Origin: Thoreauomyces humboldtii
Taxonomy: Eukaryota > Chytridiomycota > Chytridiomycetes > Spizellomycetales > Powellomycetaceae
Length of the DNA: 54,032 nt
Direction of reading: 5' to 3'
Assembly: GCA_027596035.1 (NCBI GenBank)
Contig: JADGJA010000057.1
Span: 1-54,032 of the forward strand
Numbering within the stretch: the stretch's first letter is position 1; the number at the start of each line of letters is the position of its first letter. The notes beneath the pieces were generated by a model, which worked only from the letters and a program-made list of their open reading frames with translations, had not been told where the DNA came from and searched no databases. A program made the translations under genes and the position numbers. This document shows, in pieces, positions 1-54,032 of the stretch.

Positions 1-1
1 C

Positions 2-2995
2 CCCCACCCGCACTCCTACCGCTCCACTCCCCGCTACCCTGCCTTCGACCACGTTCATCAGTATCCCGTCTTCGACCTTCCTCCGCCTTCCCCTGCTCAC
101 TTCCATCAGCATCGGTCGTCCTTTGATCCTTGCTGTCCCATGGCGACTGACAGCTTCTACCAGCGTCCGGCTCACCACGATTTGGAGGATGCCTATGAGC
201 CCAGATTCTACCAAGAAGACCGCTACGAGGGCGGACTGCATCACGGTCACTCGCGTCAACGCGGGCCTTCAGACGCCTTCGCACACCGTCGTCCCCATGG
301 TCACGGCCACGGCCACGGTCACCATCACGACGCTCCCGAGGACCACTGCGATGGTCACTGCTTGCACCCGTCCCGATTCGCTCACCCGGCCACCTTCTCA
401 TCCCCGCCTTATGGCGAGGACTTCGCGTATTCGTCGCACGGCCCTCATCCATTCACCTTTGAGGAGGGAGAAGATCGGAGGGAAGCGCATCGCCGCGAGC
501 GGCAGAGTCGCAGAGAGGCCCGTCGCCAGGTCCGCGATGAAAGAGTTGCTCGAGGACACTCTCAGCATCGTTCTCGGAACGGCGGATACCAGGACCTCGC
601 CGATGTCGTGATTGCTCTGGCTCAGCCCGTTCAGCAGGTTCTGATGACGGTACTCGGTGGTCAGCAGCTGGGACCCGGGCAGCAGGATATGCCGTCGACC
701 CGTGCCGAGCGCTCGCAACAGCAGTCGACTGGATACACCGACCAGCGGTGTCGCCGTCGTGAACGGCACCCCGACTTGTTTGCCGGTTTTCAACACCCCG
801 AACGTCCGAGTTTCGCGCCTTGCGAAGGACGACGGGAGCCACAACATTCGCAGGAGCACCAGCGCCCTTGCGAGTTTTTCGCCGGGTTCCAGAACCCTGA
901 ACGATCGAGTTCTCCGTGTCGCGGACGACGGCAGGAAGCCCAGCAATGCTTTCCGACCCGGGACCCTCAGCAGGTGTCGCGTGGGCACACCTCTCAACCC
1001 ACTGGAGTCACCTGTGGTCTTGAAGGACGCAACCCTGTTGAGCGCCAGTCGGAGTCTCGTCAGCGGTCTCCCAACGGTCAGCTTCCTACGCAGGTGCAGG
1101 ACATCCTTGGCGCGGTTCTCGGGAGTCTTCAAGGGCGCAACCCCGTTGAGCGAGAGCCTTCTCGTCCATCTGCCGTCAGACACGAGGACAAGCCCGCGTC
1201 GGCGTCCGACTCGGGGAAAGGCTTGCGGGGACGCAACCCGGTTGAGCGCGAGCAGAAACAGCCCCGTCAGCCCAGCGAGCTTCAGGGAGAGCGTCCTACC
1301 GCCGGACCTTTTCCCGCACAGGTCGAGGACTTGATCGCCGGACTGGTGAGCGGCCTGCAGAACGCCTCGGTCAAGATCGAAGGCCAGGGGAAAAACGTCC
1401 CTGAGCAGCTCCAAACAGCTCTCCAAGGGCCCGTTCAGGATTTCCTTGCTAGCATCTTTGGCCGGGAGCAGCCTGTCAAGGAAAAGGAAGAGGTCAAGGT
1501 GTCTTCAAGCGCCCCGAAATGCGAGCCTCAGCAGAGCGCGGCGTCATCTGCTGAAGATAAGAAGAAGAGCAAAACGGGACGCGTGTATTTCCAAGGTCCT
1601 TGTCGCCAGGCATCTACCTCTGCCAACCCGGGTCCGTCTTCGAATCCTGAAATCAAATCATCCGATGTCGTTTCCGGATCTAGTCAAGGGTCTCCTTTAC
1701 CTGCCGTCGCAGCCGATAGCTCTTCTGATGCCTCGGATCGCGCTGCACGAACCCCTGATCTTCCCAGTCTTCAGAATCCGGAGCAGTTCGTCGCGAACAT
1801 CGGCGATGCGATCACTAAGGGTCTCCGAACGTTCAGCGAGAACTTCGCCGCAGTTGCTTCCCAACCCACGGTGCGCGTCGGATCACCTCCCCCAGCCGAT
1901 CCGCGCCTCAAGACCTTAAATGACATCCGTCAGGAGCTGTCATCGTACCCAGCTCTTCCTTCCGCCCCTACCGCCCACGACCTCGTAGCTCTGGAAGAAC
2001 ACCTTACGCGACTTCTTATCCGCGCTGACGGTGTTCAGTCTGATGGCTGCGCCAACGTCCGCGAGGAGCGTAAGCGCGTCGTTGCCGAGGTTACTCGGCG
2101 TCTCGAAGATCTCGACCACGTCAAGCGAGAATTCAAGGGCAAAGGAAAGGTCGCGGAACCTTATGTCGTCGGCAAGGAGTTTGGCGATCTAACCGAGAAG
2201 GAGATCCGGGAGGATGCTCTTGTTCGTCAGGAGATCGAGCGCGTCGCTGCTGAAAAGGCGGCGCAAACCAAGGCGGAGGAGGTAGCAGCCCAGGCGAACG
2301 ATGACATCTACGGAACCGAAGATTCGAAGTTCAACGAGCAAAAGGAAGCGTTGGTCGACGACGAGACGACTACTACCGCAACTCAGGATCGCACGGATGA
2401 GACGTCGTCTGCAGCTGTCTCCGTCTCTCCGATGATCCTTTCCGAGTCCGCAGCGGGTCTTCCTTCACCCGTTGCTGCTTCCATCCCGGACGGTATCGAC
2501 AACGACGAAAACCCCATGGTTGCCTCTGCTGACGTATCGGAGGAAGAGGACGAACGCGAGATCGCCCGCCGCGTCGACGCCGAGCTCCAAATTCTGCAAC
2601 GCCGATCTCCAGCCGACGAGCTCGCCGAGTTCCAGAAGAAGGCTGCAACCGAAGGTGCCGTCACATTCGGTCCGCAGGGTGGAAACCTCGGATGGGGCAA
2701 GGCGGAGGCATCGTCCCCTTCCCCCATCCAGTCCAACGAGAAGCTCGAGGGCAATTGGAAGAAGTCGAGCAAGGCGGAAAAGAAGAAAGGAAAGAAGGGT
2801 AAGATCAACGCTGCACCAGACAAGCATGCCGTCAGCTATGCCGCTGCTGCTGCCACCTCCGCGACTGCCCAGCCCGACTCGGATGACTCGGCCAGCCAGG
2901 GTCTGCAGCGCTCGCCCACCGACGAGTTCGTGGTTGTCAGCGACGAGGAAGAAGACATGCACTCGCACGGCATCAAGGCACCTGCCCTGGATTGA
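2..2995 (+). CDS. BAG-domain protein, 5' partial, with His-rich and NPVER repeats
   Basis: The frame is open from the first bases of the window, so the ATG at 140 is probably internal and the N-terminus lies outside. From that ATG there are 951 residues to the stop at 2993-2995. A His/Gly-rich run (about nt 290-370) is followed by two FAGFQ(N/H)PER repeats (about 778-904) and three GRNPVER repeats (1021-1250), each set near short amphipathic helices. A BAG domain lies at about nt 1900-2155 and carries the family's signature of a charged helix pair, including ADGVQSDG and VREERKRVVAEV. BAG domains bind the Hsp70 ATPase domain and promote nucleotide exchange, so a co-chaperone role in the cytosol is likely. 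The C-terminus is acidic/lysine-rich and contains DEFVVVSDEEE, which resembles an Atg8-binding (LIR) motif; that is only a guess. The middle is low-complexity Gln/Arg/Pro. No introns are evident. Confidence 0.82.
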   Translation, partial: PHPHSYRSTPRYPAFDHVHQYPVFDLPPPSPAHFHQHRSSFDPCCPMATDSFYQRPAHHDLEDAYEPRFYQEDRYEGGLHHGHSRQRGPSDAFAHRRPHGHGHGHGHHHDAPEDHCDGHCLHPSRFAHPATFSSPPYGEDFAYSSHGPHPFTFEEGEDRREAHRRERQSRREARRQVRDERVARGHSQHRSRNGGYQDLADVVIALAQPVQQVLMTVLGGQQLGPGQQDMPSTRAERSQQQSTGYTDQRCRRRERHPDLFAGFQHPERPSFAPCEGRREPQHSQEHQRPCEFFAGFQNPERSSSPCRGRRQEAQQCFPTRDPQQVSRGHTSQPTGVTCGLEGRNPVERQSESRQRSPNGQLPTQVQDILGAVLGSLQGRNPVEREPSRPSAVRHEDKPASASDSGKGLRGRNPVEREQKQPRQPSELQGERPTAGPFPAQVEDLIAGLVSGLQNASVKIEGQGKNVPEQLQTALQGPVQDFLASIFGREQPVKEKEEVKVSSSAPKCEPQQSAASSAEDKKKSKTGRVYFQGPCRQASTSANPGPSSNPEIKSSDVVSGSSQGSPLPAVAADSSSDASDRAARTPDLPSLQNPEQFVANIGDAITKGLRTFSENFAAVASQPTVRVGSPPPADPRLKTLNDIRQELSSYPALPSAPTAHDLVALEEHLTRLLIRADGVQSDGCANVREERKRVVAEVTRRLEDLDHVKREFKGKGKVAEPYVVGKEFGDLTEKEIREDALVRQEIERVAAEKAAQTKAEEVAAQANDDIYGTEDSKFNEQKEALVDDETTTTATQDRTDETSSAAVSVSPMILSESAAGLPSPVAASIPDGIDNDENPMVASADVSEEEDEREIARRVDAELQILQRRSPADELAEFQKKAATEGAVTFGPQGGNLGWGKAEASSPSPIQSNEKLEGNWKKSSKAEKKKGKKGKINAAPDKHAVSYAAAAATSATAQPDSDDSASQGLQRSPTDEFVVVSDEEEDMHSHGIKAPALD
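1021..1250 (+). repeat. Three GRNPVER coding repeats
   Basis: The heptapeptide GRNPVER is encoded at about 1024-1044, 1133-1153 and 1230-1250 within the BAG-domain protein, each copy preceded by a hydrophobic segment (such as LGAVLGSLQ before the second). Codons differ between copies, for example aaccctgttgag, aaccccgttgag and aacccggttgag. Third positions have therefore drifted while the peptide was kept, which points to selection on the protein motif. Confidence 0.8.
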
Positions 2996-3251
2996 GAGTT
3001 ATATTAGTGTCGAGTGTTGTTCGCAAACCATTTGTATCATTCCTGGCACGGCTTTCCGCGTGCTTCGTGTCCCATGTATTCAATGTATAATATCAAAACA
3101 GTAAAAAGAAAAGAGAAACGCGGAACTTCTATCGCAACAATCGACATAAGTGGGATCATGAACGCCGGAGTCGCGGCATTTGCCTGACTCTGACGTTCCT
3201 CGGTAGGCAATCGAAGCTTCGAAAGGGTTGCTCGAACACGTCGATGTGAAT

Positions 3252-3548
3252 CTACCCCCTGGCCCACAAGTCGCCTTGCGCGTCTCTCTCCCAGGCGCTC
3301 CTCACGGAGAACGACGAAGCAGCGCCGGTCGGCGAGGTTCCCCGTGGGCCCATCTCCATCCACTCGTCGCTCGAGTGTGCTCCTGCTGCCCTAGTGTATC
3401 TAGAGAAGTTCGTCGCCGTCCTTGTCCTGAAGCGCGAGCGAAGATCGCTTCCGAGACAGCTTGAGAGGATGAGGAATACGCAGAAGAGTAGCAGAAGGAC
3501 GGTGATGAAGGCTACGAAGAGCGTGAGAGTGGGATCGTCCGACATCAT
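3252..3548 (-). CDS. Small single-pass membrane protein (hypothetical)
   Basis: An open frame of 98 codons starts at the tandem ATG ATG at 3548-3543 and ends at the TAG at 3254-3252. Residues 8-30 or so form one strongly hydrophobic helix (TLTLFVAFITVLLLLFCVFL is its core) followed by a Cys and an Arg-rich stretch, as expected for a tail facing the cytosol. The rest is Ser/Arg-rich and disordered. The frame is open upstream to 3638, but the tandem ATG just before the helix is the more natural start. I do not recognise a family. Similar tiny membrane proteins in fungi are mostly uncharacterised. It is convergent with the BAG gene. An unrecognised intron could change the C-terminus. Confidence 0.5.
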   Translation of the reverse strand: MMSDDPTLTLFVAFITVLLLLFCVFLILSSCLGSDLRSRFRTRTATNFSRYTRAAGAHSSDEWMEMGPRGTSPTGAASSFSVRSAWERDAQGDLWARG

Positions 3549-3616
3549 GTACGTGTCTAGGGCCGGGAACTTGGGAGGGAACGGGAAATGAAAGGATGGC
3601 AGAAGGCCGAATCCGG

Positions 3617-3648
3617 ACGTACCGGTACCGCGGTACATTCATGTACCG
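3617..3648. repeat. GTAC-core palindromic cluster
   Basis: The stretch contains accggtaccgcggtac followed by atgtacc, with overlapping self-complementary cores (ACCGGT, GGTACC, CCGCGG, GGTACC-like). It sits about 70-100 bp upstream of the start of the small membrane protein, where a transcription-factor site would be expected. Confidence 0.45.
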
Positions 3649-4024
3649 TGTAGCGAAAGGATACAACGATCTCCATCCTCTGTGTCCCAGCAGAACCGCA
3701 CCCCCGGTATCATGTGTACACACACTTGCACTCTCTCTCTCACACTCTTTCCTTCTTTTCTTTCCTGACACTCGTTCTTTTTTTTACTTCCTGTTTGTTT
3801 GTGATGACGGCAAAAAGTTGACGGAAAGTTGGCGGCCAGCAGAAGGGGGGGAAAAGGGAGTGAGTGGGTCGGTCACCCCCCGCTCCAACTGTGCATGGCG
3901 CCGGACCCAAGTTGGTGCGAGGATCCAGGGATGTTCGCTCTCAGCATCAAACAAAGGTTCTGCTGACTTTCATCTCCCGCCGAAGGGCAACACCCTTCTC
4001 GTTCGATCGTCAAGCTTGTACGGG

Positions 4025-4052
4025 TACGTACTGTACTGTACTGTACTGTACA
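4025..4052. repeat. CTGTA tandem repeat
   Basis: Four direct copies of ctgta (4031-4050) are preceded by tacgta, creating several overlapping GTAC cores. It lies about 130 bp upstream of the ATG at 4184, in the presumed promoter or 5' UTR. Confidence 0.6.
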
Positions 4053-4183
4053 CTGTCATCCCTTTTTTTTTTTGCAGCAAGGACACCGCGCAATCGGCGT
4101 CCATATATCCTTTATAGTCCATAGCCTGTCCTTGCGCATCCTCGTCTCTACGGTCTCCTTCGTAATTGACGTACTTCGACATC

Positions 4184-5173
4184 ATGAACGCTTTGCGACG
4201 TACAACGAGACCACGGATCGTCAGAGCACGTCGGGTTGAGCTCGTCAACCCGAGCCTCTTGGATGATGCGCCCCCGACCAGGACACAAGATCACCTTCCG
4301 CCACCGGACGAGGCAACTCAACATGGAGGAGGAGATTTCGGGGATCATGATGGAAATGGTTCGCACCATGAAGACGGAGGCGACCCATGGCATTTCGGTG
4401 GCTCAAATCCTTGGCATACGGAAGGACGCCACGCCCCACCACGTCCCACGAACACTGATCCGTCACCGATCCCCGATACCCCCGGCGACGAAGGACCTGC
4501 CCCCACGCCGCAGGCTATACCATCGACGGCACCTCAAGCGGGACCCCGAACTGTGGTCACGACGGTTGATCAAACCGTTGGCGGCGAGGTTGTTCATCAG
4601 ACGCGGCAGGTCACTTTGAGTGGAGCGGTTGGAGCAACCGTCGCGGGAGCGTCTGCAACGGCCGCGCCTGTTCCACCACTATCCAGCGCTACCATCGCGT
4701 CCAGCTTGCTGGACAATCCTACTCCATGGGCCAAGACTCCAGCGGGTGCAATCTCATTGACAGCGATCATCCTCGTCTGCCTGGCAATCTTGTTCTTCCT
4801 GGGGCGCCTTTTCCTCCGTCGTCGGAAATCTCGCCGGGCAAAGGGCACCGAGAACAACATCCCTCTCTCCATCGGCACGACGTCGTACTCCTCGTCTGCC
4901 GACGAGCTCATTTCGCCGCCGGTCAGCTCCCGCACCGGTGGCGAAGACAAATCTCACTTTGGCCAAGGTCGACCACTTTCAGATCGTCTAAGCGCAGCTT
5001 TCGGAAGCCATTTTACGAGTCTCCACTCGTCCGCACTCTATCCAACCCGCAGTACCACCCCAACGAGCGTTGGAGGGCACCCGGTACCCGCTTTCGACCC
5101 TCCCCCACCCATGTCGTTGGCGAGATCGTCGCTTAGGGCCATTGACCCTGACATATCCGACGGCGACGATTAG
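4184..5173 (+). CDS. Single-pass membrane protein with Pro/Thr-rich N-terminal half
   Basis: The ATG at 4184 opens a 329-residue frame; the frame also extends 18 nt upstream but without another ATG. The N-terminal half is polar, with His/Asp/Gly-rich and Pro/Thr-rich parts. One transmembrane helix follows at about residues 195-217 (LTAIILVCLAILFFL), with an immediate RRRKSRR stop-transfer cluster. The C-terminal 110 residues are Ser/Pro-rich. This layout resembles fungal Mid2/axial-budding-type plasma-membrane sensors, but no signal peptide or cysteine domain (WSC) is visible, so the assignment stays general. The positive-inside rule puts the C-terminus in the cytosol. Confidence 0.62.
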   Translation: MNALRRTTRPRIVRARRVELVNPSLLDDAPPTRTQDHLPPPDEATQHGGGDFGDHDGNGSHHEDGGDPWHFGGSNPWHTEGRHAPPRPTNTDPSPIPDTPGDEGPAPTPQAIPSTAPQAGPRTVVTTVDQTVGGEVVHQTRQVTLSGAVGATVAGASATAAPVPPLSSATIASSLLDNPTPWAKTPAGAISLTAIILVCLAILFFLGRLFLRRRKSRRAKGTENNIPLSIGTTSYSSSADELISPPVSSRTGGEDKSHFGQGRPLSDRLSAAFGSHFTSLHSSALYPTRSTTPTSVGGHPVPAFDPPPPMSLARSSLRAIDPDISDGDD

Positions 5174-5495
5174 TATTGTAGATTTTTGAGACTTTAGACT
5201 TTCCTCTTTTTGTATTCACCTGCATCCCCTCTTCCTCATACCGCCTTTGCATAATATACCTATACGTATTATTCTCTACCTTAACGGCGCAAATGTATAT
5301 GGACTATTCTCTACTGGGAAGTCCTCGCAAAGGTCGTCAGTTTCGTAGAAAAGGGAAAGATGTGAGGCCTCGGTATGAGCCTGCTGTCCATCGCGACCGC
5401 ATGCAGCCTGGAGCTCCCATTTCAACATTCTCCTACTTCACTATGGGGACCTGTCCGTGAAGTAGCCTCTGGTCACCAATGCTTGGAACAGGACC
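5174..5495. other. Intergenic spacer
   Basis: This 322-bp spacer lies between two plus-strand genes. It begins with an AT-rich stretch (ataatatacctatacg) consistent with a 3' processing region, and presumably ends with the MTC6-like promoter. I see no coding signal. Confidence 0.4.
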
Positions 5496-7387
5496 ATGAT
5501 GCCTTCGCCTTCTTCTATGTGCCGACGGGGCATCCGGTACTTTTCATGGCGATTTGCGCTTTTGGCCCTCTCTTTCTCAGGCGCCTTCGGATCGGAACTC
5601 ACCGAGGAGCAGCTGATCGACGTGGGTATCAGGACACAGCGGGATTTATCGCTAGCGCTTCCCGTAAATAGGGGCGGAGGAGCCGGAATCACTCTCAACA
5701 GCCAAGTTTTTAACAAAACGTACACTCCAGAGGTGCTTGCGAACACCGAGAATTTCGTCGTAACCTATGGGAGGAGGCTCGTCCTTGATGTCTACTGGGA
5801 CAATTTCGCAAAAAACTGGCAGCTCTGTCCCGAAGCATATCCAACCAGTACTGGCATCGCCATATCGTCGGCCAACTACACCAATGGCACCTCGCCGACG
5901 GTCAACTTGGGAGACGTCGTGTGTTCGCAGAGTCCGCTGACCATCAGCGACCTGGGAAACGCACTGCTAACGTGGATGGCCTCGGGGAATGGCGGGCAGA
6001 ATGAGAATACGGTCGTGGTTGTGATCCTGAACCTTCACGATCTACGCCTCGTCGCCTCTCTGAACAACACTACGCCTGTGCAAAACATCAGCACCGCAGT
6101 CAATACTGGTCAGATTTACACCCCGCAAATGCTGCAGAACTACCAAGACTTTAATTCATCTACGAGTGCCTACTCAGCCGTCGTTTCGGGAAATGGCACC
6201 GTGACGCATCCCGCTCCCTGGCCCAAGGGTAGCGATCTGGTCAGTGCCGGCAAACAGATCCTTGTCGGGTTCGGGTCGTCCGACCTCTCGTCAACCTCTG
6301 GCTACGACCCAGTCCATGATCAGGACGTCATCTTTTCGGCTGGAGACTTGGATGGCATTCCTATATTGTCCACCACCGCTGTCCACTCTCCTCTTACCTC
6401 GTGCGCCAATCCAGCGCCTGGGATTGCAATGGTTGGCACTGGCTTCGACGTGTCGGATGCAAATTATACAGCCGTTTCCGTGACCTCCGGGACGACGAAC
6501 GTGTCGTGGAGCTGGCCTTACGTTGTTGAGGCAGCGAGTGCTCCCTTTACCATCGCCGATGTGGCTGCGCTGTCTCATTGCGGGTTTCAGCCCATCTTCA
6601 CCGCGTCCTTTTCGAGCGCTCTCATGGCCGCTTCGATTTGGTCATGGGCTTCTGGAATGCCAAGTACTGCCGTTGACGGCGCAAACTGTGCTGTCATCAA
6701 CAAGAGTTCCGGTCGGTGGTATGTGGCGAGCATGGCTGGCGGCTCTTCCTTAGCCTTGTTTCGGACCGCGTGGCTCATTGTTTCGACGGATAGGTCGGTC
6801 GATCTTTGTAAAGCTTCGTATCCTGTCGCTTGTCAGCTCCTCAGTGGTGATCCCAATCTGGTGGATCCCTACAACGTATGTCTCTCGTTTTGGCTTACAT
6901 CAATGTTGATGAGTATGCTCAGATTTCTATTTTCCAGTGGATGATCGTGCCCTCTCGCTACACATTTCCAGACGCTGCCGAGGCCTGCGTCTCTCCTTAC
7001 GTCTTCTCGGTGCCAAAATCTGCCCAGGAAAATGCCGCTCTTGTCAGTGTTCTTGCGGCTTCATCCTATCCGAACGTGTGGATCAATCTCTATCAAGGCG
7101 GCACCACCTGCTGGGTCGAGGGATATCTTTCCTCGTGTCCCTATGCACCATCGGACCTCTTACCTAGTCTTATCGGTGCAACTCTGAAGCAAGGAATCGT
7201 TATCGTCATCGTGTTTGCACTTTTCGTCTTCTTCAAATGCCGGAGACAGCTGAGAGTCTCGAGACTAAACAAAAGGAAGGCGGAAGTTAGGAGAAAGATC
7301 CGACAGAGAGACTACGTCACGGTGCCGGTGAGTACGAGACTCGGTTCGGTGGATGAAGAACAAGTCAAGGTGACTCGATTTGTCTAA
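5496..7387 (+). CDS. MTC6: MTC6-like ER/secretory membrane protein
   Basis: Two exons, 5496-6875 and 6938-7387, join in phase across a 62-nt intron (GTATG...CAG) to give 609 residues. A signal peptide follows a short Arg-containing N-terminus (FALLALSFSGAFG). The N-terminal region has the family hallmarks: an RDLSLALPVN-type segment soon after the signal, then RRLVLDVYWDNF and NWQLCPEAY. These correspond to the PI-PLC-X-like fold of fungal 'maintenance of telomere capping protein 6'. Several N-x-S/T sites fit a lumenal domain. One transmembrane helix near the C-terminus (IVIVIVFALFVFF) is followed by a basic cytosolic tail. The yeast name reflects a genetic screen; the protein itself looks like a secretory-pathway membrane protein. 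Confidence 0.82.
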
Positions 7388-7717
7388 TCCTGGATCATTT
7401 GTTATCAGGCGTAGGGGTTCTCCTGATTTTCTTCAAGTATGGGTTTTTTTTTTGCCCCCAATAGATATTTACATCGGAATCGTTAATCAAATCGATCATC
7501 GTCGAACCATTCGCAGCCCCCTAGTGTCATTTGATCTTCTCGAGCAGGGCATGCCAGCTCCCTTAGTTCTTTGCCATCGCCTATCTATGCTTTCGTATTG
7601 TATATTCAGTGCCCTCATGATAAAAGGAAGCACTTATCCGGCCAATATCGACCACCGTTAGGCCTTCGCCAAGAATAGATCAATATATACAGTGTAAATG
7701 CACCAGCGCGTTCAAAT
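7388..7717. other. 3' intergenic region between convergent genes
   Basis: This 330-bp spacer separates the convergent MTC6-like and RA-PH kinase genes. It contains a t-run (7442-7451) and AT-rich patches compatible with 3' UTRs, and no convincing coding frame. Confidence 0.4.
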
Positions 7718-10700
7718 CTAGTGGTGCAGGGCGCTAATGTTCCGAAAAGAGAAGTTTTCAACCTGGCCAATTTGGCTGAGCACGTCATGAGATCCCATCG
7801 GCGTAAGAGATGGTAGCTCCTCGGTGAACTCGTCTTCAAAGAAACTGACGTCGTAGTCGTTGGTCTAGAAAGTTATCGTAATGTCAAGTGGTGTAGTGGG
7901 CTTCTCTGAAGTCAAGCGTGACGGCTCTTACCAGTTGGGGTTTGAACGGCACCTCGACCTCACATCTCAATATCTTGCCCCAGTCTACCCCCTGGAAGAA
8001 GGGATGTCGTCGGATGTCTGCGCCCATCATTCGCCTAGCCGGGGCCCGTTCCAGAAGTCTCGAGAGAAAGCTCCTAGCTCCGACCGACACGTATGCCGGG
8101 AAGACGATCTCCGCGTGGAGAATGTTGTCTTGTATCTCCTCACGATCGTCAGAGTAGAAGGGGTGGAACCCGCACAGCATCTCGAAGGCCACTACTCCGA
8201 GGGCCCAGATGTCGGCGGCTGCCGTGTGTGGATAGCCGAGGAGGACCTCTGGCGCCTGGAAGACGTGCATCACAAGCCAAATTAGATCCTGCACTTCGAC
8301 TGTCTTGCCAGACCAAAAAGGAGCACTTACGAGGTATTCTAGCGTTCCAACCACCGCTATTGTATCCTCAGTCTCACTTTCTGATCCGGAAGCCATCCTT
8401 TCGATCTCCTCGTCTGCTTGTTCATCCTCAGCCTCCTGCTTGCTGAGCCCAAAATCCGTTATCTTGACGTGTCCCTCCTTGCTCAGCAGGATATTTTCCA
8501 GCTTCAAGTCACTAAGGATCGCAATTATGAGCATCGAAATAGATTTGATTTGACCAGAAATTCGCTCTTACCGGTAAATGATGCCCTTGTCATGCAGACA
8601 CTGCAGTCCGAGAAGTAGCTCGGCGCAATAGAACTGAACTCTGGCCTCGGAGAATCTTCCGTAGTGACTGACATGGAAGTATAGCTCGCCTCCATTGATG
8701 TACTCCATTACTAGATACAAACGTTCAGGCGACTGGAACGCGTAATGGAGTCCAACAATAAAGGGGTGATTGATCGATCGCAGGATGCGCGACTCGCTTC
8801 CGGGATCGCTGGAGGGGTCCATTGGGTGAAGCGACGATGTCGGCTTTTTGAGGAGAACTTTGATAGCGAAGACTTCCTGAGTGGAGCGCCGACTACAAAG
8901 GAGGACCTGATCTCGTACGATAAGCATGTCGGCGCGGTGATCAGTGCGGGAACGTCTGGCAGCGTTACCTTCGCAAACTTTCCTCGTCCGATGACTCTAT
9001 GCAATTCGAAATCATCCATCGACATTTTGTCGAGCTCGTGTTGCTTCCCCGCTGGCTCCCGACCTGGAACGGAATCCCGCTCGCCGGTCGTAGATACAGC
9101 CACTGGCAACGCCGGGGCGCTGACGCTGGCTTTTGCCTGTTCCAAAATAGGCGGATCTGCAGGCCGGACCCTCGCTGCTATCTTGATGCAGTTGACCCAA
9201 TCCGTGTACTCCGCCTCCGAGAAGGTAGCGAGAATCAAGCGTCCAGCAGGAGAACTCTGCACCCATCCCTTCTCCGTAACGCTGAATACAAACGGTCGCT
9301 TATGCACGCTCGCTTCCACGGGCTCAACGGTGCATCCTTCCAGACATACGATTCCGGGCGCCCGGCCAGTTGTATCTTCATCGATCGGCGTAGCGACGAT
9401 GACCTCGTCACGAAGGTTGGGACGAAGGACCAGAAACTTGTTGTCCAACTTGGCCCAGTTGGACTCCCAAGATTTTTGCCTACTTTGCGTTTGCAAACCC
9501 AGAATCCACCCTTCCTTGTATAGAAGCGTCGAGCCTACTGCACCGCCTATCCCATATTTGGTAGTCGAACTGGAAGTGGAAAAGGAGCGGCGCACGGAAG
9601 GCTCCCCGGGGTCCGTTCCGTTCCCGGCAGAATGGCTCGCTGCGAGAACGGAGAAAATCTTGTGGAGCTCCGTCTGCTCCCGTTTGGGACCGCCGGAGTT
9701 GAAGGATAACGGAGAAGACGTGGACTTTTCGGACGCATCGACACCAAAGAATCCGGCAAGCTTTGCCATCCGACGGGCGTTCGGGGCCGTTGTGCGGTCC
9801 TCTAAGGACGCAAGGCTATCGAAACTCAAAGTCTCGTGAACCTTCAAACAGCCGTAATGCAAGGTCAGCAAGACAGCGAGTACTTTCAGACTGTTCGCGA
9901 AGCTTACCTGTTTGTGGCGGAGGAGATTTCGAACGGGTCGCTGCTTGAATAGGAAGCACTCGTTGCCCGTCCAAGACAACATGACATCGTAGAGCTTCTC
10001 GTCAGCAGTCATCTCTCGTTCTGTTCCTTCATTAGCTCATTGCAAGCAGGCATGTAGCCATTGTAACGCCTAAATTACCTTTGCCGTCCTGTCGATGAAC
10101 GAAAAGCCCGAATTGCTCCCCGGAGTGATTAATCATCAGCTTGGATAACAAGATGCCTTTGGCATGCGTCGTAGTAGCTTCCATCGACAGCCTTACACCG
10201 CTATATGTAAGGTTGCCGAAATAAATACGGACAAGATAATGACTCCCCTCTGAAGAGTCAGACATCTTCTGACTAGCATTCTATCGGTTCAGGTGAAGAT
10301 GACTTCAATACAAATCACCACTTGTTTCATGTGTTTGCCAGAAAATTCACCTTTTCGGCTTTTCCATAATTGATAGGCTGATGTCGTATGATACCGTGCA
10401 GCTGATCCGCTTGTTTCTTGTTAGCTACACCAAAGAAATCAGCAAGCTTGCCAGCTCGTTTCTCACGTTCCTAGTGGCCATTTGTCAGAAACATGTCCAC
10501 CCTTAAAGTTCAGCGACACTGATGAGCGCCCTCGCCAGTTCCGATAGCTTAACACACCTGTGTAGGACCCGATTCGGCATCTTCTTCCGTGACAGATGCT
10601 GTTTGCTTTGGTGAGGATCTGTCGTAAGCCACGGAGTGCCGGAAAGTATCGTTCGATCCTGTGCTTCGTTTTCCAGCCAAGCGGAGACCCCGCTTTGCGG

Positions 10701-13370
10701 CGGGCAGCTCAACCCCATTGCTTCCGCGGACCGGTGATAGCGGAGCCGAGTTTGCCGCTGACACCTGCGTGGGAAGCACCTCCGAGCTGGATTGCCCGCT
10801 GGATCGTCCGCTACCCGTTTCTCCAGAATTGGTAGACAGGGCCGACATTCGGCGGCTGGCGACCGAGGTTGGTGCCGATAGTCGCTATATCCAAGGTAAG
10901 TACTTTGTTCAACTATATGGCTTGCAGCGGCAGCAAAGTCTTCTCGAACCTTATCGGCGTCTTCCACCTCCTCTTTACTCGAATTGATCTCGGGATCCTT
11001 CTTTTCACGCTTTTTCATCCCCGCCAAACCTAGCAATGCGGCCGCGGACGTCCGCCGCGCCCCGGCAGCGTTAGAACCAGCCAGCGCCGCCGATATGGGG
11101 GATGCGGCATCAATTCCCAGTATGTAAGATAACTTTTGAGACTTGAGAGCCTCGCTGCGTCGCTTGGCATCCTGCGCTACATCAGTCTCTTGCGACTGTA
11201 GCGCAAGCATGTCGGTTGACGAAGGAAGACCTAGGAGCCCGGCCAGCTTTCCGCGTCTCTGATGATGCTGTTGACCAAGCTTAAAATGAGGACCATCTTG
11301 CATCGTACAACGACGGTCAAAGAATCCCTACCGCGTTCCGGAATAGGTATTTGTCGGTACGACTCCACAGAACAAACGGCGTATCCTCAGCCGCCATGAC
11401 TGTAACACTGCTTCCACCTAGAAGCAACGAGTTAATCGCCGCAGGATTGTCCAGAATGCCTGCCGAACGAACCGTCTCTGCATAACCGCCAGTCTTCGCC
11501 TTCGTCCTTGACCTCAATGGTCATGAGCACCTTCACCACCTCTTCCACGGTCGTATGCGACTCCACTAGGACCCAACGGGTCCTTCCAACTCTTTCATCG
11601 ACCACCACTGGAATAGACCATTTGACCTCACTTTTTCGTCGCAATCGCAGCTTGAGGGTGGAGGGAGCAGGAGGCGTTAGATTATCAACCGGCGTATTTG
11701 GATCAATGCGCATTTCTTGTAAGGCTCCTAGCAGCGCCATCCACCAAAAAGTCAGAACCCAGCTGAGTGTTATGGTTCCAAGATACCTTTGGTGCTCACC
11801 GTTGCCTCCAGTATCCATCCAAAACACTCGATAACTCTCTACCAACTCCACAAATCCCATTTTCGTGAGCGCTTCGGCGCGTACCTCGTTCACTGTTGTA
11901 TTTGGCGGAACCGTATACATGCTACAGCTGTCGTCCTCCAGGTACAGAAACACTGGGGTGGTACCCTGCGTTCTCACATGAGCTACCGGCATAAGTGGGA
12001 CGCTGTACAAAGCCGGTAGGGCTGGGGGTAATTGTTGTGGGATTGCTGTCGTATTGGCCGCCGATGTCTCTGGAAACATGCCCCCGGATGGCCATCTTAT
12101 AGCCAGCGGCGAGAATTGGAAGGCCGGAAGATCGTCGGTCGGAGAGGACGGCCCGGTGGCCTCGCCCTGGGCGCTCTGACTGGATCTCAAAACTTCCGAT
12201 CGCATTTTTGGCTTTTCAGATGGGTCGGAAGGCTGGCTTCGTAACGTCGTCAGAGGGGTGATAGGACTAGCCGCTGTTGTGTACAATGTGCTTCCAGCCT
12301 GTGATTCGATAGCGGACATGGCCAGGCTGCTTCGGCCAGATCCTTGAGCGCCGGAGTCTGGTCGCATGGGCAAAGTCTTTTGTCGCACGGCAATAGGACC
12401 CTTTCCCTGGTCCAGATGGCCGCTGCTGCCTCCACTGTATCCCGATATCGTAGCTCGCCCAATTATGGAGGCACCACTAGATGTTGTCTCCCCCATTTTT
12501 CCCTTGAGATACTGAAGTCGTTCCTGCAATGCGGTCGGACTGTCAAGTCCACCCGCCGTTCCAGGCGCTGATAGCGATCCCCGCGAATCCCCGCCCGTGT
12601 GAATGTGCAGCTGGGAGGCGAGCCGAGCCTGCAACTTGGATATTGATGCATTCACGGTTCCATTCGTGAGCAGCGCATTGCCTGGAGTAGCAGGAAGCTC
12701 CTTCTGAGGGTTGTCCACAGCCATCTGGGTTGCGGCCACCTCACCATCCTTGACGATGGTATGCTCAGTGGAAGTCTTGCGCAAGAGCAGCCGTTTGGCG
12801 AAGTGGGCATGAAGATCAAAATGTTCCTGAGTGCCTGGTCGGATCGTCTCGAGGTCCATATCGTTGTCATCGGACAGACGACGTTCTCTTGCGGAGGCAT
12901 CCGACAGCGAATCAGTCGAAGAAGTTGTCAGTGTTGGAGAAGGTTCGAATGCGTCCTTAACGTTCAGCGGAGAGCTTTTGACAAACGTGGGCTCCAGATC
13001 CTCCTCCTCCTGTAAGCCAGAAGCCTCGTTGCTTGCAGCACGCAGTGGAGCTGAAGGAGTCCTGCTCATCTGGCAGGTGTCGAAATCCAAGTGTGCAGTG
13101 AAGCGTGCCAACGAGGACTCTGGCGTTTCCCAGTCGTCTTTGTTATTGAGCAGGAGAGCCCTCACTGCAATTTGAATGGGATTCGACGATCAGGTCTGAC
13201 GTTGGTGGTTGGGGCAAACTCAGCAGACTATTGAATACCAGTAGGGGACGCCAGTCAAAGAGTCATCCGCCAAAAATAGCAGCGCACTCGGCCGTGCGAC
13301 ACTAGAGTAATGGGGCACAAGAAAAGTGGCTTACTTTGACCTGATACCTTTCCTCCGACCGTAAACTCAT
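7718..13370 (-). CDS. RA-RA-PH-AGC kinase fusion (AKT/PKB-like), about 1581 aa
   Basis: I chain these exons: 13370-13348, 13301-13239, 13160-11800, 11727-11513, 11475-11332, 11267-10950, 10884-10558, 10470-10351, 10280-10079, 10020-9908, 9841-8969, 8906-8572, 8511-8331, 8255-7932, 7864-7718. Phase is kept throughout. Domains in order are: a disordered Ser-rich N-terminus; a ubiquitin-like/RA region (about residues 430-600, ending KYLFRNA); a linker with KLAGLLG, KLSYILG and ALLGLAG motifs; KLADFFG; a second RA domain (about 860-955, ending NECFLFKQRP); KLAGFFG; a PH domain (about 1065-1180); and an AGC kinase with its C-tail to 1581. Kinase residues are intact: FAIK, YRDLKLEN, DFG, APE. The C-tail ends near a hydrophobic motif, ENFSF. 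RA domains bind Ras-type GTPases and PH domains bind phosphoinositides, so a membrane-recruited Ras/PI effector kinase is inferred. Uncertain spots are the 37-nt intron at 11512-11476 and the first two exons. Confidence 0.78.
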
Positions 13371-13511
13371 CGACACACCGGTGTCATCGTGCCTTGCTCA
13401 TCTGGCTTGAACTCCGGACATCGTTTCGCTGCGACAGTCAACAAGGTATGGAAGTCCTCCATTCCCCACCGTCCCGAAGCCAAGCTCATCCTGGCAGCAT
13501 CCCAATCAGCC
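13371..13511. promoter_or_regulatory. Short divergent promoter region
   Basis: Only about 140 bp separate the inferred ATG of the RA-PH kinase (minus strand) from that of the CCDC92-like gene (plus strand), so the two must share a bidirectional promoter or have overlapping 5' ends. No TATA-like element is obvious. This is inferred from geometry only. Confidence 0.35.
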
Positions 13512-14578
13512 ATGCCTGCTGCCGTCGCGTCTCCGCCCCAACCCCAAGCATCGGACTATAGTAGAGCATGCCGCAGCGGATTTCGTCCTCTGAGCAGCAC
13601 TGCTCCATCGCCGGCCTTCCCACAGCAACTGTCCGCTTCAAATCCTCAACAATACCAGCAGTCCGCGCCAGCTCCACAGGCGGTCGCTCGACCTCCTCAG
13701 CAAGCTCCCCCGCGGTCGGCTGCTCGCATCAGCGCGCTCGAGAAAACTATTGAGCACATGCAGGTCCAGCACGCAGCCATGCTGAGAGGGCTACACGATG
13801 AGATTGCACGGTTGCAGGGGCATTGTTCAGGTGCGTGGGAAAGCCAAGCAAAAAAAAAAACAAGCTGGCGATGTTGGCGTTAACGTGCGCGACTTGTCCT
13901 CCCTCAGATTTGAGCGTACAGCTTGTCAAAGCACAAGCTCATGGTGAGTTCTGGCTTGAGTTCTGGCATCAATAACCTCGGCGACGCTGTCAAACCAACT
14001 TGTTCCTTTTGACCGTAGCCATATCTCGTGCAACCACGCAGAAAGACCCGGTAGCTGTTCCAGCAGAACAGCTCTCGCGCAGAAGGAGTCAAGATGATAT
14101 TTTCGCAGATGCTGCCTCGGACGACAGTCAGGAAGAGTACGATGGCACCTTCGGAGGGGCACAGGACAGGAACTTGGACAAGAATTCCGCGGTTCTGCCA
14201 CCACTTAGCAATCGAGGACGCAAGCTGCCTGCAGGTCGAGGTGCCGGAAGTAGCGCAAGAACGCCGCACCCACCGTCGGACCCCGCTCCTCGAGGGCCAT
14301 CTGTGCTACGAAAGTCTTACACTAATCTGGGTGGCGGGGGCTCAACAATCCCAGCAGCCTCGTCACTTGTCCTGCGCTCCTCCCAGTCTCGAAGTACCGC
14401 GGCGCTGGCCGCTGAGGTGATCCTTGAACTGGGGGCCCAGGCCAATCTGACTGCTGCCCAAGTCGTATCTGCGTCGGCCGGCAAGCGCAGCCTGCAGGTA
14501 TTACCGCCGATCCGATACATTGACGATACGACCGAGACTGGGGATAGCGATGCTTCTCTCGGCTCTTCGGACGCATAG
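13512..14578 (+). CDS. CCDC92/CCDC74-type coiled-coil protein
   Basis: Exons 13512-13830, 13908-13943 and 14019-14578 join in phase to 304 residues; the 36-nt second exon completes the conserved segment. After a Pro/Gln-rich N-terminus comes a coiled coil containing ALEKTIEHMQVQHAAMLRGL and then HDEIARLQGHCSDL. This matches the pattern H-x3-L-x-GLH-x-EI-x-RLQ-x-HC-[TS]-DL that I know from animal CCDC92. The remainder is Ser/Arg-rich, with SRRRSQDD and a C-terminal LPPIRYID. Animal CCDC92 proteins localise to centrosomes and cilia, so a basal-body or microtubule role is plausible if the organism makes a flagellum. The frame is open upstream, but 13512 is the first in-frame ATG. Confidence 0.72.
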
Positions 14579-14898
14579 AAGACTCGTGTATCCTTTCAAT
14601 ATATCATCTATGTTCAGAAACAGACCTTGTCACTACATTGCTTGCAAGTGGGCATGCCCAGGTGCCGTCGAGGTGCCGCCGAGTGGCGCAACGAAAAGCT
14701 GTCGACCTCAACCTCGCTCCTCGACAGACGCTCAGACAGACGCGTCGCGCTCCTGGGCAGAGGCAGGCATCAGCGGGCGGACCGACGTACTTTTGTCCTG
14801 GAGGATGAAGCCCGCATTTGCACTTGGAATCTACATCGTGCTCTAGTTCCGCACAGTATTCATTTCCCGAGCTTAGCGATCCCGTTCCATTCGACCTC
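14579..14898. other. Intergenic spacer upstream of the GDE1-type gene
   Basis: This 320-bp spacer lies between two plus-strand genes. Overlapping short frames on both strands have no recognisable content. It presumably holds the 3' UTR of the coiled-coil gene and the promoter of the SPX gene. Confidence 0.4.
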
Positions 14899-17800
14899 AT
14901 GAAATTCGGAAGGACTTTGGCAAACTATCAGGTCCCGGAATGGTCAAAGTGAGTTGACATTGCCAGTACCGGGTGTGAAAATTGCACCCTGTCCTCCCTG
15001 TTCTGACCGGCCCGATCAAGTCAATATCTCGCCTATAAGGCACTTAAGCGACTGATCAAGCAGGCTAGGCGGTCTGCTACGCCGCTTGGCGGAGTCGGAG
15101 AAACAAGCAATGACACGTCCCAGGACGTCCAAAGAGGTTGGCACAGACTCACAAGTCCAAGTCGAGAAAGGGAACGGGCTTGGTGACGCTGAATCGTCTT
15201 TTCAATGACAGCCTTTATCAAGCTTGTTGCGTCTGAGGCGCTGAAAGTCAACGCGTTCTTTATCAATCAGCGGTCCATCACAGAACGCCGGATTCGAAGC
15301 AGTGAGATGCTTCGCCGTTGTGATTGAGTGGGATCCACCCGGCGGTCGTCTAATCTCACATTCCGAAATTAGGCAAGGAACGGCTAGAGAAGCCGGGAGC
15401 ATCAGCGTATGCCGATGAAGAGTTGGTGGAAGCCATTAACGAGATCAGAGTCTACCTGTACCTGGTTTTAAGATACGTGGAAATGAACAAGACCGGTATG
15501 GCGGCGAGTGCGGTACTCCCATGAACGTACCTCATCTGCTGCCAACCAGGCTTCCGAAAGATCTTGAAAAAGTTTGACAAGAAGCTTGCTACCAACCGTA
15601 GCGAGGCTCTGTGGAGTGAAAACCTCAGTTCGCTTGCATTCTGTACGGATACCTCGATGGAGAATATGTTACAGGGGAGTGGGCAGCGAAAGATAGATTC
15701 TCCAGAGAATGTCATCCGAACTCACCCTACGGATCGGGCCATATTAGATAGTAGATGGACTGGATGAGAAGGCCAAAAACCTTCAACTCACAGCTGAAGT
15801 GAACGGACATCCACTGCCATCCCCCGATACCCAGTATCTGTTTCCCGAAGAAGTCAGCAAGGCATTGGATAGCGATGATACCACGCGGCTCTGCATGGTG
15901 TTGGAAAAAATTCGAACTCCTACTCCTGGACAACCTATCACGGAAGATGAGGTACGATCAAAAGCAAAGCATTGTGCGCTTTCGTGGGCTTCGCCTGGTA
16001 TTCATGGCTTTGGGTTATAGGAGCGAGATATGCAGGCTTCTATACTCCTAAAGGCTTGCCAGAAGAAAGCACGTCGTTGCATCGATCTGCTTTTGAAGAC
16101 ACCGGACCTTATCAGCACGCCGCTTCCTGCGGACATAAACCAAAGGACGATTATTCACCGATTGGTGATTCTGGGTGCCGCCATAAGATCGAGGAATGGC
16201 GACGTACGACAGACACCTTCACTGATAGACAAAGATGACCCTACACTCCTTCGCTATCTTCTGGAACGGGTAGCCCCAGACGTGGCGGAAAGGGCTCTTA
16301 AAGTGCGCGACTTTCTCGGACGTACTGCACTTCACTACACCGCGTTGTACGGTTTACCGCGGACTGCCGAATCTCTGATGCACTTCCTGCCGTTCGGAAG
16401 GATCGAAAGAAGCTGGTCTGATGACGATGGACACTCTCCCCTTTTTTACGCAGTTGTACGCGGGTTTGTGGATGTTGTACTGTTACTTCTCAAGACGTGG
16501 AGCAACGTAGATGATCTCGGCGATGGTAGGGCACTTTCAATTACGGCTGCGCGAGAACTGCTTTCTTACCTTTTCGCCAAATTTGCTAGCTAGGATAAAC
16601 GAGTATTATTCGTTTCCAGACCTTCGTCATCTGGTACCAGGCTCGGTCACTCAGCAAGTTAACGCGTCCGGTGATGTCGGGCCCGCCCATCATGCTTTCA
16701 TCACGTCGAGAATGGCAAGCTCTTCCTTGACGGATCTGTTCTCCCCGCCGGGAAGATTGGGCGTGAGCACGCCGTTAGCCCTGGCCTGTACGTATGGTTA
16801 CTCAGCCATTGCCAGGGTCTTGCTTGAGCACGGTGCTGATGCCAACTGGAAAAACGAGGATGAAGAGGTACGTGAGCTGGGCTGTTCACTTGACTGATCG
16901 CAGTTGCTAATACCACCGGTTTCGCAGACTGTGTTACATCTTTGTGCTCGAGGCGGGCATATCGACTGCCTCAAGCTTCTCCTTGGTCAGGTGGATAGCG
17001 TAGCATGGAAACCCTCAGATGTCGACATCACCGATCGTGCCTTCGGACGGACCGCTCTCTTTTTGGCGGGTAGCATCTTTCGCTCGCCGTCCGATTCAGC
17101 TTATGAGAAGACTGACAGATTACGATTATAGCTATGGAGGGACAGATCGAAAGTGTCAGGGCACTCCTTGCGGCCGGGGCAAACCCGCAAATCGTAGACT
17201 CGGGCTCGTTAAACCCGCACGAGCACGCAGGTATGTCGGAAGTCTAGCACGGATGTTCAAGCCTATTTACCTCTTCTCTCAGTATTTCGGGCACACACTG
17301 AAGTGGCAGAACTCTTGCGCCCTCACATTCCTGCGCAAGTGCCTCAATCGAGCAAACTCAGTTCTGTGGCGCAAGCGGTAGTTGTTGAACGAGCTTATGG
17401 TCACAAGTATCTTAAGGGCCAGTCCATGATTCGCGTGTACCTAGGCTCCACGGACCTTCGACGCCAGATGGCCCCGGTCCAGCTCGACGAGAAGCGCATC
17501 CCTTCTCAGATGGCCCCGGGGACTTTTTGCCTGAAAGTCTCGGCACTGGGCGCTACCGGCGAGCCCGTGGTTTTTGACCTGCCACTTCTTGAGACGGTCC
17601 CTGATCCAATTGTTTTCTACGCCGAAACGCCCGAGGCTGTTTCTCTTCAATTTGACATATACCCGGCTTACGGAGACGCGTCAAAGAAGAATCGATTGAT
17701 TGGGAGAGCGAGTGCGTTGCTCTCCACCACGAAGACTTCATTGTGGCAGGAGAAGGGTCCACTTGGGGGATCAATCGAGGTCCCCATCATGGGTGCGCAG

Positions 17801-19493
17801 AACCTCGATATCATCGGGCGGGTTCTTCTCGAATTTGTAGTTGTGAAACCATTCGTGCACAGCAACTTCAAAGGGGAAGGTGCTCGCACATGGAGGTCGG
17901 ACAAGACGAAGGTGAGAACGAATCACGCGCTATCCAAGCTTCCATAGATAAGCTTTGCTAACGGATCTGGGTGGTAGCTCGTTGGACATCGCGGGATGGG
18001 AATGAATAAAGCGGCGCACGTGGCGGATGGTAGAGGACACCTGCAGCTCGGCGAAAATACGCTCCTCTCATTCATTACCGCTGGCGCCCTCGGCGCTGAA
18101 TATGTTGAATTTGGTAGGTATCACACGGCCGCAGTTCGCTGTGGTCAACGATTGACAGTTTTCACACCCTCTGCAGATGTTCAGCTTACCAAAGACCTTG
18201 TACCGGTTCTCTATCATGATTGTATGTGCCCACCTTGCCTCGATCAGAAAAGTTTTTGGCTCTCGTCTGATTCAGTCGTTTTCTTAGTCCGAGTTTCTGA
18301 GACTGGTTACAGCCTACCCTTAGCATCCTTGACCGCGTCCGAGTTCCTTAGCTTGCGACCGAAGGAACGCCCCGCAGGTCGTCATGCGCGTCATCGACGA
18401 GATAATGGGAATTTGAATGTGCCCGTTGCGGCCGCGACGGATGCCTCCAACGCGCCGCTTCGTCGCACCATGAGCATGAGCGATGCTCGTTTTACAGTGG
18501 CGGACGCACAGCAGAAGTTGGCGACTGTATTAGGGGCTGGGGGAAGATCCACTGCACCGTCAGATGCAGAACACAGTGATGCTGGAAGCGAAGGTTCCCA
18601 GCCATCGCTGCTCACGAAAGAGGTCCCGACTGGAACGTGGCCGACAAAAGGCAACGGAGATGGGTCGATTCAACTGCCCTTTGCAACGCTGGAAGATGCC
18701 TTGAAGGTGGGTCTTCCTGCTTTCTGACTCCCCTTTTGAGCGAGTACAAGCAATCTGGCTGAGACCTATCATTAGAACGTGCCAACGAAGATTGGATTCA
18801 ACGTGGAGGTTAAATACCCAAATCTTGAAGAGGCTGAGATTCATAACCTTCAGAACGCAGAGATCAATTTGTTTTGTGACCGAGTGTTGGAGGTCATCTT
18901 CGATTGCGCCGCAGATCGGTATGAACCGCTTGACGCTTACGTTGTTGACGACAACACTTTTGCTCTGTCTGACTTCCCGCTGGTTTCTTCGTAGCAATAT
19001 CTACTTTTCCTCCTTCCATCCCGAAGTCTGCTGGATGCTCAGCATGAAACAGGTATATAGACTGTCGCTTGGGACTGACCTACGTTACGTCAAATCACTT
19101 ACGCTCCGCACCTCGCAGAATCATTATCCCGTTTTCTTTCTGACGGAAGGCGGCACTCAACATACTTACGATGCCCGCTGTAATACTCTTCTTGACGCTG
19201 TGCGGTTCGCTACCCGATCAGGTTCGTAGAAGACCTATGTCGAAGCTCTTCCGCATCTGAAACTCATATGCCGGGTATTACCAGGCTGTCTCGGCATCGT
19301 GACCGCAGTCAACCCAATCTTGCAGGCCCCTGGCCTGGTACGAGCAATCCGCGAGTCGGGTCTCCTGCTCTTCACCTACGGTGCCGCCAATAACCTCGTT
19401 CAGAACGTAAGGCTGCAAAAGGAAGTCGGCGTCGATGCCGTTATCGTGGACAAAGTAAAAAGTGTCTGGTCCGAAATACATAGAGAGGAGTAG
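14899..19493 (+). CDS. GDE1: SPX-ankyrin-GDPD glycerophosphodiesterase
   Basis: Eighteen exons sum in phase to 1157 residues, close to yeast Gde1: 14899-14948, 15021-15136, 15212-15301, 15373-15495, 15550-15678, 15752-15951, 16021-16525, 16590-16867, 16928-17069, 17132-17230, 17283-17911, 17978-18113, 18177-18221, 18288-18706, 18776-18918, 18995-19052, 19119-19221, 19285-19493. The SPX domain starts at the first residue (MKFGRTLANYQVPEW) and includes NKTGFRKILKKFDKKL, the inositol-polyphosphate-binding basic helix. Ankyrin repeats follow (GRTALHYTALYG, TPLALACTYGYSAIARVLLE, TVLHLCARGGHIDCLKLLL). The GDPD domain keeps GHRGMGMN, LGENT, VEFDVQLTKD and LYHD, the residues of the HR...ExD...H active site. 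It should therefore hydrolyse glycerophosphodiesters such as glycerophosphocholine, releasing glycerol phosphate, and the SPX domain suggests phosphate control. The related regulator Pho81 has a similar layout, but the intact site favours an enzyme. Confidence 0.9.
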
Positions 19494-19609
19494 CCTCATC
19501 TTTTAAGAGGGGTTCACGGACACTGTTTGTCTTCTGATTTTCTTAGTTTACTTTCTCTTTTATTCAATTGTACGTTGTAGAATAAGGAACGCTGACTGAG
19601 TTCTATGGC

Positions 19610-20239
19610 TCAACTGGGAGGGGCAGACTCCTTGAAAGCAGGTCGCTCCGCATAGCGCGCATACCAATCTGCCAACCTTGGCACACCACTACGCCAGCCT
19701 CTGTGCGAGTGCCGAAAGTCAAGGTAGCCCAGAGCGCAGGCCACCGTGATCTCACCGATGTTGGTGGGACCGTCGCCACTGCCCAACTCTCCGGCGTCCA
19801 ACGACTTCAAAGCGCGAGCAATCTTCTCCCACTGACCGTCCAGGAAAGGTTGGTGGACCTTTTCGACGGGCCTAAGATCGAGGCGTTTCTCGTACATGGA
19901 GGCCACGGCCGCATCCAGAATTCCGTTTCCCAAAGCCGTCATCGTCAAGGTTTTCCACTTCGCTGCTCCGCCCTTTGGAAACAGCGTGGTTCCTGCCAGA
20001 TCGTCCAGGTACTCGCAGATGACGTTGCTATCATAGACGGCTTCTCCCGTGGGAAGCACAAGTGTTGGGATCTTGCCGAGAGGATTTTGCTCTGCAACGA
20101 TTGCGGTGTCAAGCATGGCTCCCGGAAGAGGACTGACTCTCGAAGGGGAAAGTTGAAGCTTGTCAAAAAGACCGACCTCGCGGGCAGTCACAACGACCTT
20201 GCGAACGTAAGGTGAGAGAGGCGAGTAAAACAGCTTCAT
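19610..20239 (-). CDS. Glutathione S-transferase-like protein
   Basis: A single exon of 209 residues starts at the ATG at 20239, where the GST N-domain begins directly (MKLFYSPLSPYVRKVV). The thioredoxin-like half has the cis-Pro segment GKIPTLV and the glutathione-binding YDSNVICEYLDD, where the Asp-Ser pair is usual. An all-helical C-domain follows (NIGEITVACALGYLDFR, with the family's conserved N-capping Asp position replaced by Glu, and ending in LADWYARYAERPAF). It resembles the bacterial/fungal YibF-type GSTs. The likely role is glutathione conjugation or reduction in the cytosol; the substrate is unknown. The frame is open for 75 codons upstream, but that part is proline/histidine-rich. 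It is divergent from PRMT5 with only 237 bp between starts, and its stop lies about 115 bp from that of GDE1. Confidence 0.85.
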   Translation of the reverse strand: MKLFYSPLSPYVRKVVVTAREVGLFDKLQLSPSRVSPLPGAMLDTAIVAEQNPLGKIPTLVLPTGEAVYDSNVICEYLDDLAGTTLFPKGGAAKWKTLTMTALGNGILDAAVASMYEKRLDLRPVEKVHQPFLDGQWEKIARALKSLDAGELGSGDGPTNIGEITVACALGYLDFRHSHRGWRSGVPRLADWYARYAERPAFKESAPPS

Positions 20240-20476
20240 GGCGTGCTTGGGAATCCGAGGAGGTGGCGGTGGAGGATCGATCCTGTATTCCCGGACTACG
20301 AGGTTGGCAGCGAGCGTTAAGGCTTGTCGATGCAACGTTAGCGATGATGATGGGCGCTGATGATGGGCGGTTCCTGGATGATGGGCAGATGAACGCGTGG
20401 CTGTGCACGGTAGTTCTGCTCCTTCCTGGAAAGGGGCGCGCAGCAAGAAAAACTCTGCTCTCACGCTCTCTACAAC

Positions 20477-22549
20477 ATGGCAGAATCACTGAGCGTGGGA
20501 CTGGAGCTCCGCACGGCGTCCGATGTCGATGTTGTCGGTGCCGCTGGGACTTCCGCCGGGTTTTCCTTTGGCTTGTTGGACCTCCTCCGACCCGAAGTCC
20601 AGTCCCATGTACTGCTCCCCGCCAACAAGGTCGCAGCCGCTTTGGAACCAGAGCAGCTCCAGATGACGGAAAACTCCTGGGCAAGCTTTATAGTCGGAGG
20701 CATCGCTGCCGGGGGCGCACTCGAGTCCGAGGACGACCCGACGCGACAAAAGTGCGAAGCCCTCGTCCGCCAGCAGATTCACTGGGCTGCTCACTTGGGC
20801 CTTTCGGCGGTCATGTTCACCTATCCAACCGATGCGTTTGATTGCGTCAACTTTCCTCGCGTGGTCAGCCGGTCCGTTGGATTGTTGAGCTACACGCAGG
20901 CTTGGCTCCGCGTGAGCTTGAAGAATGGAAATGGTGCCGAAGCATGGAGACAGTGGAACCTCGTGCGTTCTCTCGGCGAACACAACCCAAAGCTTTCAGT
21001 GGCCCTGGAGATTGGATCAGAGCTGCCAGAAATTCGCACCCTTCAGCAGTGGTTCGCCGAACCCGTCCGCTGCGTCATTCTGCCCACGTCCTCGTTCATG
21101 GCCAACAGCAAGGGCTACCCGGTCCTTAGCAAGGCTCATCAGGAATTCCTGCGCAAGCTCATGGAGCAGCAGACCGTGCAGTTTGTCGTCAGTGCAGAGG
21201 ATCGAGAGGAGCGTCTACACCCTCAGGGTGGACTGGCTGCCTATGAGCAATATCTCCAGCATCTTAATCGCACTCGTCCTGCCCTCGGCATTGTTGATCA
21301 GTTCGCGCACGGCTACCATGACTACTTGCAGTCCCCCTTGCAGCCTCTTATGGATAACTTGGAGTCGGCCACATACGAGGTTTTTGAGAAGGACCCTATC
21401 AAATACCAGGAGTACGAGCGCGCTATGCACCGCGCCCTGAGCGAGCGCGTATCGGAAGTTGACGCGGCAGCTACTGTCACGGTACTGATGGTCGTCGGCG
21501 CGGGTCGTGGCCCCATCGTTCAATGCGCACTTCAGGCCGCCAAGAGCGCCAACCGTCGCGTGAAGGTTTATGCAGTGGAAAAAAACCCGAATGCCATTGT
21601 GACCTTGCGAAACCGCAAGGCGCAGGAGTGGGGCGACGCTGTTGAGGTTGTGCATTGTGACATGCGCTACTGGGAAGCGCCGGAAAAGTGTGACATTCTT
21701 GTCAGCGAGCTATTGGGCTCCTTCGGCGACAACGAGCTATCCCCGGAATGTCTCGACGGGGCCCAGCGCTTTCTCAAAGATTCCGGCATCTCGATTCCGT
21801 CTGACTACACGGCATACATCTCCCCGATGTCGTCGACCAAGTTGTACAACGAAGTTTCAGCTTATAAGGATTTAGAGCACATGGAAACGCCATACGTTGT
21901 CAAGTTTCGTTCCGTACATGAACTTGGTAAGCGTCGTTGGTGCGAGCTAAACCCTTCGCACTTCCGCTGAACTATATCCTCTCACAGCTGAGCCGAAACC
22001 GGTCTGGACATTCTCGCACCCTGACCGGGTGCAGCAGGCCGAACTCGGATCGCCAAATTTCAACAATCACAATACGCGCACCTCAACGCAACGCTTCCAG
22101 ACTTCTACTGACTCTCTCCTGGTATGGTCAAGCATTTGGAAAGATAATGGCTGCGATCCAACCTCTCTCCCTTACAGCACGGGATCTCTGGCTACTTCGA
22201 GGCGACCTTATATAAAGACGTTATGATCAGCATTCATCCTCAGACTCACTCGCCCGGCATGTTCAGCTGGTTCCCTATTTTCTTCCCACTCCAGGTCAGT
22301 GGTATCTGCGTTGTCGGATTGAGGATTGTCAACTCATGTGATACTTGATTTCAGACGCCAATTTACCTTCCGGCCGGCAGCAAGGTGGACTTAAACTTCT
22401 GGCGTCTTTGTGACGCACGGAAAGTGTGGTATGAATGGAGCGCGACGCCAGTGGCTGAAGATGCGAACGGTGTCACTACGCAGATGCTCGTTGGTGGCGC
22501 GTCAGCTATTCACAACAGGGATGGGAGGAGTTCGTGGATTGGCCTCTAG
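20477..22549 (+). CDS. PRMT5: PRMT5/Skb1-type protein arginine methyltransferase
   Basis: Exons 20477-21926, 21988-22121, 22178-22294 and 22355-22549 join in phase to 631 residues, the usual PRMT5 size. The N-terminal half is a TIM-barrel-like region ([19 protein letters not shown]). The catalytic half has [17 protein letters not shown], with the PRMT5-specific Phe, the SAM-binding motif GAGRGP, and the double-E loop [15 protein letters not shown]. The C-terminal beta barrel shows [15 protein letters not shown] and [12 protein letters not shown]. It should make symmetric dimethylarginine on histones and Sm proteins, in nucleus and cytosol. In animals it works with MEP50, which is not in this window. 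Confidence 0.93.
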
Positions 22550-22909
22550 AGGCCATGTGTCTATACGCCCGTTGCGCGCTCCGAGCGTAACGAAAGCATT
22601 TACATGTTATGTCCCTTACGGAACCTTCTCTTGGCGTAAAGCAAGGGCGTCTGATATTTTGAACAGTAGCGACAGCCTTTGGTCTCCGCATTAAGCGTAA
22701 GAATGCATCGTGCAACGAAACCTCCGGCCTTATTGCACACCCTGTAGCGCTCAATCCCTGGCGTCGGTGGAATGTAAGGGCTCGCAACCTCCTCTGCAAC
22801 GAAAGTACGGATCGGGACGGAAGGCGCAGAGCTTGGCCTCGGGTCATAGATAAAAGAAAAAAAAAAGTGCAACAGAGACCTCCCTTCCCCACCGCAATGC
22901 CCGCTTCTT
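22550..22909. other. Intergenic region between convergent PRMT5 and CDC34
   Basis: This 360-bp spacer presumably contains both 3' UTRs. It has an a-rich run near 22855-22866, and I see no convincing gene. Confidence 0.4.
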
Positions 22910-23888
22910 TCACGCATCGGATCCCTCGTCCATGTCGGATCCATGCTCTTCTTCCTCCTCCTCCTCGTCATCGTCATCATCGTCATCATCCTCCTCATAC
23001 CAAAAATTCTCGTCCTCTTCCACTTCCGCTGGTCGCTTGACGTGAAAGTCTTCCTCTGCAAATGGTAAAAAGAGGAATCAGTGACGCTGTTCACCATGCA
23101 AGCGGGTGATCGGGAAAAGCAGCTGAAACCGTGAACGAACCACTGGTAGGCATGACCAGGTCGGCTGGTATGTCCTTCTTGCTCCGCTCCACGAGGGTTC
23201 TGACTTTTTCGGCAAAGGCTTGTGGGTCCTTTCGAAATTGGATGCTGGCGTCGACATTGGCGGGAGACGACGTGTTCGGATCGTTCAGGAGCGATATGAC
23301 GGAGAGTAGGATGGATTCCACCGACTGCGTAGGGTTCCATCGTTCAGCGGCCGACTCGCCCGACATCTCGTCGTCTCCCGGCGGATGTAGGATGGAGATG
23401 CAGAGACGTCCGTCCTCGTACACGTTGGGATGATAGAAGCCGTTGAGGAAGGTGAAGGAAGGTGGGTTGAAGGGGAAGTCTTGAGGGAACTTGATGGTAG
23501 CCTATAGAGGTGTTCTGTCAGCTTTCGCGAATCGGTGGGTGCGCCCCGGCGATCGTGGCACGCACCAAGAAGTAGCCGCCCTCATACGAGGTACCAAGGG
23601 GCCCAATGATTCCAACCCTGAACAAATCGATGAGTTCGGGGCGCGCAACGTTGCGAAGAGAGCCAGGATTGTCAGCCTACTCCCAAACGAAGATATTATC
23701 TTCCTGCATGCCGACGCGGAACCCAGGGACGGGATTCATCATGAGCTCTGCATTGAAGGAGAAGACAGGTCATCGTATTCGATTTGGATTAGTGTCGTGC
23801 GAGGCAAGGCCCAACCTCGCGGTCGGAGGTTTGGCAGGAACGCACCTTTCAATTGCCTTTGCAGCGCATGCTGAGCAGCGCTTGCCAT
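22910..23888 (-). CDS. CDC34: Ubiquitin-conjugating enzyme E2 of the CDC34/UBE2R type
   Basis: Exons 23888-23846, 23747-23681, 23617-23566, 23501-23141 and 23055-22910 join in phase to 222 residues. The UBC fold shows FPFNPPSFTFLNGFYHPNVY, the active-site cysteine in EDGRLCISILHPP, and then the acidic loop GDDEMSGESAAERWNPTQ that distinguishes Cdc34/Ube2R/Ube2G from other E2s. The C-terminal tail is almost entirely Asp/Glu (about 22915-23025), as in Cdc34, where it docks to the basic canyon of cullin in SCF ligases. The role is K48-linked chain building on cell-cycle substrates in nucleus and cytosol. HPN and catalytic residues are intact. Confidence 0.92.
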
Positions 23889-24332
23889 GAGAAGAGGGAT
23901 GGGATGGTGGCGGAGTAGAAAGGAGGAGCGTCAGTTGCAAGCGGGGAGTTGCTCAAGAGAATTCGACTGGGTCCTATCGATGCTTGAAGGTTGGGATGGG
24001 TCTAAGGATGAGGAAGGCTGCAGCATGATATCCACAGTACGGGTACCTATACCGGTAGGTGAGGGTTTTGTCAGGCGACTGGATGGATGGATGGCTGGCT
24101 CCTTGATCTGAAGTTCTTGAAGAAAGCCTCGGAGTCGGAGACTTCTTGGACAGCTTTTGGTGGGGAAACTCCGCCCACTTGAAAATGTATATACGGTATT
24201 ATTACTTTTTGGCGGCCAGGCTCAAGCCTCGTCTTTGCCTCCCGTACCCTTGTCCCTTCCACCGCAGGATCGTTCCTATCCTTTCATGTTCTCAGCGAAA
24301 CACCTGGAACTCACTAAGACGGCTTGCAAACC
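23889..24332. promoter_or_regulatory. Divergent promoter region with GTAC palindromes
   Basis: This 444-bp spacer separates CDC34 (minus) from the coiled-coil gene (plus). It includes gtacgggtacctataccggta (24037-24057), which again carries GGTACC and ACCGGT-like cores, and repeated ggatgg (24081-24092). It is probably a two-way promoter. Confidence 0.4.
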
Positions 24333-25776
24333 ATGCCAGGAAAGGGCAAGAAGAAGAAGGCTGCGGGAGGCGGAGCTTCCAAGAAAAGGAAGGGCGGAAA
24401 GAAAGGGGGCAAGAAGGGCAGGGGAGGGAAGAGGATGGGCGCAGAGCAGGCAAGCACCGTGCTCACCTTCATAATGTAAGAGAGACGAGCGGACTTGGCC
24501 TGCTGCATGTCCGAGTCTCATGACGGCTGCGTCGGAACAGGGTCGAGGCGCGCAAGCAGTCTGTACTGCTGTACCGAACGCAGTACATGGAGCAGTGAGT
24601 TGCAGTGCAATCGCTCGATTGGCATGCACTGGGAAGCAACAGACCGGACTTACCATCTTCCGTTCCGTTAGGAAGGAAGAGCTCAGGCAGCTGCGGGCCA
24701 AGCTGCGGCGAGTGCAGCAGGAGCGGGTATTGTGGGAGCACCTCGAACGATATGGCAGTTGGCACTTCCGACTCATCTTGACGTTCATCTGCTCAGTATG
24801 GGCATCTTCGTAACGTGCTGGACACCACCGATGCCATGACGGGCAAGCTCGAAACCATGCAGACATCCGGTTTTGGGGCCGTCGGGGATTTGGCGTCGGA
24901 CGCCAAGCTCGTTTCCCAGCAGGAAATCATCGAGGACCTCCACTCCATCCTCTCAATTCACTCCACGAGTTTGGCGCACCTCGCAACGACTCACGCCACG
25001 CTGCAAAGTAGTCATGCCATGTCGAGTCTGGACGCTGCCCTGCAGGGGTTGAAGACGGCTCAGGTGGATCAAGCGGCAAGGCACGAGGCCGAAGTGGCCT
25101 TGTTGCGAAAGAGGCATCAAGCCGCGGTCGATGGAAGTCGGAAGCGGGGTGAAAAGATTGTCATGGGTGTAGAAGGGTTGGCAAGTCAAGTGAGTGGGTT
25201 ATTCCGTCCGGCTCAGGTGCAACCCTCATCCAGACCATGTTGTCCTGATGACACCCCTCTCCCCAAACTCATCAACAGAATGAGCTCGACACCCTTCCAG
25301 CGTCGTCTCTGTCTATCCTGCACCGCAACTCGACACTCAAGGCAAAGACGCTACTTGCCGAGACGGAGCACGCCCGGCTGGTGGCACAGGTGCGATGCTT
25401 GAACGCGACCACCCTGGAAGCGATCACCGACGCCAGTGACGTTGATTGGGATCTCGGGCTCGGACTGCCCGCTCTACCGCCCAGCTTGTCCTCTGGATCC
25501 GAATCCCCGAACGGGTCCGCCTCGGCCGTTGCGGACGAGGGAGGCGAGATGTCAGGTGCTTTGCCACGGCTGAGCGCTGTCCGGACGGCCCTCACGCTGT
25601 CGGCGGGGGGTATATTGGCGCGAGAAAAGCGAGAGCGCGATGCAGGAACGCGGAGGAGCAGACTGGGAGTACTGGGCGCCAGGATTAGTTTCACCAAAGT
25701 CGACCCTAAGCACAGCGGTGGGGTTCTGTATAGCAAGATGGTGGAATGCCTTCCCCCAATTACCACAGCTTCATAA
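24333..25776 (+). CDS. Lys-rich N-terminus plus coiled-coil protein, function unknown
   Basis: Exons 24333-24475, 24541-24594, 24672-24726, 24797-25189 and 25279-25776 join in phase to 380 residues. The first 35 residues are almost all Lys, Gly, Ala and Arg (MPGKGKKKKAAGGGASKKRK). A predicted coiled coil follows (about residues 50-260, such as KEELRQLRAKLRRVQQER and ARHEAEVALLRKRHQAAV), then a Ser/Gly-rich acidic linker and a basic C-terminal segment (LGARISFTKVDPKH). I do not recognise the family. Lysine-rich starts followed by a coiled coil occur in several basal-body and axoneme proteins, so a flagellar role is possible but only a guess. The intron after 24726 (GTATTG...CAG) is the least certain. 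Confidence 0.6.
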
Positions 25777-26320
25777 AGCGCTATGCGTCTTGGGGTTTCA
25801 AGGCTACCAACAGGCTGCAGGTGTTGACCGGAACACCGAGTTTGGGCGGGATGTTCAGAAAAGTCAAGACCGACCGCTACGGAGCTTGAACTTCAACTGT
25901 GTACTCTACATGTAGAGTTTGCAAGGGACATGGGCATGGGGCATGCCGGTGACTCCTCCTGCTGGTTGCGCACGTGCGCTCGCTGCTGCTGCGTCTTTGG
26001 GTCTTTGGAGTCTTTTTGGGCCGCCTAACGTCTGACGTCGTCCCCTCCTTCCTTCCCTTCCGTTCTCCCTTTCCATCCCTCCTTTCCTCTTTTATACACT
26101 CTCTTATGGAATGCCGCGACTGTCTCTCCCAATCACACATCGACATCATACACAACACCTCTTTCCATCAAGCTTCGCGCCATCGTCTCTGATCAAACGC
26201 ACTTCCCCTTCTCACTCTCCGGCACCACTGATTTCCAACCGCTGCGACCACCTTCCTCATCTCCCGTAATCCTCCGTCCATACCTTTGTCCGCTTCTTGT
26301 ATCTCCGGCGCACCATATCT
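25777..26320. promoter_or_regulatory. CT-rich intergenic region upstream of the lipase
   Basis: This 544-bp stretch ends in a long pyrimidine-rich zone (26040-26310, many cttcc, ctctc and tccct blocks). That is typical of fungal core promoters and 5' UTRs of well-expressed genes. No gene is seen. Confidence 0.45.
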
Positions 26321-27496
26321 ATGAGTCTGGTCAGCTTCGCCCTCCAGCTGCGTCGCAAGTTGAACGATCTTCTCAGCGCAACTCCGGTCACTTCTCTTTT
26401 CGCACATCCACCCAATGCGACCGCCGGTGACCAGCTGACACGTCTCAGGAGGCGAGAAGCGAAAAAGGCGCTCCTCGCCTGGGCCCGCATGGAGTCTGCC
26501 GCTTCTTCCGACGTCAACGGCGCCAGCATAAAGTTTGACGCGGGGAGTCGAGAGGAGCGGCGGGCTCACATCGGCCTCATTGTAAAGCACAACTACAAGG
26601 CTCCGCGGGATCCGGTCGTCCTTTGCCACGGCCTCTTCGGTTTCGACCAGATCGCCGTGCCCGCTCTCGGGCTCCAGATCCAATACTGGAACGGGATCGC
26701 GGAAGCGTTGCGTGACATTGGCTGCAAGGTCCACGTCTCGCGCGTGGGGACCGTTGCAGCGCTCAAGACACGCGCTCACCAGCTGCGAGGCTTCCTCGAG
26801 GATCGCATGGAGGGCCAGCAGGTCAATCTGGTAGCTCACTCGATGGGCGGCCTCGACTGCCGATACGTCATCTCCCACCTTCCCTCCGACAAATTTCACA
26901 TCAACTCGCTCACCACCGTGGCTACCCCGCATCGAGGTAGCCCCTTCATGGACTGGTGTCGGGACGCTTTCGGCGTGGGTCTCCTCCACGATTACATCAA
27001 CCAGCAGATGGACGATGTCGTGAGCAAGCATATGCTATCCAATCCTTCGGCGACGACCGGTGGGAATCCTCCCCCAATGTCTTCCGAAACCACGCAGAAA
27101 CTCATTCGAACCCACCCCATCATCCGCGCGCTCTGCTCTCCGCTCGACTCCCCCGCCTTTGCGAACCTTACGAGAGATTATTGCACCACATTCAACGAGC
27201 TCACTCCCGATGACCCTACCATCCACTACGCGTCGTACGCTGCCGTGGTCGCCCAGATGTCACCCCTTGCTCCGCTCTTCTTTTCACATCGCATCGTGTC
27301 AGAGCGAGAGGGACCCAACGATGGACTTGTGTCACTGGACAGTGCTACATGGGGAGAGTTCATGGGCTCGGTGAGATGTGATCACTGGCAGTTGATACCC
27401 CCAAGGCTCAGGCAGGTCATCATCAGAAAGGACTCGTTTGACGCTGTCGGTTTCTACCTCGGACTGGTCACGCAGTTGTCCGAGAAAGGTTACTGA
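26321..27496 (+). CDS. Triacylglycerol lipase-like alpha/beta hydrolase
   Basis: A single exon of 391 residues begins at the ATG at 26321; the frame is open a little further but without an ATG. The oxyanion-hole segment is DPVVLCHGLFGFD, the nucleophile elbow is VAHSMGGLDCRY (Ser at about nt 26840), the acid is probably the Asp in EGPNDGLVS, and the histidine is in CDHWQLIPP. The order and spacing fit bacterial/fungal class I-type triacylglycerol lipases. There is no signal peptide: the N-terminus (MSLVSFALQLRRKLNDLL) looks like an amphipathic helix, so the enzyme probably works on lipid droplets or intracellular membranes. Substrate preference cannot be read from sequence. Confidence 0.85.
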   Translation: MSLVSFALQLRRKLNDLLSATPVTSLFAHPPNATAGDQLTRLRRREAKKALLAWARMESAASSDVNGASIKFDAGSREERRAHIGLIVKHNYKAPRDPVVLCHGLFGFDQIAVPALGLQIQYWNGIAEALRDIGCKVHVSRVGTVAALKTRAHQLRGFLEDRMEGQQVNLVAHSMGGLDCRYVISHLPSDKFHINSLTTVATPHRGSPFMDWCRDAFGVGLLHDYINQQMDDVVSKHMLSNPSATTGGNPPPMSSETTQKLIRTHPIIRALCSPLDSPAFANLTRDYCTTFNELTPDDPTIHYASYAAVVAQMSPLAPLFFSHRIVSEREGPNDGLVSLDSATWGEFMGSVRCDHWQLIPPRLRQVIIRKDSFDAVGFYLGLVTQLSEKGY

Positions 27497-28648
27497 TCTC
27501 TTGGCGTCACGATAGACGGAAAGCCGGGGGGCGGAGGGCATGACCCTGCTGCTGCATGACGTTATCACCCCATTTGGGAGCGCGGCAGGATCGGCAGGAT
27601 TTGTCTTTCCCTCGTTAATCTGATACACATAGACGGATTTTTAAGACTCTGAACCTTCTCGTATTGTGCCACGATGCGTTTGAGACACCTCCCATAATGA
27701 CCCTGATAATATGACGTCTCAGGTCCTAGGTGAGCGGAGCCTAACGGCTCGAGGTAGGTTGGGTCACGGTCGTATCGCCTTCCTCCATCTCAGCGATCTC
27801 CATCAGCAATCGTCTTCTTTCTCTCTGCAGCTTTCCTTCTAGATCGACTGTGACAACGCGGTAACGCGACACGCGGAGCGGAGCCGTCCAGTGTCTGTGT
27901 ACGTGTAACTCCGTGTCGATGCAACAGGGCCCTCAGACGGCGTCGAGAAGGTCCCGCCCGATTTGTTGAATTTGAAACCGCATTTATACACCTTTAGCCT
28001 TTAGTAGCGCACGGGTCGTTTGCTGAATCCCTGATCGGAGCTCATCTTCTACAGTACAGGATCTTACAAGAAAATGCTATATCCCATCAAACAGCTGGCA
28101 ATCTCAATGGGTTCTCAATTGCAAAGCTCTCGAAAGTGGTCTATCATCGCTTCTCTACCCCCATTCCCCTTACCCTGGAAAAGAGCTCGTTTATTGCAAC
28201 GTGGACATCAACCTCCGCGCGTAGTCCTGGAAACTCATTGCCGAAGAGCCAGCCCGCTGTCAAGGAGGGTCAGCTGGGCTATGATCTCTGCGGAGAGGGT
28301 ATCATAGTGACAAAAGTAGTCGGATCTGAGAACCAACATACGATAAAGATATGCTCCATACCTTTTTTGAAGCATCGGTTCCGTTCTGTGAACGCTGTTC
28401 AATACTTCCTTGCAAGCGAACAAGTAGGAGAAACTTCTCCTGATAAACTGAGTGAATCGGCGAGTTCTCTCTTATACGTAGTGAAACTCTGCCGTACGCC
28501 CCCCGCGTTCCCTACCGCAGCCGACTACCTTCCTCTCCTCTGCTTGCGATGCCCATCTTCGACAGTCACGGGTGCTGCCAACGCACCAATTGATCATAGG
28601 GGCCGATAATAACAAATCAACGGGTAACCCTGTATTCGAGGAAGGTTG
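27497..28648. other. Long intergenic stretch between convergent lipase and PRP40
   Basis: This is the longest gene-free stretch here (1152 bp). Frames inside it, such as 28074-28307 and 28136-28609 on the plus strand, have no recognisable domain, no consistent splice pattern and no family resemblance. It may carry long 3' UTRs or an RNA gene that I cannot see. Confidence 0.4.
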
Positions 28649-31600
28649 TTATCGCAGCTCGCCTTCCTCCTCGCTCTCATCCGAGCCCGGTCCATCTCCC
28701 CCCAACGCTATGGCAGTAGGAGCCTCTGCGCGGGATCGATTTCGCAAGGGAGAGCGCACACGCCCTTCCTTTCGTCGCTCGCCAGCCCTGGGCAACTCGA
28801 GGACGCTATCTCTCCGGTGAACGGTCGAGGAAGGCAGATCGCGCTCTTCCCGAGCAGATGGCTCTGCATACCTCTGCAGCAACGGATAGCATGGTACGGG
28901 TGTTAGTGGATGTAATGTAACTGCCTAAGAGGGGTCGAGTATGCTTACCTGTCGTTTATCCCGCGAATGTTCGCCCGGGGATGGCGACCTGGACCGATCA
29001 TTGCGCGGCCGCCGGTGGCTGCGTCGGGCCTTATCAGCGGTGCTTCGATATTCTTTGTCGCCCCGATCACGTTCGTGTTTCGATGAGCGTTTGCGCTTGC
29101 GCTCGAGAAATTCGTCAGCGGCTCCGCCGCGTAGCGATCCTTCGTCGTCGTCATCCTCAAACTCTGATCGAGGCGCGACCCGGGAGCGTTTTTCCGCTCG
29201 CTCCTTCAGTCGCGCCATAAACTTTTGGTATACTTCGACTTTCTGGCATTCTTCCAGCTCATCAAACTCTGGATATTCTTTCGCCACAGTATCACGAATC
29301 TACGAACTGAAGTATCAACTATGCTCGTTTCTGATCACCGTGCCCGGAGAAGAACTTACCTGCTCCCACTCCGTGTCAACAGTGACCACGACACTCAAGT
29401 GTTTCAATGCTGACCTGAGCGCCTCCATTCTTTTACGGGTTCGCCTTTCCGCCCGACGTCGCTCCTCTCGGTCGGCGTTGGCAGCCCTGTCCATGCACTT
29501 AGAGGGAACCAGTAAGCTCCTTCCTGCGTGCCAAATTGAAAGCGCTGAAGAAAGTCTACCTCTTCATATACAAGTCTGATGATTGTCGGCTTTACGGTGG
29601 TGAATTTCCCTTCCGAAACAGCACTGACTGATTTTTTGAATTCCTCCAAGGTAGTCGTGAGAGATATTGGAATGTTGGAAGCCTGCAAAGAGTTAAAATG
29701 GCCTCTCGGAGTTCGTAGGAATTCTGTATCCTTACCTTGACGATATCTTCTACCGCACGACGAGCAGGGCGAAACTCATCGATTATTTGTATAATAACGT
29801 CTCCGAACAATTCGAGAGGGTCTGCTCCCGGCTGATTTAGAAGCTGAATGTACCTCTCATCATCGTGGATGGCCGGAAACAGCTCCAGCCAGTGCGTTCG
29901 AGCATGGACGGTATCATTTGCGGCCAACTCAAGAAGGAAAGCTCGGAACTTGTCTCGCTTGATGCGCTCCTGTCTGTGGCGAGCACGTTGCTTCTCGTCC
30001 CTCCCTTGCCGATATTTTGTCACAAGGTCCTCGATGTGATGCTCAAAGGTCAGCAGGAAGTCAATGGGTTCCATGGCTTGCAGCTTCCTATCCGCCCGAT
30101 ACTCCGGTTGAGCTTTATACAGTTCCTGGACCGCTGCCCATGTCGTTTCAATGGTCAAGAGCTCCTCTGCAGTTAAGCGTTGAAGTATGCGCTCGAATTT
30201 CGTCACGTTATCCTTACGGGTCTCGCGGATAATTTCCTGAATTCAAGTTGAGGGTCGACATCCAAAGCTGTAGGAGTGCTACGACGTTCCCTACCTTCTC
30301 CCGTTCTTGGAGGCCTTCAACAAACTCCCGAAAGATCGCCTGCCTGTCATGGTCATCGATGGCCTTGAACACCTCGTTATTCTCTAACGTTGACGCAGCT
30401 TTCCTGGTTGTGATGCGAGCTATCAATGGCTGAAGCACACTTGAGTGGTTCGCTGTGTAGCCGCAATCCATACCGATATCGAGTGCGCGAATTTACTCCA
30501 TGCTGCGGGTCTGTAAATAGCGTACGCAAGACTACACGATCCTCATCGTACTTGGCTTTCCGAATATCCTACAACCAAGTAGCATCAGCTTTCCGAGGGC
30601 AAGTACTACAAGCTTCAGTAACATACAGCGGCTTCCTTGCGTTTTTCGTCGATATAACGTTCGAAAGCTGAACGCCGTTCCGAAAGTGTTTTCAAAGCAC
30701 GGTAAAGCGGGTGACTGATGATGATGCGCATTGTGGTCTCCCATGTCCAGTCAGGAGTGACGTTCTGCGTTGGACAAACGATTGGTCCAGATTGCCAGCG
30801 TGAAAAGGGCCCACGATGGCCTACCGTCTCACGAAGCATTCCCATAAAAGCTTCTTCGGCCTCTTCGCGAGTATCGAATTCGGTTTGTACATTCAGGTAC
30901 GGGTCAGCAGCTGGAGTAAAATTGAGACGCTGGTGGTCGCGATCGCGTTGCTCTTTTTGTTCCTTTTCTCGGTCTGCCTCCTCCCGAGAATAAACTGCGA
31001 CGGTGTTCGCTTGAGGCTGGTTTGGTGCGGGTAATGCTGCGGGGATTACTGGAGCGGTGGCAACCTCCATTACCGCTAGACGACAGCACCGGGTGAATAA
31101 AGTGTTGTTCAGCAAGACTACGTTAGGATCGTACCTTTTAGGTCCGCAGGAATTTCCCAAGTGGTGACCTTGGTCTCTACTTTTGGCGTAAACATCACGA
31201 GGGCCAAGAATTCATTTGATATTGCACGCACCTGAGTTGAAATAATACTTCTTTCCGCCTGGTGCTTCGAACTCCTTCCAGCAAGAGTTTGCCAGCGCTT
31301 TCTGGATTCGTCGTGCACGAGTGAGCATCCAGGTAGTGAAATGGGAACCCTCATCTACGTTTCACACCTCTAGAGGAGTTTTGAGCTCCTCCGGTTTTTC
31401 CCAGCTGGTCACTTTGGTGACGGCGTTAAAATAATATGTTTTCCCTTCGCTCGTCGTATGGGCTTTCCAGGTTGGCTGCCGTGATTCCAAAAGACAAACG
31501 GTCAGTACGGACTTTCACGAAGAAGCCGACATTGGTCGCATACCTGAACAGGGGAAGGGTTACTGGGAGCGGGGCGCACACCCGGCTGAGGCCCTTGCCA

Positions 31601-31753
31601 TTGCGGAGGATGACCGTTCTGAGGATAGCCTTGGTGAGAGATCTACTCGCCGAAAAGAAGTGTGATGTGAGTAGTGAACAGAAGGAAGGAGAACCTCCCC
31701 CAAAAGCTTAGGGGTGGTGACGGGTACGGACACTGTGCTGGGGCCACGACATC
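28649..31753 (-). CDS. PRP40: PRP40-type splicing factor (WW-WW-FF repeats)
   Basis: Read from 31753 downward, a short Gln/Pro-rich start (GYPQNGHPPQWQGPQPG) leads into WW domain 1 (TWKAHTTSEGKTYYFNAVTK, then SWEKPEEL). WW domain 2 (CWKEFEAPGGKKYYFN, then TKVTTWEIPADL) is split by an intron. FF domains follow: FDTREEAEEAFMGMLRET joined to TPDWTWETTMR and RALKTLSERRSAFERY is a textbook FF, and at least three more lie between 30570 and 28930. The C-terminus is RS/RE-rich and acidic (stop at 28651-28649). Prp40 is the U1 snRNP component that bridges to the branch-point protein; its WW domains bind proline-rich partners and its FF domains bind U1 and polymerase II-associated proteins. At least ten exons are needed. 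The start exon (ATG at 31753) is tentative, the rest firm. Confidence 0.87.
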
Positions 31754-32286
31754 GTAAGGTGCTTGTTGAGGTGAACTGCACAATGGACGAGTGGACAACT
31801 GGTGCTCCAACGGTGGAGAACTGTATCTATTTATTTGTTGATTTACGCTCCCTTTTGGCTAAATGAGAAGACAAGAAGAACACGGCGGTTGGTTGTGTCA
31901 TCATCGCTTCCAACATAATTCCCATCGGTGCCATCGACATGCCCTATTTTTGGAGACCCCATTCCCACCCAAGCACATGCGGTCGAACTCAAAACATGCT
32001 TCTCTCATCTTCTCTCAGCTTCAGAGTGTCTTCGGCTGACCGTCTGCCAAGCGCCGCCTATTCCGGGCTAGCAGCATCCGTCGGGCTTGACGAAAGGGGC
32101 TTTTTCCTTTTTCTCTTCCTCGTCGATAGCGACCGACCCGCTTCACCTGGCATTCCTCTGAAACTACTCACCGACGGACGACTCACTTTGTTTGAACTCT
32201 CTGGAGGCTTCTGGGATTCTCATCGCCTTGTCTAACTTTATACCCTTGCCGCTTTCGGCCGTTAAAAGCTCGCTCCACCGCACACC
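31754..32286. promoter_or_regulatory. Divergent promoter region of PRP40 and the myosin
   Basis: This 533-bp spacer has a pyrimidine-rich segment near 32100-32125 (ctttttcctttttctcttcc). No gene is visible, and it should carry both promoters. Confidence 0.4.
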
Positions 32287-35200
32287 ATGGGTGGGTTCTA
32301 TAGCTGCAACGCTGGCGACGCAGGTGCGCGTCTCTGGTTCTCATGACAAACATCTGGTTGTGCAGGCGACACGGTGGAGGACATGACGACTCTGGCAGAG
32401 TTGTCCGAAGCTGCCATCATGGACAATTTGAAAGCCCGCTACGACTTGAAGCTCATATACGTGAGAGCAAGGAGCTGGAACTCTGGCATACGATGGGAAT
32501 CCGTCTGAATATACATCGTTATGTTTAGACGTATACTGGGTCTATTCTGGTTGCCATGAATCCTTTTGAGAGGATGGAGATATATAACATGGTATCCTTC
32601 CAATGCCGAATGGATGTGGTTCCTGTCAGCGGCTCTTGACCCAAACGGTTTTGCTCAGAACATCCTCAAGAGGTACATGCAAAAACGACACAATGAGAAC
32701 GAACCACATATCTTTGCCATTGCCGAGGCGGCGTACTCGAATGTGCGAAACACCAAAATCAACCAGTCGGTGATCATCAGCGGAGAATCCGGCGCTGGCA
32801 AATCTGAGAGTACCAAAGTTATCCTGCAGTATCTCACAACGGTCACGTCAAAGGAGAGCCAGGAGTCCTGGGTGGAACAGCAGATTCTGGAGGCAAATAC
32901 TGTGCTGGAGAGTTTCGGTACGAGCTGAGCGTGTCGAGACCCATCGATGTAACCCGACATCTTACTGGTTACGTGATTTCTCAGGCAACGCAAAGACCAT
33001 TCGCAACAACAACTCTTCACGTTTCGGAAAGTTCATCCAAGTGAACTTCAACCGGAACTCGCAAATCATCGGAGCGTCCATCATTAACTACTTGCTGGAG
33101 AAGTCCCGTATTGCGAAGCAAGCGCCAGAGGAGCGGAATTACCACATCTTCTACGAGCTGGTTGCGGGCGTCAACGAAGAAGAGCGCGCCAGATACCAGC
33201 TCGAACCTGCAGACAGCTATTTTTACCTGAACCAAACGGGCTGCATCGACATTCCTTACGTGGACGACTCGCAGAACTTTGGCGATCTAAAGCTCGCGCT
33301 TACAGTGCTGAAGATGACGCCTGCGGATCAGGACGGCCTGTTTGCCGCTCTCTCGGCCATTCTGGCCGTGGGAAACGTGGAATTTTCCGAGATTGGGGGC
33401 ACGGAGTCCGTGCAGGTCGCGAATCCGGAGAGCATTGCCAAAGTGGCGGCCCTGCTGGGCATCGATGGGGAGATTCTGAAGAAGGCGTTCTGCTTCAAAA
33501 AGCTTGTCATCCGAGGAGAAACATCGCTTGTGCCGTACAAGCTCCAGCAAGCAAAAGATACCCGAGACTCTTTCGCGAAGGCGGTCTATGATAACATTTT
33601 CCAGCGGCTTGTTGAGTTTATTAACAAGTCGCTAACGCCGAAAGAAAAACCAGTGAACTTTGTGGGTGTGCTGGACATTTTCGGCTTCGAAGGTCAGTTC
33701 ACTTTCTTGACGAAAAGCTTGACGAAATAACTGCTAACCTACTGGTACCTTTAGTTTTCAAGGTACCGGACTACTTGAGAAGACGTCTTTCTTGCGGGGC
33801 CGACTAAACAGTTCTTATCAGTTCAATAGCTTCGAGCAGTTTTGTATTAACTACACGAACGAGAAGCTGCAGTCGTTCTTCAACCAGTTTATTTTCAAGC
33901 TGGAGCAAGAAGAAGTATGCGATGTTGCCGCCTTATCCGGTATTGGACCTTCTTTTGACGGGGTTTCTTAATTCTTCTAGTATGACAAAGAAAACATCAA
34001 GTGGGATAAGATAGAGTTCTCAGACAATGCCCAGTGCCTTGAACTCATCGAGGTATCATGGATTTGATCTGGTATTGAAATCTGTCTTCTGCCCTAACTG
34101 TTCGCAATAGTCCAAACCTGCCGGAATTCTCTCGTTACTCGACGAGGAAACAAAGTTCCCAAAAGGGACCGATGAGTCTTGGCTGAGCAAGCTCGATACC
34201 TCACATATCAAGCATCCATTCTACATCAAAGCGAGGACGCAGAAGGGTGTCTTCGGTGTGCGGCACTATGCAGGAGAGGTAACTGGCGATTTTAGTTGCA
34301 AATGTTTTAGGATGCGATGACTGATCTGTTTCTGCAGGTCACGTATACGGTAGCCTCATTCCTGGACAAAAACCGAGATGCTATTCAGGACGAGCTATAT
34401 GACGTTGTTCGGCAATCCACGGTATGTGTGCGGTGTTAGGACTCTCAACACGGGGCCAAAGCTCATGTATCGTACGTAGGTGGCATATGTGGCCAAGATC
34501 TTTCCCAAAGAAGAGAAAGATGATCAACCAGGGAAAGGGCCGCGAGCTGGAAAGACGACGGCTGGAACGCAGTTTAAGAACCAGCTCGTGTCCCTAGTAA
34601 CGACTTTGGGGGCTACCACTCCTCACTACGTGCGCTGCATCAAACCCAACCAGTCGAAGGAGGCGTTCATGTTCGATGACGAAATGGTCATCTCACAGCT
34701 ACGATACTCGGGAATGCTTGATACCATTCGAATCCGAAAAGCGGGATACTCCATGCGTCTCGCCTTTGACGGATTCGTTCGAGACTTTAAATGCCTCATC
34801 CCTCCAGGGATGAACGGAAAGAAGGAAGACCCGAAGAAAGTTGCGGCTGCGATTGCTGCGGAAGCGGATCTGCCACAAAATGCTTGGCAATGCGGGAAAA
34901 CGAAGTTTTTCTTGAAACAGGATGGCTACGCCCAGCTCCAGGACAAGGTGGCGGCAGTGCTGAGGGCAAAGGTGATTTTGATCCAAAAGACGATGCTGGG
35001 ACATCTTCGTCGCCAGGAATTCCTGCGCAAGCGGAAAGCCGCCCGACTGCTCGAGCGGTACATGCTCGGCTTTCTCTGCAAGCGAAAGTACAAGCGTACG
35101 CTTCGTGCCACTATCAAGATTCAAGCTGTATCTCGCGGATGGTTTGCGCGTGACTACTACAGGCGACTCTTGGCGGACAAGCGCGCCGCCGACCAGAAAC

Positions 35201-38200
35201 TTGCAGAAAAACGGGAGGCGGAGCGAAAGGCATCGAACGCTCCCGTGAATGGAGCATTGGAGTTGACTGCACCAGGGGTGCGCCGGGCGAGCTTTTCAGT
35301 GCAGCCAAAGTCTGCTCCGAGTCGAGAAGACGGTTTCAAGGTTTGTGACCGTTCTGACTTTGCCTTGGTTGAGGTCGGAGCTTCATCATTCTTTCGTTCA
35401 CCAGCTACCCCAAGCCCCCATTTTACCACCGGCTCCTAAGCTTGTGATCAAGAAACCGGTATGTTAAGTGAAACGGATGACACACAGCCGACTACCCTAT
35501 TGACATTCCATTTGTACAGTCGGATCTTCCTCCAGCTCCTCTACTTCCTTTGGGACAAGCCCCAATCCTATCTCCTGCTCCTAAACTATCTGCAATCCCG
35601 GCATCGCCTATTGTTGCAGAGACGCCCACAAAGAAGAAGCAAAGCGGGGAGATTGATAACCTTTTCGCGTTTCTCGGTGACTTTGATGCCAGCAAGCGAT
35701 CCGGCGTGTTCCGAGGTGCCGACATCCTCGCCGAAATGGCAGCTGCCATTACCGCCGACATCGATTCCATGTTCGACGAGCCTATCAGCAATGCTAAAGC
35801 GGGCCTCGCCAAGTCGGCGCTTCCTGCTGTTGCTGCTGTCAAAGGCTCTGTACATTCACTGGCTAAAGACAGTCAACAGTCAATCGCCGGCGATGAACAA
35901 AGCTCACGTGGGCAGTCCCAGATGGAATTGCAGGACGAAAGTGTCAGAGAGTCTGCCGAAAGCGTGGCTAGCGTTGCTCGTCGCGAGTCGGTGGGTAAGG
36001 TCATGCAGCATAATCCGATCATGAAAGAGCTTGACGTTAAGGTATGAGTTTTGCCACGGAGACATCTGCTCCTTGACATGAAAACTCATGTACTCTTCGC
36101 GCAGCGCTCAAACGAGAGCATTGACAAGATCGACCTCAACGCCAAAGAGCTGAGCATGGAATCTTACGCTGAGAAGCACTTCGAGGTGAGCGGATGTCCA
36201 GAAGTTCCCAAGGTATATTTTTTTGCTTATCTCCCTCCAGCAACATTACAAGGCGTCCGGGTTCGCGACCATCGCGAAAAAGCGTCAGTTGATGGATCTT
36301 TCTGAGTTGCTCACTTATAGCAAGGTAGTGCTGCTGCGATACATTCTGACATACAGATGCTGATACGCTTCGAAACAGAATCCTTTGCAAATGAGCATCA
36401 CCAAGATTCCCAATAAATCGGATGCGCTCGACCAAATGGCGGTTGACTGCTTCAAGAGTATGGTGCAACCAGCGTTCGGAAGCGAACATTAGCTAGGAAA
36501 CTGCTAATCGTTTGTCTATCAGGCTTGCAGAAGGCAACGGAACTAGGCGGCAAGCGGCCAGAAGAGTTGGCCCAGACGTTCCTCGCGCAAGGAATCACCC
36601 ATCCAGAGCTTCGGGATGAGCTCTACGTGCAGCTGATCAAGCAGGTCACGGTGCCCGCAGGCAAGGAAAACATTCCCAAAGGCTGGGATCAGATTCAACT
36701 CGGGGCCTGGCACGTCCTCGTCCTGGCGTGCGCGACCTTTCCGCCCTCCAAGATCTTCTGCAAGTTCCTCCTCGCTTTCCTGCAGCGAACGGAACTCCAA
36801 CTAGCGACAGCCGAAAAGAACCCTGTTCGCAAGCTCGCCATCGCCGCTGAACGCGCGGTCAGACGTCTCATTATGAACGGGCCGCGAAAGGCCGCTCCTT
36901 CCCTCTTCGAAATCACTACCCTGAAAGGAAACGGCGTGCTTCCTTGTCGGTTCGGTCTGCTGGACGGTCGCGAGCTGGACATCGCTGTGGGTCTTACGAC
37001 GACTGCTGGAGACATCGTCAAGGATATGGCCCGCAAAGTGGAGCTGAAGGATCAAACCGGATGGTCGCTTTACGAGGTCTCTTCCCATGGGGAAAAGGCC
37101 GCCAAAGCAACAGACTATATCGCCGACTTCATCGCCAGTTGGGAGAAGGAGACTCTCAAAAAGAAGGGAGAGACCATCAAGAAGAAGAAGGGGGAGACGA
37201 GCATCGCAGGTAAGCGAGGAGGCGTGATGTCCATTGTATCTTGGCCCGTGGAAAGTATTCATATCCTCGCTCTTCTCAGCTGCGGTGACTCTTGACGCGA
37301 GTTTGGTCCTGAAGAAGCGTGTGTTCCGAGACAACAAGGATGAACCGTTAGAGCCCGTAGAATACGGACTATTGTACGCTCAAGCAGTGGACAGCATCAG
37401 TAAGGACGTTTACCCTATATCCGAGCGTGTTGCCATGGAACTGGCCGCGCTGCGTGCGCAGGTGTTGTTAGGAGACTGTGACCCGCGTGCAGCTGAATCG
37501 AGACTGTGAGTTCTGTTTTTCCCGCTCGCCATGACAGTCTAATTAACTACCAACGTTTCTTTAGTATAAACGAGCTTCAGCTTTGGGTCGCCCCCCGCTT
37601 GATTCCCAAACAGCCGCGAGAAGCGTGGGTGCAGGGCATCGTCAAGTACTATCAAAAACTGCAAGGCACCAGCACAGCAGTCGCCAAAAGCCTATACCTT
37701 GAAAATGTGCGGTCGTTCAAGCACTACGGCGCGTCCTTGTTTGCCGTCACGCACAAGGGATCATGGTCTTTTGGCGACGACGTTTTGCTGGCGGTTTCAC
37801 AAGCAGGCATCGACTTCATGCATCCTCGCACCTGCGACAATCTCATGACCTTCCCGTACCGCGATGTCAAGAGCTACGAACAAGAGAACGGTCTCTTCAC
37901 ATTCGCCGCCGTACCAGCTTCGGACGATTCTGGTGTAGAATCCACTGAAGTCTTCCAATTCTCGACCGAGCAAGCGGAGGAGATCGTCATTCTCATCCGA
38001 GAGTACTGCCCAACCACGGAGTACATGCGCAAGGCCAAGGAGCCTGTGTTCGAGGTGGACGTTGGCACGCTCATGCGCGACGTCGAGAAGGCCCGCGCTG
38101 CTCTCCTGGACCACGGGATGATGCGGAAACCAGGACCTGATGGCGTCGGAAAGAAGGCAAAGGGAGGAATTCGGAGGCTTTTCACCGCAGCCTCCCGCGC

Positions 38201-40156
38201 TACCGTAAAGTCTTCAGCAGGAATGGAAGGGATGCTTGATCGCCCCAACCTGGAGCGCCGAGGCAGCACGAGTAGCAAGGCAGAGGAGCCCGGCCGTTCG
38301 GATGAAGGAATCTCGCGGCAATCTTCCGGCGGTGGCGGGCTCACGTTGCGTCGCTCGCCGTCAACGGCGGGACCAGCGTCGCCAGGCGTCCCGGACGAAC
38401 GAAACGATGAGGATTACTGCGTGGCTGACTGGAGTTTCTCGACGAGGCAGTTGGCGACATCGTTGCTCGCGATGTCTGATACCAGTTTGGAGACATGGGC
38501 TGCAGAGACATCTGCTATCCTTCACAGCTATCTAGGGCCTGCCGGTGGACCACCACCGGACGTCGCGACGTTCAATCTGGGTGCGCTGCAAGGCGTGTTT
38601 GAGAAATGCTTAGGATCTCCATATCTTGCGAACGAGCTGTACCTTCAGCTGGTCAAGCAGACCACCAACCATCCTGACGCGGATAGCCTACCAGCGATCA
38701 ACAGCTGGAAGCTACTAGTCATCGCTTGCGGCGTCCTTGCACCGAGCGGCTGGGTCTTGGAGTACACCAAAGCGCATCTTCGACGATGCAGCGTGGTTGA
38801 CCTTCGAGCAAAGAAGCCAAGGACAGAAGAGGCTCAACATTCGCGTCACTGTCTGAGGACACTTCGACGTACCATCGGCGCAGGCGTGCGAAAGCTTCCT
38901 CCGTCCGCAGACGAGATCCTTCAAGCCACCAAGCTCACACCGATGCGCATCCGCTTCCACACCATGGACGGAAAGTCCTACACTGTCCCCATCGAGCCAT
39001 CCGACAGCTCTGACGTCGTCTTCCACGCCGTGCTTGAAAAGATGAAGGTCCAAGCTCTGGCAGGCTTTACCATCTACGAGCAATCGGGATCGTCGGAGCG
39101 AGCCCTTGCCAAAGAAGAGAAGATCACCGACTGTCTCTACCGATCCGAGAAGAAACGAGCTCAGCAACCCACAACACCAAGGGTCCAGTTCCTTCTCAAA
39201 CGCAAGCTTTTCCTGCGACCCATGGAGAACTGTCGGACCGAGGCAGAGGACGGTCTAACCCGTGCACAAGCCCTCCACGATGTCGGATCTGGAGCGTATC
39301 CAGCGTCCGAGGATGATGCCATCCGATTGACGGCATTGTGGGCTCAGGCGCAGTACGGTGATTTCAGCTACGACGCTCCAGTGCAGTACGCTCAGCTCTG
39401 TGGGACCTTCGTACCGGCTCAGTTCAGGGTTGGCGGCATCGACAAGAAGGTCGGAGAGAAGCACATGGAGTTCCTTGGTACAAGTCCGGCCCAGGCGAAC
39501 GCTGAGATCAGTCAGCTGATACGGTCTTGGCCGCTCTACGGAAGCACGATGTTCAATGTTGAGGTACAAACTTCGTTGAAAGTAATTCTGGGGTTTGAGC
39601 TCGTCTCAATAATGACCTTGATTTGCTCCATAGCAAAGTACCAATAAAAACATTCCGAGCGGTTGCTGGCTAGCCGTCGCTGCCGAATCGATCCACATCC
39701 TGGCACGGAATTCGAAGGTGAGATGAAACAAACAGAGACATAACTATACGCTGTATTTGGCCTTACTAATTGACGTTTCGAACCTCCCTACAGAAACCCC
39801 TCTTCAGTCACTCCTACGAGGATGTGGTCAGCTTCAGCCCGTCGCTCAACAGTCTGCTCCTCGTGATCGGGAACAATTCTTCAGGTCCGTCCAGAGCGTC
39901 CTCATCCACCCCCTTCTTGCTAAAGAACTGAACTTTGTTTCTACCTTTCCCGCATACAGGACAGAAGTACATCTTCAACACCGTCCAAGCAACGCAGGTT
40001 GCTGACCTGATGAGGGAGTACATCAGTTTCATCACCCCCAGCGGTCGTCCGGCCATGGGAACATCTACCGCCTCCAGAAGCGACCTTCGAGGACCTCACC
40101 CTGCTGCCTCACGGAGCGATCTGAGAGGTTCGCACAACGCTTTGAACCGATCGTGA
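32287..40156 (+). CDS. Unconventional myosin with two MyTH4-FERM tails
   Basis: Twenty-two exons add up in phase to 2172 residues: 32287-32290, 32366-32460, 32529-32591, 32659-32917, 32985-33692, 33755-33762, 33822-33914, 33981-34052, 34111-34278, 34338-34421, 34480-35340, 35405-35458, 35520-36041, 36105-36185, 36241-36324, 36379-36457, 36523-37209, 37280-37505, 37565-39563, 39634-39717, 39794-39884, 39960-40156. The motor (1 to about 675) has the P-loop [10 protein letters not shown], switch [11 protein letters not shown], switch II DIFGFE and the actin-binding HYVRCIKPN. About three IQ motifs follow (such as [16 protein letters not shown]), then a Pro-rich linker. MyTH4-FERM 1 spans about 1010-1530 and MyTH4-FERM 2 about 1665-2130; both MyTH4s have the [18 protein letters not shown] hallmark. 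The layout matches class VII/XV/XXII-type motors that bind membranes and microtubules, but there is no SH3 domain. The tail ends in two SRSDLRG repeats. Confidence 0.9.
33755..33762 (+). other. 8-nt micro-exon in the myosin motor
   Basis: The sequence ttttcaag is flanked by an acceptor (cctttag) and a donor (gtaccg). It is the only way I found to join DIFGFE (exon ending 33692) to [11 protein letters not shown] (exon starting 33822): the last G plus these 8 nt encode V-F-K. The result, DIFGFEVFKFNSFEQF, has the spacing seen in other myosins (E-x-F-x-x-N-S-F-E-Q). Confidence 0.75.
40062..40135 (+). repeat. SRSDLRG tail repeat of the myosin
   Basis: Two copies of S-R-S-D-L-R-G are encoded near 40074-40096 (agaagcgaccttcgagga) and near 40107-40130 (cggagcgatctgagaggt), at the extreme C-terminus after the second FERM domain. 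A degenerate third follows (ALNRS at the end). Codons differ between the copies. Confidence 0.6.
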
Positions 40157-40509
40157 AAATAGAGAACTGTGGAAGATCGGGGCTACATGTAATTTCTGAA
40201 TCTCTATGTTACGCTAATTTCTCGTCGTCGTGTTTCTGTGTTTGAACAGTCTTGCCTAACAGTGTTGAAATGTGAGGAACTCAAGCATCAAACCGCAACT
40301 CTCCGATAAAGCATCCTTCCGGGCATCCTGAAGCTGATCGGAGTGAAGCACATCCTGGTGGAGAACTTGCTACAGGATTGCCCCGGGCGACGGGAGCAAC
40401 CTTAGTAGGGCAACTCGAGATTTCCGGGGTTTCTCCTCCATTTCATTGCTGTACGTTCTCGATCCTCAGCGGATGCCGTGTGTGTGCATCTGCGTATTGT
40501 GAGTGTGCT
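40157..40509. other. Intergenic region between convergent myosin and U2A'
   Basis: This 353-bp spacer presumably holds both 3' UTRs. No coding signal or stable hairpin is obvious. Confidence 0.4.
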
Positions 40510-41627
40510 CTACCGCTGCTCGTCTTCCTCCTCCTCCTCTTCCACTTGCCCATCCACCTCCATACGATCCGTCTTCTTCGCCTTTACCACCTTCCCACCC
40601 ACGACGTCCGGCACCACTCCACCGGTCAGAAGCTTCTCCAATCGAGTCACTTCGTCCAGGGTGGTCGCGGCAGCGATGGCGGCCCTGATCTTTGCGGCCT
40701 CCTCGGGACTCGGTCCCTGGAACGGCTTGGAAGCTCGCTTGAGCGCCTCTCCCGGTTCGAAGGTGTTGGAGCCGGCGTTCTTGTTTCCGGCGTGTTTGGA
40801 GGACAGGGAGGCGGCTAGGGCGATGCCGTCCGGTCCAGAGAAGAGAGCGGCCGCTTCTTGACGTTCCTTTTTTTTCCGAACAGGTAGGATTTTTGAGCGC
40901 TGGAAAAGCGGCGAACGGAGTTTCCCGTTGGTTTCCCGGGGTTCTCTCTCACCTTCTCCTTGACCTTTCGAAAGTCGAGTATCCTGACCTTAGGACACCG
41001 ATGTATCACGTAATGCCGGTAGTGCTTCCTCGTGGCCACGGGGTTGTCGGTGAGACTCAACCAGACCAGGTTCTCGAACGCACCCAAGGGATCCAGGTCG
41101 CCCGTGTCCTCGATGAGGTTGTTGCTCAGGATGAGTGCGACGAGGTTGGGCAGTTGCTTTGCGAGTTCGACGTCGATGCGGGAGATTCGGTTGTTTGCGA
41201 GGAGGAGCGACTTTAGCCGAGGCATGGTTGGGAAGCCCTCGAGTCTGCGAATGTCGTTGTCTGTGAAGTCTATCACATCGTTACCGTCCTGATTGGCGCG
41301 AGGCCGTGAGATCCGCAGTTGTGAGAAAGATCCGAAAGGAATGGTCCCCACCCTCGTCCAACGACTTCGCAGTTTTCTTTTCTCACCTTTGTGATGGAAA
41401 GGTTCTCGATCAATGGAATCTTCAGGCCTAGTGGGTTTGATTTGTGGATAAGATGCAAGTGTAGGCAAGCAGGTTGTCCGTTGCCACGTCAGCGACTGGG
41501 ATCAACGCAAAAGGGCTCTTTCATGTCCCTGCTTGAACTCTGTACCTCTGAGATCGAGCTCGCGGTCCTTGATTGCGTTGATGAAAGAGTGAGCATTGAC
41601 GAGGACGTCGTAGTTGAGTTTGACCAT
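40510..41627 (-). CDS. LEA1: U2 snRNP protein A' (Lea1)
   Basis: Exons 41627-41546, 41427-41387, 41288-40953 and 40866-40510 join in phase to 271 residues. It starts like U2A' (MVKLNYDVLVNAHSFINAIK, then DRELDLRGLKIPLIENL). Leucine-rich repeats follow (IDFTDNDIRRLEGFP, LKSLLLANNRISRID, LVALILSNNLIEDTGDLDPL, NLVWLSLTDNPVATRKHYRH), then the LRR cap VRILDFRKVKEKE. The C-terminal part is Ala-rich and finishes in a Glu-rich tail (40510-40550). In the U2 snRNP it holds the U2B'' protein on stem-loop IV. The last acceptor lies in an a-run (40867-40875), so the junction could shift by a codon. Confidence 0.93.
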
Positions 41628-42027
41628 GCTGAGTGGTGGTTACAGGTGAACGGAAAAAGGTAGCAGCCGCAGAGGTGCCGGCTGGACGACGATGTAGACG
41701 ATGGAAAGACGATGGCCGATAAGCTCCAGCAGCAGAATATATAGGGAGAAAGGGGATGGGAAATGGCAAATGGCAAGTGGGATTGTAGATCAGTCCCGAA
41801 CCCTTTGGCATAACGGTAGAGAGTGAGCAAGGATAGATCCTCGAGTGACTGTGACTGTGCCCCTCCCTCGCTCCGATTGTCCCATAGCAAGTTCAACCAC
41901 ATGTTTTTTTCTTGCCAGAACAGCAGTACGTAACCTCTCTGATGAAGTGGTGAAATGATAACTGTGTAAATATTAGACTTGAAAGGACAAAAGCTCCCCT
42001 TCGTTCCCCGCCCGCATCCATCCCCAA
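41628..42027. other. Intergenic spacer between U2A' and SAR1
   Basis: This 400-bp spacer lies upstream of U2A' and downstream of SAR1 (both minus strand). It contains tggcaaatggcaagtgg, a short direct repeat of tggcaa, at about 41764-41780. No gene is seen. Confidence 0.4.
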
Positions 42028-42790
42028 CTACTGGATGTAGAACGACAACCAGCGGAATCCGTCCCCGTAACCCTGCTTCATGACGATCGAGCACATGAAC
42101 AGCTCCACGGGTCGAATGTCCTTCAGCACGACCTTTCCCTTTCCCGTCGTCTGGTAGAGCCCGAGCGCGTGTCGAAGCTCGTCCTCGGACACCGCTCCCT
42201 GCGCGTCGATCTTGTTGCCGAGGATCAGGAAGGGGACTTTGGACAGTTCCTCGATGGACAATAGGGCCTATAGGAAGGTCGGGGGAAGAATGGAAGTGGG
42301 GGGATGAGCGAAAAGAGGGGGGCGTGCAGAGCGATGCCACGTTTTCAGTTTCTCCTTACATCGAGTTCAGCCTTGCTCTCCGCGAACCTCTCCTGATCGG
42401 CACAGTCCACCAGGTACACGATGCCGTGAACCTCGGGAAAGTAATCCTTCCACAGTCTACGGGCCTGCTGATGACCTCCCAGATCGTAGGTGGTGAATTT
42501 GATGTTTGCTACCTGGAGTTCCTCCGAGGTTGGGTGCAGGGTCGGAGTGAGGGTGGCGAGACGGTCATTCTTCAGCATATGGAGGAGCGTGGTCTTCCCA
42601 GCATTGTCGAGTCCGAGGAAGAGGATCTTGGCGTTCTTGTTGAGCAGACCTGCGGGGTGGTGATGTTAGCGGACAGTTCTTTGAGATGGAAGTGCAACAA
42701 GCCTTGACGTTGAAAGAGGGGAAAGTTAAGCGAGAAAAGTTGCTCACCCCAATCTGAAAGTAGACTCCTGAACCACTCTACGATGAACAT
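42028..42790 (-). CDS. SAR1: SAR1 small GTPase of COPII vesicles
   Basis: Exons 42790-42748, 42649-42360 and 42267-42028 join in phase to 190 residues, the normal Sar1 length. The N-terminal amphipathic helix that bends ER membrane is [16 protein letters not shown] motifs are all intact: GLDNAGKTT (G1), the Thr in [13 protein letters not shown] (G2), [19 protein letters not shown] (G3), GNKID (G4). The typical end [14 protein letters not shown] is present. Sar1-GTP recruits Sec23/24 at ER exit sites. SAR1 and the AAA+ gene are divergent with 266 bp between starts. Confidence 0.96.
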
Positions 42791-43056
42791 GATGCGTAAG
42801 GACGGCTGTGGGAATGCCTCTGTTCCTCGTTCGAAGATCGGAAATGCGCCCCGGGGGCCGCGCCGTATCAAAGATCCGGAGCGGTGAGGCGAGGCTGCGG
42901 GGAGACCCACGATCCCGGTGGCCGGTAACGATCGTCACCAAGGCATCAGCAGCACAGCCACCCGTCCTTCCTATTGTACGGACGCTCCTATATGGACGCT
43001 CCAGAGGACGCTTGCTCCCGCAAGCAATCTCGCCCCATCGGCGAACATCGGCGAAC

Positions 43057-46000
43057 ATGATGCAGTTCATTGTCCGGGAGGTCTTGGAGGGCTGTTCTGA
43101 TCATATATTCTGGCTGCCACGAAACACCTTCATCTTCAACAAAAAGACCAGGTCTGGTTATGCCATAACGCTCTCGGCCAAGAACAATCCACATCAGACA
43201 ACCGTGGCCAGAGTTAGACTTTTTAGTTCGCTCAAAGGAAATCCCGATGCAACACCCACGCTACTATGCGATGTAACTGCGAGTGTCGCATCGGCCTTAG
43301 GGATCCTTGCTGGCGATACCGTGGAGGTCATCAAATCCTGTGATGTGCGTTGGTCATCGAGTTCGGGTGACAATGGCTCTGGCGTTCTCACATTGGCATG
43401 GGATTTCAGGCACTGGGAATTCCTCGCGCCGTGACTGTGACGGTGTTGCGCCTGCCGAATGGTCAGCCTGCGGTCTTTGACTCAAGGTTGATCGGTCAGG
43501 CACATCTGGGAGATATCGTAGGAACTGGACACCCGCTGCGAGCAGACCCTTCTGCCAAAGCCAACGCATATCAAATCTTGAACATCACGGTTCCGGCGGG
43601 TACCGAGGTAGTTCTTCTGGAACCCGGCGCGGCTGCATGTCTCAATCAGGACACACGATACGAACTTTTGGAACACCCGAGCATATCTCGTGCGCGTTTT
43701 TCCAAGATCGCCTCGCCGGAAGCATGGCGTACTGCTGTCGAGCGACGTGTGGCTGGCCTGGACGCTGTATCTGAAAAACTGATCGGCAGGATGCATCAGT
43801 TTTTCGAATACGCGGGCCGATCAGATGTGGATGCATGTGGTGCGGGAGGTTTTGTGTCCGGTCTTCTGTTGACGGGACGACCTGGCGTAGGGAAGACTGT
43901 CTTAGCTAAAGCCCTGATTGGTATGTGCCATCCTTCCTGGGCACCCCAACGATCCCACCCTTCTGAATATACGTGTTGTGTAGAAAGCGCGAACATAGCA
44001 TTCCGATTTGTCAATTGCGCAGATTTATTGCAGTATAGTATGTACGCCGACAGTGGACCCACGGTGTAACTGGGTAATCGCTAATGAGCGAGTAGGTGAA
44101 GGCGACGCAGAAGTATTCTTTGCCGACCTTTTCCGACGCAATGTTACCGGAGAGCAGATCGTAGTCCTCGACGAGATCGATGTCATTGCAGCCACGATCG
44201 TTGAAAAGCAAACATCCGTAGGTAAGGACGTCCCAGAATTCTTGCGCCATCAAACGACGGCTTCGGCTAAGTGCCATACCAGGTACGGCTCCTAGGATTC
44301 TAGCGGTGCTCCTCAGCCTGTTGGATGGGCGATTATCATCTACAAGTCTGTCCACGTTCTTTGGATACACATATGTCTTGGGGATTACCAACCGGTTGCA
44401 TACGATCGATCCGGACCTCCTTCGCTCCGGCCGATTGAATGCCGTGGTCGAGATGGACGTGGTCGACTCAAGACAACGGCTGGTAATTTTGCGTCATATG
44501 TGCAGAGGTATATCGCGGCTACTTTGAACTAGATCACATTCCTTGATTGATTTATCTTGACCAATCTCGCTCTGCAACAACCGACAGGTCTTCCTTTACC
44601 GGCCTCGTTAAGCCCGGACATTCTACAAACCGTGAGCGATGCGACCCATGGCTTTGTTGGAGCGGATCTGCAAAGTCTCTGCCATGGTGCTATCTCGCAT
44701 TGGCAACAGCACGTAGGAGCTTTCCGGATGAATCCTGCTTCCTGGCATGAACTCACGTTTTGCCTTCTGTACAGGCTTCGGACCGACCGGAGCTATGTGC
44801 TGCGGACTTTCAGGCAGCCCTTCTAACGGTGAAGCCGGCGAGTTTCCAAGGACTCACTTCCCCGGTTCGTGCGCGAAGTCTGCTAAGTGGATGGCAGAAG
44901 AACGCATCTGGTTTTGACCGTTCGTTTTTGCAGATTCCGTCCAAAACCTTCGCCGACCTCTTTGGACTAGAAGACGTGATCTCGCATATTCGATCCTCCG
45001 TCCTCCGCCCGTTCAGCAACCTTGAAAAGTTCACGTCTCTCGGCATCAAGCCGCCGCGGGGCGTGCTGATCCACGGCCCGGCGGGCACGGGTAAAAGCGT
45101 CCTTAGCTACGCACTCGTAGCAGAAGCTGGTTTCAATTGCGTCTACGTCGACGGGCCTAAAGTCAGGTCGAAAGTCGTCGGAGAATCAGAGCAGAACATT
45201 GCCAGGATCTTTGCTCAGGCGCGAGCCAATGCACCTTGCATTCTTTTGATTGATCAGGTGCAGTGAAAAGGGCTGCTTCGGTCCATCTCTGTCTCTCTCT
45301 CTCTCGTACGTCTTCTTCTTAGCGATTTCACTTGCTCTGTCTTAGATTGACATGCTACTTCCGCGACGAGGAACTGACAGCTCTTCGGAGAACACGGGGG
45401 AACGCATCGTCACCTGCTTTCTTGTTGGTAAGACCACGTTGAAAAATGCATCGCAAAGCGCACTCTTCCCTGACATTTGTTCTGCGTTCTCTCCATCAGA
45501 GATGGATGGCGTGCTGTCCAAGTCATCTGGCACATACAACAACACTGTTTTCATTGTTGCCGGTAAGCACACATTCTTGGGCTGGTAGTCATCCGACAAA
45601 GTCCAAGCGTTTGCTCATAAATTTCTCAGTTACCAATCGCCCGGAGGTCGTAGACCCAGCGATTCTTCGACCGGGACGTTTAGACGAGCACATTCGCGTC
45701 CCTTCCCCGGACGAGCAGGTCGGTTGAGTTTGACCAGTTCTAGTCTACGCTGACCTGTCGCAACGCTGACTCGTGTGCGCGCTCTAGGCTCGCCACTCCA
45801 TATACAAAGGCCTTTTGGTAAACATCCCAAATTCGTTGACGGATTTGAATATTCGAGAAGTTGCTGCCGATTCAGATGGCTACACTGGAGCCGACATAGA
45901 AAGTATATGCCGCGAGGCAGCGCTTCTGAGGCTTCGCATCAGTTTGGACAGTCAACAAGTAAAGTCGGGAGTGGATCTGGTAGGCCGGTACGAGCTTCTA

Positions 46001-46131
46001 ACCCTTTTCTTTTGTAGATATGCCTAGATGATGTTCGACAGGCCATGCACTCAGTGCGGCGGTCTGTCCATGCGATAAGGCAAGATCCCAAGGTGGTCGC
46101 AACGGGAGGCGTGATGGTGTTGACCGCTTGA
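43057..46131 (+). CDS. Tandem AAA+ ATPase of the AFG2/SPATA5 type
   Basis: Thirteen exons give 753 residues in phase: 43057-43344, 43410-43920, 43984-44037, 44096-44221, 44283-44507, 44588-44712, 44775-44864, 44934-45257, 45346-45427, 45500-45562, 45630-45718, 45788-45958, 46018-46131. An N-terminal domain of about 210 residues precedes D1 (Walker A GRPGVGKT, Walker B IVVLDEID, IDPDLLRSGRLN) and D2 (Walker A GPAGTGKS, Walker B ILLIDQID, VDPAILRPGRLDEHIRV). D2 ends with the CDC48-like helix GYTGADIESICREAALLRLR. Length and layout fit AFG2 and SPATA5L1, which release maturation factors from pre-60S ribosomes; CDC48 is longer and much more conserved. The catalytic Glu of D2 Walker B is Gln (CAG at 45255-45257, the last codon before an intron). 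If 44865-44933 is coding rather than an intron, 23 residues are added. Confidence 0.83.
45286..45306. repeat. CT microsatellite inside an intron
   Basis: A run of about eight ct units (tctgtctctctctctctcg) lies in the intron between 45258 and 45345 of the AAA+ gene. It may help the polypyrimidine tract. Confidence 0.6.
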
Positions 46132-46482
46132 ATATATATTTCTATTGTGTGCACCGTCGCGATTGCCCCCCAGCTGCATCTTGGATTCTTGAGACCTTCG
46201 GGAGCTGTCCTTGCTCAGGCCGTGGACAACGTCGGGGAAAGGGGGACGGCCAAGGGAAACGGTCGACCCCGTGAGTTGCGAGAGACGAAAGCGAATTCCG
46301 CCGCACCCCCGCAGAGGAGGACCACCGCACCCATCTCCACTTTGTCTCATACAACATCACATCACAACCCACACTCACACCATATCGCATCGTGGGCCAT
46401 TATCAATAACAGGGATTCTGATGCCCAATCCACAGATATTGTTCAACTCGCTTTAGAAGATGACAACCGCGAGACGGAGTTT
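46132..46482. other. Intergenic region between convergent AAA+ and HFI1 genes
   Basis: This 351-bp spacer has a run of cac/aca repeats (46340-46385). No coding family is recognised. Confidence 0.4.
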
Positions 46483-48014
46483 TCACCGCTTCCTGCGGGT
46501 TGGCCCGATCCTCTCTTCCACCGTCCCTTCGAATTCGTCCAGGAGAGCGGTGGCGTCGTACACGATGGGAGAAGATCTCACGAACGAGTGCGGGTGAAGA
46601 TCGGCTGCAAACGTCATATGCGTCAGCGGTATATATCGCAGCGGCATATCCTCTTCGGCTTGTTCGCCCGCCGTCGTCCTGGTTGCTCCTGTTCGTCCAC
46701 TCGTTGTAGGAGGTGCCGCGTCGCTTTTCGTCCTGAGCAGCGTCGCGGACCCTATGCTTCCGCTTTTGCCGGGCGTGGACGCCACCCCCGACGGAGCGCT
46801 CGGTGCTATCGCCATGGCCGCCAGGTCGCTCGCTCCTAGGGTCATGTGCTTGGCTGGTTTCGTGGATCGTGTTACGCGAAGCAAGCTATCCAGGTGGTTC
46901 ATAATGTACGCCTGCACCGACGCCAAGCTTTTTAAGCAGTGATGCGCCTTGGGAACACATACGTCTGTCGGCTTTCGTACCTGTAACGCACGGTCCAAGA
47001 GCTTTGCACAATCATCCGACTCCAGGCCGTCCAGACCCTCCATATGCGTGGCGAGAGTCATAGCGTTGCGCAGAGTCTCAAAGGCTGGTAGTTGACGTGT
47101 ATCCTGGCATAAGGGAGGGAGTGTATCGAGGTCTGAAAGCAAATGAATGGGTTGGCTACACATCTTAGAGAAGACCTCTACTTAGAGGTCCCTACCTATT
47201 GATGGGGGGTCAACGAACAAGGGCGGTGGCACGTGCGTTGGAGGAGGTTGCGCCGTCCCGCTTTGTATTGCGCTGACAGTCCGTTTCTGAATCGAGTGGC
47301 AAAGGTTCAGTCTCGCCAATCTAATCCGCAGCCCCTTGACATTCTCGTACCGGCAGCAACCCAATGATCCGCTGCCTTATTGAGCTCGAGAAGGACATGA
47401 CCTCTCTCCTTCTCAGCTTGATGCGCCAATCGGGGAGAGCTGCAGCAGCGTCGCGCTTCCGTTGCACACCCGATGTTTGCACGAGAGTCTCCAGAGCGCG
47501 TTGATGAGGTTTCTCGCCTTCAAGTTTGCTGCCAGTGTCATGCGACGAGAAGTCCATGCTATCGTACGGTGGCAAGGGTTCTGGCGCCGGCGCCGTATCC
47601 TTGTACACATTGTGAAGGATCGCCATAATCAAACGGTTGTGGAGCGCCACTGCGGAGTTGGCAACAACCTTGATCGTCAATCATCTAGTCTGCAGCGAGA
47701 CGGGGATCCCCATGGACCCGAGCCTAGACATCTGCCAACCTCTATGACCCACCTTTCCGCTTGACTAGTATCCTCCCCGCGATGGCATCAAACTCTCCCC
47801 TAGAGCATCTTCCGTTCAGAAAGTCCTTCAAAGCCCTCCAGTACTCGGGCCCTCGATCCGCTAGCGCCAGCGCCAGTTCCTTCTTCAGAGCAGCCGTGTC
47901 TCGACGCGCATATGGCTTCCGCCGATCCCTATCAGATACAGAGTTCTGTCGTTGAGGCTGAAAAATGTCGGGAAGGACGGATGGGCTCGACCCTGAATTG
48001 GCCGACGGCGGCAT
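46483..48014 (-). CDS. HFI1: SAGA coactivator subunit HFI1/TADA1-like
   Basis: Exons 48014-47753, 47649-47351, 47286-47196, 47132-46981 and 46911-46483 join in phase to 410 residues from the ATG at 48014. The N-terminal part contains the family pattern: TAALKKELALALADRGPEYW, then KDFLNGRCSRGEFDAIAGRI and VALHNRLIMAILHNVYKD (the HN motif of Tada1/Hfi1). The middle is basic (RRREVMSFSSSIRQRI). The C-terminal part has FETLRNAMTLATHMEGLDGL, which resembles the histone-fold region of the family. It would be a structural subunit of the SAGA histone-acetyltransferase complex in the nucleus. The family is poorly conserved in length, so the name is a good but not certain match. The short exon 47286-47196 is Pro-rich and the least secure. 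Confidence 0.72.
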
Positions 48015-48977
48015 GGACTGATCTACGAAACGCGTTCTGAATCCCAACGCTCGCTTCCCGAGAGTTGCCGGAGGTCAGACCAAGAAGCTTGAAGCGTTCG
48101 AGAACTTTGTGGATGTATTGCGTTTGAAAGCCAACCTATGAAAGCTCGGACGCAGTGGGTTTGACGAGCAGAATGTCGGTGCAGTGTGATTGAAGCTTAC
48201 GTGACGCTGCCGGACATGCCGGATCGACATCTTGAGGCTTTTCCGACAGGTGAACACCACAACCATCACCGCAGCTCTCGGCCGCAGGGTCCGGGACACA
48301 TGTTCAAATTGAACTCTAGGGCTATCCGACTGCATTACAACCTCTGATCGGGTCAGAAAACCGTCCCTTGAACTGCACTTGTGGACAGTGTGGAGGTTAT
48401 TCCAATGGACGCCGCTTCCACGGTCAGTTCGGCAAAGTTTGGGGACTCCGTGGTCAAAGGCGAGGAGGGGGAGTCGAGATGCCGAAGAGTCGGACAACGC
48501 CGGACTACGGGTATTTTTGGATACAGAGAGGGTTTCGTCGTGCCAGACAAGATGTGTGACTTGCCGCCCTCTTACTTGTTTTCAACGCCTCCAATGTGTC
48601 GGGTGATGTACTTGACGGAGCCTCCATGCGAGCGTTGTTGTTCAGAACGCGCTCGTCGGCCGTTAGCCATAAGCGGAAAGAGCAGACCCAGATTGGGCAA
48701 GCTCTCTTCCTTGGGTCCTGTCGCGATGTCGCTTGACGTGCAACAAGTGGCCATCGGTAGAGAAGACTGCAAGACAGAGTCGTGTTCAGACGAGGATGAT
48801 GATTAAACAAGGGAACATTCGGGAACAATGTCCGGCTGACGGTTAGGATCGGCTCAAATACAACCACCGCTGTGACCGTTTCCATCCCCCCAACATTCCC
48901 AGCCTGATAATATCCTCCCTAATCGCCTTGGTACCCAGCGGACCAGCGGACCAGGGATAAGAAGAAGATGGACGGGT
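48015..48977. other. Unassigned region with short open frames on both strands
   Basis: This 963-bp stretch lies between HFI1 (minus) and DHX34 (minus). On the plus strand a 133-codon frame runs from the ATG at 48405 to 48806 and ends in an acidic DEDDD tail. On the minus strand frames at 48550-48353 and 48772-48572 could be joined through an intron starting gtaagag (about 48588). None shows a recognisable domain. At most one small gene, or the 5' exons of HFI1, may be hidden here. Confidence 0.35.
48405..48806 (+). CDS. Hypothetical small ORF, doubtful
   Basis: The ATG at 48405 opens 133 codons, Arg/Ser/Cys-rich with several Cys (PPCERCCSER) and a terminal SDEDDD. There is no transmembrane helix, signal peptide or family match. 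It is listed only because it is the best single frame in the unassigned stretch; an artefact is just as likely. Confidence 0.2.
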   Translation: MDAASTVSSAKFGDSVVKGEEGESRCRRVGQRRTTGIFGYREGFVVPDKMCDLPPSYLFSTPPMCRVMYLTEPPCERCCSERARRPLAISGKSRPRLGKLSSLGPVAMSLDVQQVAIGREDCKTESCSDEDDD

Positions 48978-51900
48978 TCATCGAGGTCGAGCAATAAACA
49001 CTCTCAAGAACGGCGTCAAGGTCACAGCAACCCTGGTTGCTTCCAAAGCATTGCTGGCGCTATGGTAACCGAGAAGTTCCGGCAACTCCTGAGTCTTCAA
49101 TCTCTCTGTCGTAAATCGGATGGGAAGAGCGAGGAAGTCTGCCAATCTGAGGGAAACGTCAGCCGTCTCCAGTTCCGCGAACTCGCCTTGGCCGGCCAAA
49201 GCGTCGTTCCACTCGTGTCGGATCTGGAGTATTTGAGGAGGAAGGGACGACAGGACTTTCGGTTCCTTTCTGTGAGCGCGGACGCGTCGTCTCGGGGCAG
49301 CTAGATCAGGGGTAGGATGATCCATGCGCGTCCCGATCATCTCGATCGTCTCTTCGATGGGATCGGGGGCTCGAAGCTTGGTAGCTTGGTCGAGGGATGT
49401 GTTGATGGTCGTTGTCCAAGCGACACGAAGGAAGCAAGCGAATCGCAGGGTCAGCAATGCCGTTTCCGCATCGTCGAAGGTGAGGAGGAGCCAGTCGTCG
49501 ATCACCAGACGACGATGGTCAGGCGCAAAGTCCATAGAACGCGCGAACAGCAGACATGCTCCAAGAGCCGGCACCCGGACGACGTTTAGCAGAAAGGGTT
49601 TGTGCGTTTCCAATAACGACAGGTAACACAACATTTCCGTTACGTAAGTATGAGCATGTAGTGACGCTAGCGTGGCGCCTGACGACGCTTCAGGCAGCAG
49701 AACTCGGTCCTGCTGCCTTGCGTAGACATGCTCTGGCGACACGAAGAAGACACTAGACGGATGCATAGATACGAAACGCTTGGCCTTTGTGTGAAAGATC
49801 TGCTCGCGGTTGTTGCGCAGGTGGTTCGCGTCGTCCGGAATGGCGAGATGCGGGTAGAGTCCGGAGCAGATGATAATTTTGAGCATGCTGATCTCGGCTT
49901 CGTCCAGGTCGGTGCCCGATGTGTCAAGGTTCTTGCCGTGTTTGAGCGCAAATTCGAGAGCATCAATGGAAAGGTCCGGTACGTCGCCCGCGACGCCTTC
50001 CTCATCCGACTCATGATCCTCATCCACTCGCAGCACTTTCCTCCTGCCAGAGGAAAGGAGCTGCTTCTGCTTTTCGAGCAGCCGTCGCTGGTCTCGTCGC
50101 TGCCTATACTCCGGATCCTGCCAATTCAATCTTTGTACAGGGGCCTTACTCGAGGCCTCGGAATCGTCCGAAGGTTTCGGTCGCTTGAGCCTTTCATTGC
50201 CGACAAAAACACCTAGATGGTCCCGGAGCACACCCTCAAACTGTCCCTTAAGCTTATGCATCTCGTACAAGCGTTGTTCCTCGATGCCGTGACGTTTGGA
50301 CCACGACCTGCTTGACTCCCCGTTTTGCCCTTTAACGCGTATCCAATTGTTGTAGATGTTGAGCAAGGTGAACGGGTCACCGTGTGAAGATAGCAAAGCC
50401 TTTCGATTCTCCAACACAGACTTTTGAGACTCTCCAACTCGGAGGAAAGGTGATTGAACACTAAGAGCAGCAGCTACAATGACAATGGAGGAAGCGAGAT
50501 CGCTGAATGACCCGAGGATTAACATTTTGCCCAAAGTTACATCCATGGGCATCGCGGCGAGAATCAAGCCTTGCGCAGTAATCTCTTCTGACTGGGGATC
50601 CAGTGCTCCAAGATGTTGCAGGCGTGCTAGCGAGTGGGCTATTGTGCTTTCCGCTGGTCGTTCGATGAAGTCAAAAGCCCGAGGATCGCCCAACTTGTGG
50701 GCTCGGATTTGGAGCAACAGAGGTTCCAGCGGCATCCGCAGTATCTCAGGGACAGGGAACTCGTTAAACCGCGAATACTCCTTTTTCGAATAAAAACGGA
50801 AGCATTGTCCCGGACCAGTTCTTCCGGCCCTGCCGGCCCTCTGTTTTGCTGATGACTGTGAAATCCAAAATTCAGAAAGACGCGAAAGGTTGGCAGCTGG
50901 ATCGAACGCCATGTCCCTCATTTTGCCTGAGTCAATCACAAAGCGCACGCCATCGATAGTAACAGATGTTTCGGCGATATTCGTCGAAAGTATACACTTG
51001 CGCACCCCTGCTGGAGCGATATCGAAAGCTTTCTCTTGTTCCGTCACCGAGAGCGAGGAATGCAGCAAAAGGATGATCCATCTCCGATTCGCACTCGCAT
51101 AAGCTTTCATCTCTTCCGCCAGAAGCTCGATCTCGTTGATACCGCTGACGAAGACCAGCAAGTCTCCTCGCTCATGGGCAGGAACTAGCTGATCGATGCG
51201 ATCCATCACTCGAAGATAGGGCTTCGCGTCGATTTTTACATTTCGCGTGGCGACGGCATCTCTCACCCCGCTTTTCACCCTTTCGGCAAATAGTCGATCG
51301 TCCACCAGATTGCGATCCTCTTCCGTAGCAGGAATGTACTCGATAGAGACGGGATACATGCGACCCGGGACCATGATAAAAGGAGCGTCATCAAAGTACT
51401 TGCTGAAGAGCTCTGCGTTGATAGTAGCGGACATCAACACGAGCCGTATGTCATCTCGTCGACCGAGAAGGCCCTTCAGGATCCCAAGGAGAAAGTCGCC
51501 ATTCATGTGCCGTTCGTGCACCTCGTCGATGACAATGACATCGTAGGCAGACAGCATCTGATCACCCATCAGCTGACGCAGGAGGACGCCCTCTGTAAGA
51601 AAGAGAATTCTGGTGCTCGCCTTCTTGTTCCCATCGAACCGGACTTGGTACGCAACATCAGAGGAGGAGCTCTCCTGGCTGACACGTCGCGCAAGGCTAG
51701 TGCAAGCAATGCGACGAGGTTGCGTGACCGCGATCCTCTGGAAACCTGCGGCCAGAAGGTACTGAGGAACCTGAGTGCTCTTTCCTGCTCCAGTATCCGC
51801 GAAGATAAGGACTACTCGATTTTGCCGAACTGCGTCCACGATGGCCCCTTCAAGGGCTTTGATTGGAAGGGAGTCACGCTGGGCGTCGATTGTTTGCCGG

Positions 51901-52367
51901 AGAACAAGCTTCTTCTTTTCTTGGTAATCGTTGAAAAGTGCGAGCGCTTGACGAGCTTCTTTGTATTCATCCAACTCGACAACCCCTCGCTCTCCGCCGG
52001 CCCGTGCAGCCGTACTCTCTGTCTGCAACTTCCGGTGTCGCATGGAGAGGTACTTCTTCGAAAATTCCTGGAACTCTTCATACAATCCACTGCCCCTTGT
52101 AAATGGAGCTTCGCCGCCTCTTCCGAAAAGAAGGCGATCAGCCTCCCGGCCCCAGCCGAGGGTTGCATTGGACGTAGGAATGTCAGACTGCTCCTGGACC
52201 GGCGCTATCGCTGCGCGGGCAGCTTCAATCGTCTGTTCCTTTGGAAGAGGAGGCGGCCGCTCTGACCTCCTCCCACCGAAGGCCCTTCTCCCTTGTTCTC
52301 GCTCCCGAGTTTCCAAATCTGTCTCTCTTCGTCGTTTACCGTTTAAATCGTATTTGAAATTGTCCAT
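48978..52367 (-). CDS. DHX34: DHX34-type DEAH-box RNA helicase
   Basis: One uninterrupted frame of 1129 residues runs from the ATG at 52367. RecA1 has ADTGAGKSTQVPQYLLAAGF, TQPRRIACTSLARRV, the DEVH box (VIVIDEVHERHMNGDFLLGI) and MSATIN. RecA2 has LLVFVSGINEIELL, STNIAETSVTIDGVRFVIDS and QRAGRAGRTGPGQCFR. Winged-helix, ratchet and OB regions follow (GKMLILGSFSDLASSIVIVA, ALSVQSPFLRV, GDPFTLLNIYNNWIRVK). Segments such as FWISQSSAKQRAGRAGRTGP and HGIEEQRLYEMHKLKGQFE follow human DHX34 closely, and the total length is also close to that protein. DHX34 promotes nonsense-mediated decay by helping UPF1 phosphorylation. It is the only gene over 3 kb here without introns, apart from the partial BAG gene. 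A frame extension of 29 codons upstream exists but lacks conserved features. Confidence 0.9.
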   Translation of the reverse strand: MDNFKYDLNGKRRRETDLETREREQGRRAFGGRRSERPPPLPKEQTIEAARAAIAPVQEQSDIPTSNATLGWGREADRLLFGRGGEAPFTRGSGLYEEFQEFSKKYLSMRHRKLQTESTAARAGGERGVVELDEYKEARQALALFNDYQEKKKLVLRQTIDAQRDSLPIKALEGAIVDAVRQNRVVLIFADTGAGKSTQVPQYLLAAGFQRIAVTQPRRIACTSLARRVSQESSSSDVAYQVRFDGNKKASTRILFLTEGVLLRQLMGDQMLSAYDVIVIDEVHERHMNGDFLLGILKGLLGRRDDIRLVLMSATINAELFSKYFDDAPFIMVPGRMYPVSIEYIPATEEDRNLVDDRLFAERVKSGVRDAVATRNVKIDAKPYLRVMDRIDQLVPAHERGDLLVFVSGINEIELLAEEMKAYASANRRWIILLLHSSLSVTEQEKAFDIAPAGVRKCILSTNIAETSVTIDGVRFVIDSGKMRDMAFDPAANLSRLSEFWISQSSAKQRAGRAGRTGPGQCFRFYSKKEYSRFNEFPVPEILRMPLEPLLLQIRAHKLGDPRAFDFIERPAESTIAHSLARLQHLGALDPQSEEITAQGLILAAMPMDVTLGKMLILGSFSDLASSIVIVAAALSVQSPFLRVGESQKSVLENRKALLSSHGDPFTLLNIYNNWIRVKGQNGESSRSWSKRHGIEEQRLYEMHKLKGQFEGVLRDHLGVFVGNERLKRPKPSDDSEASSKAPVQRLNWQDPEYRQRRDQRRLLEKQKQLLSSGRRKVLRVDEDHESDEEGVAGDVPDLSIDALEFALKHGKNLDTSGTDLDEAEISMLKIIICSGLYPHLAIPDDANHLRNNREQIFHTKAKRFVSMHPSSVFFVSPEHVYARQQDRVLLPEASSGATLASLHAHTYVTEMLCYLSLLETHKPFLLNVVRVPALGACLLFARSMDFAPDHRRLVIDDWLLLTFDDAETALLTLRFACFLRVAWTTTINTSLDQATKLRAPDPIEETIEMIGTRMDHPTPDLAAPRRRVRAHRKEPKVLSSLPPQILQIRHEWNDALAGQGEFAELETADVSLRLADFLALPIRFTTERLKTQELPELLGYHSASNALEATRVAVTLTPFLRVFIARPR

Positions 52368-52558
52368 CACGCAGACGAAAAATGACGATGATGGGACACG
52401 GGATACGGAGCGAAAATGCGGGAAGCGTCTAGGAGAGCGTGTCCTGAGAACCATCTGCGCAGAATTTCGGACATCGTGTCCCTGTCGGTATTTGACGGCG
52501 TCCGCCTGGGTCCGCCGACCTTTTGCGTTTTACACAAGTTTTTATGAGCCACCCCCCA
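52368..52558. promoter_or_regulatory. Short divergent promoter region
   Basis: The DHX34 and AlkB-like starts are only 191 bp apart on opposite strands, so the promoter must be shared. No specific motif is recognised. Confidence 0.35.
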
Positions 52559-53362
52559 ATGGCCAGCGCTGGCATTCCCGGGCTCCGACTGATTCCTGAT
52601 TTTGTCTCTGAGCAGGTGGGTGACCGGCCTGCAATGCTGCATGCTGCGAACGGTGAAGCTTTAAATTGCTCAGCCTTGCAGTTTCGACTCTCGCTCAGGA
52701 AGCAGACGAGCTCATTGCGGAGCTAGACAGTAGACCATGGGGCGGCCGCGGCAACCCTCCGAACGCTGAGCTCAGACGCCGAACCCAGCAGTTCGGTCAT
52801 GTGTTTTCTTTTGTGACTCGAACCCTTGACGAGGCTCTCGGTCCGCTTCCCGACTTTCTCAATTCTGTCGTCGAGCGGATGCAGAGGGAGGAGATATTTC
52901 ACGGACCTCCCGACTTGTGCTTAATTAACGAGTATGACGTTGGTCAAGGGTATGTCCTTCAAGAGACAGTTGGATGACCGAAATCTCCGTTTTCCTGATA
53001 GACGTTTCTGTGTAGCATCATGCCGCATGTCGATGCTCGGACGTTCGGTCCTACCGTGACTTCCTTATCCCTTCTGTCCCAATGTATCATGACCTTCCAA
53101 CACGTCGAGACCGGATCAGAGGTGGCCATTCTTCTGCGTAAGTTTTGCGGACATGATGGATTTCCTGAGTGTGGTGCCGGTTCTCACTACGACTTTTCCG
53201 GACCCAGCAACAAGATCACTTCTCGTCTTGGAGGGCGACTCCCGCTACCTGTGGAAACACGGTATCGGGAAAGGAGAGGTGGACGTTTATAAAGAAGAGG
53301 AGATCCAACGCGGGCGTCGCGTCTCCCTGACCTTCCGCACAAGGCAAACGCTACAAGCTTAA
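52559..53362 (+). CDS. AlkB-family 2OG-Fe(II) dioxygenase, ALKBH8-like
   Basis: Exons 52559-52615, 52699-52949, 53016-53137 and 53208-53362 join in phase to 194 residues. The start (AGIPGLRLIPDFVSEQEADE) and RRTQQFGHVFSF are typical of the nucleotide-recognition lid. The core has LCLINEYDVGQGIMPHVDAR (iron ligands His and Asp in HVD), LSLLSQCIMTF, RSLLVLEGDSRYLWKHGI (third ligand His) and RRVSLTFRT (2-oxoglutarate-binding Arg). The order and the SRYLWKHGI segment fit ALKBH8, whose oxygenase domain hydroxylates wobble-uridine modifications in tRNA, better than ALKBH2/3. There is neither an RRM nor a methyltransferase domain, so this is the oxygenase alone. The substrate is not proven by sequence. 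Confidence 0.83.
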
Positions 53363-54032
53363 GCTCGTACCGTCCTCCACAGAACCGATCTTGCTCACGG
53401 TAACTAAACCTGTGAGATCGATTCACCGGACTCGGTTGTGGAAAAGTGAACTGGGTTGGAAACTCGAACACGTACTCAAACCAGATCGGGTCATGTGCAA
53501 GCGACCGGCACGTTCTATGCCGCAGCGTCACGTCCTGGCGCCCAATATTACGATGGAATTACCCGCGCCCTGCGAGATAGTTCGCCAAACCACCATCTGC
53601 TTTACGGAACCCGACTATGCCTTCCCCGATTACAAATTGTAGAAGCGTGCCGCGGACGCATAGAGCGTAGCTTAATCATTATACGGCGAGATTGATCGTT
53701 AAGAGCAACGGAAACTTCATTGTACAAAAGACCAATTTGAGACAGCGCGGCTCGCCGCCACACCGAAACGCATAAAGGGGTTGGGGTTTTGTTGTTGAAT
53801 CCATAGCCCACATAGCCCCTTGCCCACATATGTACATGCGAGCACCGGTCAGAAGGCACAACGCGCCTTGCATGGTGCGATAATGAGAACATCTACTGTT
53901 AGTCCAGCGAACAGTACTGTACTTGCACCAGGAAAGTCTAATAGCTTCCCACACAGCCACCGCTCTCCCCCTTCCTTTTTCATTTCCCCAAACGTCAATG
54001 GCGATTCTTCTCCCCCCGTCACTCGTTTTCCC
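53363..54032. other. Right-end region without an assigned gene
   Basis: This 670-bp stretch follows the AlkB-like gene. A plus frame at 53391-53642 and minus frames at 53892-53602 and 53960-53679 show no recognisable domain. At 53907-53916 there is another GTAC palindrome pair (cagtactgtac). The end is pyrimidine-rich, so a promoter of a gene beyond the edge is possible. Confidence 0.35.

Follow-up and report, generated by a model that had tools for sequence, protein, structure and literature searches.

Three RA-type domains, a PH domain and an AGC kinase on a single polypeptide: a Thoreauomyces humboldtii member of a zoosporic-fungal kinase family

A minus-strand gene of Thoreauomyces humboldtii (contig JADGJA010000057.1) encodes three RA-type domains, a PH domain, an AGC kinase domain and a C-tail in one chain, in the order RA1-RA2-RA3-PH-kinase-C-tail. 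The protein is a member of an RA-PH-AGC kinase family of zoosporic fungi, from which it does not differ in kind. On balance, and with modest confidence, the residue patterns incline us to regard it as an AGC kinase, occurring in zoosporic fungi and aphelids, that a GTPase recruits independently of PIP3. Within the window, the whole stretch of 54,032 nucleotides that was analysed, the gene comprises the following features:

7718..13069, minus strand: whole gene, spliced open frame with GT-AG introns, colinear with five homologues
13069-11800, 11727-11473, 11417-11332 and 11279-10950, minus strand: exons 1-4
10884-10558, 10470-10351, 10280-10079 and 10020-9908, minus strand: exons 5-8
9841-8969, 8906-8572, 8511-8331, 8255-7932 and 7864-7718, minus strand: exons 9-13
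11966..13069, minus strand: poorly conserved N-terminal region, residues 1-368, 12-34% identity to the five homologues
11630..11965, minus strand: RA1, residues 369-456, ubiquitin-like, Pfam RA 19.7 bits on the unspliced exon
11271..11629, minus strand: RA2, residues 457-540, Pfam RA_2 20.7 bits on the unspliced exon
11229..11249, minus strand: first KLAG-type motif, KLAGLLG, residues 548-554, after RA2, conserved in alignment A1
10429..10449, minus strand: second KLAG-type motif, KLADFFG, residues 764-770, before RA3, invariant (6/6)
9932..10253, minus strand: RA3, residues 806-893, Pfam RA 8.9e-12 and RA_2 5e-12 on the spliced model
9743..9763, minus strand: third KLAG-type motif, KLAGFFG, residues 928-934, after RA3, invariant (6/6)
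9167..9529, minus strand: PH domain, residues 1006-1126, Pfam PH 4.1e-8 on the spliced model
7995..9010, minus strand: AGC-type protein kinase domain, residues 1179-1451, Pfam Pkinase 5.9e-63 on the spliced model
7718..7994, minus strand: AGC C-tail and stop codon, Pfam Pkinase_C 5.6e-5 on the spliced model

The stretch from 13069 to 7718 on the minus strand reads as a single open frame without internal stop, made of 13 exons joined by 12 phase-consistent GT-AG introns of 52-87 nt and giving 1520 residues. This confirms the earlier sequence-only reading, which had joined the minus-strand frames into one protein. Its estimate of about 1581 residues is not reproduced, and it had placed the start at the ATG at 13370. 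From there, six in-frame GT-AG joins can be formed, adding 26-49 residues for a total of 1546-1569; supporting evidence for them was not found, and the candidate introns, at 154-223 nt, exceed all 12 others in length. Read from the ATG at 13069, the protein begins with MS..., like the other five proteins of alignment A1; this is kept as the simpler start, an extra first exon from 13370 being possible but unsupported. Residues 1-368 have no Pfam match listed for the spliced model.

The exon junctions, two apparent frameshifts among them, agree with the colinear alignment to five database proteins from RA1 to the C-tail. Frameshifts around 11480 and 10890 were considered and rejected: introns 11472-11418 (55 nt, 3' end CTTCTAG, TTAAC close to it) and 10949-10885 (65 nt, 3' end GGATATAG) restore the sequence that aligns with the homologues. 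Enumeration of GT-AG pairs of the right length at these two joins returned many options, from which the 55-nt and 65-nt introns were picked because the spliced sequence then aligns with the homologues, so that no frameshift is needed. Two introns carry a GTTCG donor instead of GTAAG or GTGAG. With the Powellomyces hirtus protein P0001, 82% of residues are identical over the kinase, and 77-78% over RA1 and RA3.

Three ubiquitin-like RA-type domains are found where the earlier reading had recognised two. RA3 rises above the Pfam cut-off only once its exons are spliced, its first exon alone scoring 12.4 bits against a cut-off of 21, and in the single-exon scan every RA match is sub-threshold: RA1 lies slightly below the 21-bit cut-off and RA2 below the 27-bit cut-off of RA_2. 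RA3, PH and kinase pass Pfam on the spliced model, RA1 and RA2 remaining sub-threshold on single exons. When the genome was searched with Pfam RA one exon at a time, five matches were returned, and this gene is not among them; its RA domains are interrupted by introns, and RA3 reaches the cut-off only when spliced. RA1 is matched by the family HMM at E 2e-41, a value obtained by construction.

The structure models, which are of homologues and not of the T. humboldtii protein itself, predict the ubiquitin-like fold for RA1 and RA2 (Spizellomyces) and for RA3 (Geranomyces). The RA1 model follows the order beta-beta-alpha-beta-beta-alpha-beta and resembles FERM F1 and SUMO-type folds. For the RA2 model, the Z scores of FERM lobes (myosin-X 11.0, PTPN21 10.4) are tied with those of RA domains (RADIL 10.7, afadin-HRas 10.3, RGL2-KRas 10.2, Grb10 10.2, Rasip1-Rap1B 10.1), and consequently this second structure comparison (VIA) does not separate RA from FERM. 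Foldseek on the RA1-RA2 model does not single out RA either, as the top-ranked ISG15, USP7 and talin are expected for tandem ubiquitin-like folds. The longer RA3-PH-kinase model has a mean pLDDT of 66.8; its Foldseek match list is filled by the kinase, so that RA3 and PH are barely probed. Searched against the PDB, the RA2 profile finds no significant solved structure (best E 0.79, RalGDS 1.2), and the RA3 family profile places Grb14 (8.8e-5), Grb7 (2.2e-4) and RGL at the top, with RGL1 and afadin also matched and RIAM weakly (E 0.035).

RA folds frequently do not bind GTPases, and the residues at the RalGDS-type contacts differ among the three domains. Among family rows with a residue at the position, RA3 is basic at the R20 position in 30/30 and at the K52 position in 30/31, the third contact being mostly missing (K32 position basic in 3/30). 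For RA2 the basic counts are 20/25 at K32, 4/25 at R20 and 3/25 at K52. RA1 is basic at R20 in 0/25 and at K32 in 1/25, with the alpha1 contact present in 17/25. These patterns make Ras-type GTPase binding by RA3 and RA2 plausible.

The most serious alternative is that the RA-type domains serve as structural modules with a ubiquitin-like fold, comparable to FERM F1 lobes or to PHLPP, which have lost GTPase binding and hold or dimerise the kinase while other inputs drive it. The folds of RA1, the tie between FERM and RA domains for RA2, the weak PDB matches of the RA2 profile and the missing R20 and K32 contacts of RA1 all fit this explanation, as does the precedent of vertebrate PHLPP, reported to retain an RA domain after Ras binding was lost (PMC12002173). 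The conserved basic positions of RA3 and, at K32, of RA2 argue against it, as do the leading hits of the RA3 profile, Grb14, Grb7 and RGL; we consider it rather unlikely.

The kinase domain contains the catalytic residues Lys1208, Asp1305 and Asp1323, and its best PDB sequence match is Akt2 (E 2.4e-76). The T-loop carries Ala1356 at the position of Akt Thr308, the PDK1 site, which is occupied by Ser or Thr in 17/32 family rows. The C-tail presents a turn motif at Thr1493 and the hydrophobic motif VENFSF with Ser1511. This serine occurs in 14 of the 20 family rows with a residue there, 12 of the 32 rows having none, so that any TORC2 control is not family-wide.

In the PH domain, for which strands and a C-terminal helix are present in the model of the Geranomyces homologue P0010, the position of Akt Arg25, the PIP3-coordinating basic residue of the Akt PH domain (PMC8379990), is Asn1029. 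Akt-like PIP3 reading is unlikely, because the Arg25 position is non-basic in all 30 family rows with a residue there. The lysine taken as Akt K8 is kept (basic in 27/29 rows), so that some lipid binding by the domain is not excluded; of the lipid-contact positions Arg25, K8, K14 and R86, these counts cover the first two. The earlier proposal of a kinase that senses Ras-type GTPases together with phosphoinositides is thus divided: its Ras half is plausible from the RA3 and RA2 contacts, and its Akt-type lipid half is disfavoured.

In the phylogenetic analysis, 31 family kinase rows form one clade (SH-aLRT 100) apart from holozoan Akt, with the T. humboldtii kinase sister to Powellomyces (support 89) and Akt paired with PKC (support 90). 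The references, hand-picked from listings, comprise 11 Akt, 10 PKC, 5 RSK/MSK and 3 protist Akt-like kinases, to which three kinases of the same genome were added; this is a quick tree without bootstraps, lacking SGK, S6K, Sch9 and Ypk references, and five rows (P0035, P0041, P0062, P0080 and P0112) were left out. A joint clade of Akt and the family is not rejected by the AU test (p 0.387). Compared exon by exon with the genome, Capsaspora Akt prefers other kinases, matching C15 with 249 bits in one exon and the exons of this gene with 92 and 69.

That the protein is the true fungal Akt, an orthologue that gained RA modules and that PIP3 recruits and PDK1 and TORC2 activate as usual, is improbable on these data. 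The Akt2 match and the non-rejection of a joint clade would allow it, and Akt PH and kinase entries lead the Foldseek list, but with an rmsd of about 16 A, meaning that the PH-kinase arrangement does not superpose. The non-basic Arg25 position in all 30 rows with a residue there, the missing PDK1 threonine of the T. humboldtii protein, the Akt-PKC pairing and the Capsaspora preference all speak against it. The PI3K Ras-binding domain (PI3K_rbd) likewise has no match in the genome profile search, a weak absence, as the control was also without match. The label 'AKT-type' in the sequence-only reading consequently describes no more than the fold and the best match; the kinase is AGC, and its orthology to Akt is at best putative.

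Among the database matches listed, relatives occur in Chytridiomycota, Blastocladiomycota (with a single RA domain), Neocallimastigomycota and aphelids, the last sharing the architecture in part, and the name 'RAC kinase' is frequent among them; the Spizellomyces punctatus entry is called 'AGC protein kinase', and those of Geranomyces, Rhizophlyctis, Allomyces and others 'RAC-alpha/gamma kinase'. The order RA1-RA2-RA3-PH-kinase is found in 21/32 rows, counting the T. humboldtii protein. Three RA domains are present in 22/32, including P0035, which has no PH match. In Blastocladiomycota, the three rows that have any RA domain are limited to RA3-PH-kinase, and P0123 is without RA3 and has a partial PH domain. 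The first homologue search, with RA-to-PH words, returned five relatives, and two other listings added 26 rows; the sensitivity of the first search was thus low, and little weight attaches to absence elsewhere. No Dikarya or Mucoromycota RA-PH-AGC protein appears among the matches listed (120 of 234; 120 of 476). In the open-access literature searched, no paper describing or characterising the family was found. The view that no such chain is known as a characterised protein therefore stands for the RA-RA-RA-PH-AGC order in that literature, although the conserved family itself already sits in databases. That there are two neighbouring genes, the RA parts being transcribed separately from the PH-kinase parts, or that this is a pseudogene, is very hard to sustain: the gene model rests on sequence rather than transcripts and includes the two GTTCG donors, but it also has 12 phase-consistent introns, identity spread across all domains and counterparts from eleven named genera whose records carry precomputed Pfam RA, PH and kinase matches in one chain.

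Returning to the GTPase-recruited, PIP3-independent kinase, a GTP-loaded Ras- or Rap-type GTPase at the membrane would bind RA3, RA2 perhaps assisting, with a beta-strand and alpha1 forming the interface, as they do in Grb14 and RalGDS. Such binding would bring the kinase to the membrane and release it from autoinhibition by the PH domain, which is probably no longer a PIP3 reader like that of Akt; a structural or autoinhibitory role, or weak contact with the membrane, is more likely for it. TORC2 is the probable kinase for the hydrophobic and turn motifs. In the T. humboldtii protein, given Ala1356, the T-loop would lack canonical activation by PDK1, and the preceding acidic stretch may replace the phosphate.

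A Ras-type switch may therefore control the kinase directly, through RA-type domains in the same chain. Should the RA modules bind GTPases, a single chain in zoosporic fungi would link Ras with an Akt-like catalytic domain and dispense with the lipid step by which Akt is defined; the 'RAC kinase' names in chytrid genomes would then suggest the wrong input, and a testable picture of Ras-to-AGC signalling near the root of Fungi would be obtained. More tentatively, the AGC kinase may itself be a Ras effector inherited by fungi and aphelids from a flagellated ancestor, in which several RA domains would count or combine GTPases, the PH domain would have given up PIP3, and a single step would achieve what takes animals and amoebae Ras, SIN1-TORC2, PI3K and Akt. 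If this holds, loss in non-flagellated fungi would tie the kinase to zoospore life.

Akt/PKB shares with this protein a PH domain followed by an AGC kinase and a regulatory C-tail with turn and Ser/Thr hydrophobic motifs; unlike it, Akt has no RA domains, and the family has lost the Arg25 position, carries Ala at the Thr308 position in T. humboldtii and forms a separate clade. In Grb7/10/14 and RIAM/lamellipodin, RA also precedes PH, in line with the RA3 profile matches, but these are adaptors without a kinase. Here about 110 residues (893 to 1006) lie between RA3 and PH, so that a compact RA-PH unit of the Grb7/RIAM type is only putative. ROCK, MRCK and Cla4 combine small-GTPase binding, PH and kinase in one chain, acting on Rho-family GTPases via CRIB or coiled-coil rather than RA domains; SIN1, too, has a PH domain.

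An RA-PH-LRR-PP2C-AGC kinase chain is reported for holozoan relatives of PHLPP (PMC12002173), again placing RA, PH and AGC kinase in one opisthokont chain. It differs by its LRR and PP2C, for which the 1520-residue model has no Pfam match at E up to 1. In SIN1/RIP3 of TORC2, a Ras-binding domain controls the phosphorylation of PKB-type kinases, but is described as lying on a separate TORC2 subunit and not on the kinase chain (PMC4865869). Dictyostelium NdrC belongs to the NDR/LATS subgroup, and its abstract-level description contains no PH domain; like the kinase proposed here, this LATS-type AGC kinase is described as binding Ras GTPases via a domain of its own (PMC4120859).

The kinase gene runs from 13069 to 7718 on the minus strand and comprises 13 exons; the 12 introns between them are GT-AG and 52-87 nt long, and of these seven meet a stop on read-through and seven have a length not divisible by three. 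Its 4563 coding bases, including the single stop, specify 1520 residues. The protein is colinear with five database relatives, P0001-P0005 (identity 56, 53, 46, 38 and 35%, in that order; the first four are from Powellomyces hirtus, Geranomyces variabilis, Spizellomyces punctatus and Phlyctochytrium arcticum). The alignment is good from RA1 to the C-tail and poor in the N-terminal part, and all six proteins start with MS. The sequence-only reading had begun the gene at 13370; an extra 5' exon beginning at that ATG could on paper be joined in frame in six ways, but is unsupported, and the model starts at 13069. Since near-identical kinase matches occur only at this locus in the 20.7-Mb genome searched, the gene appears to be single-copy.

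On the spliced protein, Pfam matches exceed the curated cut-offs for Pkinase (5.9e-63), RA_2 (5e-12, over two stretches), RA (8.9e-12), PH (4.1e-8) and Pkinase_C (5.6e-5). In a single-exon scan of the gene all RA matches fall under the cut-off, and the gene is missing from the exon-by-exon Pfam RA search of the whole genome. Together with the 13-exon open frame and the colinearity with P0001-P0005, the spliced-protein matches bear out the proposal that RA, PH and kinase domains lie in one chain. Two RA domains had been proposed; RA-type domains are indeed present, but the family HMMs place three:

Residues 369-456: RA1
Residues 457-537: RA2 (HMM built on 457-540)
Residues 808-892: RA3 (HMM built on 806-893)
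Residues 1006-1126: PH

The RA1 and RA2 HMMs were built from the window protein and 13 homologues, which they match by construction. In a census of 32 rows (the window protein and 31 relatives; domain E < 0.05), RA3 and PH are each found in 31; the three RA domains occur together in 22 rows, eight of which lay outside RA1/RA2 model building, and the order RA1-RA2-RA3-PH-kinase recurs in 21 of these 22, that is, in 21/32. The RA-PH-AGC kinase family is real and conserved. A short KLAG/KLAD-FFG or -LLG motif is present in three copies around RA2 and RA3 (window 11249-11229, 10449-10429 and 9763-9743, minus strand), the second and third being invariant in 6/6 aligned proteins and the first slightly variable.

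The model of a Spizellomyces fragment (pLDDT 81) contains two ubiquitin-like folds in tandem, RA1 and RA2. In a second structure comparison, RA2 gave tied Z scores with FERM lobes (myosin-X 11.0, PTPN21 10.4) and RA domains (RADIL 10.7, afadin-HRas 10.3, RGL2-KRas 10.2, Grb10 10.2, Rasip1-Rap1B 10.1), while RA1 matched FERM F1 lobes, SUMO and ISG15. Consequently, the ubiquitin-like fold expected of the RA regions is seen in this homologue, but structure comparison alone leaves RA and FERM undivided. Unlike this comparison, the RA3 profile does, at the sequence level, separate the two, retrieving Grb14 RA-PH first (8.8e-5), followed by Grb7, RGL, RGL1 and afadin. In the model of the Geranomyces michiganensis relative (828 aa; mean pLDDT 66.8, higher within the domains), the elements of RA3, PH and kinase can be seen; with it, Akt entries containing PH and kinase head the Foldseek list, with no overall superposition (rmsd about 16 Å).

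RalGDS touches Ras through R20, K32 and K52 (PMC3607560), and the contact in Grb14 is made by just one lysine of alpha1, Lys140 (PMC3742580). These sites were placed via HMMER alignments, the RalGDS numbering being our reading, and counts refer to those of the 32 rows that have a residue there. In RA3 the R20 position is basic in 30/30 rows, K52 in 30/31 and K32 in 3/30; of the 88 columns of this domain, the two conserved sites are in the top four for basic residues. The corresponding values for R20, K32 and K52 are 4/25, 20/25 and 3/25 in RA2, and 0/25, 1/25 and 17/25 in RA1. Phosphoinositide sensing, the other input proposed, is probably wrong: Akt coordinates PIP3 through K14, R25 and R86 (PMC8379990), and the R25 position of the PH domain, the one of these three that was counted, is basic in 0/30 rows. 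The R23 position is basic in 7/30. A PH lysine, which we take to be Akt K8, is basic in 27/29.

The best-supported reading is that a membrane-bound GTPase would act on RA3, and perhaps RA2, to recruit and release the kinase; the PH domain would serve as an internal brake or touch the membrane weakly, and TORC2 would control the C-tail. Domain order and conserved contacts are observed; binding, release and substrates are our inference. Speculatively, the RA tandem may also give avidity or take a second GTPase.

Regarding catalysis, the beta3 Lys and DFG Asp are kept in 32/32 rows and the HRD Asp in 30/32, with His in the other two. The Akt Thr308 position is Ala in the window protein and Ser or Thr in 17/32; Thr or Ser occupies the turn-motif site in 22/27, and the hydrophobic-motif site is Ser in 14/20. 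Two pairs of relatives have very long kinase branches. In P0032 and P0034 (Chytriomyces hyalinus; 1.5) the T-loop has Gly-Pro where Gly-Thr normally precedes the APE region; in P0027 and P0029 (Anaeromyces and a relative; 1.45) this Gly-Thr is replaced by Ser-Asn.

Among solved structures, Akt2 is the best sequence match (2.4e-76), followed by Akt1 and by PKC eta and theta. Among 63 kinase domains placed in a quick tree, with the references picked by hand, the 31 family rows group as a single clade (SH-aLRT 100), and holozoan Akt forms its own (96), paired with PKC (90); a joint Akt-family clade is not rejected (p-AU 0.387). Searched back against the same genome, Capsaspora Akt ranks other kinases first, with 249 bits for one exon of C15 and 152, 121 and 66 bits for exons of C87, compared with 92 and 69 bits for the listed exons of the window gene. 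On these results, "Akt-like" is a fold-level label. From their reading frames, we presume that C15 looks like an S6K/MSK-type kinase, C87 a Sch9/Ypk-type and C445 a Pkc1-like one.

Relatives among the matches listed, with orders and phyla presumed from genus names, comprise Spizellomycetales, Rhizophlyctis, Borealophlyctis, Chytriomyces, other chytrids and Quaeritorhiza; Allomyces, Blastocladiella and Sorochytrium (Blastocladiomycota); Anaeromyces (Neocallimastigomycota); and the aphelid Amoeboaphelidium. P0122, presumably the aphelid Paraphelidium from its transcriptome-style label, lies beside Amoeboaphelidium in the kinase tree (95). These listed matches include no RA-PH-AGC protein from Dikarya or Mucoromycota, although as evidence of absence this is weak. 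In Blastocladiomycota, the three rows that carry any RA domain have RA3 alone; RA1 and RA2 are missing from P0009, P0010 and P0013, which are perhaps short gene models; and the two Amoeboaphelidium rows and P0122 show a weak RA2 and no convincing RA1. Inside the family clade of the tree, aphelids, Blastocladiomycota, and chytrids with Neocallimastigomycota group separately, the pattern expected of vertical descent.

The genome contains 51 Ras-type GTPase matches, counted exon by exon, a SIN1 PH domain (3.7e-15), a PI3K C2 domain at one locus and PI3K accessory domains at two; PI3K_rbd gave no match, the control search being also silent. The set is consistent with a cell that has TORC2 and lacks class I PI3K, although it is no proof of one. 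A separate Grb7/RIAM-like tandem, RA directly followed by PH in one 823-residue open frame, lies at G000:C68:6987-7610 (minus strand) of this genome. Other features of the window are:

5466-6941, plus strand: partial TIM-barrel protein of the MTC6 type; its gene and that of the kinase are convergent
15748-16238, plus strand: short frames that overlap and resembled remnants of a reverse transcriptase; the first 90 residues, the part searched, have no Pfam match
20414-21967, plus strand: PRMT5 arginine methyltransferase gene
32774-39644, plus strand: exons with myosin head (2.6e-78, 1.6e-34), IQ, MyTH4 (8.2e-22), FERM_M, RA_2 and PTB-type domains; this chytrid-type fungus thus appears to have a MyTH4-FERM myosin

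The literature searched yielded no paper on this family of zoosporic fungi, which is apparently uncharacterised to date. A Tor pathway survey recorded Sch9 for both Batrachochytrium and Spizellomyces and did not find Ypk2 (PMC2997006). RA, PH and AGC in one chain have a precedent, since a 2025 PHLPP study describes unicellular holozoan proteins with RA, PH, LRR and PP2C domains, some with a C-terminal AGC kinase (PMC12002173). In Dictyostelium, Rap1 and RasC act on TORC2, Rap1 via RIP3/SIN1, leading to PKB-type phosphorylation (PMC4865869), and the LATS-type AGC kinase NdrC binds Ras through a domain of its own (PMC4120859).
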